A DNA stretch of 64,000 nucleotides, taken from assembly GCF_030540875.1 (NCBI RefSeq), contig NZ_JAUOEM010000005.1:248001-312000 (forward strand), given 5' to 3'. Each line of letters starts with the position of its first letter. The stretch's first letter is position 1. Source of the stretch: Flavivirga amylovorans (GTDB lineage Bacteria > Bacteroidota > Bacteroidia > Flavobacteriales > Flavobacteriaceae). The notes under the pieces were generated by a model, which had not been told where the DNA came from, did not search any database, and saw only the letters and a program-made list of their open reading frames with translations. Positions 1 through 64,000 of the stretch are shown in pieces. Position numbers and translations under genes: made by a program.

Positions 1-405
1 ATTAGTTGTAGTTATGATGTCTTTGCTCCATAAATCTCCTGAACCTGCCAAAGCGACCTCATTAATATCTTTAACAGGAATAGTGATTTTTATAGTTTTA
101 TTTAAACCAGATTTCAGGTTAATTCCTTTTTTTGTTTTTATTACTAAATTATTGTTTTTCACTTCAGTAATAATATATTCCAGTAAATTTTCCTCTCCTT
201 CAATTTTGATGTTTCCTTCAGATCCATTTACAATAATAAAATCCATATTTCCAGCACATTTTATACCATCATATTCAGAAGTAGTGCGTGTTATGGTTTT
301 CATATTGCCATTACCTCTTATAGATTTCCATTGCGCATAAGATGTGGAAGCTAAAAGTAACGTAGCTATAATTAATACTGTTTGTTTTTTGATTCGTGTT
401 TTCAT
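1..405 (-). CDS. Head GIN (DUF2807)-type exported protein, 3' end outside window
   Basis: The reading frame is open from the ATG at 405 to the window edge (135 codons seen), so the C-terminus is missing. It opens with a signal peptide (MKTRIKKQTVLIIATLLLAS then TSYAQ), so the product is exported. The following part reads as alternating beta strands (MDFIIVNGSEGNIKIEGEEN, then KITIPVKDINEVALAGSGDL), which fits the DUF2807 'head GIN' beta-solenoid family common in Bacteroidetes. It is last in a minus-strand series of sigma factor, anti-sigma-like protein and DYG-repeat protein. Its start lies 26 bp after the stop of the DYG-repeat gene, so it is probably in the same operon. The function of this family is unknown; a cell-surface or envelope-stress role is inference from the neighbours. 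Confidence 0.8.
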   Translation of the reverse strand, partial: MKTRIKKQTVLIIATLLLASTSYAQWKSIRGNGNMKTITRTTSEYDGIKCAGNMDFIIVNGSEGNIKIEGEENLLEYIITEVKNNNLVIKTKKGINLKSGLNKTIKITIPVKDINEVALAGSGDLWSKDIITTTN

Positions 406-431
406 GTGGTTAAAGATTTATTATTGATGAA

Positions 432-1520
432 TTAATTTTTGTAAAGTGATACACTTCCGTATTCAGAATTTATATTAATTGTATTGCCAGAGGTTTTGCT
501 TCCATAATAGCCTTCAAAGTATTTATCTGAAGATTTTATAATTTTCTTTGTATATTCTAATCCATCAGCATTTAAGGAACCGTATTCTAAATCAATATTA
601 AAATTGAAGTTATAAGCTGGAGTGTACCCTATTTTTATACCAACATAGTCAGACTGTATGTGTATGTTTCCAGCATTTTCGGTCATCTTTTTTATCTTTA
701 TAGAGCCATAATCGGCTTTAAGAGTTATATTTTTATATACATCACCAATAATGGTTGTTAGATAGTCACCATTTCCAGTAATACTGTTTACTTTATCTAT
801 GGTAATATTCCCATAATCGCAATTGTAATTAACATCTTCTGCTATTTCAATTTTAGAGTTTGTGTAGTCTGCATTAATATTTAATTTATTTGTTTTGGAT
901 ACAATAAAACCACTATAATCTGCGTTTATCTTCCCACTTTTTATATATTCAAAATAACAGTTTTTGGTATAGTCAAAATTGATACTATTGTTATCGGCCA
1001 TTAATTCTTTGGTCGTGATTTTACCATAGTCACAATTTATTTTTGCTTGACCTTCAAGTTTGTCTACATTAATACTACCGTAGTCGTTATTTAGGTCTAT
1101 ATTATTTGTAATTGGAATTTTAACAATGTAGTTGATTTTCATACTAACTTTATTATTCTTCTTCCAATTCCACCAAGAGTTTGATCTATTTTCTCCGAAC
1201 CTTGTTTTTGCAGAAATACTACTAGATGAAGCTTCAAAATTAACAGTTATATCGTCTAGTCTTTCTTGAACTTTTTCTTCATCATTACCAGTTGTAGTAA
1301 TGGTAATTTCAAAAACGACTCTATCTTCGTTCCATGTAATAATGTCTATATTTCCATAGCTATTACTTACGCTTAACATGGCATTCGATGTTACAGCGTA
1401 TTCTTTGTTAATTGTTTTCTTTTTTGTGTATTTGCCTTTAGCTTCTGTTGATAAGGCAGTTGCTAAAAATGGTAATATTAGAAATAATATTAATGTTTTA
1501 AATTGTAGTGCTCGTTTCAT
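432..1520 (-). CDS. Exported beta-solenoid (DUF4097-like) protein with repeated DYG ladder
   Basis: 362 aa. An N-terminal signal peptide (MKRALQFKTLILFLILPFLA) is followed by a region rich in short beta-strand repeats. The tripeptide DYG or a close variant (DYT, DYS, DYL, EYG) recurs about every 20 residues from roughly residue 145 to the end, for example NDYGSINVD, CDYGKITTK, ADYGSIKIK and LEYGSLNAD. This spacing suggests a right-handed solenoid with one aromatic/glycine turn per coil. It resembles DUF4097-type adhesin-like domains found beside ECF sigma factors in Bacteroidetes. The gene lies 64 bp after the anti-sigma-like gene, in the same direction. The function is unknown; an envelope protein whose level is set by the sigma factor is inference. 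Confidence 0.75.
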   Translation of the reverse strand: MKRALQFKTLILFLILPFLATALSTEAKGKYTKKKTINKEYAVTSNAMLSVSNSYGNIDIITWNEDRVVFEITITTTGNDEEKVQERLDDITVNFEASSSSISAKTRFGENRSNSWWNWKKNNKVSMKINYIVKIPITNNIDLNNDYGSINVDKLEGQAKINCDYGKITTKELMADNNSINFDYTKNCYFEYIKSGKINADYSGFIVSKTNKLNINADYTNSKIEIAEDVNYNCDYGNITIDKVNSITGNGDYLTTIIGDVYKNITLKADYGSIKIKKMTENAGNIHIQSDYVGIKIGYTPAYNFNFNIDLEYGSLNADGLEYTKKIIKSSDKYFEGYYGSKTSGNTININSEYGSVSLYKN

Positions 1521-1584
1521 GTGATTGATTTTAATTGTTTTTTAATTGACACATGTAATATCTTAATTAATGATTTTCGTATCA

Positions 1585-2154
1585 TTAAATATGGATATCA
1601 GACATTTCATGTGATTGATTTTTTAATTGTTTGATGTTTTCAATTTGCTCTAAAGCATTTTGTAATATGTCTATTCTATTTTGAAAGTTGGAAATCATGG
1701 CATAGATAACTCTACGGTCGTCACCACTTTCTGTTAAATCTATTTTTAAAGATTCATAATCTTCTTCCAATATTTTTATGCGTTGCATAGTGTCTTGAAT
1801 AAGGGCTTGAACTGCTGGGGAATTTTCATTTTTGATTTTGCTTAATTCTTCAGCTATAGTAGATGTGAAAAAATCTTCTGTTTCAGCCATTTTAGGTGAT
1901 ACATTAGCTAATTCTCTATAACTTGTATCCTGTTGAGACCCTATAAAAATGGTAATTAAAAGCATGATAGAAGCGGCTACACCAATTAAAGGTTTCCATA
2001 AACGACGCCTTTGTTTATCAACTTTAACTAGTGGTAGCTCGCCTTGTTTGTTTAGTTTGTTTAAAAAACGTTCTGTATGATTTGATTCTGGATTTTCTAT
2101 ATCGAAATCATTTTCATGTTTTTTAAACAGTTGATCTATCGTATCTTTATTCAT
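1585..2154 (-). CDS. Putative membrane anti-sigma factor
   Basis: 189 aa with one predicted membrane segment at about residues 54-72 (LIGVAASIMLLITIFIG). It has an acidic, charged N-terminal part facing the cytoplasm and a helical C-terminal part rich in Glu and Lys. Its start codon overlaps the end of the ECF sigma gene by 8 bp, which implies translational coupling. An N-terminal soluble region followed by one TM, directly after a sigma-70 ECF gene, is the usual layout of an anti-sigma factor. No zinc-binding HxxxCxxC motif is visible, so it is not a ZAS-type protein. The anti-sigma role is inferred from position and topology only. Confidence 0.7.
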   Translation of the reverse strand: MNKDTIDQLFKKHENDFDIENPESNHTERFLNKLNKQGELPLVKVDKQRRRLWKPLIGVAASIMLLITIFIGSQQDTSYRELANVSPKMAETEDFFTSTIAEELSKIKNENSPAVQALIQDTMQRIKILEEDYESLKIDLTESGDDRRVIYAMISNFQNRIDILQNALEQIENIKQLKNQSHEMSDIHI

Positions 2155-2707
2155 AAACCATTTGTAATTTTGTTCTTAAGCTTTCCTTAGCTCTAGAAAT
2201 AGTTGTTCTACAATTAGCATTCGTAATATTTAGAATATCACTTATTTCTTCATAATCATACCCTTCAATTAAATTTAGGGTTAAAGCAATTCTATAATTG
2301 TCTTTCAATGACTTCATCGTGTTTAAAATTTGCTTCACTTTTATATTTGAAAATTCATAATTACTATCAATGCCAATATTGTCTTCTTCAACTTTATATA
2401 AAACATCATCTAAAGGAACTTCTTTATTTCTATTGTTCTTTTTATAATGATAAATACTATTATTTATAACAATTCGTTTTAACCAAGCTCCAAATATTTT
2501 TGATTCCTTAAGGCTTTTTAGTTTTGTAAAAGCCATTAAAAATGAGTCTTGCATAATATCTTCTGCTTCAAAACTGTCTTTTACAATTCTAAAAGAAGCA
2601 TTGTACATGGCTTTATAATATCTGTTATATATTTCCAATTGTGCAGATTGGTTTCCAGATTTACAAAGCTCAACAAGCTGCTCGATATTTAATTTAGTTG
2701 GCGTCAA
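2147..2707 (-). CDS. RNA polymerase sigma factor, ECF subfamily
   Basis: 186 aa. Region 2 is clear (YNRYYKAMYNASFRIVKDS, then AEDIMQDSFLMAFTKL, the core-binding DxxQ-type motif). Region 4 is also clear (LNLIEGYDYEEISDILNITN, then CRTTISRAKESLRTKL), giving the two-domain ECF layout. The start used here is TTG at 2707; no ATG lies upstream before the in-frame stop and the next methionine is inside region 2. ATT or GTT a few codons upstream are less likely alternatives. The gene heads an operon with its overlapping anti-sigma-like partner and two exported beta proteins, suggesting an envelope-sensing regulon. Confidence 0.88.
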   Translation of the reverse strand: MTPTKLNIEQLVELCKSGNQSAQLEIYNRYYKAMYNASFRIVKDSFEAEDIMQDSFLMAFTKLKSLKESKIFGAWLKRIVINNSIYHYKKNNRNKEVPLDDVLYKVEEDNIGIDSNYEFSNIKVKQILNTMKSLKDNYRIALTLNLIEGYDYEEISDILNITNANCRTTISRAKESLRTKLQMVYE

Positions 2708-2762
2708 AAAAACAATTTGTTATAGTATAGAGGTGTGTTACTTTCTTTTGTTACAGTTTTGC

Positions 2763-2801
2763 AAAAAAAAATCCTAAATTCAGTTAAGAATATAGGATTT
2801 T
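2763..2801 (-). terminator. Rho-independent terminator, minus strand
   Basis: A 9-bp stem (AAAATCCTA at 2768-2776 with TAGGATTTT at 2793-2801) is followed on the minus strand by a run of about nine T residues. It lies upstream of the sigma gene, so it would stop leftward transcription coming from the repeat/metE side. Confidence 0.6.
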
Positions 2802-2863
2802 AATATGGAACTTATTTTAGACTTTTTCAATTTGCTAAAAAATGGCTGTTTTCAGCTCTGTTT

Positions 2864-3300
2864 TTGTCTTTTTTTCCTTCCGTAGTTCTGCTACCTGTCT
2901 GTCCGGCAGCTACAGTGTACCCACATCTTTTGAAAAAGTTATATATTTATAGATCATTAAATGATTTACTTTTCTTTGCCCGTCCAAAGAAAAGTAACAA
3001 AAGAAAAGACGCCCCTTCGATAGGAATTTCTTCTTTTACTGCGTTCAAGAAGAACCAAGCTCAAAATTTTGCGTCGCTCCATAGCTCTATCCAATGCTAT
3101 GCTCCTGTTTTTCAAAATTTTATTCTTTATTCTTACGAAGGGTCTGGACTTACCCTATGGTCTGTTCTCATCGATTATCTTTGTGTATTAATATTTTATC
3201 AATATTTGTGGGTACACCGTAGTCGTTCGGTAGGCGGGTGCAACTCAATCCCGCATTTGCGGGACAACATAGGCAAAAACTTCTAATTTTCGCTTAAATC
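2864..3300. repeat. Non-coding intergenic element with inverted ends
   Basis: The 660 bp between the sigma gene and metE hold no convincing gene. The open frame across it has no start context and low-complexity translation. The block has an 11-bp perfect inverted repeat near its ends (GTGTACCCACA at 2915-2925 and its complement at 3207-3217), with further imperfect pairing outside it. It also holds a short palindromic hairpin TCCCGC-ATTT-GCGGGA at 3249-3264, and its base composition is less AT-rich than the surroundings. It looks like a non-autonomous, MITE-like intergenic repeat. That classification is inference, since only one copy is in the window. Confidence 0.45.
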
Positions 3301-3369
3301 CAAAAAGTCTAAATGAGTTCATGATTTAAAAGGAATAATTTTTAAAATTCCATTGGTATATAAATAAGT

Positions 3370-5682
3370 TTAAACGACTTCTATTTCTTGCTTCCTTAGT
3401 TGTTTAGCTGCTTTTACCAAGTTTTTTAAAGCTGTTTTTGTTTCTGGCCAGTCTCGGGTTTTTAAACCACAATCAGGGTTTACCCAGATATGTTCTTTTG
3501 GTAAAACGCTTTTTGCTTTTATTAGTAAATGTTCAATTTCTTCTACTGCTGGTACTCTGGGAGAATGAATATCATAAACTCCAGGACCAATTTCATTAGG
3601 ATATTTATAATCAACAAAAGCATCTAATAATTCCATTTCAGACCGTGATGTTTCAATGGTTATAACATCTGCATCCATGGCGGCAATACTATTAATAATA
3701 TCATTGAATTCAGAATAACACATATGTGTGTGAATTTGTGTTTCATCTTTCACTCCACTTGCAGAAATCCGAAATGCTTTTACGGCCCAATCTAAATAAT
3801 TTGCCCATGCTTCTTGTCTTAGGGGCAGTCCTTCTCGAATAGCAGGTTCATCAATTTGAATTATTTTTATGCCGTTATTTTCTAAATCAACCACTTCGTC
3901 CCTAATAGCTAATGCAATTTGATTGCATGTTGTTTTTCTGGGTTGATCATTTCTAACAAAAGACCATTGTAAGATTGTTACGGGACCAGTAAGCATCCCT
4001 TTAACTGGCAAATCTGTTTGGGATTGGGCATAGGAAGACCATTTTACGGTCATGGCGTTTTCGCGTGACACATCACCGAATAGGATAGGGGGTTTTACAC
4101 ATCTACTACCATAACTCTGTACCCAACCAAAACTACTAAAAGCAAATCCGTTTAATTTTTCTCCAAAATATTCAACCATGTCATTTCGTTCAAATTCTCC
4201 ATGAACTAAAACGTCAATGCCCGTTTCCTCTTGAAAACGAATAGAATCTTTTGTTTCTTTTGCAATTAATGAATCGTATTCTAATTGTGATAAAATTCCT
4301 TTTTTGAATTTAGATCTCCAACTTCTAACTTCTTTAGTTTGTGGAAAAGACCCAATGGTGGTGGTCGGGAATAATGGTAAGTTTAATGCCGATTTTTGTT
4401 TCGCTTGTCTACTTTTAAATGTGCTTTTTCTTTGGCTATCTTTATCACTTAAAGCAAGTACTCTGTTTTTTACTGCTTCATTATGAATTAATGTAGATGT
4501 TTTTCTGTTTACTTGCGCAATTTTATTGTCTTTAAATTCTTTTTCAAACTCATTGTAGTTTGAAGATGCCAAGCCTTTTAGTGTTCTAATCTCTTGTAAT
4601 TTTTGTTTCGCAAATGCTAGCCATTGTTTTATTTCTGAGCTTAAGTTATTTTCATTTGCCTCTAAATCTAAATCATAAGGGCTATGTAGTAAAGAACAAG
4701 ATGAGGATATCCAGATGTTTTCTTCTCCGATTTTTGAAATGACTAATTCAATAATTTGAAGAGATTCATCAAAATTGTTTTTCCAAATATTTCTACCATC
4801 TACTAAGCCTAAAGATAGTTTTGTGTTTGGATTATAGTTTTTAGATTCTAAAATATCATTTAATTGCAATTGGCATCTTACTAAATCTAAGTGTAAAGTA
4901 TCGATAGGTAATTGTAATACTGTGTTCAAATTATCACCATAACAATCAAAGTAGTTTGCTAAAAAGACTTTTAGGCTAGGGAATTTGGTATTTATTTTTT
5001 CATAGGTAGATTTAATGGCTTGTCGTTCTTGTTCGTTTAAATCTAAAGCTAGGCAAGGCTCGTCAAATTGAATATATTCTACTTCTAATGAGATTAGTTG
5101 AGAAATAATTTCAAAATAAACAGGGAGTAATTTTTCTAATAAACTTAATCTATGAAAGCCTTCTTCTTTTTCTTTTCCTAGTAATAGAAATGTTACAGGA
5201 CCAATTAGTACAGGTTTGGTTTTTATACCAAATTTTAATGCTTCTTTGTATTCGTCAACTATTTTAGTTGAGAAAAACTCGAAAGTTTGCTCTTTTTCAA
5301 ATTCAGGAACTATATAATGGTAGTTTGTGTCAAACCATTTGGTCATTTCCATTGCAGTACAGTCTATATCTTTATTCTGTATGCCTCTTGCCATAGCAAA
5401 GTATAAGTCTAAAGGATTTTCGTTCTTAAGTTTGTCATAACGTTTTGGAATACAACCTACACTTAGGCAAGTATCTAAAACCTGATCGTAAAAAGAGAAA
5501 TCATTTGAAGGAATACTATCGATTCCTATATTTTTTTGAAGTAGCCAGTTTTCTTTTCTAATACGGTTACCGGTTTCTAAAAGTTCTTCTTGGTTTATTT
5601 TTCCAGACCAATATCCTTCGTTAGCTTTTTTTAGTTCTCTCTGACTTCCGATTCTCGGGTATCCTAAAATTGTTGTTTTCAT
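3370..5682 (-). CDS. metE: Cobalamin-independent methionine synthase MetE
   Basis: 770 aa, the full normal length for 5-methyltetrahydropteroyltriglutamate-homocysteine S-methyltransferase. It transfers a methyl group from methyl-tetrahydrofolate polyglutamate to homocysteine in the cytoplasm. The N-terminal barrel starts TTILGYPRIGSQRELKKA. The C-terminal catalytic barrel begins near LFPTTTIGSFPQTKEVR and carries the zinc ligands: His and Cys in IHTHMCYSEF, Glu in ITIETSRS, and Cys in VNPDCGLKTRDW. It is divergent from an Lrp/AsnC regulator 161 bp away, the usual arrangement for local control of an amino-acid gene. The leader is short (about 20 nt), leaving no room for a SAM riboswitch. Confidence 0.97.
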   Translation of the reverse strand: MKTTILGYPRIGSQRELKKANEGYWSGKINQEELLETGNRIRKENWLLQKNIGIDSIPSNDFSFYDQVLDTCLSVGCIPKRYDKLKNENPLDLYFAMARGIQNKDIDCTAMEMTKWFDTNYHYIVPEFEKEQTFEFFSTKIVDEYKEALKFGIKTKPVLIGPVTFLLLGKEKEEGFHRLSLLEKLLPVYFEIISQLISLEVEYIQFDEPCLALDLNEQERQAIKSTYEKINTKFPSLKVFLANYFDCYGDNLNTVLQLPIDTLHLDLVRCQLQLNDILESKNYNPNTKLSLGLVDGRNIWKNNFDESLQIIELVISKIGEENIWISSSCSLLHSPYDLDLEANENNLSSEIKQWLAFAKQKLQEIRTLKGLASSNYNEFEKEFKDNKIAQVNRKTSTLIHNEAVKNRVLALSDKDSQRKSTFKSRQAKQKSALNLPLFPTTTIGSFPQTKEVRSWRSKFKKGILSQLEYDSLIAKETKDSIRFQEETGIDVLVHGEFERNDMVEYFGEKLNGFAFSSFGWVQSYGSRCVKPPILFGDVSRENAMTVKWSSYAQSQTDLPVKGMLTGPVTILQWSFVRNDQPRKTTCNQIALAIRDEVVDLENNGIKIIQIDEPAIREGLPLRQEAWANYLDWAVKAFRISASGVKDETQIHTHMCYSEFNDIINSIAAMDADVITIETSRSEMELLDAFVDYKYPNEIGPGVYDIHSPRVPAVEEIEHLLIKAKSVLPKEHIWVNPDCGLKTRDWPETKTALKNLVKAAKQLRKQEIEVV

Positions 5683-5708
5683 GAAATGTACATTGTTTTA
5701 TATCTGTA

Positions 5709-5716
5709 CAAAATTA
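5709..5716 (-). promoter_or_regulatory. metE -7 promoter box (TAATTTTG)
   Basis: On the minus strand this reads TAATTTTG, a full match to the flavobacterial -7 consensus TAnnTTTG. It lies 26 bp before the metE start codon. No confident -33 TTG is seen. Confidence 0.5.
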
Positions 5717-5767
5717 GTTTTATAGTTTTTTTATATAGCTAAATGATGTTTATTTGGATGTAATAAC

Positions 5768-5775
5768 TATTTTTG
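5768..5775 (+). promoter_or_regulatory. lrp-type gene -7 promoter box (TATTTTTG)
   Basis: TATTTTTG matches the flavobacterial -7 consensus TAnnTTTG, 68 bp before the regulator start. The shared 161-bp metE/regulator interval is therefore a divergent promoter region. Confidence 0.45.
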
Positions 5776-5843
5776 ATTATAATAATGGTTTTTTAATCTT
5801 TTAATAGTGGCTAAAGATAGGTTCAACAGAAAATAATTCTACA

Positions 5844-6302
5844 ATGCAATTAGATAAAATAGATTTACGCATTTTAAACATACTTCAAAACAATTCTAAT
5901 TTAACGACTAAGGAGTTAGCTGCTAAAGTGAATTTGTCTACAACACCAGTTTTTGAAAGAGTAAAGAGATTAGAAAAGGAAGGATATATTAAAAAATATA
6001 AGGCCATTTTAGATGCTGAAAAACTGGATAGAGGGCTTATGGTGTTCTGCAATGTTACGCTTAAAGAACATACTCGTAAAATTGGAAATCAATTTGTAAA
6101 AGATATCCTCTCTTTGGATGAAGTTACCGAATGTTACAATATTTCTGGTGATTATGATTTTTTATTGAAGGTTTTGGTTAAGGATATGAAACACTATCAG
6201 AATTTTGTTTTAAACCATTTGGGTGAGCTAAAAAATATAGGAAGTGCCCATAGTACTTTTGTAATGGGAGAAATTAAAAATACTTATTTAGTTCCTATTT
6301 GA
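5844..6302 (+). CDS. Lrp/AsnC family transcriptional regulator
   Basis: 152 aa, typical Lrp size. The N-terminal helix-turn-helix is at about residues 5-55 (LRILNILQNNSNLTTKELAA, then STTPVFERVKRLEKEGYI). A C-terminal RAM/AsnC ligand-binding ferredoxin-like domain follows (VTECYNISGDYDFLLKVLVK, the conserved G-x-Y/F-D-x-x-L motif). These proteins bind DNA as octamers and sense amino acids. It is divergent from metE, so regulation of methionine synthesis is the natural inference, though it could act elsewhere. Confidence 0.92.
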   Translation: MQLDKIDLRILNILQNNSNLTTKELAAKVNLSTTPVFERVKRLEKEGYIKKYKAILDAEKLDRGLMVFCNVTLKEHTRKIGNQFVKDILSLDEVTECYNISGDYDFLLKVLVKDMKHYQNFVLNHLGELKNIGSAHSTFVMGEIKNTYLVPI

Positions 6303-6397
6303 TTGTTGCTTGATGAAAACAACATTGTTGTTAAGGGGGGGGCGTTCCTTTAAAGACAGGGGACTTTTTAATTTAAACTATAAATTCTTTACAGTGA

Positions 6398-6417
6398 ATT
6401 CCTGCGAAGGCAGGAAT
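6398..6417. repeat. Palindromic repeat ATTCCTGC-GAAG-GCAGGAAT
   Basis: An 8-bp perfect stem with a 4-nt loop. It is the first of four members of an interspersed palindromic family in this window (others at 32875, 48697 and 48885). Confidence 0.7.
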
Positions 6418-6441
6418 GACAAGTCATTTAATTTAAAAACA

Positions 6442-6471
6442 AAAAACTCGGAAATTGATTTCCGAGTTTTT
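6442..6471. terminator. Bidirectional Rho-independent terminator
   Basis: A 13-bp perfect stem (AAAAACTCGGAAA / TTTCCGAGTTTTT) with loop TTGA and T-runs on both strands. It lies between the convergent Lrp-type gene and clpC and can serve both. Confidence 0.85.
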
Positions 6472-6493
6472 ATTAAATACAAAAAATATTTTT

Positions 6494-9043
6494 TTAAGAT
6501 TCTGCGGGTTTTTCAGCTTTATCTATTGATATTTTCAACTCTTGCGTTGTTTTATCTAAATCAATTTTAATTTTATCACCTTCCTCAAGATGAGAGGCAA
6601 CAATTTCTTCGGCTAAAGCATCTTCAACATATTTTTGAATGGCTCTTTTTAGTGGTCTTGCTCCATATTGTTTGTCAAAACCTTTTTCTGCAATGTAATC
6701 TTTAGCGCTGCTACTAATTTTTAAAATATACCCTAAGCCTTGAATTCTTGCTAAAAGCTTTTCTAATTCAATATCAATAATTTTATTGATATCTTCTTTT
6801 TCTAAAGCATTAAAGACCACAACATCATCAATTCTATTTAAGAATTCAGGAGCAAACGATTTTTTTAAAGCGTTTTCAATAACACCTCTTGCATTGGCAT
6901 CTTCCTGAGCTTTTTGTGATGCTGTTCCAAAACCAATACCAGTACCAAAATCTTTAAGTTTTCTAGCGCCTATATTTGAGGTCATTATTATAATGGTATT
7001 TCTGAAATCGATTTTTCTACCCAAACTATCAGTTAAATAGCCATCATCAAGTACTTGTAGCAACATGTTAAAGACATCTGGATGTGCTTTTTCAATTTCA
7101 TCTAATAGGATAACTGCGTAGGGTTTACGTCTAACTTTTTCAGTTAATTGTCCCCCTTCTTCATAACCAACATATCCTGGAGGTGCTCCAATTAATCTAG
7201 AAATAGCAAATTTTTCCATATACTCACTCATATCAATTCTAACGAGTGATTCTTCGCTATCAAATAATTCTCTAGATAATACTTTTGCTAGCTGTGTTTT
7301 ACCAACTCCAGTTTGACCTAAAAAGATAAATGAACCAATTGGTTTATTTGGATCTTTAAGTCCAGCACGGTTGCGCTGAATGGCCTTTACTACTTTGGCA
7401 ACAGCATTGTCTTGCCCGATTACTTTTCCTTTTATAAGATTAGGCAACTCGGCAAGTTTATTAATTTCAGTTTGTGCAATTCTGTTTACAGGGACACCTG
7501 TCATCATCGAAACCACATCGGCTACATTATCTTCGGTTACGATTTCTCTGTGTTGTTTTGTGTCTTCTTCCCATTTTTCTTGAGCAATGGCCAATTCTTT
7601 TTCAATGCGTTTTTCGTCATCTCTAAGTTTAGCAGCTTCTTCATATTTTTGTTTCCTAACAACGGCATTTTTAGTTTCTTTAATGCCTTCTAGTTGTTTT
7701 TCGAGTTCTATTATTTGTTTAGGAACATCAATATTGGTTATGTGTACACGCGATCCAGCTTCATCTAAAGCGTCAATAGCTTTGTCTGGTAGAAAGCGTT
7801 CTGTCATGTATCTATTTGTCAACTTTACACAAGCTTTAATAGCTTCTGGTGTATAATCAACATTGTGATGTTCTTCGTATTTTCCTTTTATATTATTTAG
7901 GATTTCAATGGTTTCTTCAACCGTAGTAGGCTCAACAATGACCTTTTGAAAACGACGTTCTAAAGCGCCATCTTTTTCAATATATTGTCTGTATTCATCT
8001 AAAGTTGTGGCACCTATGCATTGAATTTCTCCACGAGCTAAAGCAGGTTTAAACATATTTGAAGCGTCTAAACTTCCAGTAGCTCCACCAGCGCCAACTA
8101 TGGTATGGATTTCGTCAATGAAAAGAATAACATCGTCATTCTTTTCAAGTTCGTTCATAACCGCCTTCATGCGTTCTTCAAACTGTCCACGATATTTTGT
8201 TCCAGCAACTAAACTTGCTAAATCTAAGGTAACAACGCGTTTATTAAATAGAATACGAGACACTTTTCGTTTTACAATTCTAAGTGCTAAACCTTCAGCA
8301 ATGGCAGATTTACCAACACCAGGTTCGCCAATTAAAAGTGGGTTGTTTTTTTTACGTCTACTTAAAATCTGTGAGACACGTTGTATTTCTTTTTCACGAC
8401 CAACAACAGGGTCAAGCTTTCCTTCTTCAGCAAGGGCGGTTAAATCACGTCCAAAATTATCTAAAACAGGTGTTTTAGACTTCTTATTTGTTTTACCTGC
8501 AGGTGTATTAAAAATGTTGTCCTTCGAAGCATCGCCTTCAGCACTCATGTCGTCATCTTGAAAAGATTCAGATTTTGGTTCTATATAATCATTGTCGTTT
8601 GTTATCATAAGTTTAAATTGTTCTTTAACATTATCGTAGTCAACTTTAAGTTTGTTTAAGAGCTTAGTTGTAGGATCATTTTCATTTCTTAAAATACAAA
8701 GCAGCAAATGAGCTGTATTTATTGAGGTACTTTGAAATAGTTTAGCTTCTAAAAATGTGGTTTTTAAAGCGCGTTCTGCTTGTCTTGTTAGATGTAAGTT
8801 CTTTTTTTGATTAGAAGTTACAGCAATATTAGGGTTTGCAGGACTAAGTATTTCGACTTTACGTCTTAAATGATTTAAATCGATATCTAAAGCGTTTAAT
8901 ATGTTAATAGCTTTGCCATTACCATCACGTAGAAGCCCTAACATTAAGTGTTCAGTACCAATAAAATCATGGCCTAATCTTAGTGCTTCTTCTTTGCTAT
9001 ATGCAATTACATCTTTTACTCTTGGGGAAAAATTATCATCCAT
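6494..9043 (-). CDS. clpC: ClpC-type AAA+ chaperone ATPase subunit
   Basis: 849 aa. The N-terminal double Clp-N repeat (residues about 5-145; FIGTEHLMLGLLRDGNG, then NTAHLLLCILRNEND) is followed by AAA module 1 with Walker A GEPGVGKS and Walker B VILFIDEIH. The middle region with a UVR-like coiled segment (KYEEAAKLRDDEKRIEKEL) marks the ClpC rather than the ClpB/ClpA class. AAA module 2 has Walker A GQTGVGKT and Walker B VILLDEIEKAHPD. It unfolds substrates and feeds them to ClpP in the cytoplasm. The 260-bp gap to the divergent gyrA gene holds both promoters but no box that I can assign with confidence. Confidence 0.95.
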   Translation of the reverse strand: MDDNFSPRVKDVIAYSKEEALRLGHDFIGTEHLMLGLLRDGNGKAINILNALDIDLNHLRRKVEILSPANPNIAVTSNQKKNLHLTRQAERALKTTFLEAKLFQSTSINTAHLLLCILRNENDPTTKLLNKLKVDYDNVKEQFKLMITNDNDYIEPKSESFQDDDMSAEGDASKDNIFNTPAGKTNKKSKTPVLDNFGRDLTALAEEGKLDPVVGREKEIQRVSQILSRRKKNNPLLIGEPGVGKSAIAEGLALRIVKRKVSRILFNKRVVTLDLASLVAGTKYRGQFEERMKAVMNELEKNDDVILFIDEIHTIVGAGGATGSLDASNMFKPALARGEIQCIGATTLDEYRQYIEKDGALERRFQKVIVEPTTVEETIEILNNIKGKYEEHHNVDYTPEAIKACVKLTNRYMTERFLPDKAIDALDEAGSRVHITNIDVPKQIIELEKQLEGIKETKNAVVRKQKYEEAAKLRDDEKRIEKELAIAQEKWEEDTKQHREIVTEDNVADVVSMMTGVPVNRIAQTEINKLAELPNLIKGKVIGQDNAVAKVVKAIQRNRAGLKDPNKPIGSFIFLGQTGVGKTQLAKVLSRELFDSEESLVRIDMSEYMEKFAISRLIGAPPGYVGYEEGGQLTEKVRRKPYAVILLDEIEKAHPDVFNMLLQVLDDGYLTDSLGRKIDFRNTIIIMTSNIGARKLKDFGTGIGFGTASQKAQEDANARGVIENALKKSFAPEFLNRIDDVVVFNALEKEDINKIIDIELEKLLARIQGLGYILKISSSAKDYIAEKGFDKQYGARPLKRAIQKYVEDALAEEIVASHLEEGDKIKIDLDKTTQELKISIDKAEKPAES

Positions 9044-9303
9044 AATCGGGTCCTTTCTGCATTAAAAATACTAAAACATTTAACTAACGGCAAAAACTAT
9101 ACCTTAATTTGTTAGCTAAGTTGCTAATTGACGAAAAAAACTTTATAAAATCAAAATTTTTTAAAGTATACTTATTAACTAAAAAAGCATGTGAAATTGT
9201 TAATAAAAAACATGAAAAAACAGTTAGGAAACACTTTACATAACTATTGAAATACTTATATTAGCATGTTTTGAAAATCAGATAAAACTTAATTAAATTA
9301 TAT

Positions 9304-11871
9304 ATGGCAGAAGGAGAAAAATTGATCCCTATTAATATTGAAGATGAGATGAAATCGGCATACATTGATTATTCAATGTCAGTCATTGTGTCACGTGCTT
9401 TACCAGATGTAAGAGATGGTTTAAAGCCAGTTCATAGACGTGTCCTTTATGGTATGCATGAACTAGGTGTTAGAGCAAGTTCGGCACATAAAAAATCCGC
9501 AAGAATAGTTGGTGAAGTTTTAGGTAAGTACCATCCTCATGGCGATACATCTGTTTACGATGCTATGGTGCGTATGGCTCAAGAGTGGAGTTTGCGTTAC
9601 ATGCTAGTTGATGGGCAAGGGAATTTTGGTTCTATAGATGGCGATAGCCCAGCAGCAATGCGTTATACAGAAGCACGTATGCGTAAAATATCCGAGGATA
9701 TGTTAGCTGACATAGAAAAGGAAACTGTAGATCATAAATTAAATTTTGATGATACATTACATGAGCCTACTGTTTTACCTACCCGTATACCAGGTCTTTT
9801 AGTTAATGGAGCATCTGGTATTGCCGTAGGTATGGCTACGAACATGCCACCGCACAATTTAACAGAAGTGGTTAATGGTACGATAGCTTATATTGAGAAT
9901 AGTGATATTGAAATAGATGAGCTAATTACGCATATTAAAGCTCCAGATTTTCCAACTGGAGGAACTATTTATGGTTATGATGGAGTAAAGGAAGCATTCC
10001 ATACTGGTCGTGGACGAATTGTCATGCGTGCCAAGGCGAATATAGAAGAAGTTCAAGGTCGTGAGTGCATCATCGTAGATGAAATACCTTACCAAGTTAA
10101 TAAGGCAGACATGATTAAAAAAACTGCTGACTTGGTAAATGATAAAAAACTAGAAGGCATTGCGACTATTCGCGATGAATCTGATAGAAACGGTATGCGT
10201 ATTGTGTATGTTTTAAAGCGTGACGCAATTCCGAATATCGTATTAAATAAACTATTTAAGTACACAGCATTACAATCATCTTTTAGTGTTAATAATATTG
10301 CATTAGTTAATGGTCGTCCGCAGCTTCTAAATTTAAAAGAACTCATTCATTATTTTGTTGAACACAGACATGAAGTGGTTGTAAGACGTACAACTTATGA
10401 GTTACGCAAAGCGGAAGAGCGCGCACATATTTTAGAAGGTTTAATAATTGCATCAGACAATATTGATGAAGTTATTGCAATAATTAGAGCATCTTCTAAT
10501 GCAGATGAGGCTAGAGAGAACTTAATAAAACGTTTTGAACTTTCCGAAATTCAAGCTAAAGCTATAGTTGAAATGAGACTACGTCAGCTTACTGGTCTAG
10601 AGCAAGATAAGTTGCGTTCGGAATATGAAGAAATCATGAAGACTATTGAAGACTTAAAGGATATCTTGGAGAGAAAAGACCGTAGAATGGATATTATTAA
10701 GGAGGAGTTGGAAGTGGTAAGAGATAAGTATGGAGATGAGCGTCGTTCGACTATTGAGTACGCAGGTGGTGATTTAAGTATTGAAGATATGATCCCTAAT
10801 GAGAAAGTGGTCATTACCATTTCTCATGCGGGCTATATTAAGCGTACATCACTTACAGAATATAAAACACAAAATAGAGGAGGTGTTGGTCAAAAAGCAT
10901 CTACTACCAGAAATGAAGATTTCTTAGAACATTTATTTGTTGGGACTAATCATCAATATATGTTATTCTTTACTCAAAAAGGAAAATGTTTCTGGATGCG
11001 TGTTTATGAAATTCCTGAGGGAAGTAAGACCTCGAAAGGACGAGCGATTCAGAACTTAATAAATATTGAGCAAGATGATAAAGTGATGGCTTTCATTTGT
11101 ACTCAAGATTTAAAAGATGAGGATTATATTAATAGTCATTATGTTATTATGGCTACTAAAAATGGTCAAGTTAAGAAGACGTCTTTGGAGCAATATTCTC
11201 GTCCAAGAACAAATGGTATTAATGCCATTACTATTAAAGAAGATGATGTTCTTTTAGAAGCTAAATTAACAACTGGTACCAGTCAAGTCATGTTGGCATT
11301 AAAATCAGGAAAAGCAATTCGTTTTGAAGAGGCAAAAACAAGACCTATGGGACGAGGTGCTTCTGGTGTGAGAGGTATTAGACTAGCAAATGATAAAGAC
11401 GAAGTTATTGGTATGGTGACCATTGAAAACCCTCAAGAAGAATCTGTATTGGTTGTTTCTGAGAATGGTTATGGTAAACGTACCTATATTGATGATCCAG
11501 AAGATGGAGAGCCAGTATATAGAATTACTAATAGAGGAGGAAAAGGTGTTAAAACCATTTCTATTACAGAGAAAACAGGAAATTTAGTCGCTATAAAAAG
11601 CGTAACAGATAATGATGATTTAATGATTATTAATAAATCTGGTATTGCTATTCGTATGGTTATAGCGGATTTACGAGTTATGGGGAGAGCTACTCAAGGT
11701 GTTAAGCTAATCAATTTAAAAGGGAATGATTCTATTGCAGCAGTTGCAAAAGTAATGCATGAAGAAGATGACCTTGAAGATTCTGAAATTGTTGATGAGA
11801 ATGTTAATGATATAGAAGATGGCACAACTCTTGATAATAGTGCAGAAGATGATCAAACCGAAAACAATTAA
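9304..11871 (+). CDS. gyrA: DNA gyrase subunit A
   Basis: 855 aa. The N-terminal breakage-reunion domain shows [20 protein letters not shown] and the catalytic Tyr at residue 121 (AMRYTEARM). The quinolone-determining segment HGDTSVYD carries Thr82 at the position of E. coli Ser83 and keeps the Asp of position 87. The C-terminal half has the six-bladed DNA-wrapping repeats, including the GyrA-box-like [10 protein letters not shown], which supports gyrase rather than topoisomerase IV. An acidic tail ends the protein. It introduces negative supercoils together with GyrB, which is not in this window. The TPR gene follows after only 13 bp. Confidence 0.96.
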
Positions 11872-11884
11872 AATATTTTATAAA

Positions 11885-13144
11885 ATGAAAAAACAGTTAG
11901 TTATAGCTTTAGCTCTTTCTGTAAGTGCGTTTACATATGCACAAAAAAAAGAATTGAAAACAGCGGAAAAAGCTATTAAAGGAACAAATTATGCCGAAGC
12001 AAAGACAGCTTTAAAACAAGCAGAGGCATTAATGTCTAGTATGGATGATAAAATGAAATCAAAGTTTTATTATTTAAGTGGTAAAGCTTTGTATGCAGGA
12101 GGTAAAGGTTCTTTGCCCGATACAGATTTAGCTTTAGTTAATTTGAACAAAGTTGAAGTTGGATATTCAGCTGAAGTCAATCTACTAAAACAAGATATAG
12201 CAAATGCATTGTTGGTAAAAGGGAATAAGGCTTATGAGAAAAAAAATTATTCTGATGCGTCTGTGTTTTTTGAAAAATCCTATAGAGTAACAGAAAGAGA
12301 CACCGTATTTCTTTATTATGCAGCAGCAACAGCGGTTAACGTGAGTGAGTATGATAGGGCTTTAGGGCTTTATGAAGAGCTTAAAAAATTAGGTTATACT
12401 GGTATTTCCACACAGTATTATGCGACTAGTGTTGAAACACAAAAAGAAGAAGCATTTAATAGTAAAGAAATGCGTGATATATCTGTTAAAGCTAAAACTC
12501 ATATTAAGCCAACTGAGCGTATATCAGAATCAAAAAAACCTGAGATTGTAAAAAATGTTGCTCTTATATATGTTAACAGGGGTGATAATGAAAAAGCAAT
12601 AGCGGCTATGAAAGAAGCAAGAGCTGAGAGCCCTAATGATGTAAATCTAATATTATCGGAAGCGAATGTTCATTATAAAATGGGTAATACTGAAGAGTTT
12701 AAAAAATTATTAGAGAAGGCAACACAAATGGATCCTAATAATCCTGAGTTACAATATAATCTAGGGGTTATAGCAGCAGAATCTAAACAAACAAAAGAAG
12801 CGAAGCAATATTATGAAAAAGCCATTGAGCTGGATCCAAAATATATAAATGCCTATATAAATTTATCTGCTTTAGTTTTAAATAATGAAGAAGCAATAAT
12901 TAAGGAAATGAATGGCTTGGGAACTTCCAGAGCTGATAATAAGCGCTATGATGAGTTAAGAACTCAACGCCAAAACCTTTATAGAGAAGCAATACCTTAT
13001 TTGACTAAAGCGATTGAAATTGATTCAAAAAGTATTAGTGCTGCTAAAACATTAATGAATATTTATAGTATTCTTGGAGAAACAGATAAGTATAAAAGTA
13101 TGAAAGAAAAAGTTGCCGCTCTAGAAGGAGCTGATGCTAACTAA
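11885..13144 (+). CDS. Exported tetratricopeptide repeat protein
   Basis: 419 aa from the ATG at 11885. An upstream ATG at 11819 would overlap gyrA and remove the clear signal peptide MKKQLVIALALSVSAFTYAQ, so 11885 is preferred. After the signal peptide come several TPR-like units, best seen at about residues 275-345 (NVHYKMGNTEEFKKLLEKA, then LQYNLGVIAAESKQTKEAKQ) and near the end (REAIPYLTKAIEIDSKS). TPR proteins build protein complexes; the partner is unknown. It is placed 13 bp after gyrA in the same direction, and this gyrA-TPR pairing is probably co-transcribed. Confidence 0.88.
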   Translation: MKKQLVIALALSVSAFTYAQKKELKTAEKAIKGTNYAEAKTALKQAEALMSSMDDKMKSKFYYLSGKALYAGGKGSLPDTDLALVNLNKVEVGYSAEVNLLKQDIANALLVKGNKAYEKKNYSDASVFFEKSYRVTERDTVFLYYAAATAVNVSEYDRALGLYEELKKLGYTGISTQYYATSVETQKEEAFNSKEMRDISVKAKTHIKPTERISESKKPEIVKNVALIYVNRGDNEKAIAAMKEARAESPNDVNLILSEANVHYKMGNTEEFKKLLEKATQMDPNNPELQYNLGVIAAESKQTKEAKQYYEKAIELDPKYINAYINLSALVLNNEEAIIKEMNGLGTSRADNKRYDELRTQRQNLYREAIPYLTKAIEIDSKSISAAKTLMNIYSILGETDKYKSMKEKVAALEGADAN

Positions 13145-13169
13145 TCTGAAACTACTTAATTGACAAATA

Positions 13170-13202
13170 AAAAAAGGAGCAAACTTAATTTGCTCCTTTT
13201 TT
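13170..13202. terminator. Bidirectional Rho-independent terminator
   Basis: A 14-bp perfect stem (AAAAAAGGAGCAAA / TTTGCTCCTTTTTT) with loop CTTAA lies between the convergent TPR and NlpC/P60 genes. Confidence 0.88.
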
Positions 13203-13203
13203 A

Positions 13204-13953
13204 TTAGATTATTTTTTTAATGACACGTAGTTTATGTGTATGTGTCTTTTTGTCAACATTATAAATACCCGAGTGGTCTAACCGATCAATTCTAACTTTA
13301 CCATGAGCATGTATTATATAGTTATCTTTCATAATGATACCTACATGCGTTATAATACCTTCATTGTTGTCAAAAAATGCTAAATCTCCAGGTTCACTTT
13401 CTTCAATAAAGCTCAAAGCCTCTCCTTGGCTTGCTTGCTGTGACGCATCTCGTAATAACTTATACCCATTTAGTTTGTAAACCATTTGTGTAAAACCTGA
13501 GCAATCTATACCAAAAGGTGTTTTTCCGCCCCAAAGATAAGGGCAGTTTAAATATAAAAATGCCGTTTGAATGATGTTGTTTTTTGCTTTTTCCCCTTCT
13601 ATAAAATCACCCTTATGTTTATGGTTTAAAAAGGACAACCCATTTAAGGTAGCTCCCAATGTGATAGGATATAATTGACTATTGTTATCTTCAATAAACT
13701 CAACTAAATCAGCAGAGAGTCTAGGTGTTTCTTTATTTAAAGATTTATATGTTTCTTCTGGAATTTCAAGATGTTGTTTATTATCAATCCAACCCTCATA
13801 AGAATCAAATGCTAAACGAATTTTACTCCAGTTTTTGCGCTGTTCCAAGACTTTGAAAATTTCACCATATATTACTTGTGACACTAGTTCACTGGTATCT
13901 GCAGGTTCATCTCTAAGGGCAACAATGCTTAAATTACAAATTCCGTATTGCAT
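13204..13953 (-). CDS. NlpC/P60 (C40) peptidase with SH3-like domain
   Basis: 249 aa. The N-terminal bacterial SH3-like domain (about residues 1-60; LRDEPADTSELVSQVIYGE) probably targets cell wall. The C-terminal NlpC/P60 papain-like domain has the catalytic Cys151 in GIDCSGFTQMVY, the catalytic His203 in ITHVGIIM and the third polar residue in IIHAHGKV. It should cleave peptide stems of peptidoglycan, typically the gamma-D-Glu to diamino-acid bond. No signal peptide is evident at this start, so it is either cytoplasmic (recycling of muropeptides) or exported by another route. Confidence 0.9.
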   Translation of the reverse strand: MQYGICNLSIVALRDEPADTSELVSQVIYGEIFKVLEQRKNWSKIRLAFDSYEGWIDNKQHLEIPEETYKSLNKETPRLSADLVEFIEDNNSQLYPITLGATLNGLSFLNHKHKGDFIEGEKAKNNIIQTAFLYLNCPYLWGGKTPFGIDCSGFTQMVYKLNGYKLLRDASQQASQGEALSFIEESEPGDLAFFDNNEGIITHVGIIMKDNYIIHAHGKVRIDRLDHSGIYNVDKKTHTHKLRVIKKII

Positions 13954-14081
13954 AAGGTTATTATCTATTGGCTATTACTATTTGTTATTTATGCAATTAT
14001 TGATAAGAAAATTAGATTGCTGAATAAAAATTTCAAAAAAGTATTTCATAATAAATAATAACAATAAAAAATATTTAACAT

Positions 14082-15257
14082 TTAGCGCTCTATAACAATT
14101 GCAGATGCGCCACCACCTCCGTTACAAATAGCTGCTGCTCCAATTTTGGCATTGTTTTGTTCTAAGACATTTAATAATGTGATTATGATTCTAACACCAG
14201 AGCAGCCCAATGGATGTCCTAACGAAACAGCACCTCCGTTTATGTTTACATTACTATCATTTAATCCTAGAATTTTCATATTGGCCAAACCAACAACAGA
14301 GAAAGCTTCATTAAACTCAAAATAGTCTACATCACTAATTTCAATTCCAGCTTTGTTTAAAGCTTTAGGTAAGGCTTTTGCTGGAGCAGTTGTAAACCAT
14401 TCGGGTTCTTGCGCAGCGTCAGCATAACTCTTTATGGTTGCCAAAGGAGTCAAGCCTAGTTCGCTGGCCTTTTCTTTACTCATTAAAACCATAGCACCGG
14501 CACCATCATTTATAGTTGAGGCGTTAGCTGCCGTTACTGTTCCGTCTTTGGTGAATGCTGGACGTAATTGTGGAATCTTGTCCATTTTCACATTCGTAAA
14601 TTCTTCATCTATACTAACTATAAGAGGTTCTCCACGACGTTGTGGTACTTCAACAGGTACAACTTCATTATCAAATTTTCCGCTATCCCATGCGGCGGCA
14701 GAGCGGTTATAAGATTGTATTGCAAAAGCATCTTGCTCCTCTCTTGAAAATTTATATTCTGTAGCACAAGCATCTGCACAAACACCCATAGCGTTTTTAT
14801 CATAAGCATCTACCAAGCCATCTTTTTGCATGCCATCAATTAATGAAGCAGATCCAAATTTGGTACCTGTTCGAGCATGTAAATAATGAGGGATTAAACT
14901 CATATTTTCCATGCCTCCAGCAACTACAATCTCAGCGTCTCCAAGAGCGATGGTTTGAGCCGCTTGCATAACGGCCTTCATTCCAGAAGCACACACTTTA
15001 TTTATAGTAGTACATGGAACCGTATTTGGTATACCAGAATAAATAGCAGCTTGCCTAGCAGGAGCTTGACCAGTTCCAGCTTGAACTACATTACCCATTA
15101 AAACTTCTTCAACTAATTCAGGACTTAAATTTATTTTACTTAAGGCTCCTTTAATAGCGATAGCTCCAAGTTCTGGAGCCGGAATAGTGGACAAAGCACC
15201 TAAAAAACTACCTATTGGAGTTCTTGCAGCCGATACAATAACTACTTCTTTATTCAT
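14082..15257 (-). CDS. Acetyl-CoA C-acyltransferase (thiolase)
   Basis: 391 aa, standard thiolase length. The nucleophilic Cys is Cys89 in NKVCASGMKA. The active-site His lies in GHPLGCSGVRI and the second catalytic Cys in AAICNGGGGASA near the C-terminus. It catalyses either condensation of two acetyl-CoA to acetoacetyl-CoA or thiolytic cleavage of 3-ketoacyl-CoA. Without neighbouring beta-oxidation genes the direction cannot be decided from this window. Confidence 0.93.
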   Translation of the reverse strand: MNKEVVIVSAARTPIGSFLGALSTIPAPELGAIAIKGALSKINLSPELVEEVLMGNVVQAGTGQAPARQAAIYSGIPNTVPCTTINKVCASGMKAVMQAAQTIALGDAEIVVAGGMENMSLIPHYLHARTGTKFGSASLIDGMQKDGLVDAYDKNAMGVCADACATEYKFSREEQDAFAIQSYNRSAAAWDSGKFDNEVVPVEVPQRRGEPLIVSIDEEFTNVKMDKIPQLRPAFTKDGTVTAANASTINDGAGAMVLMSKEKASELGLTPLATIKSYADAAQEPEWFTTAPAKALPKALNKAGIEISDVDYFEFNEAFSVVGLANMKILGLNDSNVNINGGAVSLGHPLGCSGVRIIITLLNVLEQNNAKIGAAAICNGGGGASAIVIER

Positions 15258-15381
15258 TAATTTGATGTTTAGTTTATCTTGCGAAAATAACGATTTTTTA
15301 GTAGAAATATAAATGAATCATTTATTATAAAAATGGTGAAAGCTTATAATTTTATTACATTTGAAACCATTACGTTTTTTG

Positions 15382-17430
15382 ATGAAAGATTTTATAAATA
15401 AATTATATAAAAATCACTCCTTAATTTATAAGGGGTTATTATTTATAGCGACCACTTTTTTAATTGTCTATTTATTCCCTAAGGGAGGAAAATTTAAATA
15501 TAATTTTGAAAAAGGAAAACCTTGGCAATCAGAAAACTTATATGCACCTTTTGATTTTGCTATTAAAAAAACAGATACAGAAGTAGCCTCTGAAAAAGAT
15601 GAGTTGGTTAAGAATTCGATACTATATTTTAACTTAGATAATAGTATTGAAACTAAAATAAAGTCTTCATATAAAAATCAGTTTAAAGACATATTTTCAG
15701 ATTCTATACCTAGAACTACATATAGAAAGTTATACAAAACTGGTGAGGATATTATCTCAGAGTTATATTTATTCGGAGTTTTAAGTGAAAACTATAATTT
15801 TCCGAATGAAAGGGCTATAGTGGTACTTGATGGAAGAGTTAAAAAACAAGATGGGTTCTTTTCTAATTTGATTAGTCAGGATGCTGTTTCAAAAGTAATA
15901 GATAATACTTTGAATAAAGCTGAGTTAAGTCATTTTAAAACAGAGTTTACAGCTTTGTTTTTTGATTTAATAGAGCCCAATTTAGAGTTTAACAAATCGT
16001 TTACAGATAAAGTATTAGAAGAAGAAATTGGAAAAATAGCCTATGCTAGAGGTAGTGTCGCAAAAGAAACCTTAATAGTCTCTAAAGGAGAAGTTATTGA
16101 TGGGGAAAAATATCAGGTTTTAAAGTCTTTACAATCCGAGTACGAATCACAAGTTTGGAGTGAATCTAATTATATATGGGTGTTATTTGCATACACATTA
16201 TTGGTTGCCTTAGCCTTATTGATGTTACTTTTGTTTTTACGAAAATATAGAATACGGGTCTTTGAAAATAATACGAAAGTCACTTTCATATTCTTTAATA
16301 TTTCTTTATTAATATTTATTACAACTTTAGTTGTTAATTATGACTCTAAGTACATTTATGTTGTGCCTATTTGTATTCTACCCTTAGTATTTAAAGCTTT
16401 TTTTGACGCTAGATTAGGATTGTTTGCGCATGTGCTTACAGTTCTATTAATAGGTTTTATTGTGCCCAATAGCTATGAGTATATGTTTCTCCAAATTATA
16501 GCAGGAATCGTAACTATATTAACTGTTTCTGAATTATATAAAAGGGCTAATTTATTTATATCAGTAGGACAAATAACACTCATTTATATTATAGCATATT
16601 TTGCGTTTTTCGTAATTCATGAAGGCAGTGTAAAGACGATCAAGTGGGAAACTTTTATGTGGTTTCTTTTGAGTGGATTGGCAACTTTGTTTGTGCAGCC
16701 TTTAATATATGCTTATGAAAAGCTTTTTGGCTTAGTTTCAGATGTATCGCTTTTAGAATTATCAGATACGAATTCAAAACTGCTCAAGGAATTGTCTGAT
16801 ATAGCACCAGGAACATTTCATCATTCCTTAAATGTTGCAAATTTAGCTGAAGCATCTGCAAATGAAATTGGAGCAAATGCTATGTTAGTAAGAGTAGGGG
16901 CTTTGTATCATGATATAGGGAAAATGAAAAACCCAACGTATTTTACCGAAAATCAATCCACAGGAATCAATCCACATGATGAATTATCATCAAAAGAAAG
17001 TGCACGAATTATTACAGATCATGTTATAAATGGTATTGAAATAGCTAAGAAAAATAATTTACCAGATAGAGTTATAGATTTTATACGTACGCATCATGGC
17101 ACCAGTGTTGTTTATTACTTCTATATGCAGGAAAAAAAGGATTTTGAAGAGGTAGATAAGTTAGACTTTAGTTATCCTGGACCAAAACCGTTTAGTAAAG
17201 AAACAGCCATATTAATGATGTGCGATAGCATAGAAGCAGCTTCTAAGAGTTTAAAAGAACCTACATCTACAAAGATTGATACCTTTGTAGAAAATATAAT
17301 AAATAAGCAAATTGAAGAAGCTCAATTTTTAAATGCCAATATTACATTTAAGGAGATTGAATCCATAAAAAAAGTACTAAAGCACAAGCTTGCAAATATT
17401 TACCATTTGCGTATTGAATATCCAGAATAA
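15382..17430 (+). CDS. 7TM-HD (PgpH-like) phosphohydrolase
   Basis: 682 aa from the ATG at 15382; a TTG seven codons upstream is the alternative. One membrane segment near the N-terminus is followed by an extracytoplasmic domain (7TMR-HDED type, about residues 40-250). About seven membrane helices follow (about 255-430), then a cytoplasmic HD domain with HHSLNVANLAEASA, the HD pair in ALYHDIGKMKNP and the later THHGTS motif. PgpH family members hydrolyse c-di-AMP to pApA in Firmicutes; the same activity here is inferred from the family. The preceding 100 bp are AT-rich and presumably hold the promoter. Confidence 0.88.
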   Translation: MKDFINKLYKNHSLIYKGLLFIATTFLIVYLFPKGGKFKYNFEKGKPWQSENLYAPFDFAIKKTDTEVASEKDELVKNSILYFNLDNSIETKIKSSYKNQFKDIFSDSIPRTTYRKLYKTGEDIISELYLFGVLSENYNFPNERAIVVLDGRVKKQDGFFSNLISQDAVSKVIDNTLNKAELSHFKTEFTALFFDLIEPNLEFNKSFTDKVLEEEIGKIAYARGSVAKETLIVSKGEVIDGEKYQVLKSLQSEYESQVWSESNYIWVLFAYTLLVALALLMLLLFLRKYRIRVFENNTKVTFIFFNISLLIFITTLVVNYDSKYIYVVPICILPLVFKAFFDARLGLFAHVLTVLLIGFIVPNSYEYMFLQIIAGIVTILTVSELYKRANLFISVGQITLIYIIAYFAFFVIHEGSVKTIKWETFMWFLLSGLATLFVQPLIYAYEKLFGLVSDVSLLELSDTNSKLLKELSDIAPGTFHHSLNVANLAEASANEIGANAMLVRVGALYHDIGKMKNPTYFTENQSTGINPHDELSSKESARIITDHVINGIEIAKKNNLPDRVIDFIRTHHGTSVVYYFYMQEKKDFEEVDKLDFSYPGPKPFSKETAILMMCDSIEAASKSLKEPTSTKIDTFVENIINKQIEEAQFLNANITFKEIESIKKVLKHKLANIYHLRIEYPE

Positions 17431-17527
17431 AAATTATAAAAAAGTAAATAAAATAGTTGCGTTATATCTAAGTATCTAGTACATTTGCAACCGCAATTTT
17501 ATTGCAACGTTCTTAATAAAAAGAATT

Positions 17528-17616
17528 GGAGAGGTGCCTGAGTGGCCGAAAGGAGCGGTTTGCTAAATCGTCGTACCTAGAAATAGGTACCCAGGGTTCG
17601 AATCCCTGTCTCTCCG
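17528..17616 (+). tRNA. tRNA-Ser (GCU anticodon)
   Basis: An 89-nt class II tRNA. Acceptor stem GGAGAGG pairs with TCTCTCC, the anticodon loop is TTGCTAA with GCT at 17562-17564, and the T-arm GGGTTCGAATCCC is present. The long variable arm is built on TACCTAGAAATAGGTA. CCA is not encoded. Confidence 0.96.
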
Positions 17617-17635
17617 CAAAGTAAGATAACCAATT

Positions 17636-17710
17636 CGGGGTGTAGCGTAGCCCGGTTATCGCGCCGCGTTTGGGACGCGGAGGTCGCAGGTTCGAATCCT
17701 GCCACCCCGA
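17636..17710 (+). tRNA. tRNA-Pro (UGG anticodon)
   Basis: 75 nt. Acceptor CGGGGTG pairs with CACCCCG, the anticodon stem is CCGCG/CGCGG, the loop is TTTGGGA with TGG at 17671-17673, and the T-arm is CAGGTTCGAATCCTG. It is cotranscribed with the tRNA-Ser gene 19 bp upstream. Confidence 0.96.
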
Positions 17711-17735
17711 CGAACCTAGAAATAGGTCACAACAA

Positions 17736-17770
17736 AACACTGTTAATCGTATGATTATCAGTGTTTTTTG
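17736..17770 (+). terminator. Terminator of the tRNA pair
   Basis: A 13-bp stem with one mismatch (AACACTGTTAATC / GATTATCAGTGTT) and loop GTAT, followed by a T-rich run. Confidence 0.8.
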
Positions 17771-17863
17771 TTTTTACACATTTTTTTTGATGCCAAATGA
17801 AACCATTTAAAACCATATAAAAGGTGTGCAATGTTTCACTAAAAATGTACTAACTTTATGGAG

Positions 17864-17917
17864 CTTTGAAGCATGATTTGACTTTCGTCTTTACAAATTA
17901 TTGTTTAACCAAAGTCA
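17864..17917 (+). repeat. Left copy of ~54-bp direct repeat flanking the island
   Basis: By eye, 51 of 54 bases match the segment at 25366-25419 (starts CTTTGAAGCATGATTTGACT, ends TTTAACCAAAGTCA). The right copy is directly followed by the start of a tyrosine recombinase-like reading frame, so the repeat looks like the leader of such a gene. Here the gene start has been replaced by a GNAT fragment. Confidence 0.75.
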
Positions 17918-18037
17918 CCTCTTCCTGAATACAGAGGTCGGCATATTGTAAAAACCATATATGAATATGCTATTCCAGAGCTTAAGAAACAAGGAGTTAT
18001 CAAATGTTCTTTGGAGGTGATTAAAGAGAATGTTTAA
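17918..18037 (+). pseudogene. Fragment of a GNAT N-acetyltransferase
   Basis: About 39 codons in one frame read as the C-terminal half of a GNAT fold: EYRGRHIVKTIYEYAIPELK, then SLEVIKENV, matching the usual motif A (RGxGxG, here degenerate as RGRHIV) and the LEVxxxN strand. No start codon exists and a stop follows at 18035-18037. It is a broken remnant without function. Confidence 0.5.
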
Positions 18038-18170
18038 GTTTACAACGAGGACATCGGTTACCTATTGGGATGCCAAATCGAAGAAAACGACCTCCAGGTC
18101 ACCTGAAGGTAAGGAATTGAACCATTATTTGGATCAAGTATATACCAAATTACTATTACGTCATAAATAG
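18030..18170 (+). pseudogene. Fragment of tyrosine recombinase, arm-binding region
   Basis: 46 codons from an ATG: FTTRTSVTYWDAKSKKTTSR, then EGKELNHYLDQVYTKL. This matches the N-terminal arm-binding domain of Bacteroidetes tyrosine integrases, which have a strand, 'xxWdxKxxRxxG', then 'ExxxxNxxLdxixxki'. It stops at 18168-18170, before the SAM-like and catalytic domains. Together with the leader repeat it suggests a decayed mobile element. Confidence 0.5.
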
Positions 18171-18206
18171 CTATCTTATGATTTTGAGCTAGTTACATAT
18201 AAAAAA

Positions 18207-18650
18207 AATTAAAGCTAGGTTCCTCGGGCAAGACGCATTATTACAAAAAGGTTTTAGAATAGGAAAAGGAAAATTAGGTGCTTCTGGTGTTGTTCTAAAT
18301 TATAAAAACGTAGCTTTTCCTAGAGGTGCAACTGTTAAGGACCATGAGCAGGGTGGTGAAGGTAAAATAGCTCCAATGGTTTGGCAAACTAACGATTGTT
18401 TATGCAGGCCATACTTGGTGATATTCCGAAAGAGTACCAATTAAAAGTACAAAATAGGATTATAGACAAATTTATTGATATTGTTAGCAAACGAGGTGTG
18501 TTAATGTTGTCTGCCCAAGTATTTTGGCAGACAAATCAAACCACTCATCCCAATTTTGGAAAAGCCTTTTTCGAAACAAATAAATTCATAATAGAATATA
18601 GTAATATTATTTTCAATATATGTGGGGTAATGACCAATTTGTTATACTAA
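18207..18650 (+). pseudogene. Degraded alpha-L-fucosidase-like (GH29-type) C-terminal region
   Basis: Two reading frames together resemble the C-terminal half of the GH29 catalytic domain. The first reads GASGVVLNYKNVAFPRGATV, then KIAPMVWQTNDC. After a frameshift near 18390-18400 the second continues KEYQLKVQNRIIDKFIDIVS, then KRGVLMLSAQ. The WQT and DIVSKxGxLML motifs are typical of GH29. The N-terminal half, with its nucleophile, is absent. The remnant directly precedes an intact GH29 gene, so it is probably a decayed second copy. Confidence 0.45.
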
Positions 18651-18745
18651 TATGATATAATAGACACCAATAACATTCACTTATCATAGATAACTTTGGA
18701 GTTTTAGAGAACCTTATAGTACTTAAAAAAAAATTAACCATTTAT

Positions 18746-20254
18746 ATGAAAATGTATAAAAATATTAAACAAATATTCATAGTAATTTTTGTTCTTATAT
18801 GTTTTGCTTGCAAAAATGAAAAACAAGAAAAGCAAACTTTAACTTTAGCAAAGCCCAGTAAAAAACAAATAGAATTTGCTGATTGGGAAGTTGGTGCTTT
18901 TTTTCACTTTGGATTAAACGTCTTTACAGGGCAAGAACATGGAGATGGCAAAGAACCGCCTTCTAAATTTAATCCAACAGAATTAGATGCAGAACAGTGG
19001 GTATTAACAGCCAAATCAATGGGAGCTAAATATGGTTGCTTAACGGTAAGACATGAAGGAGGTTTTTGCTTATGGCCATCTAAAACTACAGAGTATACCA
19101 TAGCTAATAGTCCCTATAAAGATGGTAAAGGAGATATAGCAAGAGAATTTGTTGAAGCTTGTAGAAAACATGGTCTAAAAGTTGGGTTTTATCATACATC
19201 TAGTCATGATGCCTACCATGCATTGAGTTGGTATAAAGGTGAAATAGGCTGGGGGAAAAGTAGAGATTCACTTGTAGAAATAGCTTTTAGAGATGAGAAA
19301 CTTAAATCTAAATATTTAGAAGTACAGATGGAGCAAATGCGAGAGCTGTTAACCAATTACGGTCAAATAGATTTTATGTGGTCCGACCATTGGGGAGCCC
19401 CAGGAAGTGAACATATTTGGAACCCCATTACAGATTTAGTTGCAGAATTTCAGCCTAATATGGTATTTATGGGACCGGAAACTTGGGTGCCAGGTAATGA
19501 ATCTGGACTTGTGGTATACCCCATGTGGAATGCTGTAAATACAGTTGACGGAACCAACTACACGCGTCCTGCACCTAATTCAAATGATAGTGCAGTTGAA
19601 AACGATTATGGATTGCTTGAAAACGAAGTTAGAACAGGACACCCTCTGGGGGAATTTTGGAGGGTTAGAGAATGTACTACACATTGGGCATTTCATAAAG
19701 GAGGTTGGTTTTGGCATCCAGAAGTAACACTTCCAAGAACTTTAAATGAACATATAGATTTGTATTACAGAACGGTTGGATTAGGGGCAAATACCATTAT
19801 TAATCTTCCTCCGGATGATAGAGGTTTAGTTCCTGATACCATTGTAGTTGCTGCAAAAAGATTTGGAGACGAGATTAAAAAGCGTTTTGCTAATCCTATT
19901 GCTGAATTAAGTGAAATCAAGAAAAGTGATATTGTAGAACTTACATGGAAAGAATCACAGGAAATTAATACCGTTGTTTTAATGGAAAATATTGCAAATG
20001 GACAACGCGTAGCAAAATATACTTTAGAAGCTTTTTTAGATGGGAAATGGGAAGAGCTAAAACCTGTCAATTATTTTCCAACCGCTAAGAAACCTTATAA
20101 TAAAATACCTGGTTATGAGACCATTGGTCATAAAAAAATTGACCGTGTAGAATCCATAAAAACGGATAGAATTAGATTCAAATGTTTAAAATCTATAGAA
20201 GGTACCCCTGAAATAAGAAAAATTCAAGTTTTTAAGTGTGAACCTTATAATTAG
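18746..20254 (+). CDS. Alpha-L-fucosidase (GH29) lipoprotein
   Basis: 502 aa. A signal sequence ends in a lipobox with Cys22 (VLICFAC), so the enzyme is a membrane-anchored lipoprotein. GH29 features run in order: GAFFHFGLNVFTG, QWVLTAKSMGAKYGCLTVRH, EGGFCLWPS, DIAREFVEACRKHGLKVGFY, and the expected nucleophile Asp214 in GQIDFMWSDHW. The C-terminal ~120 residues look like a beta-sandwich. It should release alpha-L-fucose from glycans. With the sulfatase remnant and beta-helix protein nearby, a sulfated, fucose-containing algal polysaccharide is a plausible substrate (inference). It looks intact although both neighbours are broken. Confidence 0.88.
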   Translation: MKMYKNIKQIFIVIFVLICFACKNEKQEKQTLTLAKPSKKQIEFADWEVGAFFHFGLNVFTGQEHGDGKEPPSKFNPTELDAEQWVLTAKSMGAKYGCLTVRHEGGFCLWPSKTTEYTIANSPYKDGKGDIAREFVEACRKHGLKVGFYHTSSHDAYHALSWYKGEIGWGKSRDSLVEIAFRDEKLKSKYLEVQMEQMRELLTNYGQIDFMWSDHWGAPGSEHIWNPITDLVAEFQPNMVFMGPETWVPGNESGLVVYPMWNAVNTVDGTNYTRPAPNSNDSAVENDYGLLENEVRTGHPLGEFWRVRECTTHWAFHKGGWFWHPEVTLPRTLNEHIDLYYRTVGLGANTIINLPPDDRGLVPDTIVVAAKRFGDEIKKRFANPIAELSEIKKSDIVELTWKESQEINTVVLMENIANGQRVAKYTLEAFLDGKWEELKPVNYFPTAKKPYNKIPGYETIGHKKIDRVESIKTDRIRFKCLKSIEGTPEIRKIQVFKCEPYN

Positions 20255-20434
20255 AAAAAGAGAATCTTTTTTAGTGATGTTAATGCCTTTGAAACTACTT
20301 TTAGGCATTTCACCTAGCGGTTTATTGTTAAAGATTACTTTGAACAAATAATCATCCCAATACAAACAAAATGACGACCTAAGCTACTGCTGAGTATTGT
20401 AAATAGGAACCTCTAAAAACGGATTTTCACTTAA

Positions 20435-21047
20435 ATGATAAAAAGACTTTAAAATTTGCAATTCTTTTGATTTGCATATCCAATGTTAGTTCCTCTCAAA
20501 GTAATGCAACAACCAGTACATTAAAGAAGCAACGTCCTAATATTATATATATATATATATATATAATGACAGATGGCCATTCTACAGGGGCAATAGGTGT
20601 TTATGGGCGGGGCGTTTAGAGAATTTAAACATAACACCTAACCTAGATAAACTGGCTCAAGAAGGAATGGTTTTCCAAAACTGTTTTGTAACTAATTCAA
20701 TTTGTACCCCTAGTAGAGCTTCTATTATGACAGGGCAATACAGTCAAACAAATGATGTATTGGATTTGTGGGGAGAGTTAGGTATTGAAAAACAATACCT
20801 GCCTATAGAAATGAAGAAACTAGGGTATGAAACGGCGACTATTGGTAAATGGCATTTACACAAAGAACCCGTTGAATTTGATTATTATAAAGTATTTCCA
20901 AATCAAGGCACTTATTTTGACCCAGAGTTTAGAGAAAAAGGAAAGGGAGATTGGCCAAACAATACCGTAACATCAAAAGGACACAGTTCTGATGTTGTTA
21001 CAGATAATGCTATTAACTGGATAGATTCTAGAACAGCAACAGAATAA
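20435..21047 (+). pseudogene. Broken S1-family sulfatase
   Basis: It begins MIKRL and is frameshifted at once into a signal-peptide-like FAILLICISNVSS. RPNIIYI then runs into a (TA)11 tract that shifts the frame before MTDGHSTGAIGVYG. A further shift near 20608 leads into ENLNITPNLDKLAQEGM. From 20667 the frame is clean and carries the formylglycine motif CTPSR (20703-20717) and the GKWHLH metal/substrate motif. The protein stops at about residue 200 of an expected ~500. Sulfatases of this type remove sulfate esters from algal glycans; this copy cannot make a working enzyme. No gene is seen in the 180 bp before it or the 236 bp after it. Confidence 0.8.
20544..20565. repeat. (TA)11 microsatellite inside the sulfatase remnant
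   Basis: Eleven TA units lie exactly where intact sulfatases read xPNIIYIMTD. Expansion of the natural ATATAT codons by slippage explains one of the frameshifts. Confidence 0.9.
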
Positions 21048-21283
21048 CCTCATAATCATTATTGAATTGAACAAATTGATACCAAAATTTGGGTTTTATT
21101 TCTACATGACATCTAAATATTTAAAGCAATTTTGGAAAAGCTTGCTGATTTAGGATTGATAGGTGGTGTTACCGATTAAGAAATAATAGTGGCTTTGTGT
21201 TTCTTATTGTTAAATAAATTCAGGAAAACATCAGTCATAATTTTGCAGGTGATTATTATCAAATTAAGCCAGTTTTTTACACT

Positions 21284-24271
21284 ATGAAAAAATACAAAAT
21301 AAAATTTTTAAGTATAATGTTATTAGCTTTTTTCTTTTGTCTAAAAGGGAATGCTCAAACAGAACTTTATGTAGCTACTGATGGGCTAGATACAAATAGT
21401 GGTACTATAGACAACCCACTGGCATCGTTATCATTTGCAGTTGAAAAATCAAGGCAGACAGGAGCAAAGACTATTTGGATTAGAAAGGGGCGTTATTATT
21501 ATGATGAGACTATTAGTCTTACTTCAGCAGACAATGGTTTGAAAATAAGTGGCTACGAAGACGAAAAAGTAATTATTGATGGGGGTACGCTTATTGAAGC
21601 AGGTGCTTTTAGCAGTGTTACAACAGATTTAGGAGGTCGAATCAAATCAGAAGTAGTAGGTAAAGTATATTCGGCTACAATAAATGATTCTGATTTGGCA
21701 GTATTGCTTAATAATAGATTCATGAATATCTCAGTAGATGATGTTATGGGTAGGTTGGCCAGGTTTCCTAATGAAGGTGTGGCACTTATGGATAAGTCGT
21801 TAAATATAGAAAATATAGAAACAAAAGGCGAAGAAGGAACAATAGAAAGCCCAAAAGGAGGAGGATTTAAATTAGATAGTTATTTTTCCTTTAATAATGA
21901 TGCATGGGAGGCCGAAATTCAACGAAATGGAAAGATTGATTTTCAGGGCTATATTTCGGCAGATTGGGCAAGAGAAAACGTGAATAAAGTAGCTACAGTT
22001 AAATATAATGGTTCTTTTATAAGAGGTACTAATGGTACAAGGTTTGGTATAAGTAATAAGAGTAGTTCACCAGGCCGTATTCATTTTGATAATATTTTAT
22101 ATGAGCTAGATGCCCCTGGAGAATGGTATTTTGATGATGTAGATAATGTATTGTATCTATATCCAGAAACAGTTCTTACACTAAATACAGAGGTTAGTGC
22201 TTGGTCTGGTAAAATGTTATTTGCAATGAACGGTGTAGAAAATGTAGTTGTAGAACGTATGACGATACAGAATATAAGTGATGGAACTAGGAATGACTCT
22301 GCTATTACTCTTAGAGATAATTGTAGAGGTGTTAACATCAATGGTGTAGTATTTCGTTATATTTCAGACCCTATGACTGCTGTAAGTATTTACAATGGAG
22401 AAAATAATAAAGTACAGAGCTGTGATTTTTTTGATATTGCAGGTGGCGGAAGATTGTATGGAGGCAGTTATAATAACAATTCTGTAAACAAAGCAAACAA
22501 TTCATGGGAGAATTGTCATTTCACACAGATATATTCAAAAGATTTTTATGGTAAAGCTTGTGGAGTAAGAGGAGCGGGAAATAGTCTCAGAAACAATTTA
22601 GTACATAATATCAATGGCCAGCCTTTTACCTATAAAGGCGTAGATCATGTTATTGAGAAGAATGAGGTTTTTAATGCACAGATAGAAGAGGGAGATGGTG
22701 CTTTCTTTTATACGGCACATGAACTGGCTGGATTTGGTAATGTATTTAAGCACAATTTTCTACACCATAATATGCAAATAAGAGGAGCGGTTATTAAAGC
22801 TGGTGTACACTCTGATGGAGGAGATGCAGGAGAAACTGTAATTGAAAATATATTTTATCGAACAGGAATGGGAATTAAACAGTCTTGGGCAGGTGGAGGA
22901 ATGTTTCAGAGAAACATCTTTATAAGCTGTATTAGTGGTATAAGAAATACGCCTCCGTCTAGTATTACTTTAGCACAGCAATATAACTTTTTTATGGATT
23001 TATTAGAAAGTGATCCATTGAATACAAATGGCGCTAGAAATGTTTTTGGAGTGATGTTACAAAATATTGGAATTCCTAATTGGGAAACAGGTATAACTAG
23101 ATATAATTGGCGATCGCGAGTAGATCCATTTTGGGAAAATAGACATCCTAGATTGGCTAATATGCTAAATGGTTATTTTAATAATAAAGAAATGGGAGCT
23201 TATGGTGCTACTTTTTCAGATAACTTTTTTTATGCTTCCTTAGGAGATGATATTGTAACACGTTCTAATCCAGATGTAAGTAATAATCAGCAAATCCCAA
23301 TGAGTGCCTTTAATGATCTTTCAACACTTAGTTTTAGCTACTCAGGATCAAAACCTGCAGATGCACCAAATATACCTTTTAATGAAATAGGGCTATATTT
23401 AGATGATTATCGTTGCGCTATTCCTGACAAAACAGTTTACAGAAAAGGTGTAAAAGATTATTTTGAGAATAGAAACCTAAAAGGGGAGCCTTATACAGCA
23501 GCAACTTATAAAGACTATTACTTTAATACAGGTAGACTTGTTTTATCTACGGTTCCCTGCACCGAGGAAATAGTCGAACCAAGCGACACGAGTTATACTA
23601 TAAAGGTAACCGGAGAGACCTGTCCAGATAAGGACAACGGGACAATAAAGATATTAGCAGAGGAACCGGGCAGCTATGAAGCGGTTTTAAACGAGGGAGC
23701 TGTTATTAATTTTAGTGATGAGTGGCTTATGGAGGACCTGGCACCGGGAAGCTATGAACTATGTATAACCAATACGGCCACAACGTTAGAACAGTGTTAT
23801 ACATTTAGTATAAAAGAGGGTAGCTCTGTAACGGGAAAAATGAGTTCAAGGCCCAATAAAGTGGATGTATCGGTTACAACAGGTACGGCACCTTTTGATG
23901 TTTATGTGAATGGGGCGTTTTCGTTCCAGACCAGCTCCAGGATATTTTCGGTAGATGGGGCTTATGGTGACGTTGTAGAGGTAAAGACCAGTGTGGGCTG
24001 TGAGGGAGACATGACAAAAACAATAGACGGCATATTGAAGGTTTCCCCCAACCCCACAAAGGGGGTTTTTGAAATAGTTTTGTCCATGCCATTGGATAGG
24101 GTTACGGTAGATATATACAATGTATATTCCCAATTGATATCATCAGGGGATTACGGAGTAAGTGGCGGCAAGGTGACATTGGATATAAACGAAAGTCCAT
24201 CAGGGATCTACTTTACGGTTCTGCATATAGGTAAAAACAAGACAAAAGCATTAAAAGTAATAAAGGAATAA
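21284..24271 (+). CDS. Secreted right-handed beta-helix protein with T9SS sorting domain (GH141-like)
   Basis: 995 aa. A signal peptide (MKKYKIKFLSIMLLAFFFCL) precedes a parallel beta-helix region (about residues 25-720) starting ELYVATDGLDTNSGT. It holds repeated coils of the type NNKVQSCDFFDIAGGGRLYG, then GNSLRNNLVHNINGQPFTYK. The layout resembles GH141 and related carbohydrate-active beta-helix proteins; the family call is tentative. A linker and beta domains (about 765-915) lead to a type A sorting domain (VSPNPTKGVFEIVL, ending KALKVIKE), so export by the type IX system is expected. From about 23560 the DNA is visibly less AT-rich and uses different codons, suggesting that the C-terminal module has a different origin. 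Confidence 0.75.
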   Translation: MKKYKIKFLSIMLLAFFFCLKGNAQTELYVATDGLDTNSGTIDNPLASLSFAVEKSRQTGAKTIWIRKGRYYYDETISLTSADNGLKISGYEDEKVIIDGGTLIEAGAFSSVTTDLGGRIKSEVVGKVYSATINDSDLAVLLNNRFMNISVDDVMGRLARFPNEGVALMDKSLNIENIETKGEEGTIESPKGGGFKLDSYFSFNNDAWEAEIQRNGKIDFQGYISADWARENVNKVATVKYNGSFIRGTNGTRFGISNKSSSPGRIHFDNILYELDAPGEWYFDDVDNVLYLYPETVLTLNTEVSAWSGKMLFAMNGVENVVVERMTIQNISDGTRNDSAITLRDNCRGVNINGVVFRYISDPMTAVSIYNGENNKVQSCDFFDIAGGGRLYGGSYNNNSVNKANNSWENCHFTQIYSKDFYGKACGVRGAGNSLRNNLVHNINGQPFTYKGVDHVIEKNEVFNAQIEEGDGAFFYTAHELAGFGNVFKHNFLHHNMQIRGAVIKAGVHSDGGDAGETVIENIFYRTGMGIKQSWAGGGMFQRNIFISCISGIRNTPPSSITLAQQYNFFMDLLESDPLNTNGARNVFGVMLQNIGIPNWETGITRYNWRSRVDPFWENRHPRLANMLNGYFNNKEMGAYGATFSDNFFYASLGDDIVTRSNPDVSNNQQIPMSAFNDLSTLSFSYSGSKPADAPNIPFNEIGLYLDDYRCAIPDKTVYRKGVKDYFENRNLKGEPYTAATYKDYYFNTGRLVLSTVPCTEEIVEPSDTSYTIKVTGETCPDKDNGTIKILAEEPGSYEAVLNEGAVINFSDEWLMEDLAPGSYELCITNTATTLEQCYTFSIKEGSSVTGKMSSRPNKVDVSVTTGTAPFDVYVNGAFSFQTSSRIFSVDGAYGDVVEVKTSVGCEGDMTKTIDGILKVSPNPTKGVFEIVLSMPLDRVTVDIYNVYSQLISSGDYGVSGGKVTLDINESPSGIYFTVLHIGKNKTKALKVIKE

Positions 24272-24278
24272 TAGAATT

Positions 24279-24995
24279 ATGAGGAAATATATATTAATAG
24301 CAGTATTTTCAGGATTGATAGCAACGGTATCATGTAGTGGGGGCGGAGATGACCCAGGCCCGGAGCCCAGGCCTGATCCAACATCAAACACAGCACCAGA
24401 GAAGCCTGCTTTAGTAGAACCAACGGATAATCAACTATGTATAGATAACAATTTGGTTTTCAAGTGGGGAGCGTCATCAGATCCGGAGGGGGATGCGGTG
24501 AAGTATACCATGGAGATATCAAAGAATACAGCGTTTACGGAGATTACCCATAGTTTTACAAACTTGAGCGCACTGACAAAGACAGTGCTTTTGGAGCATG
24601 ATGTTATTTATTACTGGCGGGTAAAGGCCATAGATAGCAAGAATGCGTCCAGTGATTTTTCATCTGTGTTCCAATTCTACACAGAAGGTTTTGGGGTAGA
24701 GAACCATTTACCGTTTCCGGCGAGCATACTTTCACCAAAGTTAAATGAATCGGTATCTGGGAGTTCCGTATTGTTGTCATGGGGAGCCACGGACGTAGAT
24801 GATGACACATTAACGTTTGATGTTTATTTGGGTACGAACAATCCGCCCGTAACAAAGCTTGTAAGCGACCATCTGGACAAGAGTTTTCAGGCAACATCCT
24901 TAACTGGCGGGACTGACTATTATTGGAAGGTAGTGACCAAAGATTCCCTTGGAGCCACTGCTACGGGGCAAATATGGAACTTTAATACCCAGTAA
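24279..24995 (+). CDS. Lipoprotein with two fibronectin type III-like domains
   Basis: 238 aa. The signal and lipobox end at Cys19 (LIATVSC), followed by a Gly/Asp/Pro-rich linker. Two similar domains follow (about residues 40-135 and 145-238), each with the pattern 'LxWxxxxDxxxDxxxYxxxxx' and ending in YYWRVKAIDS or YYWKVVTKDS, typical of fn3/SusE-like folds. It starts 7 bp after the beta-helix gene and shares the less AT-rich composition of that gene's 3' part, so the two travel together. Probable role: surface display or glycan binding. The stop codon lies at the edge of a disrupted neighbour. Confidence 0.75.
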   Translation: MRKYILIAVFSGLIATVSCSGGGDDPGPEPRPDPTSNTAPEKPALVEPTDNQLCIDNNLVFKWGASSDPEGDAVKYTMEISKNTAFTEITHSFTNLSALTKTVLLEHDVIYYWRVKAIDSKNASSDFSSVFQFYTEGFGVENHLPFPASILSPKLNESVSGSSVLLSWGATDVDDDTLTFDVYLGTNNPPVTKLVSDHLDKSFQATSLTGGTDYYWKVVTKDSLGATATGQIWNFNTQ

Positions 24996-25250
24996 AGATA
25001 CAACGCTGTTTTCATATTCGCTAATATTGATTGTATCAAAAGTTATTTTAGTATGTAATAGTTCATCCTTTGGCCGATTACTATGAGAATATACAATTTC
25101 TTCTATATCATATTTCTGAAAATTATTATATGGAGATGAGATATCAATATTGATTGCTTCAAATTCTAAGTTGTTAATGTTATTATCTTTGGAACATCCA
25201 AAAATAAGGATAGAGATAATTAATATTTGGACAATTTTCTTCATAATCAT
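24900..25250 (-). pseudogene. Lipoprotein gene truncated at the island junction
   Basis: It starts with MKKIVQILIISILIFGC and an S-K-D linker, a clear lipoprotein signal, and continues with normal-looking AT-rich sequence for about 80 residues. From about 24996 the reading frame is simply the antisense of the fn3 lipoprotein gene (ending SPAS), so the original 3' end is gone. No family can be assigned to the remaining part. Confidence 0.65.
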
Positions 25251-25365
25251 TTTAGTTTATTCAGTTCTTTTTTAAGGTTTTCATAGCCTAAATCGTAAGC
25301 CTGTATATTTGATTCTTTAGATAACTTGGACCCAATGATGTGAACCATTTTATATTTATATGAGA

Positions 25366-25419
25366 CTTTGAAGCGTGATTTGACTTTCGTCTTTGCAAAT
25401 TATTGTTTAACCAAAATCA
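25366..25419 (+). repeat. Right copy of ~54-bp direct repeat flanking the island
   Basis: It matches 17864-17917 at 51 of 54 bases in the same orientation. It is followed after 6 bp by a tyrosine recombinase-like start codon. The two copies bracket about 7.5 kb. Confidence 0.75.
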
Positions 25420-25425
25420 TTTAAA

Positions 25426-25506
25426 ATGAAAACAAAAAGCACCTTCACCATCATTTTCTTCACTAGAAAATCAATAATAATGTCAATAATAGTTTTTGTT
25501 TCATAG
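25426..25506 (+). pseudogene. Truncated start of a tyrosine recombinase gene
   Basis: 26 codons beginning MKTKSTFTIIFFTRKS, which matches the first strand of Bacteroidetes phage-integrase-type recombinases, then running into unrelated sequence and a stop at 25504-25506. The catalytic part is absent. Confidence 0.5.
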
Positions 25507-25531
25507 TACTGTCCTTAAATGTTGCCAACGT

Positions 25532-26412
25532 TTAGTGTAAGAAACGTAGGGTAGGTGATAAGCACTTTCTTTGGTTTATTACGTTTTCTTTCCAATCGGT
25601 TTTTAAATACTTCAAAGCATCTTCTAAAGCCTTTTTTGAAGTTTTAGGATTGAAATCTAATTCTTCTTTTGATTTACTAATATCATAATCTTGCTTTAAA
25701 CCATAGAACATATCGAGATAATGTCTCTGCAATAGAGGTTCTTTTCCTGTGAGTTTTACTATTAAATTCCATTAAACCTGCGACAGAGTATAATAAAGAT
25801 TTTGGTACTTTTTTAGGCATTTTTAAATTTAGCTCAGGATATAAGTCAGAAACTATCTTTACACTTTCTTGCAATGTTGTATGTTCCTCATTAGACAGAA
25901 TGTATCTTTTCCTATTTCTACCTTTGTTCATTGCTTTATATGTTCCTAAAGCCACATCTTTTACATTTACCTAATTTAAAGTTACATTGGTGTCTACTGG
26001 TATTTCTCCATTTAAAACTTGTAAAACAAGATTATTAGAATAACTTAATTTAAAGGCTATAGAACCAATCATAGCTGAAGGTAAGACCAAGACAGTTCTA
26101 ATATCATATTTTTTCCCTAATTCAAAAGCCAGTTTATCAGAATCATTTTTAGAATTATAATACCAATTTCTTCGATCTTTATTGTATCCATTGTCTACAT
26201 TGGCCAGTAACTTCGTAAAATCTAAACTCGCTACAGAACTTACATAAACGATATTCTTAACTCCGCATTCTTTTGCGATATCAAACACGTTTTGAGTTCC
26301 TTACATATTATTATTATAAATTTCAGTTTGAGGTAACTCCCTCAAATGCTTTTTTTAGAGATTTTCTATCGGTAATATCTGTTTGTGTCACTTCACAGTT
26401 TAATCCATTAAA
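25532..26412 (-). pseudogene. Broken NAD-dependent epimerase/dehydratase (extended SDR)
   Basis: Pieces in order on the minus strand are FNGLNCEVTQTDITDRKSLK, then a stop and an apparent deletion. GTQNVFDIAKECGVKNIVYV follows, then SSVASL with the catalytic-type YxxxK in NWYYNSKNDSDK. After a stop near 25970 comes ALGTYKAMNKGRNRKRYILS, and after a frameshift near 25735 comes LQRHYLDMFYGLKQDYDISK to the end. Together they cover most of a dihydroflavonol-reductase-like SDR, but the Rossmann GxxGxxG start is missing and at least three lesions are present. It is not functional. Confidence 0.75.
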
Positions 26413-26478
26413 TGGTTTCGTATTGTTGATTTTATAACGAATACACTTACGATAGTTAAAAATAAAGTTTTCATGATT

Positions 26479-27249
26479 TTATGTTTTATTAATTATTTGT
26501 TTGTTTGTTTGTTTGTTGTTTCGTTTTGTAAACGGAATTAGCATAGGTGTTTTAGATTGGTATGATTTGTAACGGTTCCCAAAATCTTTTTTCAAATCGC
26601 GTTCTTCAAAGAGCGTCCCTATAACAAAGTATGCTGTTAGACTAAGTGCAAATACTAAATGTGTAATTGTCATAGTTGGAGTTGCCCATAGCCCCAAAAT
26701 CCCTCCAAAATAAAGTGGGTGGCGTACATATTTATACAACCAGACAACTTTAAATTTAAGCTGTGTATATGGTTTGTTTTGAAGCTCTAAATAAGTTTGT
26801 CTAAGCCCAAATAGATCAAAGTGGTTGATTAAAAAAGAACTAATAAAAAGAATAGCCCATCCAGCGAAGAACAAGATATATATGGTATAAAACAGAACTG
26901 TATCTGGAGCAATGTCCCAAATGAGTCCACCCATAGGTTCCCATTGTAAAACTAAAAGGGACAATAATAATCCAGAGATTAGTACAAACGTACTGCGTTC
27001 AATAGGTCTTGGGAAATATTTCGCAAAAACATTTTTAAATGATTGTCGAGCCATGATGCTATGTTGTAATCCGAAAAGAGCGATTAATCCCAGGTTCTTT
27101 AATAAGGCAGGAAAAAATCCCATTTGAGGTGTTTGATCTATTGATATTTCGGGAATTAAATGGCTTACAGATGCTATCCACAATAGTAAAGATGCAAACC
27201 CGATAAGATAAGAGATAATTGAATACAAGAACATTAATACTTTTTTCAT
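26479..27249 (-). CDS. mddA: Methanethiol S-methyltransferase homologue (MddA family)
   Basis: 256 aa with about five or six membrane helices. Conserved signatures of the MddA group are visible: GLQHSIMARQSFK, RPIERSTFVLISG, INHFDLFGLRQTYLEL, YKYVRHPLYFGG (the SAM-binding RHP motif), LWATPTMT and EERDLKKDFGNRYKSY. Family members methylate methanethiol with SAM to give dimethyl sulfide at the inner membrane. The C-terminal tail (NNKQTNKQIINKT) is encoded partly by a (TTTG)5 tract at 26496-26515 and looks like an extension over the family end. It could instead be another isoprenylcysteine methyltransferase-type enzyme, but the motif set favours MddA. Confidence 0.75.
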   Translation of the reverse strand: MKKVLMFLYSIISYLIGFASLLLWIASVSHLIPEISIDQTPQMGFFPALLKNLGLIALFGLQHSIMARQSFKNVFAKYFPRPIERSTFVLISGLLLSLLVLQWEPMGGLIWDIAPDTVLFYTIYILFFAGWAILFISSFLINHFDLFGLRQTYLELQNKPYTQLKFKVVWLYKYVRHPLYFGGILGLWATPTMTITHLVFALSLTAYFVIGTLFEERDLKKDFGNRYKSYQSKTPMLIPFTKRNNKQTNKQIINKT

Positions 27250-27357
27250 GACATATTGATTTTAAATGATATGCCAAAAGTATTCTGAAACGGAAGCTAA
27301 GGGTTTTCTTAAAAGTTCAACTTTCTTTCTAAAAAGTTCAAATCAAAAAAATGTGGA

Positions 27358-28233
27358 CTAAGTAGCCAAATGAAGGTTTCGATATTGATTTGGAGGGTAG
27401 CTAAACTTGTGTTTAAAACTACTATTAAAGTGAGATGTGTTTTTAAAACCACTTTCGTAACACACTTCATTGATATTCAATTCTGAATTTTGCAACAAGG
27501 TTTTTGCATAGTCTAAGCGCATGTTAGTTAACCATTTACCTGGTGTTTCATTAAAGTGTACTTTAAAATCTCTTTTGAAGGTAGATAGGCTTCTTCCACA
27601 AAGACGTGCATATTCTTCCAATTGCAAATCATAATGAAAATTTTTCATCATAATATCATGAATGCTGGTTTTTTCAACTTGTCTTAAGGTATTAAAGAAA
27701 CTAATCAAATCTTGATTGCCCGGAGTTAGTGCAATATTAAACAGTAATTCGTTAAATTTTATTTCAACTAATTCTCTGGGGATATCACCGCCCATATCAA
27801 AATAGTTAAAAACAGATAGAAACAAGGAGTTTAATGAGTTGGTAACATTTATGGGAAAAATTTGATCGTAATGTTCTTTTGGGCTTGTAGATTTTATAAC
27901 TGATGCATTATTAGTTATAAAACGTCTTATAAAATCCTCAGTTATAAAAAAGAGAATAGTACAATAGTCTTCTTCAAAATATTGCTTTGTATTGTAAATG
28001 CCTTTTCTAATAAAAAGAGACTCTCCGGAATGTAATGGATATGTTTTGTTTATAGAAGTCCAATCCTTTTTTCCACTTATCACATATGTTATAAAAGGTG
28101 TATCGGTCCATAATTTGAATTTTTCAACTTCAATGGGACATTTGTATTCTACAAATAAATAGTCGTCACCAATTAATTTATTATTTTTTGGATCGTTTTT
28201 AAAGTATTTGAAAACATCGAGGGTCATACACAA
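27358..28233 (-). CDS. AraC family transcriptional regulator
   Basis: 291 aa. An N-terminal cupin-like sensor region (about residues 15-130; FITYVISGKKDWTSINKTYP) leads to a C-terminal pair of helix-turn-helix motifs (about 195-290; YARLCGRSLSTFKRDFKVHF, then NINEVCYESGFKNTSHFNSS). The ending FKHKFSYPPNQYR is typical. An internal ATG two codons in is an equally possible start. It lies 108 bp upstream of the mddA-like gene and is read in the same direction, so local control of that gene is possible but not shown. Confidence 0.9.
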   Translation of the reverse strand: MCMTLDVFKYFKNDPKNNKLIGDDYLFVEYKCPIEVEKFKLWTDTPFITYVISGKKDWTSINKTYPLHSGESLFIRKGIYNTKQYFEEDYCTILFFITEDFIRRFITNNASVIKSTSPKEHYDQIFPINVTNSLNSLFLSVFNYFDMGGDIPRELVEIKFNELLFNIALTPGNQDLISFFNTLRQVEKTSIHDIMMKNFHYDLQLEEYARLCGRSLSTFKRDFKVHFNETPGKWLTNMRLDYAKTLLQNSELNINEVCYESGFKNTSHFNSSFKHKFSYPPNQYRNLHLAT

Positions 28234-28348
28234 ATTTAATAAATAATTTGATTAGTGAACTTGCTAGGCTTCTTGACAGTTGTTTTCGATGAATTATTGC
28301 TTTACATTTGAAATCTTTTTATTCAATTTTACAATCAATATGCAATAG

Positions 28349-28864
28349 ATGAAAACCATTTTTTTAACACTTATATGGTTTGTTTGTTTTTGTTCTTTTT
28401 CTCAAGACTATGAGAATGGAAGTGTTGATTTTGGTTTGGGTGCTGCAATTAGTGTTGGATTGCAGGAAGAAGTAGGTTTTGATATCAGATTTCAGTATCA
28501 ACCTTCAACAAAAACACGTACTTATATAGCTGAGTATAATCGATTTTTTATAAAAGAATTCGAAAATACAGAAGTTTATAATGAGTTTGGTATTACTTAT
28601 AATATACGTTTGATGCATTGGAACGCATTAAGTATTACTGGGGGCGTTGGATATATTGTAAACGACTATAAAATATTAAGTAGAGCGGAAGACACCTCTT
28701 CATTGTTTTTCTCCACAGGTAATTTTAATCATGCTGCAGCACTTAAATTTAGAGGATTATATGATATAAATCCGATACAGGTGTTTGTAGAGTTTAATCT
28801 AAAGAGTTTTGGAAAACGATACGATACTGTTATTTTTGGGCTTACATATTCTCTAGGGGTTTAG
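28349..28864 (+). CDS. Hypothetical exported beta-barrel-like protein
   Basis: 171 aa. A signal peptide (MKTIFLTLIWFVCFCSFSQ) is followed by alternating aromatic/polar strands (VDFGLGAAISVGLQEEVGFD, then TYNIRLMHWNALSITGGVGY) and a C-terminus ending in TVIFGLTYSLGV. This fits a small outer-membrane beta-barrel. I do not recognise a named family. It is convergent with moaA, separated by 17 bp, and has no obvious link to molybdopterin synthesis. Confidence 0.7.
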   Translation: MKTIFLTLIWFVCFCSFSQDYENGSVDFGLGAAISVGLQEEVGFDIRFQYQPSTKTRTYIAEYNRFFIKEFENTEVYNEFGITYNIRLMHWNALSITGGVGYIVNDYKILSRAEDTSSLFFSTGNFNHAAALKFRGLYDINPIQVFVEFNLKSFGKRYDTVIFGLTYSLGV

Positions 28865-28881
28865 CTTTGAAGTCATACCCC

Positions 28882-29889
28882 TTAGCCTCCAATAGCAGTC
28901 ATACTTCTATTATTGTTATGTAATTCGGGTTCTTGAAGTTTTTTAAGCGTATCCATGCCTCCTCGAACTTTAAGCTTTGCTTGTACTGCTTTTTGAATGA
29001 TTGGTTCAATGGGATTACCAGATCTTAGCGTGGTTAATAAATCAGATTCTGTTGAAGAAAATAAACAGTTTTTTATTTGTCCGTTGGCTGTTAATCTAAG
29101 TCTGTTACACGAATCACAAAACGGATTTGTTACAGAACTAATAATAGCGAAACTACCTTTATAACCTTTTATTTTATAGTTTTTAGAAGTATCGTTAGGA
29201 GCATCTTGTATACGTTCTATGCTTTCTTTAGGAAAAGAAGCATTAACATAATCCATCACTTCGGCGTAGGAAACCATTTTACTCATATCCCATTTGTTAC
29301 CATCAAAAGGCATAAATTCAATAAAGCGAACAGAAATTGGTAAGTCTTTTGTGAAATTTATAAAGTCTATAATTTCATTATCGTTAAACCCTTTCATTAA
29401 AACGGCATTCACCTTAACTGTGAAGCCTTCTTTGACCAATAATAAAATATTGTTATAAACCTTTTTAAACTCATGTCTTCTGGTAATGTGTTTAAACTTG
29501 CCTTCATCTAAGGAATCTAAACTCACATTGATTTTATTAACGCCATTAGCTTTTAAAACATCAATGAATTTATCAATAATAACAGCATTGGACGTGATGG
29601 ATAATTCTACAGGAAGCGTTGCCAGTTTCTCTAAAATAACAGGAATATCTTTTCTGATTAAAGGCTCACCCCCAGTTAATCTGATTTTAGTAACCCCATG
29701 GTCTACAAAAGTTTTGGCTATATCATAGATTTCTTCGTAAGTCATGAGATGACTCTTAGGAGATAATTTCACACCTTCTTCCGGCATACAGTACGTACAG
29801 CGTAAATTGCAACGTTCAATTAATGAAATACGTAAATACGCATGATCTCTACCATGTGAATCTTGTAATATGTTTAGTCCTTTATTCAT
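28882..29889 (-). CDS. moaA: GTP 3',8-cyclase MoaA
   Basis: 335 aa radical SAM enzyme for the first step of molybdopterin synthesis (GTP to 3',8-cyclo-GTP). The N-terminal cluster motif is C27-x3-C31-x2-C34 (RCNLRCTYCMPEEG), followed by TGGEPLIRKDI. The C-terminal second [4Fe-4S] motif CDSCNRLRLT then KNCLFS binds GTP. The conserved GG ends the protein (TAIGG). It is the last gene of the leftward Moco set, separated from moaCB by a 33-bp palindromic repeat. Confidence 0.96.
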   Translation of the reverse strand: MNKGLNILQDSHGRDHAYLRISLIERCNLRCTYCMPEEGVKLSPKSHLMTYEEIYDIAKTFVDHGVTKIRLTGGEPLIRKDIPVILEKLATLPVELSITSNAVIIDKFIDVLKANGVNKINVSLDSLDEGKFKHITRRHEFKKVYNNILLLVKEGFTVKVNAVLMKGFNDNEIIDFINFTKDLPISVRFIEFMPFDGNKWDMSKMVSYAEVMDYVNASFPKESIERIQDAPNDTSKNYKIKGYKGSFAIISSVTNPFCDSCNRLRLTANGQIKNCLFSSTESDLLTTLRSGNPIEPIIQKAVQAKLKVRGGMDTLKKLQEPELHNNNRSMTAIGG

Positions 29890-29904
29890 GTTGATAGTGT
29901 TCAG

Positions 29905-29937
29905 AGACCTGTCAGGTTTTAAAAACCTGACAGGTCT
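29905..29937. repeat. Palindromic repeat AGACCTGTCAGG...CCTGACAGGTCT
   Basis: A 33-nt near-perfect palindrome between moaA and moaCB. The same sequence recurs at 31747-31779 between moaE and moeB. Confidence 0.85.
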
Positions 29938-29943
29938 TCATCA

Positions 29944-30855
29944 TTAATCGTGTCTTGCACCTTTTAATATTCTAAAAATATGTAGCACCGATGGAAATAT
30001 AGCATCCATGGATTCTTTAGCGCCATTTGTTGAACCTGGTAGCGCCAATAGCAAGGTGTTATTCATAGTACCTGCAACACTTCTGGATAGCATCGAAAAT
30101 GGCGTTCTGTCTTGTCCGTAGTTGCGAATGGCTTCCTCAATGCCAGGAATTCTTCTATTTAAAAGTGGTAAAAGTGCTTCTGGTGTAATATCTCTAACAG
30201 AAAGTCCAGTGCCACCAGTATAGATAATTAAGTCAACACCTTCTTTTTGATAGCTTTTTGCCTTCTCCTGAATAATCTCTTTTTCGTCTGGAATAATAAT
30301 GTAATCTTCAATTTTCACATCACTTTCCTCTAACTTCTTTATGATCGCTTTTCCAGCTTTGTCTTCTTTCTGTCCTGCTGAAATGGTATCGGAACATACA
30401 ATGACCGCTGCTTTCAGGTCTTTTCTAAAACGATCTCTAAAATCAGATTTCCCACCTTTTTTATTGAGTAATTTTATTTGGTGAATCTCAATACCTTTAT
30501 CAATAGGCTTTAACATATCGTACATGTTTAAAGCGACAACGCTTGCTCCATGCATGGCTTCAACTTCAACACCTGTTTTATAAATGGTTTTTACAGTGAA
30601 TAAAACGGTGATTTCAAGATCATTAATTTCATACTCCACACCTGTAAACTCGATAGGCAAGGGGTGACAGTCTGGAAGAATATCCGGAGTTCGTTTTACG
30701 CCTAATAACCCAGCTGCTTTACTCATGGCAAATACATTGCCCTTTGGAACCGTATCGTTTTGAATGGCAATTATAGTTTCAGGTTTGCTCACCTTTACTA
30801 CGGCTTGAGCTACTGCGGTTCTTAATGTGGTGCTTTTATGTGTTATGTCGACCAT
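29944..30855 (-). CDS. moaCB: Fused MoaC-MoaB molybdopterin synthesis protein
   Basis: 303 aa. Residues 1 to about 150 are MoaC (cyclic pyranopterin monophosphate synthase), with [16 protein letters not shown] and [19 protein letters not shown]. From about residue 153 the protein is MoaB/MogA-like (molybdopterin adenylyltransferase fold), with [40 protein letters not shown] and a final [12 protein letters not shown]. One chain thus supplies step two and the later adenylylation/metal-insertion step. The fusion is known from Bacteroidetes. It lies after a four-helix-bundle gene in the same direction. Confidence 0.93.
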
Positions 30856-30887
30856 TATGTGTTAGTTTGTTGAATCGTTGAATTGTT

Positions 30888-31253
30888 TTAATTGTTGAGT
30901 TGTGATTTTCGTAATGCATTTAGTTTATTGGAAATTTTTTCAATTTCTGTTCTGATGGTTAAATAATTGTTTTCATCAATAAAATCTAATTCTTTTGAAA
31001 TAATAATTTGGTTTAAAACTTCCATTAATGAACTAAATGCGATAGTAGTAAAATGCGCTTTATCTTTGTTTGTATTTCTTGAAGTCCCTTCTGCTATATT
31101 TGATGCTATGGATACAGCCGCTCTTCTTAATTGGCTCGTTAATCCAAATTTTTCCTCAGATGGGAACTGTTTAGTAGTTAAGTAAATCAACTTTACTAAT
31201 TCTTTTGAGTCAACCCAAACACTTAGTTTTTCGAATGAAAATGTATATGCCAT
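30888..31253 (-). CDS. Four-helix bundle protein (23S rRNA IVS-encoded type)
   Basis: 121 aa. It matches the family first seen in 23S rRNA intervening sequences: FEKLSVWVDSKELVKLIYLT, LTSQLRRAAVSIASNIAEGT (the diagnostic RRAxxSIxxNIAEG motif) and FSSLMEVLNQIIIS. These small helical proteins are common, often single genes inserted between others, and their function is unresolved. Here it lies inside the molybdopterin operon between moaE and moaCB with 32-bp spacings, so it probably arrived as a cassette without breaking the operon. Confidence 0.88.
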   Translation of the reverse strand: MAYTFSFEKLSVWVDSKELVKLIYLTTKQFPSEEKFGLTSQLRRAAVSIASNIAEGTSRNTNKDKAHFTTIAFSSLMEVLNQIIISKELDFIDENNYLTIRTEIEKISNKLNALRKSQLNN

Positions 31254-31285
31254 AATTTATTTACAATTAAACAATTAAACTATTT

Positions 31286-31729
31286 TTAACTATTAACTTT
31301 CCATTGATGTGATTCGTCTTCAAAAATCTCTTTCCCAAATACAGGTACATCCGCTTTTATAGCTTCAACAATAAATTCTAAAGCTTTAAAAACGACTTTA
31401 CGTCTTGGCGATGATACGAATACGAACAAACATATTTCACCAGCATTAACAGTTCCTAAACTGTGATAGATGTGCATACAGGTTAATTCAAACTTTTCAA
31501 AAGCAGCTTCTCTTATATCATGGAATTTGGCATTCGCCATGTCTTCATAAGCTGTATATTCTATAGCTGAAACGGTTTTATTTTCGATAACGTCGGCACG
31601 TACTTGCCCTAAAAAAATATTATGAGCACCGATGCTGGTTTTGGTTTGATGTTTTGCAATGGAATTTCCTATAAATTCAGAGGAAATAGCGCCTTGCCTA
31701 AATACGTTTTTTATTTTTTTATCTGCCAT
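31286..31729 (-). CDS. moaE: Molybdopterin synthase catalytic subunit MoaE
   Basis: 147 aa. Family signatures are HNIFLGQVRADV, IEYTAYEDMANAKFHDIREA, CMHIYHSLGTVNAGEICLFV, SSPRRKVVFKALEFIVEAIK and VPVFGKEIFED, which contains the conserved catalytic Lys region. MoaE with MoaD transfers two sulfurs to cyclic pyranopterin monophosphate. moaD and moeB lie upstream in the same direction. Confidence 0.94.
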   Translation of the reverse strand: MADKKIKNVFRQGAISSEFIGNSIAKHQTKTSIGAHNIFLGQVRADVIENKTVSAIEYTAYEDMANAKFHDIREAAFEKFELTCMHIYHSLGTVNAGEICLFVFVSSPRRKVVFKALEFIVEAIKADVPVFGKEIFEDESHQWKVNS

Positions 31730-31746
31730 TATTTTTTATGTTTTGT

Positions 31747-31779
31747 AGACCTGTCAGGTTTTTAAAACCTGACAGGTCT
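31747..31779. repeat. Palindromic repeat AGACCTGTCAGG...CCTGACAGGTCT
   Basis: Second copy of the 33-nt palindrome (first at 29905), between moaE and moeB. Confidence 0.85.
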
Positions 31780-31787
31780 GATTTATT

Positions 31788-32876
31788 TTAATTGGCTAAC
31801 CTGCTAGTTTTTTGACAAAATTCATCTATTTCTGAAGCCCCTTCAATAAGGCTGTAACAATTATTGATTTCAAATGCTTTTAGTATGGAAACGGCCTTTT
31901 TACTTCTAATTCCTGATTGACAAAAAATTGCTTTTTTCTTTTCTGGGTTGATTTTCTCTAATTGAGATTCCAATACACTCAAAGGGATGTATGTAACGTC
32001 TAAACTGTCAACTTTTGGTGTTTCGTGAGTTTCACGAACATCTATAATTTGAATGTTTGATTGAGTGATAACTTCTGCTATTGAAATAGTATCGATTTCT
32101 ATGTCACAAACCGCTTCAATATCTTGGCTATGGAAACTATCTTTTTTGTCTAAAACAGTCTCGATTTCAGAGGCTGATCTGTTTATTTTTAATGTGATGC
32201 TTTGATTATTTAATGCATTGTAGCAAAGTAGTTTTCCAGAAAGTGGCTTACCAAGTCCTAATATGATTTTTAAAACTTCGTTAGCTTGCATTGTTCCAAT
32301 AATCCCAGGTAACACACCTAAAACACCTATCTCAGAGCAATTAGGAACGGCTCCTTTTTCTGGTGGAGTAGGGAATAAGCAGCGATAACTTGGCCCGTTG
32401 TTATAATTAAAGACCGATACCTGGCCTTCAAACTTGTAAATAGATCCAAAAACCAATGGTTTGTTGGTTATAATAGACGCATCATTGACTAGGTAACGGG
32501 TTGCGAAATTATCGGATCCATCAACAATAATGTCGTACTGATTAAATAGTTCGATCGCATTTTTATGTGTCAGCTTTTCGGGATAGGAAATTATAGAAAT
32601 ACGATCATTTAAATCTTCTAATCGTTTTTTTGCAGCTTCTGCTTTATTCTCTCCTAATGAAGATGTCCCAAATAACACCTGACGTTGTAAATTTGATAGT
32701 TCTACCACATCAAAATCTACGATCCCAAGTGTTCCAATACCTGCTGCGGTAAGATATTGTAAAATAGGGCAACCCAAACCACCAGCACCAATGACTAAAA
32801 CTTTAGTCTTAGAAATTTTGTCTTGACCTTCCTGACCGATTTCGGATAATATTATATGTCTGCTGTATCTATTCAT
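31788..32876 (-). CDS. moeB: MoeB/ThiF-type adenylyltransferase with rhodanese domain
   Basis: 362 aa. The N-terminal E1-like domain (residues 1 to about 240) has the nucleotide-binding GAGGLGCPILQYL, DNFATRYLVNDA and YRCLFPTPPEKGAVPNCSE with the expected active Cys. The C-terminal rhodanese domain (about 265-355) has IIDVRETHE and the persulfide-carrying Cys in FCQSGIRSKKA. It activates the C-terminal glycine of MoaD and probably supplies its sulfur. The start codon overlaps the end of a 20-bp palindrome (32875-32894), so initiation sits in the 3' arm of a hairpin. Confidence 0.92.
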   Translation of the reverse strand: MNRYSRHIILSEIGQEGQDKISKTKVLVIGAGGLGCPILQYLTAAGIGTLGIVDFDVVELSNLQRQVLFGTSSLGENKAEAAKKRLEDLNDRISIISYPEKLTHKNAIELFNQYDIIVDGSDNFATRYLVNDASIITNKPLVFGSIYKFEGQVSVFNYNNGPSYRCLFPTPPEKGAVPNCSEIGVLGVLPGIIGTMQANEVLKIILGLGKPLSGKLLCYNALNNQSITLKINRSASEIETVLDKKDSFHSQDIEAVCDIEIDTISIAEVITQSNIQIIDVRETHETPKVDSLDVTYIPLSVLESQLEKINPEKKKAIFCQSGIRSKKAVSILKAFEINNCYSLIEGASEIDEFCQKTSRLAN

Positions 32877-32894
32877 TCCTGCGAAGGCAGGAAT
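32875..32894. repeat. Palindromic repeat ATTCCTGC-GAAG-GCAGGAAT at the moeB start
   Basis: Identical to 6398-6417. On the minus strand it ends GCAGGAATG with the moeB ATG, so the ribosome site falls in the hairpin arm. Confidence 0.85.
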
Positions 32895-32992
32895 CTCATC
32901 CTACCATTTCTATTTATTTAATTTTAAATGTTCTCGATACTTTTTCTTTCAGAAAAAACTCGAACTGACATTACGTTTTCTATTTTACTTTT

Positions 32993-33079
32993 GTCATGTC
33001 GAATGAGGCACGATTGAGACATCCCATAACAGTAAATTATTCCTGTGATTATGTGATGTCGATCTCTAGGTCAAAATGA
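32993..33079. repeat. ~87-nt imperfect palindromic repeat, copy 1
   Basis: It begins GTCATGTCGAATGAGGC and ends TCAAAATGAC. It shares GTCATGTCGA..TGAGG and ACGATTGAGACATC with 34649-34736. It lies between moaD and moeB. Confidence 0.65.
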
Positions 33080-33313
33080 CTATCCTCCCGCAAAAGGAGG
33101 TAAAAGCGCAATGTCATTTCCAGAAATTAATGTTTCTAATGTCGCTAATTCCTGATTTTGTGCTACTTTAAAATCTTTATTCTTCAATAGCGTATACTTT
33201 TCATAAAGCTGTTCTATCAGCTCAGAAACCAAAGCTCCTGAAAACTCTAAAGATTCCTCTTCTTTCTGAGTCACTTCAGCTATTTGACCAAAGTATTTAA
33301 TCGTTATAAGCAT
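33080..33313 (-). CDS. moaD: Molybdopterin synthase sulfur carrier MoaD
   Basis: 77 aa ubiquitin-like protein starting MLITIKYFGQIAEVTQ and ending in the required Gly-Gly (ALLPPFAGG), which is adenylated by MoeB and converted to thiocarboxylate. It is short and acidic as normal. Its start overlaps the end of mobA by 17 bp, so translation is coupled. Confidence 0.94.
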   Translation of the reverse strand: MLITIKYFGQIAEVTQKEEESLEFSGALVSELIEQLYEKYTLLKNKDFKVAQNQELATLETLISGNDIALLPPFAGG

Positions 33314-33881
33314 CTTCTAATTGTTTTAATTCTTCTTTTGTATTCACGTTCATTGTAGTCTTATAATCATGATAACTCAATGAAATATTTTTAACACGAC
33401 ATTGATTAACAGCCACACGCAAACGTCTTTCGTCTTTTTTCAATAGGTAACTAAAAACAGGACTACATTGTTTTTTATAAAGCGCTATTAATGGCATCGT
33501 TTTACCATTACTTTCTATCTGAATAATATCAGAGTCAGCATCTATATTCGCTATCAGTTTTTCCAGTATCTCAGTTTTAATAAGTGGAATATCACAACTT
33601 AAAACTAAATTGTAATTAGTATTAGATGCTTCGAGACCCGAACAAATTCCTGCAACTGGTCCCGCATCTTTTATGGTATCTGTCACTCTTTTGTAACCTA
33701 AGGAGTCATAATCTGTATGATCCGAAACAATTATAATTTCAGATACCAGAGGTTTTAAAGCATCAATACTATGCTGTATAAAAGGCTTCTTGTTTAACAT
33801 TAAAAAACCTTTGTCTGTTCCCATTCGGGAACTTTTGCCTCCAGCTAAAATGATGCCTGTTATGTTTTTTTTGTCTACCAT
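33297..33881 (-). CDS. mobA: Molybdenum cofactor guanylyltransferase MobA
   Basis: 194 aa from the ATG at 33881; the longer frame starting upstream lies inside the neighbouring gene. The N-terminal nucleotide motif IILAGGKSSRMGTDKGFLML is classic for MobA. LSCDIPLIKTEI and the later QIESNGKTMPLIALYKKQC also fit. It attaches GMP to Mo-molybdopterin to give the bis-MGD cofactor, which the downstream NapA (DMSO reductase family) requires. Its presence in the same cluster as napA is therefore functionally coherent. Confidence 0.93.
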   Translation of the reverse strand: MVDKKNITGIILAGGKSSRMGTDKGFLMLNKKPFIQHSIDALKPLVSEIIIVSDHTDYDSLGYKRVTDTIKDAGPVAGICSGLEASNTNYNLVLSCDIPLIKTEILEKLIANIDADSDIIQIESNGKTMPLIALYKKQCSPVFSYLLKKDERRLRVAVNQCRVKNISLSYHDYKTTMNVNTKEELKQLEDAYND

Positions 33882-33882
33882 T

Positions 33883-34623
33883 TTAAGTGAAGAATAATTT
33901 AACACAAGCAATCATTAATACGAAAGCTAGAATGTATTGTAAGTTTTTATTATTTATTTTTTTACTACCATAGTAACCGCCTAAAATACCGCCAATTAAC
34001 GCGATGGCAACTAATAAAAAAGAGGCTTTTTCTAAAGTCACACCAATACTAAACTGACCTATTAAACCTGAAGCAGAATTCACCCAAATAAATAAAGCTG
34101 AAACTGCAGCTGCCTCTTTCATTTTACCCCAATGCAACAACAGAATAACAGGTGTTAAAATAATCCCTCCGCCAATACCAATCAGTCCAGAAAAGAAACC
34201 AATGATACCTCCAACGACCAGTCCTTGCCAAAGTTTTAATTCTTTTATTGAGGTACTTTCTTTTCCGAAAACGTTCAGCATTTTTAAGATGGCAAAAACC
34301 AATAAAACAGCGAGTATTTTTTTATATAATGACGCATCCACTTCAATCATACCACCAATAAAAGCTAATGGTATAGATGTGATAGCAAATGATATAAATA
34401 ACTTTTTGTTAAAGAACCCTTCTTTATAATAATAGTAAAACGAAATACCAGCAACGAATAAGTTTAGCAATAGGGCAGTAGGCTTCATACTTTCTGGAGC
34501 AAAAGAAAACAACGCCATAAGCGCCAAATATCCACTGGCACCACCATGTCCCACACTAGAATACAGAAACGATACTACTGGTAGTATGATTAAGAATATG
34601 TATATGTTTTCTGTTTGTAGCAC
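33883..34623 (-). CDS. TauE/SafE-type membrane anion exporter
   Basis: 246 aa with seven or eight hydrophobic helices. The two TSUP-family repeats show SVGHGGASGYLALMALF near the start and GLIGIGGGIILTPVILLLHW in the middle. Family members move sulfite, organosulfonates or other small anions across the inner membrane. Its place between mobA and the ModE-like regulator, 1 bp from mobA, suggests a part in anion balance linked to molybdenum or nitrate use; the substrate is unknown. Confidence 0.85.
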   Translation of the reverse strand: MLQTENIYIFLIILPVVSFLYSSVGHGGASGYLALMALFSFAPESMKPTALLLNLFVAGISFYYYYKEGFFNKKLFISFAITSIPLAFIGGMIEVDASLYKKILAVLLVFAILKMLNVFGKESTSIKELKLWQGLVVGGIIGFFSGLIGIGGGIILTPVILLLHWGKMKEAAAVSALFIWVNSASGLIGQFSIGVTLEKASFLLVAIALIGGILGGYYGSKKINNKNLQYILAFVLMIACVKLFFT

Positions 34624-34648
34624 TTTTTGTTATATAATTTTATCATTA

Positions 34649-34736
34649 GTCATGTCGAAATGAGGTACGATTGAGACATCACATTATTAAATAAACTTGA
34701 TTACAATAATGTGATTTCTCCTATTGTCGAAATGAC
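34649..34736. repeat. ~88-nt imperfect palindromic repeat, copy 2
   Basis: GTCATGTCGAAATGAGG...GTCGAAATGAC with inner stem CACATTATT / AATAATGTG. Related to 32993-33079 and to 55725-55809. It lies between the TauE-type gene and the ModE-like gene. Confidence 0.65.
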
Positions 34737-34776
34737 TAAAAGTTAATATTCAATATTGTTTTTATTAATTTCAATT

Positions 34777-35115
34777 TTATAAACTTTTTATCTTTTCCAA
34801 TTGCTTATCCAAAAACGCCCAACAATTTTTGTTAATTTCATCAAAGGCATTAACTAATGATTTTCCATATTCAGTTAGTTCGGCGCCACCACCACCTTTA
34901 CCGCCAATACTATTTATGGTGACTGGTTTTTTAGCTGATTTATTCACAGAATCTAAAAGCTGCCACGCTTTTTTATACGATATACTCAACGATTTGGCAG
35001 CTTTTGAAAGCGATCCAGTTTCTTGTATGGCTTTTAATAAATGAACACGGCCTTCACCAAGAAGTACATTATTCTCAGATTCAATCCAGATTCTACTTTT
35101 AATCTTATATCCCAT
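34777..35115 (-). CDS. ModE N-terminal domain-type winged-helix regulator
   Basis: 112 aa with only the DNA-binding half of ModE: LLGEGRVHLLKAIQETGSLS, then KAAKSLSISYKKAWQLLDSV, and the GGKGGGGAELTEYGKSLV turn that marks the LysR/ModE-type winged helix. The molybdate-binding Mop domains of E. coli ModE are absent, so how it senses its signal is open. It lies between moeA and the rest of the Moco genes and is the natural candidate to control them. Confidence 0.9.
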   Translation of the reverse strand: MGYKIKSRIWIESENNVLLGEGRVHLLKAIQETGSLSKAAKSLSISYKKAWQLLDSVNKSAKKPVTINSIGGKGGGGAELTEYGKSLVNAFDEINKNCWAFLDKQLEKIKSL

Positions 35116-35124
35116 AATCTTAGT

Positions 35125-36303
35125 TTAGACTGGTAATAAAATAACCTCTAATTCATCATTTATATTAATATTAGAAACATCTTCAGGAACAAAAACCAAT
35201 GCATTTGAAAGCGCAAATGTTTGCAACATGGATGAATTTTGTCCTTCTAATATTTCAACTGTATCACTATGATATATAGCTTTTAAAAACTGAGGTCTAT
35301 CACCTCTTTTTTCAAATTCAGACATAGACCTTGCTTTAATTCGAGGTAATTCGATAGTATCGTTATTCATCATTTTTTGCAATGCGATATACACATAAGC
35401 ATAAAAACAAGAGAGTGCAGCTGCAGGATTACCAGGTAAAGCAAATATGGCAGTGTCCTCTTTTTTTCCAAAGAATAAAGGTTTTCCGGGTTTTTGTTTT
35501 ACTTTATAGAATACCTCTTTAACTTGTAATTCTTTAAGGGCTTTACCAACAAAATCGTAATCACCAACCGATATGCCTCCCGTGGCAATCACCAGGTCAT
35601 TATTACTAATAACCGTTTCAAGTTTATTTTTAGTTTGTATATAATCATCTGCTATTTTATGAATAGTTACATCATAAAATTTAAGATTATATAAAGCGTT
35701 TAAAAGCATTTTTGAGTTACTTTCATATATTTTCCCGTATGGTAATGGTTCACCAGCTTCAACAAGTTCATTACCCGTAGTAATTAGAGCAATAGTCGGT
35801 TTTTTGTAAACCTGAGCCTCTGTGATTCCTAAAGATGTTAAATAACCTATGGCAGCAGGCGTTAATTTAGTTCCTTTTTTTAAGGCTAATTCTCCAGTTT
35901 TAACCTGTTCTCCCATAGGGCGAATATTATGACCTTCTGGTACATAATTTTCTATAGTTATTTTTGAACCATCAACAACGACTTTTTCCTGCATCATAAC
36001 GGCATTAGCCGTTTCTGGAACTGGAGCTCCTGTAAATATTCTAATGGCCTCACCAGGTTTTAAAGCGGGTCGATGATGATCTCCCGCTTTGACTTCATCT
36101 ATTAAAGTATATGATAAATTATCATGCAAAAATAACGCATAACCATCCATAGCCGATTGCCTAAAAGGTGGCATGTTTACAGGCGAAACAATATCTTTAG
36201 ACAAGTAATAACCGCCACATCTTTCTAATGGCTTTGTTTCTTCTTTAAAAAGAGGGGAAATATTATTTTTAACAGCGTTTACAGCTTCATTTATAGTGAC
36301 CAT
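35125..36303 (-). CDS. moeA: Molybdopterin molybdotransferase MoeA
   Basis: 392 aa from the ATG at 36303; a TTG nine codons upstream is weaker. Typical MoeA motifs are PPFRQSAMDGYAL, GEAIRIFTGAPVPETANAVM, GNELVEAGEPLPYGKIYESN, ATGGISVGDYDFVGKALKEL, KPGKPLFFGK and FALPGNPAAALSCF. It inserts molybdate into adenylylated molybdopterin. It is the first gene of the leftward Moco cluster, divergent from napD across a 251-bp regulatory region. Confidence 0.95.
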   Translation of the reverse strand: MVTINEAVNAVKNNISPLFKEETKPLERCGGYYLSKDIVSPVNMPPFRQSAMDGYALFLHDNLSYTLIDEVKAGDHHRPALKPGEAIRIFTGAPVPETANAVMMQEKVVVDGSKITIENYVPEGHNIRPMGEQVKTGELALKKGTKLTPAAIGYLTSLGITEAQVYKKPTIALITTGNELVEAGEPLPYGKIYESNSKMLLNALYNLKFYDVTIHKIADDYIQTKNKLETVISNNDLVIATGGISVGDYDFVGKALKELQVKEVFYKVKQKPGKPLFFGKKEDTAIFALPGNPAAALSCFYAYVYIALQKMMNNDTIELPRIKARSMSEFEKRGDRPQFLKAIYHSDTVEILEGQNSSMLQTFALSNALVFVPEDVSNININDELEVILLPV

Positions 36304-36327
36304 GTAATAAATATCGTTATGTCTTGG

Positions 36328-36371
36328 CAAATATAACGATTTTGATTTTTAATATGACATGACATTTGTCA
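36328..36371 (-). promoter_or_regulatory. moeA promoter with upstream TGAC-N4-GTCA palindrome
   Basis: On the minus strand TATATTTG (36335-36328) is a perfect -7 box, 25 bp before the moeA ATG. The palindrome TGACATTTGTCA (36360-36371) is centred about 30 bp upstream of that box, which is the class II position for a Crp/Fnr-type activator. Confidence 0.6.
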
Positions 36372-36484
36372 GTTATTTATGTTATATTTAAGCTGATCTC
36401 CCAAACTGTTATTTAGCAGTTATAAAACTGTGAAAAGGCAGGTTATTTAGATTTAATTTAAATTACCATACTGTCCCTTTTCTA

Positions 36485-36496
36485 TGATATTTATCA
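36485..36496 (+). promoter_or_regulatory. FNR-like operator TGATATTTATCA upstream of napD
   Basis: TGAT-ATTT-ATCA holds the inner bases of the FNR consensus TTGAT-N4-ATCAA. It lies 58 bp before napD and about 30 bp upstream of a possible -7 box TATTTTTA (36520-36527), the same geometry as at moeA. A similar site precedes nrfH. Confidence 0.65.
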
Positions 36497-36554
36497 GTTT
36501 TTATCTTTTTCATTTAAGATATTTTTATCCTGTTATTAAACAAACGTATTTTTT

Positions 36555-36794
36555 ATGCCTATAAAAAGTTACTTAGCACATCCAGAAGAAGGTCAAAAAG
36601 AAGCGCTCATAGCAGCTTTATCTAAAATTGACCATTGTGAAGTTATTCCATCCGAGAACAAGGATCTACTTATTGTAGTGACTGATACAGAAAATAAAAC
36701 TGACGACGAAAAAGTAAAAGAGTCCATTGAAACCATTGAGAGTTTAAAACTTCTGGCAATGGTTTCAGGCTTTAATACACCCAAAAACAACTAA
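36555..36794 (+). CDS. napD: NapD-type chaperone for periplasmic nitrate reductase
   Basis: 79 aa, small and acidic: MPIKSYLAHPEEGQKEALIA, then CEVIPSENKDLLIVVTDTEN. Size, ferredoxin-like strand pattern and position directly before napA (2 bp) fit NapD, which binds the NapA Tat signal and delays export until cofactor loading. Sequence similarity to NapD is weak, so the call depends partly on context. Confidence 0.75.
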   Translation: MPIKSYLAHPEEGQKEALIAALSKIDHCEVIPSENKDLLIVVTDTENKTDDEKVKESIETIESLKLLAMVSGFNTPKNN

Positions 36795-36796
36795 AT

Positions 36797-39124
36797 ATGC
36801 AAAACTCTTTAACTAACAGAAGAAATTTTTTAAAAAAGATGGCAGCAGCAGCAGCAATGACCGCAGCAGCATCTATGTTTCCGGGAATTATATTTGCTTC
36901 AGAACAAGACGCTAATTTACCTAAAGGAGGTAATTTAGATTGGAAAAAAGGACCTTGTCGTTTTTGCGGTGTAGGCTGTGGTATCTTGGTAGGAGTAGAC
37001 CAAGGAAAAGCAGTGGCAGTAAAAGGTGATCCTAATTGTGAAGTAAACAAAGGATTACTTTGTGTAAAAGGGTACCATCAAATTATGTGTACGCAAGCTA
37101 AAGATAGATTAACACATGCTTTGGTGAAAAAAAATGGAAGGTACGTTCAAACACCTCTTAATGAAGCTTTAGACATTGTTGCTAATAAAATGAAAGAAAC
37201 CATTGAAAAACATGGCAAAGATTCAGTAGCGATGTATACGTCTGGACAATCAACAATTCCAGAAGGTTACGTAGCTTCAAAATTAATGAAAGGTGCTATT
37301 GGGACTAATAATTTAGATTGTAATGCACGTCTATGTATGGCAAGTGCTGTGGCAGGGTTTTTAACCACCTTTGGGGCAGATGAGCCGATGGGTTGTTATG
37401 AAGATATAGAATACGCAGATTACTTCATTACATGGGGAAATAATATGGCAGAAATGCATCCTGTATTATTCTCAAGAATGTTGGAGCAAAAAAATAGGAG
37501 AGGTGCAAAGATTATAGATTTCGCCACCAGAACGACACGTTCCAGTACAGCATCTAATAAATCAATTTTATTTGAACCTCAAACAGATTTAGCTGTTGCA
37601 AATGCTATTTGTTATGAGATTATTAACAATGGTTGGGTAAATAAATCATTTGTAGAAAACCATGTAAACTTTAGTAAAGGGCTAACCAACATGGGATATG
37701 GCGTTGAAGACAAGTACAAGTTTAATGACAAGCCAACCAAAATTGATTATGAAGCCTATAAAAAATTCTTAGAAGATTATACCCCAGAAAAAGTAGCAAA
37801 ATATTCAAAAGTATCTGTAAAAGATATCAAGTATTTGGCTGCTATTTATGGAGATCCTAATAAAAAAGTAGTGTCTTATTGGTGTATGGGAATGAACCAG
37901 CACACCAGAGGTACATGGATGAACAATTTGGTTTATAACATTCACTTGTTAACGGGTAAAATTTCACAACCAGGAAACGGACCGTTTTCTTTAACGGGTC
38001 AACCATCTGCTTGTGGTACGGCAAGAGAAGTGGGAACCTTTACACACAAATTACCAAAAGGAGTGGTGATGAATGAAAAGCATAGACGTTTGGCAGCTAA
38101 AATATGGAAAGTACCTTATGAGAATATTCCAGCTAAACCGACATACCATGCCACAGAAATGTTTAGAGCCGTAGATAGAGGCGATATAAAATTTATATGG
38201 ACACAAGTTACTAACCCTTTAGTGTCGTTACCAAAAACAAGTCGTTACCGTCCAGGAATGCAAAAAGACTCTTGCTTTGTTGTGGTTTCTGATGTATTCC
38301 CAACACCAACATCGGATGTTGCAGACGTTATTTTACCAGCATCTTGGCATATTGAGAAAAGCGGATTGTACGGAAACTCAGAACGTAGAACACAGCACTG
38401 GGATAAAATGGTAGAAGGTCCAGGAGAAACAACTCCTGATGCTTGGATGACTATTGAAATTGCAAAACGGATGGGGTATGGTGATTTATTTCCATATAGT
38501 GAAGAAAACCACGTAGAAGAAATTTACAAAGAATACACGCAGTTTCACGAAGGCTCAAAACACGGCATGGCCCCTTTAGAAGTTCTTAAAAAAGAATCAG
38601 GAGTCATCTGGCCTTATGTAGAGGGAAAATCTACACAATGGCGTTTTAATGCAAAATACGACCCAGCCTGTAGTAATGATAAAGACTTCCATTTTTATGG
38701 AAAACCAGACGGGAAAGCTGTTATTTGGCAACGACCTTACGAACCAGCGGCAGAATCTCCAGATGCAGAATATCCATTTTGGCTAAATACAGGACGTGTT
38801 ATAGAACATTGGCACACAGGCTCTATGACTCGTAGAATTCCAGTATTGCATAAAGCGATGCCAGAAGCTTATGTAGAGTTCCACCCAGACGATGCTAAAA
38901 AACTAGGTGTTAGAAATGGTGAAAAAATAAAAGTAAGCTCAAGAAGAGGATCCTGCATATTACCTGCTTCAATAAATGAAAGAGGCTTGCCTACCAGAGG
39001 TCAGGTTTTTGTGCCTTTCTTTGATGAAAACATGTTGATTAATGATGTGACGTTAGATGCTTTTTGTCCGATTTCTAAAGAGCCAGATTATAAAAAATGT
39101 GCTGTTAAAGTTGAAAAAGCATAG
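36797..39124 (+). CDS. napA: Periplasmic nitrate reductase catalytic subunit NapA
   Basis: 775 aa. A Tat signal (NRRNFLKKMAAAAAM) is followed by the N-terminal [4Fe-4S] motif C54-x2-C57-x3-C61 with the fourth Cys at 89 (CRFCGVGCG...GLLCVKG). The Mo ligand is probably Cys180 in NARLCMASAV. The bis-MGD-binding regions of the DMSO reductase family follow (GMNQHTRGTWMNNLVYNIHL, then GQPSACGTAREVG). It reduces nitrate to nitrite in the periplasm. NapD chaperone and NapB-type partner flank it. Length and motifs fit Nap rather than the cytoplasmic NasA type. Confidence 0.94.
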   Translation: MQNSLTNRRNFLKKMAAAAAMTAAASMFPGIIFASEQDANLPKGGNLDWKKGPCRFCGVGCGILVGVDQGKAVAVKGDPNCEVNKGLLCVKGYHQIMCTQAKDRLTHALVKKNGRYVQTPLNEALDIVANKMKETIEKHGKDSVAMYTSGQSTIPEGYVASKLMKGAIGTNNLDCNARLCMASAVAGFLTTFGADEPMGCYEDIEYADYFITWGNNMAEMHPVLFSRMLEQKNRRGAKIIDFATRTTRSSTASNKSILFEPQTDLAVANAICYEIINNGWVNKSFVENHVNFSKGLTNMGYGVEDKYKFNDKPTKIDYEAYKKFLEDYTPEKVAKYSKVSVKDIKYLAAIYGDPNKKVVSYWCMGMNQHTRGTWMNNLVYNIHLLTGKISQPGNGPFSLTGQPSACGTAREVGTFTHKLPKGVVMNEKHRRLAAKIWKVPYENIPAKPTYHATEMFRAVDRGDIKFIWTQVTNPLVSLPKTSRYRPGMQKDSCFVVVSDVFPTPTSDVADVILPASWHIEKSGLYGNSERRTQHWDKMVEGPGETTPDAWMTIEIAKRMGYGDLFPYSEENHVEEIYKEYTQFHEGSKHGMAPLEVLKKESGVIWPYVEGKSTQWRFNAKYDPACSNDKDFHFYGKPDGKAVIWQRPYEPAAESPDAEYPFWLNTGRVIEHWHTGSMTRRIPVLHKAMPEAYVEFHPDDAKKLGVRNGEKIKVSSRRGSCILPASINERGLPTRGQVFVPFFDENMLINDVTLDAFCPISKEPDYKKCAVKVEKA

Positions 39125-39126
39125 CT

Positions 39127-39819
39127 ATGAAAAAAAGACTAGGTATCATATCGTTATTTGTAATCCTCTTTATAGCATTTATAACTATTTGGAATTACAG
39201 CTATCAAATAGGGCTTGAAGAAGCCTATATTCCAATTGAAGACACTAGTAATGTTTATGCAATTCCATCGGAATCAGGTGTTTTTAAACGTTCTGAACAC
39301 GCTATGGATTATGAGAACATGCCTGTAGATAAGAATCATCAAAGGTCATTAACAACATACTATAAAAACAGAGCATATCACGGAGCGCCTCCTAGTATTC
39401 CACACGTCGTTGATGAACAACAAAACATGGGAGGACAAAGTTGTTTGAAATGTCATGAAAATGGTGGTTTTACAGAGAAATATCAAGCCTATGCGCCTGT
39501 AACACCACATCCAGAATTGGTAAACTGTAAACAATGTCATGTAGAGCAAAATACACAAACCTTGTTTAAAAGCGGAAACTATGCACATGTTATGGCTCCA
39601 GAAGTTGGCGTTAACAACGCTTTATTAGGAAGCCCACCAATGATTCCTCATCAAATTCAATTGCGAGAGAATTGCTTATCCTGTCATGCAGGACCAAGTG
39701 CACCTAAAGAAATTAGAGTATCGCATCCAGAGCGTGTTAATTGTAGACAATGTCACGTACCTAGTACTAAGGAGATGACCAGGGTAGGAACTTTTAAAAG
39801 AGCTGGTCATGAAGAATAA
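39127..39819 (+). CDS. napB: NapB-type cytochrome c with four haems (duplicated unit)
   Basis: 230 aa. One N-terminal membrane helix (residues 5-23) without a clear cleavage site suggests an anchored protein. Four CxxCH motifs lie at 106-110, 134-138, 183-187 and 206-210. Canonical NapB has two haems, with the order PPxIPH...CxxCH...CxQCHVP. Here that order occurs twice: APPSIPH (87-93), CLKCH, CKQCH, then SPPMIPH (169-175), CLSCH, CRQCHVPS. The protein is thus an internal duplication of NapB. It should pass electrons to NapA, 2 bp upstream. Confidence 0.88.
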   Translation: MKKRLGIISLFVILFIAFITIWNYSYQIGLEEAYIPIEDTSNVYAIPSESGVFKRSEHAMDYENMPVDKNHQRSLTTYYKNRAYHGAPPSIPHVVDEQQNMGGQSCLKCHENGGFTEKYQAYAPVTPHPELVNCKQCHVEQNTQTLFKSGNYAHVMAPEVGVNNALLGSPPMIPHQIQLRENCLSCHAGPSAPKEIRVSHPERVNCRQCHVPSTKEMTRVGTFKRAGHEE

Positions 39820-39829
39820 TATAAATATT

Positions 39830-40438
39830 ATGAATAAAATAGTTTGTTTTTCTTTTTTCTTATTGGCGTTTGTTTCTTGTAAACACCATGAAAATGAATA
39901 CCATAGTGTTACTGATAAGATTGAAGCTGAAAGTAAAGACTATCACGGAACTTCAATGTCATCTGAAGCGTATTTAAGTGAAATAAAAACAATAGAGATT
40001 ACTGAAGGGGAACATACCTTCTTAATTCCAGAACGAAAAAGTCAAATTAAGTCTTATGCCTGTACTGAGTGTCATTCTAAACCTTTAGCACAAATGAAGA
40101 GTAAGGATTTAAAAAAGGCACATTGGGATATTAAAATGGATCATGCCAATGCAAATACGATGAATTGTGTGACTTGCCATAATCCAGATAATATGGATGA
40201 CTTAAAGAGTTTAACAGGACATGCTATCGATTTTAATACTAGTTATAATCTGTGTAACCAATGTCATACTAAGCAATTTGAAGATTGGAAAGGAGGTGCG
40301 CATGGCAAACGTATAGGCGGTTGGGCACCACCGAGAGCATCGATGACCTGTGTGAATTGTCACGATCCGCACAAACCACATTTTGAGTCAAGATGGCCGG
40401 CACGTTTTAATACCCAAAAGGAAAAAGAAAGAAAATAA
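39830..40438 (+). CDS. Tetraheme cytochrome c lipoprotein
   Basis: 202 aa from the ATG at 39830 (an upstream start overlaps napB). The lipobox ends at Cys17 (LLAFVSC). Four CxxCH motifs lie at 78-82, 113-117, 142-146 and 174-178, with several spare His residues that could serve as distal ligands. It sits between napB and a 4x[4Fe-4S] protein followed by an NrfD-type membrane subunit. The trio resembles the cytochrome/Fe-S/NrfD core of Act (alternative complex III) and Qrc. A role in moving electrons from menaquinol to NapB is inferred. It is not NapC or NapH. Confidence 0.82.
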   Translation: MNKIVCFSFFLLAFVSCKHHENEYHSVTDKIEAESKDYHGTSMSSEAYLSEIKTIEITEGEHTFLIPERKSQIKSYACTECHSKPLAQMKSKDLKKAHWDIKMDHANANTMNCVTCHNPDNMDDLKSLTGHAIDFNTSYNLCNQCHTKQFEDWKGGAHGKRIGGWAPPRASMTCVNCHDPHKPHFESRWPARFNTQKEKERK

Positions 40439-40472
40439 TTAACACCATTTATGGAATTAATAATATTTAGGT

Positions 40473-41600
40473 ATGAGTAATAATAGCAAAAAATGGTTTT
40501 CATTAAATCTTGGAAGGAAGGAAAAAACGTCTTCTGGTTCTTGTAGTTGTGGAAAGACTTCAGGAGGTTGTGGAGGTCATTCTAATGCTCATCAGATGAC
40601 AGATGAAGCATTTAACGAAGCTGCCATAAATGCGTCTATTGGAGAAGAAAGAACCAAAGATGGCTTTGAGCAGGTTTTTGATGTGAAAATGGACAGACGA
40701 AGTGCTTTTAAAAAGCTAACGGCTAGTTTGCTAATTGGTGCAGGAGCCGTAAGTACGTCTTGTAGCGTGATTAGTGGTGATGAAAGCAAAGAAAAAGCAC
40801 AAATAGATTGGGAAGAGCAATTTAAAGGGAACTATAAATTGATGACCGATAAAGAAAAAGAAGGGACTGTAGACAGATTGGTACGTTCATATCAATTAAG
40901 AACAGGAAAAAATATTAGCATGTCATCTAAAAATGCAGAAGAAGATGTATTATTTGGTTATGCTTTTAATATTTCTAAGTGTCAGGGATATATGGATTGC
41001 GTGAACGCTTGTGTTGAGGAAAATAATCAAGACCGAAACTCGGAAATGCAATACATACGAATTCATGAAATGAAGGATGGTAAAGGTTTCAATTTTAATG
41101 AAGCTGATGATAATTACTATCATGAAGTACCAGCCCAAGGGCATTTTTATATGGGAACTCAGTGTTTTCATTGTGATAACCCACCATGTGTGGAAGTATG
41201 TCCTGTACAAGCCACTTGGAGAGAAGATGATGGCTTGGTGGTTGTCGATTACGATTGGTGTGTAGGGTGTAGATACTGTATGGCTGCTTGTCCTTATGAT
41301 GGTAGACGTTTTAATTGGAGTAAACCAGAGGTGCCAGAAGCAGAAATTAATCATAATCAACATTATTTAGGAAACCGTATGCGCAAGAAAGGCGTGATGG
41401 AGAAATGTACGTTCTGTGTACAACGATCTAGAGCTGGAAAAAACCCTGCGTGTGTTGAAGCCTGCCCTACGGGAGCTAGAATTTTTGGAAATTTATTAGA
41501 TCCAGACAGTACAATTAGATGGGTTTTAGAAAATAAAAAGGTATTTAGATTAAAAGAAGACCTAGGCACAGAACCTAAGTTCTGGTATTTTATGGACTAA
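40473..41600 (+). CDS. Ferredoxin-type 4x[4Fe-4S] subunit with internal Tat-like signal
   Basis: 375 aa. Residues about 165-350 form a DmsB/NrfC/ActB-like domain with four cluster motifs: ISKCQGYMDCVNACVEEN, CFHCDNPPCVEVCP, CVGCRYCMAACPYDGRRFN and CTFCVQRSRAG...CVEACP. An RR motif (MDRRSAFKK, 75-76) and hydrophobic stretch with Cys97 look like a Tat/lipoprotein signal, but about 72 residues precede it. The same odd layout occurs in ActB of alternative complex III. The extreme N-terminus has a Cys/Gly/His cluster (CSCGKTSGGCGGH, 24-36) of unknown role. It probably links the NrfD-type subunit to the haem proteins. Confidence 0.85.
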   Translation: MSNNSKKWFSLNLGRKEKTSSGSCSCGKTSGGCGGHSNAHQMTDEAFNEAAINASIGEERTKDGFEQVFDVKMDRRSAFKKLTASLLIGAGAVSTSCSVISGDESKEKAQIDWEEQFKGNYKLMTDKEKEGTVDRLVRSYQLRTGKNISMSSKNAEEDVLFGYAFNISKCQGYMDCVNACVEENNQDRNSEMQYIRIHEMKDGKGFNFNEADDNYYHEVPAQGHFYMGTQCFHCDNPPCVEVCPVQATWREDDGLVVVDYDWCVGCRYCMAACPYDGRRFNWSKPEVPEAEINHNQHYLGNRMRKKGVMEKCTFCVQRSRAGKNPACVEACPTGARIFGNLLDPDSTIRWVLENKKVFRLKEDLGTEPKFWYFMD

Positions 41601-41603
41601 TAC

Positions 41604-41734
41604 CGTTTGCGTTAGGGATTGTAACGGCATCCTTTTTTATGTCAGTTCGAGTGTTTTGTGAAGTATGAGCAAAATGTATCGAGAACAAATAAAAAAGATA
41701 TAGTGGAAAGCCCGACCCTTGTGGTAACGCCCAA
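41604..41734 (+). ncRNA. Candidate structured RNA/repeat between Fe-S and NrfD genes
   Basis: Nested pairing is visible. GCGTTA (41609-41614) pairs with TAACGC (41725-41730), the TTTTTTAT stretch near 41640 with ATAAAAAA near 41690-41697, and GTTC near 41644 with GAAC near 41684. Single-stranded GC-rich blocks AGCCCGACCCTTG lie near the 3' end. The 257-bp gap separates two subunits that should be co-expressed. I recall similar segments between genes of other flavobacteria, but cannot check. It may be a structured RNA, an attenuator or a mobile repeat. Confidence 0.4.
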
Positions 41735-41857
41735 AGTATAAAAATTAAAAAGTTACAATAGAAGTTTACGTGAAACGAGCAATAACAAGGGGAAATACCA
41801 ATCTATATGTTATTAGCGAATGACATCTGACCGAATAAATAAAATAAATAAAAACAG

Positions 41858-43081
41858 ATGAAACGATTTAAAGTTTTTGGAAGTTTAGTTAAAGACAGTT
41901 TTGATACCATTACACATGGTTCTAAAAAGTATCATTTATGGATGGCACTTTTAACTTTTGTTATGTTGGCAGGAATGTATTGTTATTCCATTCAATTAGA
42001 GCATGGACTTAGTGTTACTGGTATGACAGACAGAGTGAGTTGGGGTTTGTATATTTCTAATTTTACTTTTTTAGTTGGTGTGGCCGCCGCTGCGGTTATG
42101 CTTGTTATGCCCACCTACGTTTTAAAAGATATTGATTTTAAACAAGCGGTGCTTATAGGAGAAGGCATAGCAGTAGCAGCACTTATTATGTGTTTAGCTT
42201 TTGTAATTGCAGATATGGGAGGGCCTTCGGTTTTATGGCATATGATTCCAGGAATTGGCGTGTTTAATTTTCCAAATTCCATGTTAACCTGGGATGTATT
42301 GGTGCTTAATGGGTATCTGTTTTTAAACATAACCATTCCATTTTATATTTTATTTAGACATTACCAAGGTAAAGAGGCTAAACGCAGTGTATATATTCCA
42401 GGAGCTATTTTATCTGTTTTTTGGGCCGTTGCCATTCACTTAGTAACAGCGTTTTTATATCAAGGCCTACAAGCACGTCCGTTTTGGAATAACGCCTTAT
42501 TAGGCCCTCGATTTTTAGCATCTGCATTTGCAGCTGGACCAGCACTTATTATTTTAGTTTTAGCGATTATTAGAAACTTTACAGAATTTAAAATTCAAGA
42601 TAAGACCATAAAAAAGATTGCGATGGTTGTTACCGTAGCCGCTCAGATAAATTTAATCATGCTTATCTCGGAATTATTTAAAGAGTTTTACGCGCCAACA
42701 CACCACAGTGAAAGTGCCTATTATCTTTTCTTTGGATTAGACGGTAAGGATGCTTTATTGCCATGGATTTGGACCGCGATTCCTTTAAATGTATTAGCTA
42801 CGGTCTTATTAACTTTCCATAAGCTTAGAAATAATTTTAAAGTCCTTTTCTTTTGTTGTTTTATATTATTTGTTGCTATTTGGATAGAAAAAGGCTTCGG
42901 GCTTATTGTGCCAGGGTTTATTCCTGGCCCTTATGGAAAAATAGCTGAGTATATGCCTACTGGTATTGAAATAGGGGTGACATTAGGTATTTGGGCGCTT
43001 GGAGCATTTGTATTTACAATACTTGCAAAAACAGCAATAGGTATAGAATTAGGAAAATTAAAATATAAAAAGAAATCGTAA
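41858..43081 (+). CDS. NrfD/PsrC/ActC-type quinol-oxidising membrane subunit
   Basis: 407 aa with about ten hydrophobic helices (for example MALLTFVMLAGMYCYSIQLE near the start and EIGVTLGIWALGAFVFTILA at the end). Motifs of the NrfD superfamily are the early SWGLYISNFTFLVGVAAAAV and the helix pairs around DMGGPSVLWHMIPG. Such subunits oxidise menaquinol in the inner membrane without haem. It follows the 4x[4Fe-4S] gene and precedes nrfH. The complex probably feeds the Nap (and possibly Nrf) cytochromes. Confidence 0.88.
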   Translation: MKRFKVFGSLVKDSFDTITHGSKKYHLWMALLTFVMLAGMYCYSIQLEHGLSVTGMTDRVSWGLYISNFTFLVGVAAAAVMLVMPTYVLKDIDFKQAVLIGEGIAVAALIMCLAFVIADMGGPSVLWHMIPGIGVFNFPNSMLTWDVLVLNGYLFLNITIPFYILFRHYQGKEAKRSVYIPGAILSVFWAVAIHLVTAFLYQGLQARPFWNNALLGPRFLASAFAAGPALIILVLAIIRNFTEFKIQDKTIKKIAMVVTVAAQINLIMLISELFKEFYAPTHHSESAYYLFFGLDGKDALLPWIWTAIPLNVLATVLLTFHKLRNNFKVLFFCCFILFVAIWIEKGFGLIVPGFIPGPYGKIAEYMPTGIEIGVTLGIWALGAFVFTILAKTAIGIELGKLKYKKKS

Positions 43082-43131
43082 ATTTAAAGTGTTATATTTC
43101 TGAAAAATTAAATTAAAAATATCGTTAAATA

Positions 43132-43143
43132 TGATATATATCA
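43132..43143 (+). promoter_or_regulatory. FNR-like operator TGATATATATCA upstream of nrfH
   Basis: A perfect 12-bp palindrome with the same TGAT-N4-ATCA core as at napD, in an otherwise non-coding 204-bp interval. No strong -7 box is seen 30 bp downstream (weak GATTTACG), so the promoter itself is less sure. Confidence 0.55.
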
Positions 43144-43285
43144 GCTTATTTATTCATAAAATATAAGAGATTTACGCCTAAGTTTAAATGTACTTATAGC
43201 GCTTAAAAAATTACTAAGGTATTCTTTAATTGCCAATAAAAATGGCTCTTATTAGATGCTCTAACCAAGATAGAAATTTAAAAAA

Positions 43286-43885
43286 GTGAATCTTAAAAAA
43301 AACATATTACCAGATAAAAAATCGAGATGGAGAACTGTCGCGGTTTTTTTAATTGCAGTTATTACTGGGTTGGGGCTTTTTATGGCTAAAGAAGCAGAAG
43401 TAGTTTCTTATATGTCAGATAATCCACTTGCCTGTGTTAACTGCCATGTCATGACCCCGGTTTATAATAGCTGGATGCATAGTTCACATCGAGAATGGGC
43501 AAATTGTAACGATTGTCACGTACCTCACAACAATGTATTTAACAAATACTATTTTAAAGCTAAAGATGGCTTATTTCATGCTTCGGTATTTACTTTGAGA
43601 GCCGAACCAGAAGTTATGTTTATGCGCGAAGAATCTCAGGAAGTTGTACAAAACAATTGTATTCGTTGTCATGTACAGCAAGTCACGCAAACCAAGTATG
43701 ATGGTTGGATAGAGGATCATGCAAAAAACCGAACAGAGCGGAAATGCTGGAGTTGCCACCAGGAAGTACCACATGGCACTGTACACGGAATTTCCACCAT
43801 AAAGAATAATATTGCACCTATTCCAACAGATACAGAGGAAACTGTTATCCCGGATTGGTTAGAAAAACAAATAGAAGACAAATAA
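43286..43885 (+). CDS. nrfH: Cytochrome c nitrite reductase membrane subunit NrfH
   Basis: 199 aa from a GTG start. One membrane anchor (about residues 17-34; VAVFLIAVITGLGLFMA) is followed by four CxxCH motifs at 50-54, 74-78, 125-129 and 154-158, the NapC/NirT/NrfH pattern including SDNPLACVNCHVMTP. It oxidises menaquinol and passes electrons to NrfA, whose start lies 11 bp further on. It could also feed other periplasmic haem proteins. Confidence 0.94.
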   Translation: MNLKKNILPDKKSRWRTVAVFLIAVITGLGLFMAKEAEVVSYMSDNPLACVNCHVMTPVYNSWMHSSHREWANCNDCHVPHNNVFNKYYFKAKDGLFHASVFTLRAEPEVMFMREESQEVVQNNCIRCHVQQVTQTKYDGWIEDHAKNRTERKCWSCHQEVPHGTVHGISTIKNNIAPIPTDTEETVIPDWLEKQIEDK

Positions 43886-43896
43886 TTATAACAAAA

Positions 43897-45393
43897 ATGA
43901 AAAACAAAGTATTATTTATCGTTACAGCCATCGTAGTATTTCTACTGGGCTTGTTAGCATCTAGTATTGTTAACAGAAAAAATGAGGCTAAATATAAATA
44001 TGTTCCGCAAGTTGAAATAAGTGAAAACGAACCACGAAATGAAGAATGGGGAAAAAATTACCCAGCTGAATATCAATCGTTTTTACAAACTGCAGAAACT
44101 GATTTCGCATCCCAACAAGGAGGTTCTGCTATGCGAGATGTGTTACATGAAGATTCACGTCTAGTAGTTCTTTTTGCCGGATATGGATTTGCAAAAGATT
44201 ACAATCAGGGTAGAGGACATCAATATGCTATTGAAGATTTAAGAAACTCTTTAAGAACAGGAGGTCCTAAAGGAAAAGGAGACGGCCCTATGCCTGCTAC
44301 ATGTTGGACTTGTAAGAGCCCAGATGTACCACGTTTAATGAATGAAAATGGTATTGCTGAATTTTACTCTGGAAAATGGGCAGACAAAGGGGCTGAAGTT
44401 GTAAATCCGATTGGTTGTGCAGATTGTCACGATTCAAAAACGATGAAGTTAACTATTTCAAGACCTGCTTTAGTTGAGGCTTTTGAAGAAATGGGGAAAG
44501 ATATCAACCAAGCTACTCATCAAGAAATGCGTTCTTTAGTGTGTGCACAATGTCACGTTGAGTACTATTTTGATAAGAAGTTACCAGGTAAAGAAGGGGT
44601 TCCTTACTTAAAATTCCCTTGGAAAAATGGTATGTCTGTTGAAGCCATGGAAAAATATTATGATGATATTGAGTTTAAAGATTGGACGCATAAACTAAGC
44701 CGTACGCCTATGTTAAAAGCGCAACACCCAGGTTACGAGACGTATTTAACGGGCGTGCATGCAGATAGAGGCGTCTCTTGTGCAGATTGCCATATGCCTT
44801 ACAAGAGTGAAGGCGGACAGAAATTCACAGATCACCACATACAATCCCCTTTAAATAATGTTGCTAATGCTTGCCAAGTATGTCATAGAGAAGATGCAGA
44901 CAAATTAAAGCAAAACGTTTACGAACGTCAGCGTAAAGCATCAGAAAACAGATTGAAATTAGAAGATTTCATCGTTAAAGCTCATATAGAAGCTAAAAAG
45001 GCATGGGATTTAGGGGCAACTGAAGAACAAATGAAAGATATTTTAATGGATATCCGTCACGCGCAATGGCGTTGGGATTATTCAGCAGCTGCTCATGGCG
45101 CATCATTTCACTCGCCAGTTGAAACAGCTCGTGTTATGGGAAGTGCATTTACTGTTATTCAAGAAGGTCGCTTAAAATTAGCGCGTTTGCTAGCAGAATT
45201 AGGACATAATGAACCTGTTGAGATGCCAGATATTTCTACGAAAGAAAAAGCACAGGAATATATTGGTTTAGATGTTGAAAAAATGAAACAAGATAAAGAA
45301 GCCTTTAAACAAAACCTAGTTCCACAGTGGTTGGAAGAAGCAAAAGCTCGTGAAGCTGGTTACGATACTAAAAAAGTATCCATGAATAAATAG
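43897..45393 (+). CDS. nrfA: Pentaheme ammonia-forming nitrite reductase NrfA
   Basis: 498 aa from the ATG at 43897; the longer frame upstream overlaps nrfH and lacks a signal. The N-terminal hydrophobic segment (VLFIVTAIVVFLLGLLASSI) looks like an uncleaved anchor. The catalytic haem has the special CWTCK motif (136-140). The other haems are at 174-178, 216-220, 295-299 and 326-330. The expected active-site HxYxR neighbourhood is present. It reduces nitrite to ammonium with six electrons, and can also reduce NO. Confidence 0.96.
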   Translation: MKNKVLFIVTAIVVFLLGLLASSIVNRKNEAKYKYVPQVEISENEPRNEEWGKNYPAEYQSFLQTAETDFASQQGGSAMRDVLHEDSRLVVLFAGYGFAKDYNQGRGHQYAIEDLRNSLRTGGPKGKGDGPMPATCWTCKSPDVPRLMNENGIAEFYSGKWADKGAEVVNPIGCADCHDSKTMKLTISRPALVEAFEEMGKDINQATHQEMRSLVCAQCHVEYYFDKKLPGKEGVPYLKFPWKNGMSVEAMEKYYDDIEFKDWTHKLSRTPMLKAQHPGYETYLTGVHADRGVSCADCHMPYKSEGGQKFTDHHIQSPLNNVANACQVCHREDADKLKQNVYERQRKASENRLKLEDFIVKAHIEAKKAWDLGATEEQMKDILMDIRHAQWRWDYSAAAHGASFHSPVETARVMGSAFTVIQEGRLKLARLLAELGHNEPVEMPDISTKEKAQEYIGLDVEKMKQDKEAFKQNLVPQWLEEAKAREAGYDTKKVSMNK

Positions 45394-45427
45394 GGTTAGT
45401 ACCAACCTTATTGTTATAATTAATTAA

Positions 45428-45468
45428 AAAGATAGCATTTGAGGGATAAAACCACAAATGTTATCTTT
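45428..45468 (+). terminator. Terminator after nrfA
   Basis: A 14-bp stem AAAGATAGCATTTG / CAAATGTTATCTTT (one G-U pair) with a short loop and a T-rich tail. It lies before ccsBA, so that gene may have its own transcript or receive read-through. Confidence 0.7.
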
Positions 45469-45487
45469 CTTCATTTAAGACATTCCC

Positions 45488-48400
45488 ATGCAAAAATTAT
45501 ATAAATTCTTTTCATCCTCAAGTTTAGCATTGTTACTACTTTTAATTTTTGCAATCGCTATGGCTACTGCCACTTTTGTGGAAAACGATTTTGGTACCGC
45601 AACTGCCTGGGTTGCTATTTATGATGCCTGGTGGTTTGAAGTTGTTTTATTAGGGTTAGCCATTTGTTTTGCTGCCAATATCTTTAAATATAAGCTATTC
45701 CGTAAAGAAAAATGGGCGACACTGTTATTTCATGTGGCATTTATTGTTATTATTTTAGGAGCCGCTATTACAAGATATGCCTCTTATGGAGGGATTATGA
45801 GAATAAGAGAAGGCGCGTCTTCTAATATTGTTATCTCAGATGCTAATTTTTTAACAGCAACAATTACTGATGGTACAACTACAAAAACGATAAAAGAAAA
45901 GCTGTCATTTTCACCTATAAATGATAATAACTTTACTTTAAAAACAAACTTCAATGATAAACCAGTCATTATTTCATACAATGAATTTATAGCTGATGCT
46001 GTTCCAGAAGTCGTTCATGACGATGTTTCTGGAGAGCCACTCTTAGAAATGGTAGTAACAGCTGGTAACGGTAGAAATACTGTATATCTTAAAAAGGGTG
46101 AAATTGAAAAAATTGGAGAACATCAGCATGAAATCGGGTTTAATTCCAATAAAGAAGGTATTATCGATATTATAGAAAAGGATGGTGCATTTAGTATTAA
46201 AACACCGCACGATCTGGACTTTTTTATTATGTCGTCACAGCAAGCAGGAAAAGTTTCCAAAGATAGCTTGCAAGCTATTACTTTAAGAACGTTGTATAGA
46301 GATGGCGATATTTCTTTTGTACCATTGGTGTACCATGAAAAAGGAACCTTTCAATTAAAAAGTGTTTCAGAAAAACCTAAAGACAATGATAAAACTAAAG
46401 ATGATGCTCTAATTGTAAATGTATCTGTTGATGGTGAAGAACAACCCGTAAATATTTTATACAGGGAAGGCTTCTTGCCAACACACCATGATTTAGAAAT
46501 TAATAGCACTAGAGTGATTCTATCCTATGGAGCAGCGGCTATTCAAACGCCTTTCTCCATTCAGTTAGATGATTTTCAATTAGAAAGATATCCTGGGTCT
46601 TCAAGTCCCTCTGCTTACGCCAGTGAAGTCACTATTTTAGATAACGATACCAAGACACCTTTTAGAATTTTTATGAACAATGTACTGGATTATAAAGGCT
46701 ATCGCTTTTTTCAGGCAAGTTATGATACCGATGAAAAGGGGACAGTGCTTTCTGTAAACCATGATAGATTGGGAACTTTCGTTACTTATTTGGGCTATTT
46801 ATTAATGATGATCGGTATGTTTTTTACGCTTTTTGGAAAAACATCACGTTTTAAATTCATTAATAAAAAATTAAAACAACTAAAGAAAAAATCTGTCGTG
46901 ACTGCATGTTTGCTTCTTTTTGGTTTAGCTAGCGTAATGGCACAAACACCAAGAGATTCATTAACAACAGTCGTTGAAAAAGCTATTGAAAGCCAAGAAA
47001 TAGATAAAGATCATGCCGATTTTTTTGGAAGACTCTTAGTTCAAGATTTAGACGGTCGTATAAAGCCTATAAATACCTTAGCATCAGAATTTCTTAGAAA
47101 AATTTCTAGAAAATCTAAATTCACCTATCCGCTGGCTGATAAAAAAATAGTGTTTGATGCCAATCAGACCTTTTTATCAATGCACATGTTACCTCAAATA
47201 TGGCAGCGTGTACCAATTATAAAGGTCGATTTTGCTAAAACAGGATCCTTATTTGATAGTGTTCCTAAAGGAAAAAACAATTTAATAGCGTTCACGGATT
47301 TATTAGATAAAAAAGATGACTATCTTTTAACGAATCAAGTTGAAGAAGCAAATAAGAAGAAACCATCAGAACGTAATGAATTTGATAAAGAGGTTTTAAA
47401 AATTGATGAGCGTTTTAATATTCTCTACAATGTTTTTATTGGTAATTACTTGAAAATTTTCCCAAATAAAAACGATACCAACAATACATGGTTTAGTTAT
47501 ACGCATCATTTTAAGGATTTTCCAGAAGAAGATGCGCAATTTTCAAAAACAATTATACCAACATATTTTAATGATATTGCGATAAAGAACTATGAAGCTG
47601 CACATGAAAAACTCATGTATATTAAAAAATACCAAGAGGTTTTGGGTGCAGAAGTCATTCCAACACCAGAACGTATTGAAGCTGAGTTATGGTATAATAA
47701 GGCCAATATTAATTTTTGGCTATTTCAAGTGTTCTTTACACTTGGTTTTGTGTTGTTGATCTTGGCTATTGTTAGAATGTTTTCTAAGAAAAAATGGGTG
47801 GAAGTTTTAAATAATACGTTTATTGTTTTAACATTAATTTCCTTCTTATGCTTTACGGGAAATATACTTTTACGCTGGTATGTAGCACAGCATGCACCTT
47901 GGAGTAATGGTTATGAAATGCTGATTTTTGTGGCTTGGGTATTAGTATTGTGCGGATTATTTACATTTAGAAAGTCTGATTTTTCATTACCTCTATCCAC
48001 CTTGTTTTCTGGGGCGTTATTATTTGTAAGCTATTTAGATTGGTTAAGCCCGGAAATCACCAATTTAATGCCTGTATTAAAGTCGTATTGGTTAAAAATT
48101 CATGTAGCCACCATAGTAAGTAGTTATGCACCTTTAGCGTTATCTGCTATTTTGGGGCTAATGGCTTTACTATTGTTGATTTTAAAAACACCAAAAACAA
48201 AAGCCATTATAGATATTAAAATAAAAGAACTTACTTATATCAATGAAATAGCCATGACTATTGGTTTGTTTGTATTAGCAGTAGGTACTTTTTTAGGCGG
48301 TATTTGGGCAAACGAATCCTGGGGACGCTACTGGGCATGGGATCCTAAAGAAACATGGGCACTAATAAGTATTATCGTATATGCCATCGTTTTACATTTA

Positions 48401-48640
48401 CGTTTTATTCCGAAATTAAATAATATGTATGTGCTTAATGTTGCGAGTATGTTTGCTTTTTGGTCTATAATAATGACCTCCTTTGGAGTCAATTATTATC
48501 TGTCTGGTTTACATAGTTACGCTGCTGGTGATCCTTTACCTATTCCGACATTTGTTTATGTCTTGGCTGCATTTATGATAGTTGTAGCTGTTGTAGCTGC
48601 TTTTAGGAATAAAGATAAACAGGCAGTTTCTGAAAAATAA
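45488..48640 (+). CDS. ccsBA: Fused ResB-CcsA cytochrome c biogenesis protein (CcsBA)
   Basis: 1050 aa. The N-terminal ResB/CcsB part has membrane helices near residues 8-30, 47-65 and 77-95, then a large periplasmic region, a helix near 440 and a further periplasmic part. The C-terminal CcsA part (from about residue 730) has eight or so helices and the haem-handling motif WGRYWAWDPKETWAL. System II cytochrome assembly exports haem and joins it to CxxCH. This copy probably serves the many haem proteins nearby, including the unusual CWTCK site of NrfA. Confidence 0.93.
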   Translation: MQKLYKFFSSSSLALLLLLIFAIAMATATFVENDFGTATAWVAIYDAWWFEVVLLGLAICFAANIFKYKLFRKEKWATLLFHVAFIVIILGAAITRYASYGGIMRIREGASSNIVISDANFLTATITDGTTTKTIKEKLSFSPINDNNFTLKTNFNDKPVIISYNEFIADAVPEVVHDDVSGEPLLEMVVTAGNGRNTVYLKKGEIEKIGEHQHEIGFNSNKEGIIDIIEKDGAFSIKTPHDLDFFIMSSQQAGKVSKDSLQAITLRTLYRDGDISFVPLVYHEKGTFQLKSVSEKPKDNDKTKDDALIVNVSVDGEEQPVNILYREGFLPTHHDLEINSTRVILSYGAAAIQTPFSIQLDDFQLERYPGSSSPSAYASEVTILDNDTKTPFRIFMNNVLDYKGYRFFQASYDTDEKGTVLSVNHDRLGTFVTYLGYLLMMIGMFFTLFGKTSRFKFINKKLKQLKKKSVVTACLLLFGLASVMAQTPRDSLTTVVEKAIESQEIDKDHADFFGRLLVQDLDGRIKPINTLASEFLRKISRKSKFTYPLADKKIVFDANQTFLSMHMLPQIWQRVPIIKVDFAKTGSLFDSVPKGKNNLIAFTDLLDKKDDYLLTNQVEEANKKKPSERNEFDKEVLKIDERFNILYNVFIGNYLKIFPNKNDTNNTWFSYTHHFKDFPEEDAQFSKTIIPTYFNDIAIKNYEAAHEKLMYIKKYQEVLGAEVIPTPERIEAELWYNKANINFWLFQVFFTLGFVLLILAIVRMFSKKKWVEVLNNTFIVLTLISFLCFTGNILLRWYVAQHAPWSNGYEMLIFVAWVLVLCGLFTFRKSDFSLPLSTLFSGALLFVSYLDWLSPEITNLMPVLKSYWLKIHVATIVSSYAPLALSAILGLMALLLLILKTPKTKAIIDIKIKELTYINEIAMTIGLFVLAVGTFLGGIWANESWGRYWAWDPKETWALISIIVYAIVLHLRFIPKLNNMYVLNVASMFAFWSIIMTSFGVNYYLSGLHSYAAGDPLPIPTFVYVLAAFMIVVAVVAAFRNKDKQAVSEK

Positions 48641-48696
48641 TGAATTAGTAACTAACAGTTTTCTTTTTACTTTTTCGTCAATATGCAGTTTTTGTT

Positions 48697-48716
48697 ATTC
48701 CTGCGGAAGCAGGAAT
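48697..48716. repeat. Palindromic repeat ATTCCTGC-GGAA-GCAGGAAT
   Basis: Same family as 6398 and 32875. It lies in the 490-bp gap after ccsBA, which holds no gene; that gap contains two of these palindromes and, at its right end, the promoter of the FNR-like gene. Confidence 0.8.
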
Positions 48717-48884
48717 CCACAACTTTATAAAATGATTCATGTATGAATAGTACACTAACATTATTTTACTTTAACAAATAAACTATCATAATACTTAAGA
48801 TTTGTATAGCAATTGGTTAAAATAAGATATCATCTATTTAATAGAATAAAGTAATGATTTAATATTTTCAATATTTAAGTAGAT

Positions 48885-48902
48885 TTCTGCCTTCGCAGGA
48901 AT
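48885..48902. repeat. Palindromic repeat, inverted copy TTCTGC-CTTC-GCAGGAAT
   Basis: Fourth copy of the palindrome family, in opposite loop orientation to the copy at 48697 and about 170 bp from it. The two could pair or represent a composite element. Confidence 0.75.
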
Positions 48903-49073
48903 GACAAACCTATAACTATCAAATAATAGGAGTGGTTACATTAAAAATTGAATAAAAATCACGCTTTTTATTTTACGAATTTGCCATAAATCAATATTCA
49001 AAATTACCATGTTGTGAATTTGAATATTGATTTTTAGTTTTCTCTTAAAAGTGAATGTGGTATTTATTATTAT

Positions 49074-49103
49074 ACGTATTAATACTTATATTCGTGATAT
49101 CAC
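49074..49103 (+). promoter_or_regulatory. Promoter/operator region of the FNR-like gene
   Basis: ACGTATTAATACTT (49074-49087) is one mismatch from the AAGTA-N4-TACTT motif at the globin and nrtA promoters. It abuts a -7-like box TATATTCG (49087-49094), followed by a perfect 10-bp palindrome GTGATATCAC (49094-49103). Confidence 0.5.
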
Positions 49104-49131
49104 ATAATACTTAAATGAGTACTTAAAGAGA

Positions 49132-49890
49132 ATGCAGTCAACGTTTAAAAGCATAAATGAGGTAAAACAGAGAGCAAATCCGTTGTCTGGTTTAGCGTGC
49201 AATTTATGTGATAATACGAACTGTTTAATCAAAAAGAACCTGTCTACTTTAGAAAGCTCTAATTTCACGAATAAAAAGAACAATATCAAGTGTAAAAAAG
49301 GGCAGCAGTTCATCATTGAAGGTGCCCCTGTAAATGGCTTATTTTTTATTTTAAAAGGCACTGTAAAAGTCTTTCGAACAGGTATAAATGGAAGAGAACA
49401 AATCGTAAGGTTTGCCAAAGAAGGAGAAATTATCGGTCATCGTGGTTTTGGAACTGAAGAATACTATTCTATAGGTGCTATTGCATTGCAAGACACCGTT
49501 TTGTGTTATTTTTCAAAGAACGATTTACAAGAAGCGTTACTCGAAAACCCTAAGTTCACTTACGATATGATGCTATTTTATGCAGATGAACTTAATAGAA
49601 GTGAAAATAAAGTAAAATCCATTTCGCAAATGACTGTTCGAGAACGTGTTATTGATACCTTATTATATATCCATCGAAAATTTGGCCATTTAAAAGGCTT
49701 TTTAAACTTACCTTTAAGCCGGAGAGAGTATGCCGACTATGCTGGAACTACAGAAGAACAGGTTATTCGTGCATTTTCTGCACTTAAAAAGGAAAAGCTT
49801 ATTATAGCAAAAGGAAAGAAGATTGGTATAAACGATATTCCACTACTTAAAAAAGAGATTAGCGAGCATAATTACTTCTTGGACAGCTAG
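49132..49890 (+). CDS. FNR-like Crp family regulator with [4Fe-4S]-type cysteines
   Basis: 252 aa. Cys23-x2-Cys26-x4-Cys31 near the N-terminus and Cys125 in DTVLCYFSKNDLQ match the pattern of E. coli FNR (Cys20, 23, 29 and Cys122, the latter in the same strand). The cNMP-binding beta-roll is at about 55-135, the dimer helix at about 140-175 and the C-terminal winged helix at about 195-235 (SRREYADYAGTTEEQVIRAF). The recognition helix keeps Glu and Arg of the FNR E-xx-SR motif but has Ile in place of Ser. An O2-labile cluster controlling the Nap/Nrf genes is inferred; TGAT-N4-ATCA sites upstream of napD and nrfH suit it. Confidence 0.88.
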   Translation: MQSTFKSINEVKQRANPLSGLACNLCDNTNCLIKKNLSTLESSNFTNKKNNIKCKKGQQFIIEGAPVNGLFFILKGTVKVFRTGINGREQIVRFAKEGEIIGHRGFGTEEYYSIGAIALQDTVLCYFSKNDLQEALLENPKFTYDMMLFYADELNRSENKVKSISQMTVRERVIDTLLYIHRKFGHLKGFLNLPLSRREYADYAGTTEEQVIRAFSALKKEKLIIAKGKKIGINDIPLLKKEISEHNYFLDS

Positions 49891-50173
49891 TTTTCTAAAC
49901 ATTTTTTACTTCTTGTTTTTGAGCATAGCTTTTTAATAGACACGAATTACACTAATTAATTTGTCTATCACCAGATTTAAACTCCAAGCAAGCAAATTAG
50001 TGTCTAATTCCTATTGGTCATTATACGTATCTATATTTAGATATATACAGTAGCTCTAAAACCCCTTCCTTTCTCCGCTCTTAAATAATTTACTGCGTTT
50101 TGACAGCTTTTCACATGCGGTAAAAGACCATTTACAACTGTATTATTTCATAATTAATTAAGAAACTACTATT
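49891..50173. other. Intergenic region with inverted repeat, no gene seen
   Basis: Between the FNR-like and globin genes no reading frame is supported. Inverted segments ACACTAATT (49948-49956) and AAATTAGTGT (about 49995-50004) could form a stem and act as terminator or repeat. Confidence 0.5.
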
Positions 50174-50203
50174 TATTTTTGCCTTAAATAAGTACTAATA
50201 CTT
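50174..50203 (+). promoter_or_regulatory. Globin promoter with AAGTA-N4-TACTT operator
   Basis: The -7 box TATTTTTG (50174-50181) is followed after 8 bp by AAGTACTAATACTT (50190-50203). The nrtA promoter has the same arrangement and nearly the same flanks (GCCTTAAATA here, GCTTTAAATA there). The operator would cover the start of transcription. Confidence 0.65.
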
Positions 50204-50238
50204 AATTTTTATAAACACAAACCAAATACATAAGATTT

Positions 50239-50652
50239 ATGGAATCAACAACCATCACTCTAGTTCAAGAATCATTTGAAAAAGTAAGACCCATAGCCCC
50301 AACTGCTGCAAAAATATTTTACGAAAAACTTTTTGATTTAGATCCACAACTAAAACCATTATTCCCGAGTGATGAAGATGCTATGAAAACACAAGGAAAC
50401 AAATTGATGAGTATGCTCGGTGCAGCTGTAGCTGGCTTGAGTAACTTGGATGCATTAATTCCTATTTTAAAAGATTTAGGAAAAAGGCATATAGAATATA
50501 AAGTAGAAGCTTTTCATTACACGACTGTAGGTGAAGCATTATTGGGAACTCTTGAAGTTGGTTTGGGAGACGATTTTACTCCCGAAGTAAAAGATGCATG
50601 GGCAAGTGTATATGGTACAATGTCTAAAGTCATGATTGAAGCTGCTTATTAA
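50239..50652 (+). CDS. Single-domain bacterial globin (flavohaemoglobin-type)
   Basis: 137 aa, the size of a single globin domain such as Vitreoscilla Hb. It has TAAKIFYEKLFDLDPQLKPL (the B/C helix with the Phe-Tyr pair), a proximal His84 in GKRHIEYKVEAFHYTTVGEA and the G/H helix end. It lacks the FAD/NAD domain of Hmp. In the same cluster 52085-53113 encodes a ferredoxin-type oxidoreductase that could reduce it. A role in NO detoxification, NO being expected from nitrite handling, is inferred. Confidence 0.9.
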   Translation: MESTTITLVQESFEKVRPIAPTAAKIFYEKLFDLDPQLKPLFPSDEDAMKTQGNKLMSMLGAAVAGLSNLDALIPILKDLGKRHIEYKVEAFHYTTVGEALLGTLEVGLGDDFTPEVKDAWASVYGTMSKVMIEAAY

Positions 50653-50673
50653 TAACTAAAAAAAAACAGAAAT

Positions 50674-51483
50674 ATGAAAATTATTTACAAAACCATATTA
50701 CCATTAACATGTTTTATTTTAGTTTCATGTGGTGGAGTTCCAGAAGAAAAATCAGAAACAACAGGTATAGAAAATGCCTTTTCTGTAGAAGACGTATTAG
50801 AAATGGTAGCTAAAGAGAACGATGTTACAAGAACGCTCTATACAAAAGCCATAGTAGGCAAAGGTAAAAAGCAAGGGATGAAGTTTGACGAAGACTGGAG
50901 AAAGGATGATGTAGAAGCCGGACCATTACCAGCATTATTTTTAAGAGGTGTAGCAACGAGTATTAGAAAGAATCCCGTGCCTTTAGGCTTGTATTTAGGG
51001 TCTGATTTTCCGGTAAATGCAGCCAATAAATTTGAAGGAAAGCAGGCGGATTTATTTAAACAAATTAAAAAGGACCAAAAGCCACAATTTTTCTATGACG
51101 AAGAGCAAAAACTACATACTGCAATGTTTGCAGATTTAGCCAGTGCAGGAGCTTGTGTAAGTTGTCATAATGAACACCCTCAGACAACAAAATCAGATTG
51201 GAAATTAGGAGATGTTATGGGTGCTACGACATGGCAATACCCAAAAGATTCATTAACATACAAAGAAACTATAGCGGTTTTAAACTCTTATGCTAAGGGG
51301 ACTGTAGATATATACATGGAATATTTGGATGAGATTAAAGCCTTTAAGGAAAGCGAAAAGCCGGAAATAGGTAAAAAATGGCCAGCAGAAGGAAATTATT
51401 TGCCAACAGCTGAAGTTTTTCTTGATAGTGTTAAAAAGTTAGCATCTTATGAGACTATGAAACATCTTGTAGCAACGAAATAA
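50674..51483 (+). CDS. DUF3365 (Tll0287-like) haem lipoprotein
   Basis: 269 aa. The lipobox is at Cys19 (ILVSCGG). The family-like region spans about residues 35-200, with KNPVPLGLYLGSDFPVNAAN and FADLASAGACVSCHNEHPQT, the latter with one CxxCH haem motif (161-165), then GDVMGATTWQYP. Tll0287-type proteins are haem sensors or electron carriers. It lies 22 bp after the globin gene, probably in one operon. Its likely place is the outer leaflet of a membrane. Confidence 0.85.
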   Translation: MKIIYKTILPLTCFILVSCGGVPEEKSETTGIENAFSVEDVLEMVAKENDVTRTLYTKAIVGKGKKQGMKFDEDWRKDDVEAGPLPALFLRGVATSIRKNPVPLGLYLGSDFPVNAANKFEGKQADLFKQIKKDQKPQFFYDEEQKLHTAMFADLASAGACVSCHNEHPQTTKSDWKLGDVMGATTWQYPKDSLTYKETIAVLNSYAKGTVDIYMEYLDEIKAFKESEKPEIGKKWPAEGNYLPTAEVFLDSVKKLASYETMKHLVATK

Positions 51484-51597
51484 GTGAAGTTTAGTTTTTG
51501 ATTATTCAATTGTAACTCTGCTCATTCCTTATGCTTATGCTTCATAATTGTGATGAGCAAGTTGCTATTGTTTACCTTGAAACCATAGATAAAATTT

Positions 51598-52077
51598 ATG
51601 TTAATTAATAACAAGTCCTCTTTAATCGGATTAATTTTCTTAAGTGCTTTCTTTTTACAGTTTTTTTTGAAATTAGAATGGAATGGGTTACTTGAACTCC
51701 AGCAACAAGAAATGTATAAGCGCTGGTCTGGTCTGGTTTTGGCTTTGTTTATAGTCTTTCAATGGATACTTACATTAACTCGGATTATTAAAAGGCTTAG
51801 AAAATATGCTATGTCTATGCAGACAATACATAAGTGGTTAGGAGCCATTAGTCCCCTAGTCTTTTATATACACAGCATGTCTTTAGGGTATGGGTATCTG
51901 TTATTGCTGTCTTATGTATTCTTTTCGAATACATTATTGGGGTATTTTAATCTGGATGTTATAAAAAATAATAGCGATCTGTTATTCAAAGGCTGGATGA
52001 TTGTTCATGTAGCGTTATCCATAATAGTCACGATTATGATGGTATTTCATATAACCATTGTATTTTATTATAAATAG
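51598..52077 (+). CDS. Four-helix membrane protein, possible b-haem carrier
   Basis: 159 aa with four hydrophobic helices (about 9-27, 43-62, 77-110, 130-157). His residues sit within helices in spaced pairs: TIHKWLGAISPLVFYIHSM and IVHVALSIIVTIMMVFHITI. This spacing (about 13-14) is that of haem b ligation in small membrane cytochromes and ferric reductase-like domains. I do not recognise a family. It lies just upstream of and in the same direction as a reductase, so electron transfer across the membrane between the reductase and the pentaheme cytochrome is a reasonable guess. Confidence 0.6.
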   Translation: MLINNKSSLIGLIFLSAFFLQFFLKLEWNGLLELQQQEMYKRWSGLVLALFIVFQWILTLTRIIKRLRKYAMSMQTIHKWLGAISPLVFYIHSMSLGYGYLLLLSYVFFSNTLLGYFNLDVIKNNSDLLFKGWMIVHVALSIIVTIMMVFHITIVFYYK

Positions 52078-52084
52078 ATACCGT

Positions 52085-53113
52085 ATGAAACTACTAATAA
52101 AAGATATAATTAGAGAAACCGATGATGCTATCAGTTTGTGTTTCAAGAATGGAAACTTTTTCAAAAAATTAAAGTATAAACCAGGACAATTTTTAACCAT
52201 CCATATTCCTATTGATGCGGTTGTGCATAAACGTGCTTATTCGTTTAGTAGTAATCCGTATACCGATAAAGATTTAAAAATTACTATAAAACGTGTCGAG
52301 AAAGGACTGGTTTCAAACTTTGTTCATGATAATCTTCATGTAGGAGGTAAGGTAGTTGTTGACGATCCAGCAGGTTCTTTTTATGTTGAACCAGCCAGTA
52401 AACAAAAAAAGCAATATGTATTATTTGCAGGAGGTAGTGGAATTACCCCTATGTTTTCTATTATAAAATCAGTTTTAACAGAAGAAAAGGATTCAAATAT
52501 ATTATTGGTTTACGCAAATCAGAGCATGGAGTCTATTATTTTTCATGATGAAATAAAAGCATTAGAAAGCAAGTACCCTGATAATTTTTCTATTGAGCAT
52601 ATTATTTCTTCAAATAAGGAAGATAATAACAACTACTATGCAGGCTTAGTAACACATAAATTATTAAATAAAATATTTTCTAAACATTTATTGGCTTATG
52701 ATGATCATACCTATATGATTTGTGGCCCTTTTGGTTATATGGAGAAAATAAAAGAGATCTTAAAAGATAATGGTGTTACCAGAGAAAAAATTATGATCGA
52801 AGTTTTTAAAGCTCCAGTAGTAAAAGTTTCTGGTAAAGATCTTTTGAGTGATGTGACTTTAAAAGTTGAAGGAGAAGCCCATCAGATACAAGTAAGGGGA
52901 GACAAATCCATATTAGAGCAAGCTATGTCAGAAAGTATTATTATTCCATATTCATGTAGAGCAGGTATGTGCTCTTCTTGTAGAGCAAAATGTATATCGG
53001 GAGAAGTTATGATGACTGAAGGACATTTGTTGCCAGATAGCGATGTGGAAAACGGAGACATTCTCACTTGCATTAGTTATCCTGTAAGCGAGAAAGTAGT
53101 CATTGAAATATAA
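52085..53113 (+). CDS. NAD(P)H oxidoreductase with FAD and 2Fe-2S ferredoxin domains
   Basis: 342 aa from the ATG at 52085, which follows the previous stop by 7 bp. The FAD-binding domain has HKRAYSFSSNP (RxYS motif). The NAD(P)H domain has LFAGGSGITPMFSI and YMICGPFGYMEKI. The C-terminal plant-type ferredoxin domain (about 260-342) has CRAGMCSSCRAKC plus a later Cys in DILTCISYP. It is the PaaE/Hmp-reductase type. It could reduce the globin (as the reductase half of Hmp does) or the membrane protein before it. Confidence 0.92.
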   Translation: MKLLIKDIIRETDDAISLCFKNGNFFKKLKYKPGQFLTIHIPIDAVVHKRAYSFSSNPYTDKDLKITIKRVEKGLVSNFVHDNLHVGGKVVVDDPAGSFYVEPASKQKKQYVLFAGGSGITPMFSIIKSVLTEEKDSNILLVYANQSMESIIFHDEIKALESKYPDNFSIEHIISSNKEDNNNYYAGLVTHKLLNKIFSKHLLAYDDHTYMICGPFGYMEKIKEILKDNGVTREKIMIEVFKAPVVKVSGKDLLSDVTLKVEGEAHQIQVRGDKSILEQAMSESIIIPYSCRAGMCSSCRAKCISGEVMMTEGHLLPDSDVENGDILTCISYPVSEKVVIEI

Positions 53114-53134
53114 TTAAAAAATACCAGTTAGTGC

Positions 53135-53842
53135 ATGTTTAAGGTAAGTCCATTACGAAAAAGACAATTTTTAGGAGGGGTTATAGGTGTTATTTTGGGA
53201 ACTTCCATATTTTATATCTTAACTTTAAATAGCACTGAAGAATACATATCAATTGGCCCGATGAATACAGGACATCAAGACCTTTCCTGTTTTTCATGCC
53301 ACGCAGATGCTAAAGGAAATTTACTGCAACAAGTACAGTCTAATATATCACATACTTTTGGAGCCAGAGATAAAAGTGTAGATTTTGGAACTAAAGATGT
53401 TACTGTAGATAACTGTCTGCAATGTCATGACAGAGCCAATGATAGACATCCTACCCATCGATTTTCCGAACCAAGATTTAAAAAAGCGGTAAAACATATT
53501 GACGCGACCACTTGCATTACTTGCCATACAGAGCATCAAGAGGAACGCGTATCTGTAGCTTCAATTAATTACTGCATTAATTGCCACCAGGATTTAGAGG
53601 TAGAAAACGACCCATTAGACATATCTCATAAAAACCTAATTGCAAAAGAAGAATGGTTTACCTGTATACAATGTCATGATTTTCATGGTAACCACAAATA
53701 TGATGTTCCTGAAAAACTATCAGATACAATTCCTATGAAATCTATTCAAAACTATTTTGAAGGTGGTGCAGACCCTTATGGAACAAATAAAAAATACAGG
53801 GCTTTATCCCAAGAGGCGTGGTTAAAGACTTTAGATAAATAA
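53135..53842 (+). CDS. Membrane-anchored pentaheme cytochrome c
   Basis: 235 aa. An N-terminal anchor (about 12-31; FLGGVIGVILGTSIFYILTL) is followed by five CxxCH motifs at 52-56, 94-98, 127-131, 147-151 and 177-181. Spare His residues near each could serve as ligands. It resembles NapC/NrfH-type and cytochrome c3-like multihaem proteins only in general layout. It lies 21 bp after the reductase gene, so the two are probably co-transcribed. It may bring electrons into the periplasm from the reductase/membrane pair. Confidence 0.82.
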   Translation: MFKVSPLRKRQFLGGVIGVILGTSIFYILTLNSTEEYISIGPMNTGHQDLSCFSCHADAKGNLLQQVQSNISHTFGARDKSVDFGTKDVTVDNCLQCHDRANDRHPTHRFSEPRFKKAVKHIDATTCITCHTEHQEERVSVASINYCINCHQDLEVENDPLDISHKNLIAKEEWFTCIQCHDFHGNHKYDVPEKLSDTIPMKSIQNYFEGGADPYGTNKKYRALSQEAWLKTLDK

Positions 53843-54257
53843 AGTCATAAATATTATTCTCCTTTAATGTGAGTCGAAAGGTACCAAAAATTTCGCTATT
53901 TCAATTAGGTTTCGACTTTAGCCTGTCTTGAGTCGAGTCGAAAGGCTCAACCTGACAGAATAAATCAAACTGCTTTAAGTCAATAATTTACATGTGTACT
54001 TGTGTTAAACTTACGTTCGTTTATTATTTTCTGTATGCTTTCCTGTTAGAGACAAATAAATAGCATTAATGTTTGGCCTTTATTTTTATTAAAAACACAA
54101 ATACTGTTACTTTTTTATACCAATTACGTAGAGTGTTTAGTATCTCTTTTTAATATTTAATTATTTTAAAATCAGACTTTTATGATGATTTTATGTTTTT
54201 TTGCAGGTTTGACTATGTGAAAAAAGATGATTGCATATGTGTATTTGCATAAACTAT
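53843..54257. other. Intergenic region before nrtA, no gene seen
   Basis: About 415 bp without a supported reading frame. It contains short inverted copies of GTCGAAAGG / GTTTCGAC-type sequence (53875-53950), resembling other intergenic palindromic repeats in this window. Confidence 0.5.
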
Positions 54258-54302
54258 AAGTGTTAATACTTATATATTTGCTTTAAATAAGTATAAATAC
54301 TT
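54258..54302 (+). promoter_or_regulatory. nrtA promoter with two AAGT(A/G)-N4-TACTT operators
   Basis: AAGTGTTAATACTT (54258-54271) abuts the -7 box TATATTTG (54273-54280). AAGTATAAATACTT (54289-54302) follows after 8 bp. The downstream site has the same position as the one at the globin promoter. Confidence 0.65.
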
Positions 54303-54324
54303 AGTTAATTTAAAACTAAAAATT

Positions 54325-55719
54325 ATGAAATCTATAATTAAAAAGTCATCTTGGATTCTACCAGTAGTAGTTTTGCTATGCTCTTGCGGTAGTAAGGAAA
54401 AAAAGCAAACTTTAGCTGAAAACGTAACAGCTGAAGCTTCAAAAACAAAAACCCTTGAAATTGAAAAACCACAATTAACATTTGGCTTTATCAAACTAAC
54501 AGATATGGCACCTTTAGCGATTGCCAAAGAAAAAGGATTTTTTGAAGATGAAGGACTCTTTGTTTCAGTGGAAGCACAATCTAACTGGAAAAATGTATTA
54601 GATCGTGTCATTGATGGACAGTTGGATGGATCACACATGTTAGCTGGACAACCTATAGCAGCAGCTGCAGGGTTTGGTAGACAAGCAAAATTGGTAACGC
54701 CTTTTTCAATGGATCTTAATGGTAATGGTATTACTGTTTCGAATGATGTGTGGTCTAAAATGAAGTCAAATGTACCAAAAGGAGCAGATGGTAAACCTAT
54801 TCACCCTATTAAAGCAGATGCTTTAAAACCAGTTATTGAAGATTATAAAAACTCAGGAAAAGCCTTTAAAATGGGTATGGTATTTCCAGTATCTACGCAT
54901 AACTATGAAATAAGATATTGGTTAGCAGCAGCTGGTATTCATCCTGGTATGTATACTGCTGAAAATGTACAAGGGCAAATAGATGCAGACGTTTTATTAT
55001 CTGTAACACCACCGCCACAAATGCCAGCAACACTAGAAGCAGGTACTATTTATGGATATTGTGTTGGAGAGCCATGGAATCAACAAGCCGTATTTAAAGG
55101 GATTGGTGTGCCTGTAACTACAAATTATGATATCTGGAAAAACAACCCGGAGAAAGTATTTGTCATGACAAAGAAATTTATCGATGAGAACCCAAATACA
55201 GCAATAGCAGTGACTAAAGCTCTAATTAGAGCAGGGCAGTGGTTAGATGAACCAGGAAATAGAGCAGAGGCAGTTAAGATATTATCGATGTCTCAATATG
55301 TTGGTGCAGACGAAGCGGTATTAGCAAATTCTATGACAGGAACATTTGAGTTTGAAAAAGGAGACAAACGTGAGATGCCAGATTTTAATGTATTCTATAA
55401 GTACCATGCAACCTATCCTTTCTATTCTGATGGTATCTGGTTTTTAACTCAAATGAGAAGATGGGGACAAATACCAGAAGCTAAACCAGCCGAATGGTAT
55501 GCAGAAACTATCAAAGATGTATACCGACCAGATATCTGGAAAAAAGCGGCTGATCTTTTAGTTGAAGAAGGACATATTCCAGCAACTGATATCCCGAATA
55601 CTGATGGTTACAAACCAGCAACTACAGATTTTATAGATGGAACAGCTTACGATGCTAAAGATCCAATTTCATATATCAATAGTTTCTCTATAGGGAATAA
55701 AGATAAAGCAGTACAATAA
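54325..55719 (+). CDS. nrtA: Nitrate-type ABC transporter substrate-binding lipoprotein
   Basis: 464 aa. The lipobox is at Cys17-Cys19 ([11 protein letters not shown]). The NrtA/CmpA-like body runs from [20 protein letters not shown] through [40 protein letters not shown] and the end [18 protein letters not shown]. The ligand is nitrate, nitrite or bicarbonate in the family; nitrate is favoured by the cluster. Permease and two ATPases follow. Confidence 0.87.
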
Positions 55720-55724
55720 TTGTG

Positions 55725-55809
55725 TTGTCATTCCGGACGAAGAATGAGGAGAAATCTCATCACTTTTGAGATTTCTCGTTGCTCGTTCCTCACTCTGTCG
55801 AAATGACAA
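55725..55809. repeat. ~85-nt palindromic repeat, copy 3
   Basis: TTGTCATTCCGGACGAAGAA...TGTCGAAATGACAA with an 11-bp inner stem GAGAAATCTCA / TGAGATTTCTC. It shares ends with 34649-34736. It lies between nrtA and nrtB. Confidence 0.7.
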
Positions 55810-55868
55810 ATAGCTAAGTTCTAGTTTTAAAACTTTAAAACAATTACAACACTAAATAAGAAGTAATC

Positions 55869-56975
55869 ATGAAACAAAGCATAACATTAGGAAAAGTAAC
55901 TAAATTTATGGGATTAGGTTTTTTAAGTACTTTAAAAGATCTATTTACTGGGAAGCTAGACAAAGAAGATTTTAAAAACTTCTTACGTAAGGTATTCGTA
56001 CCACTTGCTTCCATACTGTTATTTATCGGGCTATGGCATGTAGGTTCAAAATATTTATATAATAGAGAAGCCGATTTTAAAATTGAAAAAGCACTTACAG
56101 ACCAAGGTCCAGCAGCTGCAGAAGCTATGCGGGAATGTATTGCATCTGGCGATATAAGTTGTCAGCCCAATACACTACCATCACCTAGTCAGGTTTGGGA
56201 TTCTTATAAATCATTATTGAGAGATCATAATATCATTAGTGCAGATAAGGCAGCATTTATAGAGAAGACAGCCACATTAAATGCGAAGCGAATTGCTGAA
56301 GGTAAAGCACCCATAACCTATACTGGTAGACCGTCTTTTATAGATCAAATTATTATGAGTTTAAAAACAGTATTTGCTGGTTTTCTATTAGCTTTAATAA
56401 TAGCGGTTCCTATTGGAGTTCTTATAGGGTTAAGTCCTACTTTAAAAAGTGCTTTTAATTGGTTTGTTCAAATTTTTAAGCCCGTATCTCCAGTTGTCTG
56501 GTATCTGTTGGTATTTATGATCGTTAAAACGATCTTAATAGATTCCAATGGAGATAGCTCATTCATCATTTCATTTATAAGTGTTGGGTTATGTTCTATG
56601 TGGGCCACTTTAGTTAATACGGCTATGGGAGTATCATCTGTAGATAAAGATTATATAAATGTAGCTAAAGTTTTGAAATTAGGGCCTTTTCAAAAAGTGT
56701 TTAAAGTGATTTTACCGTCATCTTTGCCTTTAATATTTACAGGATTAAAGATTACATTGTCTGTAGCGTGGATGGTATTAATTGCTATTGAATTATTAGC
56801 GCAAAGTCCAGGTTTGGGACTCTTTGTTTGGGAAGAATTCCAAAATGGTGCCAATGATTCAAATTCTAAAATTATTGTGGCCATGTTTGTTATAGGAATT
56901 ATAGGTTTTTTATTAGACCGAATTATGTTGACTATTCAAAATGCGGTGTCGTTTAATAAAAATGATGGTATATAA
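55869..56975 (+). CDS. nrtB: Nitrate-type ABC transporter permease
   Basis: 368 aa, longer than the usual ~270. The first helix is near residue 45 (VPLASILLFIGLWHVGSKYL). An extracytoplasmic insert of about 85 residues follows, including CIASGDISCQPNTLPSPSQV. Five helices of the BPD_transp_1 domain come next, with the EAA-type loop GVSSVDKDYINVAKVLKLGP. The LPSSLPLIFTGLKI turn contacts the ATPase. The insert with two Cys is unusual and could contact NrtA. Confidence 0.88.
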   Translation: MKQSITLGKVTKFMGLGFLSTLKDLFTGKLDKEDFKNFLRKVFVPLASILLFIGLWHVGSKYLYNREADFKIEKALTDQGPAAAEAMRECIASGDISCQPNTLPSPSQVWDSYKSLLRDHNIISADKAAFIEKTATLNAKRIAEGKAPITYTGRPSFIDQIIMSLKTVFAGFLLALIIAVPIGVLIGLSPTLKSAFNWFVQIFKPVSPVVWYLLVFMIVKTILIDSNGDSSFIISFISVGLCSMWATLVNTAMGVSSVDKDYINVAKVLKLGPFQKVFKVILPSSLPLIFTGLKITLSVAWMVLIAIELLAQSPGLGLFVWEEFQNGANDSNSKIIVAMFVIGIIGFLLDRIMLTIQNAVSFNKNDGI

Positions 56976-57052
56976 TTATGTTTAATTGTTGAATCGTGTA
57001 AATAAAACAAGCGATTAAACAAACAAACGAATCAACAAATAAATAATAAGAA

Positions 57053-57901
57053 ATGGCATATTTAGAATTAAATAATATATATAAGACTTACGGTCAAGGG
57101 GATCATGAAACTGAAGTGCTTTCGAATATAAATTTATCAATTGAAGAAGGAGAATTTGTTGCTATTGTGGGATTTACTGGAAGTGGAAAAACAACCTTGG
57201 TAAACCTCATTAATGGATTGTTGGAACCAACAAAGGGAGAGGTGTTATTTAAAGGCGAGCCTGTTTCTGGTACGAGCCATGAACGAGGCGTTATTTTTCA
57301 GAACTATTCATTATTGCCATGGTTAACAGTTGGTCAGAATGTTTTCATGGCAGTAAAAGAGGCCTTTCCAAAAAAAAGTAAAAAGGAATTGAACGAACTA
57401 GTAGCAGAGTACGTTGAAATGGTGAGTTTAACACCGGCAATTAATAAGCGTCCAAAGGAATTATCTGGAGGGATGCGTCAGCGTGTTGCCGTTGCTAGAG
57501 CTTTATCTATGAAACCAGAAATGATTATCATGGATGAACCTTTAGGAGCATTGGATGCCTTAACCAGAGGTAATCTTCAAGATGAAATTTTAAATATTTG
57601 GGGAAAAGATAAACGAACCGCGTTGTTAATTACTAACGATGTCGATGAAGGTCTATATATGGCAGACCGTATTATACCTTTAAAGCCAGGGCCAAATGCC
57701 ACTTTAGGGCCTGAATTTAAAATAGATATAGAACGCCCTAGAGACAAAACGGAGCTGAACGATAATATGAATTTTAAAGAAACCAGAAATGCTATTATAG
57801 AGTATTTAATGAATATTGGAGACGAAAGAAAATCACAGGCTAGAGAAGAATTTGTACTTCCAGATTTGAGTCCGAAGGATTTTGTTAATCAATTTAAATA
57901 A
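57053..57901 (+). CDS. nrtC: Nitrate-type ABC transporter ATPase, H-loop variant
   Basis: 282 aa. Walker [10 protein letters not shown] (40-48), signature LSGGM (137-141) and Walker [16 protein letters not shown] are present. The switch (H-loop) residue, His in nearly all ABC ATPases, is Asn195 here ([10 protein letters not shown]). The partner 57911-58741 has a normal H-loop His217 but a signature LSQGM. The heterodimer would therefore have one canonical and one non-canonical ATP site. No C-terminal NrtA-like domain is fused, unlike cyanobacterial NrtC. Confidence 0.88.
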
Positions 57902-57910
57902 AGGAATCAA

Positions 57911-58741
57911 ATGACTACTACTATAGAAAAAACAAAAACAGATAGTATTACTAATACCACTCTTTTTCCTTCATCTCAGGTGATGTTGGATCTAAAAAAG
58001 TTAAAGAAGGTATATCCAACACCAAAAGGCGATTATGTTGTTCTTGAAGATTTGAACCTCCAAATAAGAAAGGAAGAATTTGTGACTATTATCGGGCATT
58101 CAGGTTGTGGTAAAACAACCATGCTTTCAATGATTGCTGGTCTTAATGCCATTTCTGGGGGTAACATTTCTGTATTAGGGAAACATATAAAAGGACCAGG
58201 ACCAGATAGGGGCGTTATTTTTCAATCACCTAGCTTAATGCCATGGATGACGTCTCTTCAAAATGTATTATTAGGCGTTAATCAAGTTTTTCCACATGCT
58301 ACGAAATCTCAAAGAAATGATATTGCGAAATACTATTTACAAAAGGTAGGGTTAGAGGACGCCTTTAATAAAAAAGCATCGGAATTATCTCAAGGCATGC
58401 AGCAACGTGTTGGGATAGCCAGAGCGTTTGCTATAAAACCAAAAGTGTTATTGCTGGATGAACCTTTTGGGATGTTAGATTCTTTAACAAGAGGGGAGCT
58501 TCAGGATATTTTAATTGAAATATGGAACAAAGAAAAAATTACTGCTGTCATGATTACGCATGATGTTGATGAAGCTATTTTTTTAGCAGATCGTGTCGTG
58601 ATGATGACCAGTGGGCCAAAAGCTAAAATAGGTGATATTTTAAATATTGATTTTGAAAGACCAAGAACGCGTAAAACCGTTTTAGAACATGAAGACTATT
58701 ATAAGTACAGAAAACATTTAATCGATTTTTTAGAACATTAA
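57911..58741 (+). CDS. nrtD: Nitrate-type ABC transporter ATPase, second subunit
   Basis: 276 aa. Walker A GHSGCGKTT (62-70), signature LSQGM (159-163), Walker B LLLDEPFGMLDSLTR and H-loop MITHDVDEA with His217 are present. It resembles the NrtD group, where the Gly of the signature is often replaced. The start is 9 bp after nrtC, with a possible Shine-Dalgarno AAGGAA. A ~30-residue N-terminal extension precedes the ABC core. Confidence 0.9.
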   Translation: MTTTIEKTKTDSITNTTLFPSSQVMLDLKKLKKVYPTPKGDYVVLEDLNLQIRKEEFVTIIGHSGCGKTTMLSMIAGLNAISGGNISVLGKHIKGPGPDRGVIFQSPSLMPWMTSLQNVLLGVNQVFPHATKSQRNDIAKYYLQKVGLEDAFNKKASELSQGMQQRVGIARAFAIKPKVLLLDEPFGMLDSLTRGELQDILIEIWNKEKITAVMITHDVDEAIFLADRVVMMTSGPKAKIGDILNIDFERPRTRKTVLEHEDYYKYRKHLIDFLEH

Positions 58742-58822
58742 TCAATGAAATCACTCAAAACCATAATATTATAAATATTAGGTTATATGAGATTTGTCAT
58801 AAATAAGACGTTTTTGTCTTTT

Positions 58823-58830
58823 TACATTTG
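58823..58830 (+). promoter_or_regulatory. Porin gene -7 box (TACATTTG)
   Basis: A full match to TAnnTTTG, 63 bp before the start codon. It is preceded by an AGAC-N6-GTCT inverted repeat (58806-58819). Confidence 0.5.
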
Positions 58831-58893
58831 ACAAGCAATAATTAACAATATAATTAAACTCAAAAAACACAAACAACTTAAAAATTAAAAAAG

Positions 58894-60174
58894 ATGAAAA
58901 AACAATATGTAATATTGGGGTTATTACTAGCAGGGTGCTTAAATTTTGCACAAGCGCAATTTACTTTAGATGGTGAATTTCGTCCACGTACAGAATATCG
59001 TAACGGTTTTGGAAGCCTTATAGCTGACGATGCAGATGCTGGTTATGGTATCTCAACCCGTATACGTTTAAATGCTGGGTATTCAGTAGATGCTTATAAG
59101 TTTTATGTGAGCTTTCAGGATATTTTGGTTTGGGGAGAAAATAGACAGATTCTACCTTACGATCAGAATAACTCGTTTGCAGTTTTTCAAGCTTGGGCAG
59201 AAATTAATTTCGGATCTGGATGGTCAACAAAGTTAGGACGTCAGGTGTTGTCTTATGACGATCAGCGTATTCTTGGGGGATTAGACTGGGCACAACAGGG
59301 ACGTAACCACGATGCGGCGTTGATAAAATATAAAAAGAACAAATTCTTAATAGATGTTGCATTCGCATTTAACCAGGATTACTCTAACCCAACAGGTTTT
59401 CAGTCAGTCGGAACAGCGTATAACACTACAGGTTTCTTTTCATATAAAACCATGCAGTATGCCTATATAAAACAAGCTTGGGAAAACTTTTCAGGTAGTT
59501 TGCTATTAATGAATAATGGTTTCCAGGAATTTGATACAAGTAATGAACCTGATGGTGTGAGTAACCTTCAAACGTTAGGAACTCATTTAAACTACGGACA
59601 AGGGAGTTTTGCGGTTGCTGCTAATGCATTTGTACAAACCGGTAAAAGACAAAATGACATAGATGTAAAAGGCGCGTATCTTTTAGGTTTGGATCTAACA
59701 TACAAAGCGTCTGATAAGGTTCAATTAGGAGCAGGTGTGGAACTTATTAGTGGTAATGATGCTGATCCTGGAGAAACAGGCGCGTTCTTTCCTTTGTATG
59801 GTACCAATCATAAATTTAATGGACTTATGGATTATTTTTACGTAGGGAACCATGGCAACTCTATCGGTTTATTTGATGTTCACGCAAGTGCGAACTTTAA
59901 ATTCAATAAAACTTCTAGCCTGATGGTTAAAGCCTTAAATTTTAGCGGAGATAAAGAGTTGCCTAGCGGTGAGAAATCATTAGGAACAGAAATTGATTTG
60001 GTTTTCAAAAAGGAATTTAAAGGGTATGCTTTAGTAGCTGGATATTCACATATGTTCCCTTCAGATGGGATGTATGAGTTAAAAGGTATTACAGAAGATG
60101 CTGCATCAGATACACAAAATTGGGCTTGGGCTATGTTAGTGCTAAAACCTAAATTTTTAAATGGTAAGAAATAG
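58894..60174 (+). CDS. Outer-membrane porin (alginate-export-like)
   Basis: 426 aa. A signal peptide (MKKQYVILGLLLAGCLNFAQ) then amphipathic beta strands of a barrel: FTLDGEFRPRTEYRNGFGSL, GYGISTRIRLNAGYS, WSTKLGRQVLSYDDQRILGG and a terminal strand. The 'RPRTEYRNGFG' and 'GRQxLxYDDQRxLGG' motifs are of the alginate_exp/OprD-like family. It follows nrtD by 150 bp with its own promoter. Passage of nitrate/nitrite into the periplasm is inferred from its place. Confidence 0.82.
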   Translation: MKKQYVILGLLLAGCLNFAQAQFTLDGEFRPRTEYRNGFGSLIADDADAGYGISTRIRLNAGYSVDAYKFYVSFQDILVWGENRQILPYDQNNSFAVFQAWAEINFGSGWSTKLGRQVLSYDDQRILGGLDWAQQGRNHDAALIKYKKNKFLIDVAFAFNQDYSNPTGFQSVGTAYNTTGFFSYKTMQYAYIKQAWENFSGSLLLMNNGFQEFDTSNEPDGVSNLQTLGTHLNYGQGSFAVAANAFVQTGKRQNDIDVKGAYLLGLDLTYKASDKVQLGAGVELISGNDADPGETGAFFPLYGTNHKFNGLMDYFYVGNHGNSIGLFDVHASANFKFNKTSSLMVKALNFSGDKELPSGEKSLGTEIDLVFKKEFKGYALVAGYSHMFPSDGMYELKGITEDAASDTQNWAWAMLVLKPKFLNGKK

Positions 60175-60230
60175 ATAACTTAGAGTGACTGATTAATACT
60201 TTAAGAGCCTTCTTTTAGAGGGCTCTTTTT

Positions 60231-60872
60231 TTATATTTTATAAATTCCATTCTTAATAGCATATAAAACAAGTCCTATTCTATTTTTAACATGTAGTTTT
60301 TGGAACAGATTATCTCTATAACCATCTATGGTTTTGGGGCTTAAAAACATTTTCTCAGCTATTTCTTTATAAGTCATTTCTGAACAAGTATGAATTATAA
60401 ACTCTATTTCTCTGTCTTTTAATTGAATTTTACCTGAATCGTCACTATTTAAAGAATTGATTAAAATATTAGAAACATCTTTAGTGTGATAATAGCCATG
60501 TTTTACAGTTTCTAATAAAGCTAACTCTAAAATATCTTTTTCAACATCTTTTAATAAATAACCTTTTGCACCAGCTTTTAACATTTTTATGATGGTGGTA
60601 TCATTTTCTTCAACAGAAAGCGCAATAACTTTTACTTCAGGATATTCATTTTTTACAATCTCCGTAGTCTCTATGCCATTCAGAATGGGCATATTAACAT
60701 CCATAAGTATAATGTCTGGAATATTACTTGGTGTTTTAAGTTTAGTAAGTAACTCTTTACCATTTTTGCAGGTATAAAGCACATTAAAATCTTTAAAAGA
60801 ATCTACTAGACTTGCTATGGCCTGAGATAATAAAATATGATCTTCAACAATTGCTATTGTATGTGCCTTCAT
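60231..60872 (-). CDS. LuxR/NarL-type response regulator
   Basis: 213 aa. The receiver domain (about 1-120) has the phosphoacceptor Asp in DIILMDVNMPILNG, AIVEDHILLSQAIASLV at the start and the switch Lys in AKGYLLKD. The C-terminal LuxR-type helix-turn-helix is at about 150-205 (LKDREIEFIIHTCSEMTYKE, then MFLSPKTIDGYRDNLFQKLH). It overlaps the sensor kinase gene by 29 bp. NarXL-type systems have the same pairing; control of the nitrate genes is possible but unproved. Confidence 0.92.
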   Translation of the reverse strand: MKAHTIAIVEDHILLSQAIASLVDSFKDFNVLYTCKNGKELLTKLKTPSNIPDIILMDVNMPILNGIETTEIVKNEYPEVKVIALSVEENDTTIIKMLKAGAKGYLLKDVEKDILELALLETVKHGYYHTKDVSNILINSLNSDDSGKIQLKDREIEFIIHTCSEMTYKEIAEKMFLSPKTIDGYRDNLFQKLHVKNRIGLVLYAIKNGIYKI

Positions 60873-61620
60873 GATTAAGTTTGTATGTAATAGTTAATTT
60901 AGTTCCTTTATTAGGTTCCGATGTAAATGTAGCGCTTGCGTTTACTAACTTTGCTCTACTCTTTATATTGGTTAAACCTATTCCAGAATGATTTTGCTTG
61001 TTTAGATCAAAACCCAAACCATCGTCTTTTGCTATAATAATTAGCATGTCAGATTGGTAATCTAATATAACATCTAGATGAGTAGCTTTTGCATGCTTTA
61101 TCGTATTTGAAAAAAACTCTTGTAAAATTCTAAAGAATACAATTTCAATTTTACTATCTATTTTTATTTGTTGCCCTTTAATGGTGAGTTGCGATTCTAT
61201 AAAGTTAAGTCTGTTAAATCGATTAATTTCATCAGATACCGCCTGCTCTAAAGACATGTTTTTTAGAGCATCGGGATTAATTAATTTAGATAAAATCCTT
61301 AATTCCTTAATACATTTATCTAGTGTTCCTTTTACTTCATTAATGGAAGAATCGCTTTGTAACTGTATTTTTGCTAAAGTTAATAACTGACCTATATTGT
61401 CATGTAGCTCCCAGCTAATATTTCTAAATGTTTCTTCTCTAATTTCAATTTGAGCCTTAGATATTTCCTGTTCAAAATGTTTTTTAGCAAACTCATTTTT
61501 TAATAGCAATGCATTCTTTCTTTTTTGAAAAAGAACAAAGAGGGAAATCATTGTCATTATTAAAAGAAATAATATAACAGATGATATTATTAAAAATGAT
61601 TGTATTTCTTTTTCGTCCAT
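60844..61620 (-). CDS. HisKA_3-type sensor histidine kinase
   Basis: 258 aa from the ATG at 61620; a TTG seven codons upstream is less likely. One membrane helix near the N-terminus (FLIISSVILFLLIMTMISLF) leads to a short coiled linker. The dimerisation helix with the phospho-His follows in NISWELHDNIGQLLTLAKIQ. The ATPase domain has ITIIAKDDGLGFDL and SGIGLTNIKSRAKLV. There is no periplasmic sensor domain, so sensing must come from the membrane part or from the overlapping membrane protein gene upstream (31-bp overlap). Confidence 0.92.
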   Translation of the reverse strand: MDEKEIQSFLIISSVILFLLIMTMISLFVLFQKRKNALLLKNEFAKKHFEQEISKAQIEIREETFRNISWELHDNIGQLLTLAKIQLQSDSSINEVKGTLDKCIKELRILSKLINPDALKNMSLEQAVSDEINRFNRLNFIESQLTIKGQQIKIDSKIEIVFFRILQEFFSNTIKHAKATHLDVILDYQSDMLIIIAKDDGLGFDLNKQNHSGIGLTNIKSRAKLVNASATFTSEPNKGTKLTITYKLNHEGTYNSNC

Positions 61621-62237
61621 ATAAAACCTATTATGTAGCAACCATACAATACCATGTTTAGAAAAAGTAAAATAATACCAAATACAGAATTATGAGCCCA
61701 AACATTAAAATACTTAGACAATAATATAAATGGTATCATACCTATGTTAAACAATACTAAAGCGGTGGTTATCCAGAAGCTTAATTTATGTTTTATAATT
61801 AAGGTGTAATTTGAGTTAAATAATTGATGCAAGTGAAACCCAGCAAAAATTAATACAAAAGAAGCACCTATTATAAAACTATATTTATGATGTTCTATAT
61901 TTATACCATTTAATACGTACAATATTATGAATATAGCACTTATTGTTAGTATGATTTTCTTATATAATTTTTCTGTTAAAATGGAATAATACCACCAGTA
62001 ATAAAATAAAAAACTCATTCCTGTATATCCATAATAGAGCCACGTATTACCAGGGTTGTATATACCAATTAATGGCCCTAATATGGAATCTACAAAAAAT
62101 GTTACCCATAAAAAATGCAAGAAGTAAGCTTCAGATGAATTTACGTATTTCTTATAATGAATTGTAGCAATAACAGCAGCTGCAAATTCAAATGCACTAA
62201 CAGAATATGACATTACATATGGATAAAAATCACTCAT
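61590..62237 (-). CDS. Hypothetical membrane protein linked to the sensor kinase
   Basis: 215 aa with about six or seven hydrophobic helices (for example FLHFLWVTFFVDSILGPLIG and IILTISAIFIILYVLNGINI). The gene overlaps the kinase gene by 31 bp and reads in the same direction, which suggests a partner of the kinase, probably its sensor part. No named family is recognised. It is rich in Tyr, Trp and His around the second to fourth helices. Confidence 0.72.
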   Translation of the reverse strand: MSDFYPYVMSYSVSAFEFAAAVIATIHYKKYVNSSEAYFLHFLWVTFFVDSILGPLIGIYNPGNTWLYYGYTGMSFLFYYWWYYSILTEKLYKKIILTISAIFIILYVLNGINIEHHKYSFIIGASFVLIFAGFHLHQLFNSNYTLIIKHKLSFWITTALVLFNIGMIPFILLSKYFNVWAHNSVFGIILLFLNMVLYGCYIIGFIWTKKKYNHF

Positions 62238-62249
62238 TTACATGATACT

Positions 62250-62753
62250 TTAGTTTACGTTTTTTGGTGGTTTTCCAGCATGGCCATAATTATATGCTGG
62301 AATTTCATGAATGTTATCGTTTATAACAAAAGTCGAACTTATAGGAGAAAAACTAGCTTTAGACTTGGTTTTATTACCTGTAGGAACTAAAAAGACAGTT
62401 GAGTAACCTGGGTCATGAAATCTCTTTTCTTTTGGGTAGGCTCCATTATAAATACGAATACCTAATCTTGTGTAACCCAATGAGTCTGCCTCCTGTTCTA
62501 CATATGCAATGTATTTTTTTAATTCTTCCAGATCAAACCAGAATTCTCGGGTATCTTCTATTCCTAGGTGCTTATTGATAATAGCACTTCGAGTATTTTT
62601 ATATTCATCCTCTAACTCTTTGGCATACTCGTAATCTATAATTTGCTTTGGAGCTTTAATTTTTGGAGGTTTAGGTTTTTCTTCACATGATTGAAAAGAG
62701 AATGCCATAATTGCTAAGAAAAAAGCTAACCTCTGAATTGATTTTGTATTCAT
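62250..62753 (-). CDS. Hypothetical lipoprotein upstream of the sensor module
   Basis: 167 aa. The lipobox ends at Cys23 (AFSFQSCEEKPKPPK), followed by a Lys/Pro-rich linker. A globular part comes next (YEYAKELEDEYKNTRSAIIN, then YARLGIRIYNGAYPKEK-type strand). It lies 12 bp before the membrane protein gene and is probably in the same operon. No known family is recognised; a signal-related role in the envelope is inferred only from context. Confidence 0.68.
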   Translation of the reverse strand: MNTKSIQRLAFFLAIMAFSFQSCEEKPKPPKIKAPKQIIDYEYAKELEDEYKNTRSAIINKHLGIEDTREFWFDLEELKKYIAYVEQEADSLGYTRLGIRIYNGAYPKEKRFHDPGYSTVFLVPTGNKTKSKASFSPISSTFVINDNIHEIPAYNYGHAGKPPKNVN

Positions 62754-62910
62754 TTTAGTTTTTATTAAATGGTTTATTCCAAAAATACATATTAATATTT
62801 GAATTTTTTGATATATAGAACTATGTATAGAATGGTTTTGTTTTATAATTTATTGATTTTTAGTTAATTATGTTGTGTTTGAAGTGATTGAAAGATGCTT
62901 TAGATATTAA

Positions 62911-62957
62911 AAAAGGGGAAAAACACCCCTTAAATAAAATAAAAACACTCAGTGTTT
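62911..62957. terminator. Two hairpins in the 325-bp gap
   Basis: AAGGGG / CCCCTT (about 62913-62931) and AAAACACT-C-AGTGTTTT (about 62942-62958) followed by T residues. The gap separates the divergent lipoprotein and hypothetical genes and otherwise shows no gene. Their role as terminators is uncertain since neither neighbour is transcribed into them. Confidence 0.4.
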
Positions 62958-63078
62958 TTTGGAATAATCTCCTTGTAGCTTTTCGGGATTTTCACTCTTA
63001 AATTAAAGCAACTTTCAAAATATATTTGTACCAATATTGATAAACCTAAAAATCAATCAATCTTAAAACATATATAAA

Positions 63079-63807
63079 ATGGAAGATACCGATTCTATAT
63101 TAACTATTAAAAACGCTATTGATGGTATCTGGATTAATAATAATAAAGATTCAAAAATCACAACTAAAATCATTATTTCTAACAATGGAAAAAATGTTCA
63201 GATATTTGATAAATGTAGTCCCAAATATTATGATAATGAAACAAATACCTTAACTCCAGAAGGTTACAGCACAAATATGTATTGGGCTATTTTTAATAGT
63301 TGTGTTTCGAAATCTACGTTCATATTTACTATTGATGATAATAAAATGGAAGTAAGATATGAGCAAGACTATAAATCTACATCTATTGAACCTGAAAGGT
63401 TCGTTGAAAACTTCACCAAACTTGACTCTGCTATACACGAACCCGTAATGACACAAACATATTTAGAAACTAAGGCACAGACAGAAATGGAATTAGAAGA
63501 CATACCAACACAAGTACTTGATAATACACCTATTTTACTTTGCGATGATTTATTTGCAAATAATGATATTGAAAATTTATATGAAACTACAAAAGTAGGG
63601 ATGAAAATATCCACGATTAAAGATCTTACATCAGGATTCTTTTACTACTTACCCAGTACTTATCATTTACAGTATAATAATGATAAAAGTTATGGCATAC
63701 TTAAAAGGGGACTAAATGTATTGACATATATTAAGAATATTTTTAGTAGAGTAGGTAATATTGTTTCTATTCGTAGGTTAATATCGCCAACAGATATGAT
63801 TACCTAG
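63079..63807 (+). CDS. Hypothetical cytoplasmic protein
   Basis: 242 aa without signal peptide or membrane segments. It starts MEDTDSILTIKNAIDGIWIN and has two Cys-containing beta segments (VQIFDKCSPKYY, IFNSCVSKSTFIFT) in a region that might form a lipocalin-like strand set. A more helical C-terminal half follows (about 150-242), ending with several basic residues (SRVGNIVSIRRLISP). I cannot assign a family. The AT-rich leader before it may hold the promoter. Confidence 0.6.
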   Translation: MEDTDSILTIKNAIDGIWINNNKDSKITTKIIISNNGKNVQIFDKCSPKYYDNETNTLTPEGYSTNMYWAIFNSCVSKSTFIFTIDDNKMEVRYEQDYKSTSIEPERFVENFTKLDSAIHEPVMTQTYLETKAQTEMELEDIPTQVLDNTPILLCDDLFANNDIENLYETTKVGMKISTIKDLTSGFFYYLPSTYHLQYNNDKSYGILKRGLNVLTYIKNIFSRVGNIVSIRRLISPTDMIT

Positions 63808-63926
63808 TTGCTGTGTAAATTAAAGTTACCTGCTCGGTACTAGAGGTAAAATTTACGAAAGTAACAAAAGTACTTGGCATGTTCTATTATTAGGATGGTT
63901 GTAGATTCTTATACCAAGTATTAAAT

Positions 63927-63953
63927 AAAACCCTGAAATATTTTTAGGGTTTT
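63927..63953 (-). terminator. Rho-independent terminator near the window end
   Basis: An 8-bp stem AAAACCCT / AGGGTTTT with an 11-nt loop. On the minus strand it is followed by a short T-rich run, in place to end the partial gene at the window edge. Confidence 0.6.
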
Positions 63954-63959
63954 ATGTTT

Positions 63960-64000
63960 TTATGTCTTATCATTGGTACCTACCTTAGTAACCTCTGCAT
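63960..64000 (-). CDS. Possible 3' end of a gene (partial)
   Basis: On the minus strand the last bases give AEVTKVGTNDKT then a stop at 63962-63960, right before a terminator. Only 12 codons are visible, so no product can be named. Confidence 0.3.
   Translation of the reverse strand, partial: AEVTKVGTNDKT

Follow-up and report, generated by a model that had tools for sequence, protein, structure and literature searches.

The window, a 64,000-nucleotide stretch of a Flavivirga amylovorans contig (NZ_JAUOEM010000005.1), carries five genes, GLB, HEM, MEM, RED, and CYT5, on the plus strand at positions 50239 to 53842, separated in this order by gaps of 21, 114, 7, and 21 bp. Gene calls and Pfam matches bear out the first-pass annotation, which had listed the five as one set. 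The features of the region are as follows:

49073..49088, no strand: operator-like dyad TACGTATTAATACTTA (one mismatch), upstream of the regulator gene
49132..49890, plus: Crp/FNR-family regulator, probable regulator of the block and nrtABCD (Pfam cNMP_binding and HTH_Crp_2)
50189..50204, no strand: operator-like dyad TAAGTA-N4-TACTTA, upstream of the globin gene
50239..50652, plus: GLB, single-domain globin of the flavohaemoglobin type (Pfam Globin, 6.1e-19)
50674..51483, plus: HEM, Tll0287-like (DUF3365, sCache_heme) lipoprotein with one c-type haem site (Pfam Tll0287-like, CXXCH)
51598..52077, plus: MEM, five-helix membrane protein, probable bis-haem b cytochrome (His pairs, AF2 model)
52085..53113, plus: RED, NAD(P)H reductase combining FAD, NAD, and plant-type 2Fe-2S domains (Pfam FAD_binding_6, NAD_binding_1, Fer2)
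53135..53842, plus: CYT5, pentahaem cytochrome c anchored in the membrane by its N terminus (Pfam Cytochrom_c3_2, 9.4e-8; five CXXCH)
54257..54272, no strand: operator-like dyad with one mismatch, first of two upstream of nrtA
54288..54303, no strand: perfect operator-like dyad, second of the pair upstream of nrtA
54325..55719, plus: nrtA-type nitrate-binding lipoprotein (Pfam NMT1_2, 1.8e-98)
55869..56975, plus: nrtB-type permease (NCBIfam ntrB, 1.7e-41, below its cut-off)
57053..57901, plus: putative nrtC-type ABC ATPase (position; homologues in 28 of 32 named loci)
57911..58741, plus: putative nrtD-type ABC ATPase (position; homologues in 28 of 32 named loci)
58894..60174, plus: outer-membrane porin-like protein of the Alginate_exp family, linked to nrtABCD (Pfam PF13372, 1.2e-11; 28 of 32 named loci)

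The order GLB-HEM-MEM-RED-CYT5 is kept at 47 of 48 distinct MEM-bearing loci, all of which were recovered with MEM as the query and are therefore uninformative on loci without it. The same order holds where MEM, RED, and CYT5 share only 51 to 55% identity and the neighbouring genes are rearranged, and its recurrence, including at these divergent loci, argues against a chance arrangement. The genes thus stay together in related genomes, on which the first-pass annotation had made its proposal depend. The sole exception, G229, has no globin gene and a fused RED and CYT5. The distribution among relatives is sporadic, the block being present or absent between close relatives mostly at one and the same site, which makes natural near-isogenic comparisons possible. 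In some marine flavobacteria, the block lies inside the nitrate-uptake gene cluster.

GLB has no signal peptide, as judged by eye. Its residues Y28, Q52, H84, and Y94, present in 55 of 56 rows, line up with Tyr29, Gln53, His85, and Tyr95 of E. coli Hmp, the first three at the sites named Tyr B10, Gln E7, and His F8 in the Hmp globin. The position of the Hmp Glu, which is part of the proximal triad, is variable (E in 21, K in 20, and D in 12 of 56). The retained residues make the NO-detoxifying role proposed for the globin plausible.

RED starts at the ATG at 52085 and not at the TTG at 52058, with M at this position in 55 of 55 rows, and C291, C296, C299, and C329 are kept in all 55. RED aligns with the reductase part of Hmp (29% over 216 residues) and stays below the curated cut-offs for PaaE (247.7 versus 420.8 bits) and the PRK10684 NADH oxidoreductase (174.7 versus 383). 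The earlier idea of a flavohaemoglobin in pieces is therefore half right. The globin residues and the FAD and NAD domains are those of Hmp, but they are split between two open frames, both in the window and at those examined loci that have both genes, RED has an additional ferredoxin domain, which is not known from Hmp, and the fusion partner of RED in G229 is the pentahaem cytochrome, with no globin.

MEM carries two HX13H pairs, H78/H92 and H137/H151, whose four His residues are invariant in 36 of 36 sequences; the first-pass annotation had made a joint function hinge on such conserved His. It had also described four helices, whereas the AF2 model (pLDDT 88.9) has five long ones at residues 6-24, 38-60, 65-92, 99-116, and 127-157. 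H78/H92 sit on helix 65-92 and H137/H151 on helix 127-157, placing the pairs on two helices in the manner of ferric reductases and NOX proteins. The only Pfam family matching the window MEM is Ferric_reduct (PF01794; E value 0.0055, 17.2 bits, below the curated cut-off of 28), which weakly matches 35 of the 36 members (best 3.9e-5); DUF4405 matches 3 of the 36, with a best E value of 0.35. A Foldseek search of the model against the PDB gave no match at an E value of 0.001 or below and no ferric reductase or NOX among the 49 matches listed, and similarity to E. coli MsrQ and YodB was undetectable by hhalign.

As an arrangement, RED and MEM resemble the split NOX-like pair of MsrQ and Fre and also bacterial NOX proteins such as SpNOX, where a cytosolic NAD(P)H flavin reductase is described to feed a membrane haem protein, and the membrane domains of NOX2 and SpNOX have four conserved His, like MEM (PMC5676040). 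They differ from MsrQ in the lack of detectable sequence similarity and in five rather than six modelled long helices, and from both MsrQ and NOX in the 2Fe-2S domain of RED and in the exit, which here is multihaem c and not MsrP or O2. The DUF4405, PepSY, and FezC cytochromes are likewise conserved-His membrane proteins that bind haem b and are proposed as transmembrane electron carriers, but the partners described for them are flavinylated proteins (PMC11334425), and MEM barely matches DUF4405.

In CYT5, the five CXXCH motifs and five further His residues (H47, H105, H134, H165, and H184) are invariant in 32 of 32 full-length rows and shared by both distant homologues, giving one additional invariant His per haem. 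Two distant genomes join the parts of the block in other ways. In G229, RED and CYT5 form one protein of 571 residues adjoining HEM and MEM. G587 encodes a NirB-type NAD(P)H/FAD/BFD reductase and a membrane domain as one fusion protein; this domain has two HX13H and aligns weakly with MEM (3.5%) but with the His in register. Next come a decahaem protein, CYT5-like in its first half, and a HEM homologue (hhalign 99%). G747 again has the decahaem protein and HEM, with the C-terminal part of the fused protein running up to the contig end. Since these fusions join them, the parts appear to belong to one electron route. Together with the paired His of MEM, the two fusions support, at the sequence level, both the joint function suggested earlier and a transmembrane flow of NAD(P)H-derived electrons to cytochromes in the periplasm, a route that we regard as probable.

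The globin is more loosely tied to this membrane branch, because it is absent in G229 and occurs alone in G213 and G180, beside nrt or nasC genes. Such solitary globins would suit a simpler explanation, in which the globin and RED are a mere split flavohaemoglobin and an independent pathway, encoded by the membrane and c-haem genes, lies next to them by coincidence; the alignment of RED with Hmp fits this, and a Bradyrhizobium pair has been proposed to act in this way (PMC4724949). However, the RED-CYT5 fusion in a globin-free block, the different reductase fused to a MEM-like domain, the ferredoxin domain of RED, and the near-constant company of all five genes make this explanation unlikely.

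The gene nrtA is found in 24 of 24 block-bearing genomes versus 54 of 299 overall (Fisher p 9e-21, or 1e-16 by genus, neither allowing for descent) and lies within about 10 kb in 29 of the 32 named loci. The regulator gene is present in 29 of these 32 and also in 25 of 30 nrtA loci without the block. The FNR-like Cys residues of the regulator, C23, C26, C31, and C125, are kept in 70, 70, 70, and 66 of 72 rows, in which some genomes are counted twice. MEM is absent from 30 of the 54 nrtA genomes, so the block is dispensable for nitrate assimilation as such. At a few loci, among them L042, L044, L051, L055, G002, G177, G237, and G229, the block was not observed in the stretch from the regulator to nrtA.

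The operator-like sequence TAAGTA-N4-TACTTA is common to the regulator gene, the block, nrtABCD, and narK-nasC, where the 16-mer preceding narK-nasC elsewhere in the genome is identical to the perfect dyad upstream of nrtA. Upstream of the globin, the dyad is perfect in 24 of 33 regions, has at most one mismatch in 28, and at most two in 32, compared with 0, 0.18, and 2.2 of 33 in a base-shuffle control, and in the 32 regions it starts 42 to 63 bp before the globin ATG. No dyad with zero or one mismatch is found near nap or nrf in the window, and over the whole genome the degenerate dyad shows no enrichment (14 sites versus 17 for the reversed control). The protein that binds the operator may well be the FNR-like regulator. 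Only 11 of the 32 named loci have Nap/Nrf-type genes in a range of about 10 kb, so the earlier rationale, NO made by Nap/Nrf, is not supported for the globin or for the block, and the counts and the shared operator support NrtABCD nitrate uptake as the companion of the block.

The closest known system is the Bradyrhizobium narK-bjgb-flp-nasC operon, where NasC makes NO and a single-domain haemoglobin and a separate NAD(P)H flavoprotein, Bjgb and Flp, are proposed to detoxify it, within a nitrate-assimilation cluster that also encodes an NrtABC-type transporter and NarK (PMC4724949). The block shares the globin and flavoprotein beside nitrate transporter genes. The Bradyrhizobium operon, as described, differs in its regulation by NasS-NasT, in including nasC, and in that its named genes comprise neither a transmembrane cytochrome b nor a pentahaem cytochrome or an sCache_heme lipoprotein (PMC4724949). 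The first-pass statement that no such system was described thus fails for the globin and flavoprotein and stands for the transmembrane branch, of which we found no description in the literature searched. RED might also supply electrons to NasC, the assimilatory nitrate reductase, a role suggested for Flp in Bradyrhizobium, where flp is needed for growth on nitrate (PMC4724949), and the linkage with nrt genes, joined at some loci by nasC, would agree with this. We consider it very improbable, as NasC is matched in 53 of 54 nrtA genomes, irrespective of the block, by an open frame of some 1170 to 1220 residues, and this frame carries its own NirB-like FAD/NAD domain where examined (L034, window genome).

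HEM passes the Pfam Tll0287-like cut-off (2.5e-7; 31.7 bits, cut-off 24.1), with a lipobox-like N-terminus and one CXXCH, which is kept in 18 of 18 sequences. The alignment of these sequences contains no conserved Cys beyond the lipobox and the CXXCH, i.e., the axial Cys of the Tll0287 type is absent, as it is from the domain of the G587 homologue. No solved fold matching HEM was found, and no signalling domain was recognised in the Pfam search. Among the sCache_heme proteins, an assayed stand-alone member shows redox properties, the redox-type members Tll0287 and a P. putida protein carry the axial Cys, and an assayed signalling-associated member binds NO without it, the role of the stand-alone proteins being left open in the dedicated paper (PMC12889525). 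HEM departs from the described members in the missing Tll0287 axial Cys, in a C-terminal extension, and in its setting in a transmembrane redox operon.

These properties bear on two further explanations. The transmembrane unit could supply electrons to other acceptors in the periplasm or serve as a redox valve, be it for Nap, for Nrf, for the repair of thiols or methionine, or for excess reductant, with HEM as a plain carrier and no part for NO. The assayed stand-alone protein, MsrQ as a proposed Fre-fed analogue serving a periplasmic repair enzyme (PMC5676040), and the Nap/Nrf-type genes near some loci lend themselves to this. It nevertheless appears doubtful, since the operator and the genome linkage indicate nitrate assimilation, Nap/Nrf-type genes are missing from the roughly 10 kb around 21 of the 32 loci, and HEM lacks the axial Cys of the redox-type members. 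Alternatively, HEM could be a periplasmic NO or redox sensor, the remaining genes setting its redox state. Like the NO-binding signalling member it has no axial Cys, and an FNR-like regulator gene adjoins the block, but HEM looks like a lipoprotein with no recognised signalling domain, and the regulator gene is common at nrtA loci without the block, leaving a sensor role quite improbable.

The best explanation of the whole, to which we give a probability of about one half, is that RED, MEM, CYT5, and HEM would act as a single inner-membrane redox unit. RED would take electrons from cytosolic NAD(P)H via FAD to its 2Fe-2S centre, and MEM would carry them outward over the membrane via two haems b, one close to each face. 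Also anchored in this membrane, CYT5 would pass them through five bis-His haems c to HEM, the c-haem lipoprotein that is the presumed recipient on the periplasmic side; the four proteins may form a complex. The globin would accompany the unit in the cytosol, most likely as an NO dioxygenase able to draw electrons from RED. The block would be produced within a nitrate-assimilation regulon under the FNR-like regulator and most likely shields both compartments of cells assimilating nitrate against NO and related species, NO as its purpose being an assignment that we slightly favour.

A more specific version, which we offer tentatively as less likely than not, takes the block as an NAD(P)H-driven periplasmic reducer of NO or other nitrogen oxides, where a split NOX-like conduit and a bis-His pentahaem wire power an sCache_heme protein with an open sixth haem site. 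If so, stand-alone sCache_heme proteins would gain an enzymatic terminus, coupled to a cytosolic globin such that both compartments are cleared, in an exchangeable nitrate-assimilation cassette, and the G587 and G747 operon would be the same design with an unrelated reductase.

The block would represent a compact, quinone-free path for electrons of NAD(P)H to c-haems in the periplasm, with partners backed by fusions, and it provides an operon setting for stand-alone sCache_heme proteins. For nitrate-assimilating marine flavobacteria, it suggests that NO is handled on both sides of the inner membrane.

The block is made up of five + strand genes at 50239-53842 of the window, with gaps of 21, 114, 7, and 21 bp between them:

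GLB, + strand, globin (Pfam)
HEM, + strand, Tll0287-like c-haem lipoprotein (Pfam)
MEM, + strand, 159-aa membrane protein
RED, + strand, protein with FAD, NAD, and plant-type 2Fe-2S domains (Pfam)
CYT5, + strand, pentahaem cytochrome with an N-terminal anchor

A Crp/FNR-family regulator gene lies 5' of the block, and nrtABCD-type nitrate transport genes and an outer-membrane porin-like gene lie 3' of it. Scanning the genome collection with MEM as the query gave 32 loci, all of which carry the five genes in identical order and strand (the L055 CYT5 gene is cut by the contig end). Adding the family genomes raises the number of distinct loci to 48, seven collection loci being the same DNA as family-genome loci; all 48 were sampled via the MEM query and so describe MEM-bearing loci. 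The five-gene order is found in 47 of the 48, 46 read from the fetched locus and one (G248), whose short locus ends before CYT5, via L063; the sole departure is G229. The collection ranges from Flavivirga rizhaonensis (L025), which is close to the window genome (93 to 100% protein identity over 15 window genes), to loci in which the order is kept though the identity of MEM, RED, and CYT5 drops to 51 to 55% (L022, L023) or 52 to 59% (L021) and the neighbouring genes are rearranged. The five genes stay together in the relatives, as the first-pass annotation had required for a joint function. Directly 3' of the block in one locus (L060:12300-15000, genome G177) are ccsBA-like cytochrome c biogenesis genes in two pieces.

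The spaced His residues of MEM, on which a joint function had been made to depend, proved to be conserved: H78, H92, H137, and H151 are invariant in an alignment of 36 MEM sequences and form two HX13H pairs. The AlphaFold2 model has five long helices, and the His pairs sit on two of them (65-92 and 127-157). The window MEM points to a single Pfam family, Ferric_reduct, with a score below the cut-off; 35 of the 36 members match this family, the best E value being 3.9e-5. A comparison of the MEM model with PDB structures gave no significant fold match, hhalign gave no match to E. coli MsrQ and YodB, and searching PDB by sequence for relatives of MEM, HEM, and RED (the last only at E 1e-20) yielded nothing or chance hits. 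We therefore describe MEM as a predicted conduit that would work like the ferric-reductase/NOX two-haem type, a likeness in working and not a family assignment.

Curated cut-offs rule out RED as a plain PaaE or Hcr. The departing family member G229, with 42 to 49% identity in MEM, HEM, and CYT5 and 31% in RED, has RED and CYT5 fused into a single 571-aa protein, the two parts being separated by a hydrophobic stretch. The fused gene has HEM and MEM as neighbours, and the locus lacks a globin gene; by eye, HEM here, if read from a GTG start, begins with a hydrophobic stretch that has no lipobox Cys. The G587 genome belongs to another family within the phylum. Here a single chain joins a NirB-type NAD(P)H/FAD/BFD-2Fe-2S reductase to a membrane domain with two HX13H pairs at its end, and hhalign places all four His residues in register with those of MEM, at a low probability (3.5%). 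The fused gene is followed by one for a decahaem protein, the first half of which keeps the CYT5 haem sites and the five partner His residues, and then by a HEM homologue (hhalign 99%). G747, of the same genus, has the same decahaem and HEM genes on a contig that stops within the fused gene, and a HEM match occurs in 2 of 114 genomes of the taxonomic order to which this genus belongs. The fusions in G229 and G587 therefore indicate that two unrelated NAD(P)H reductases serve one and the same kind of set, with a membrane haem protein, a multihaem cytochrome c, and HEM, which is the strongest evidence for electron flow from NAD(P)H to the periplasm. The decahaem cytochrome at L064:10170-11495 pairs a CYT5-like half with a pentahaem half of a different type.

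CYT5 contains five CXXCH motifs and five further invariant His residues (H47, H105, H134, H165, H184), kept in all 32 full-length rows and in both distant homologues. One extra His is thus available per haem, and bis-His ligation of every haem is possible, making a catalytic pentahaem cytochrome like NrfA unlikely. The sequence points to a role in electron transfer rather than catalysis.

For HEM, a 2026 preprint (PMC12889525) renames DUF3365/Tll0287 sCache_heme and describes a signalling-associated protein that bound NO and a stand-alone protein with an axial Cys and redox-protein behaviour, from which its authors conclude that domains standing alone serve in redox-related roles. HEM, too, stands alone, and since its conserved Cys residues are limited to the lipobox and CXXCH, the sixth position of its haem may be unoccupied or only loosely bound. 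The structural model of HEM is of modest quality (pLDDT 72) and gave nothing significant against PDB structures. A HEM profile run on 395 Bacteroidota genomes, with a capped number of candidates scored in each, matched at least two at E 1e-8 (G000, the window genome, and G587 are among the matches listed), a count that is weak on distribution. Of our reading, the best-supported element is an electron route that does not depend on quinones, NAD(P)H - RED - MEM - CYT5 - HEM.

The solved relatives of GLB include flavohaemoglobins, the Hell's Gate globin type, and Vitreoscilla haemoglobin. Residues aligned with the catalytically important Tyr29, Gln53, His85, and Tyr95 of the E. coli flavohaemoglobin Hmp are kept in 55 of 56 rows (row counts here, as for the regulator and RED, take in some genomes twice). 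The Glu that completes the proximal triad of Hmp is not kept. By eye, GLB has no signal peptide, and in the deep-branching L022, L023, and L055 the frame opens with an amphipathic-looking N-terminal extension, which might be a membrane tether. The globin is absent in G229 and stands alone beside nrt or nasC genes in G213 and G180. L055 has a second globin (8190-8594, 36% identical) just 5' of the main one; this second globin is missing the proximal His and distal Gln and so may not bind haem as globins normally do.

A TAAGTA-N4-TACTTA dyad starts 50 bp 5' of the globin gene. Of the 33 regions compared (the window and the 32 collection loci), 24 have a perfect copy, 28 a copy with at most one mismatch, and 32 a copy with at most two, where base shuffling gives 0, 0.18, and 2.2; upstream of the other four block genes in the window, the best site has four mismatches. 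Four window sites have at most one mismatch, before the regulator gene, the globin gene, and nrtA (two), and none is near nap or nrf. A 16-mer identical to an nrtA site lies about 30 bp 5' of a narK open frame elsewhere in the genome, with nasC next, and three of the six perfect sites in the genome precede the block, nrtA, and narK-nasC. Weight can be given only to sites with no more than one mismatch and to the cross-locus comparison. Allowing two mismatches brings the window as a whole to 13 sites where 8.9 are expected, which is chance level, and a looser form of the pattern shows no enrichment in the genome (14 sites, 17 for the reversed control). The adjoining FNR-like protein is the likely reader, because the dyad spacing suits a Crp/FNR-type site; its FNR-like Cys set is kept (C23, C26, and C31 in 70 of 72 rows each, C125 in 66). 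Sigma-70 and terminator scans scored below shuffle means.

MEM occurs in 24 of 299 Flavobacteriaceae genomes, all within the 54 that have nrtA (Fisher p 9e-21; by genus, 20 within 46 of 236, p 1e-16; kinship ignored). Of the 32 collection loci, 29 have nrtA within about 10 kb of the block and 29 have the regulator gene within that distance, against 11 with Nap/Nrf-type genes (napA in 4, nrfA in 5). The first-pass annotation had looked to Nap/Nrf as the source of the NO; genome linkage, operator sites, and these neighbourhood counts lead us to reject this partner as the main link. The Nap/Nrf cluster holds an Rfam Flavo-1 RNA (window 41606-41721, 52 bits against a cut-off of 42) between ferredoxin-type and nrfD-type genes.

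Among the genes searched for, the regulator gene and nrtA directly adjoin in 22 of 30 nrtA loci without MEM. We also mapped the block onto an nrtA tree with 48 rows, of which 18 are block-bearing. The tree leaves out six block-bearing genomes of the 24, has one very long row (L085), and scores G229 as positive though its block sits elsewhere in the genome. At least 14 changes are needed to explain the distribution of the block, well-supported branches forcing at least five of these, and block-bearing rows cluster no more than in shuffles (mean 14.7). An Alginate_exp-type porin gene (window 58894-60174), linked to nrtABCD in 28 of the 32 collection loci, may encode a nitrate porin.

A match to a NasC-type nitrate reductase is present in 53 of the 54 nrtA genomes, and a flavohaemoglobin above the curated cut-off in only two. 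RED is unlikely to be the NasC donor, as the NasC frames are long and those inspected bear their own FAD/NAD domain. In two genomes (L034:2689-7637; G000:C1:1130462-1135410) a 1173-aa protein joins an assimilatory nitrate reductase to a NirB-like FAD/NAD domain and is followed by a 480-490 aa protein, which in L034 combines a nitrite/sulfite reductase ferredoxin-like half domain with a rubredoxin domain.

Literature searches over titles and abstract openings returned no account of this gene set, no paper with DUF3365 and a globin together, and no description of the transmembrane branch. In Bradyrhizobium (PMC4724949), NasC produces NO, which a single-domain haemoglobin and a separate flavoprotein counter. 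The cytosolic idea is alike, and the flavobacterial block adds the transmembrane branch. The purpose of the block is likely defence against NO formed in nitrate assimilation; we propose that the globin acts on the cytosolic side and HEM where the route ends in the periplasm.
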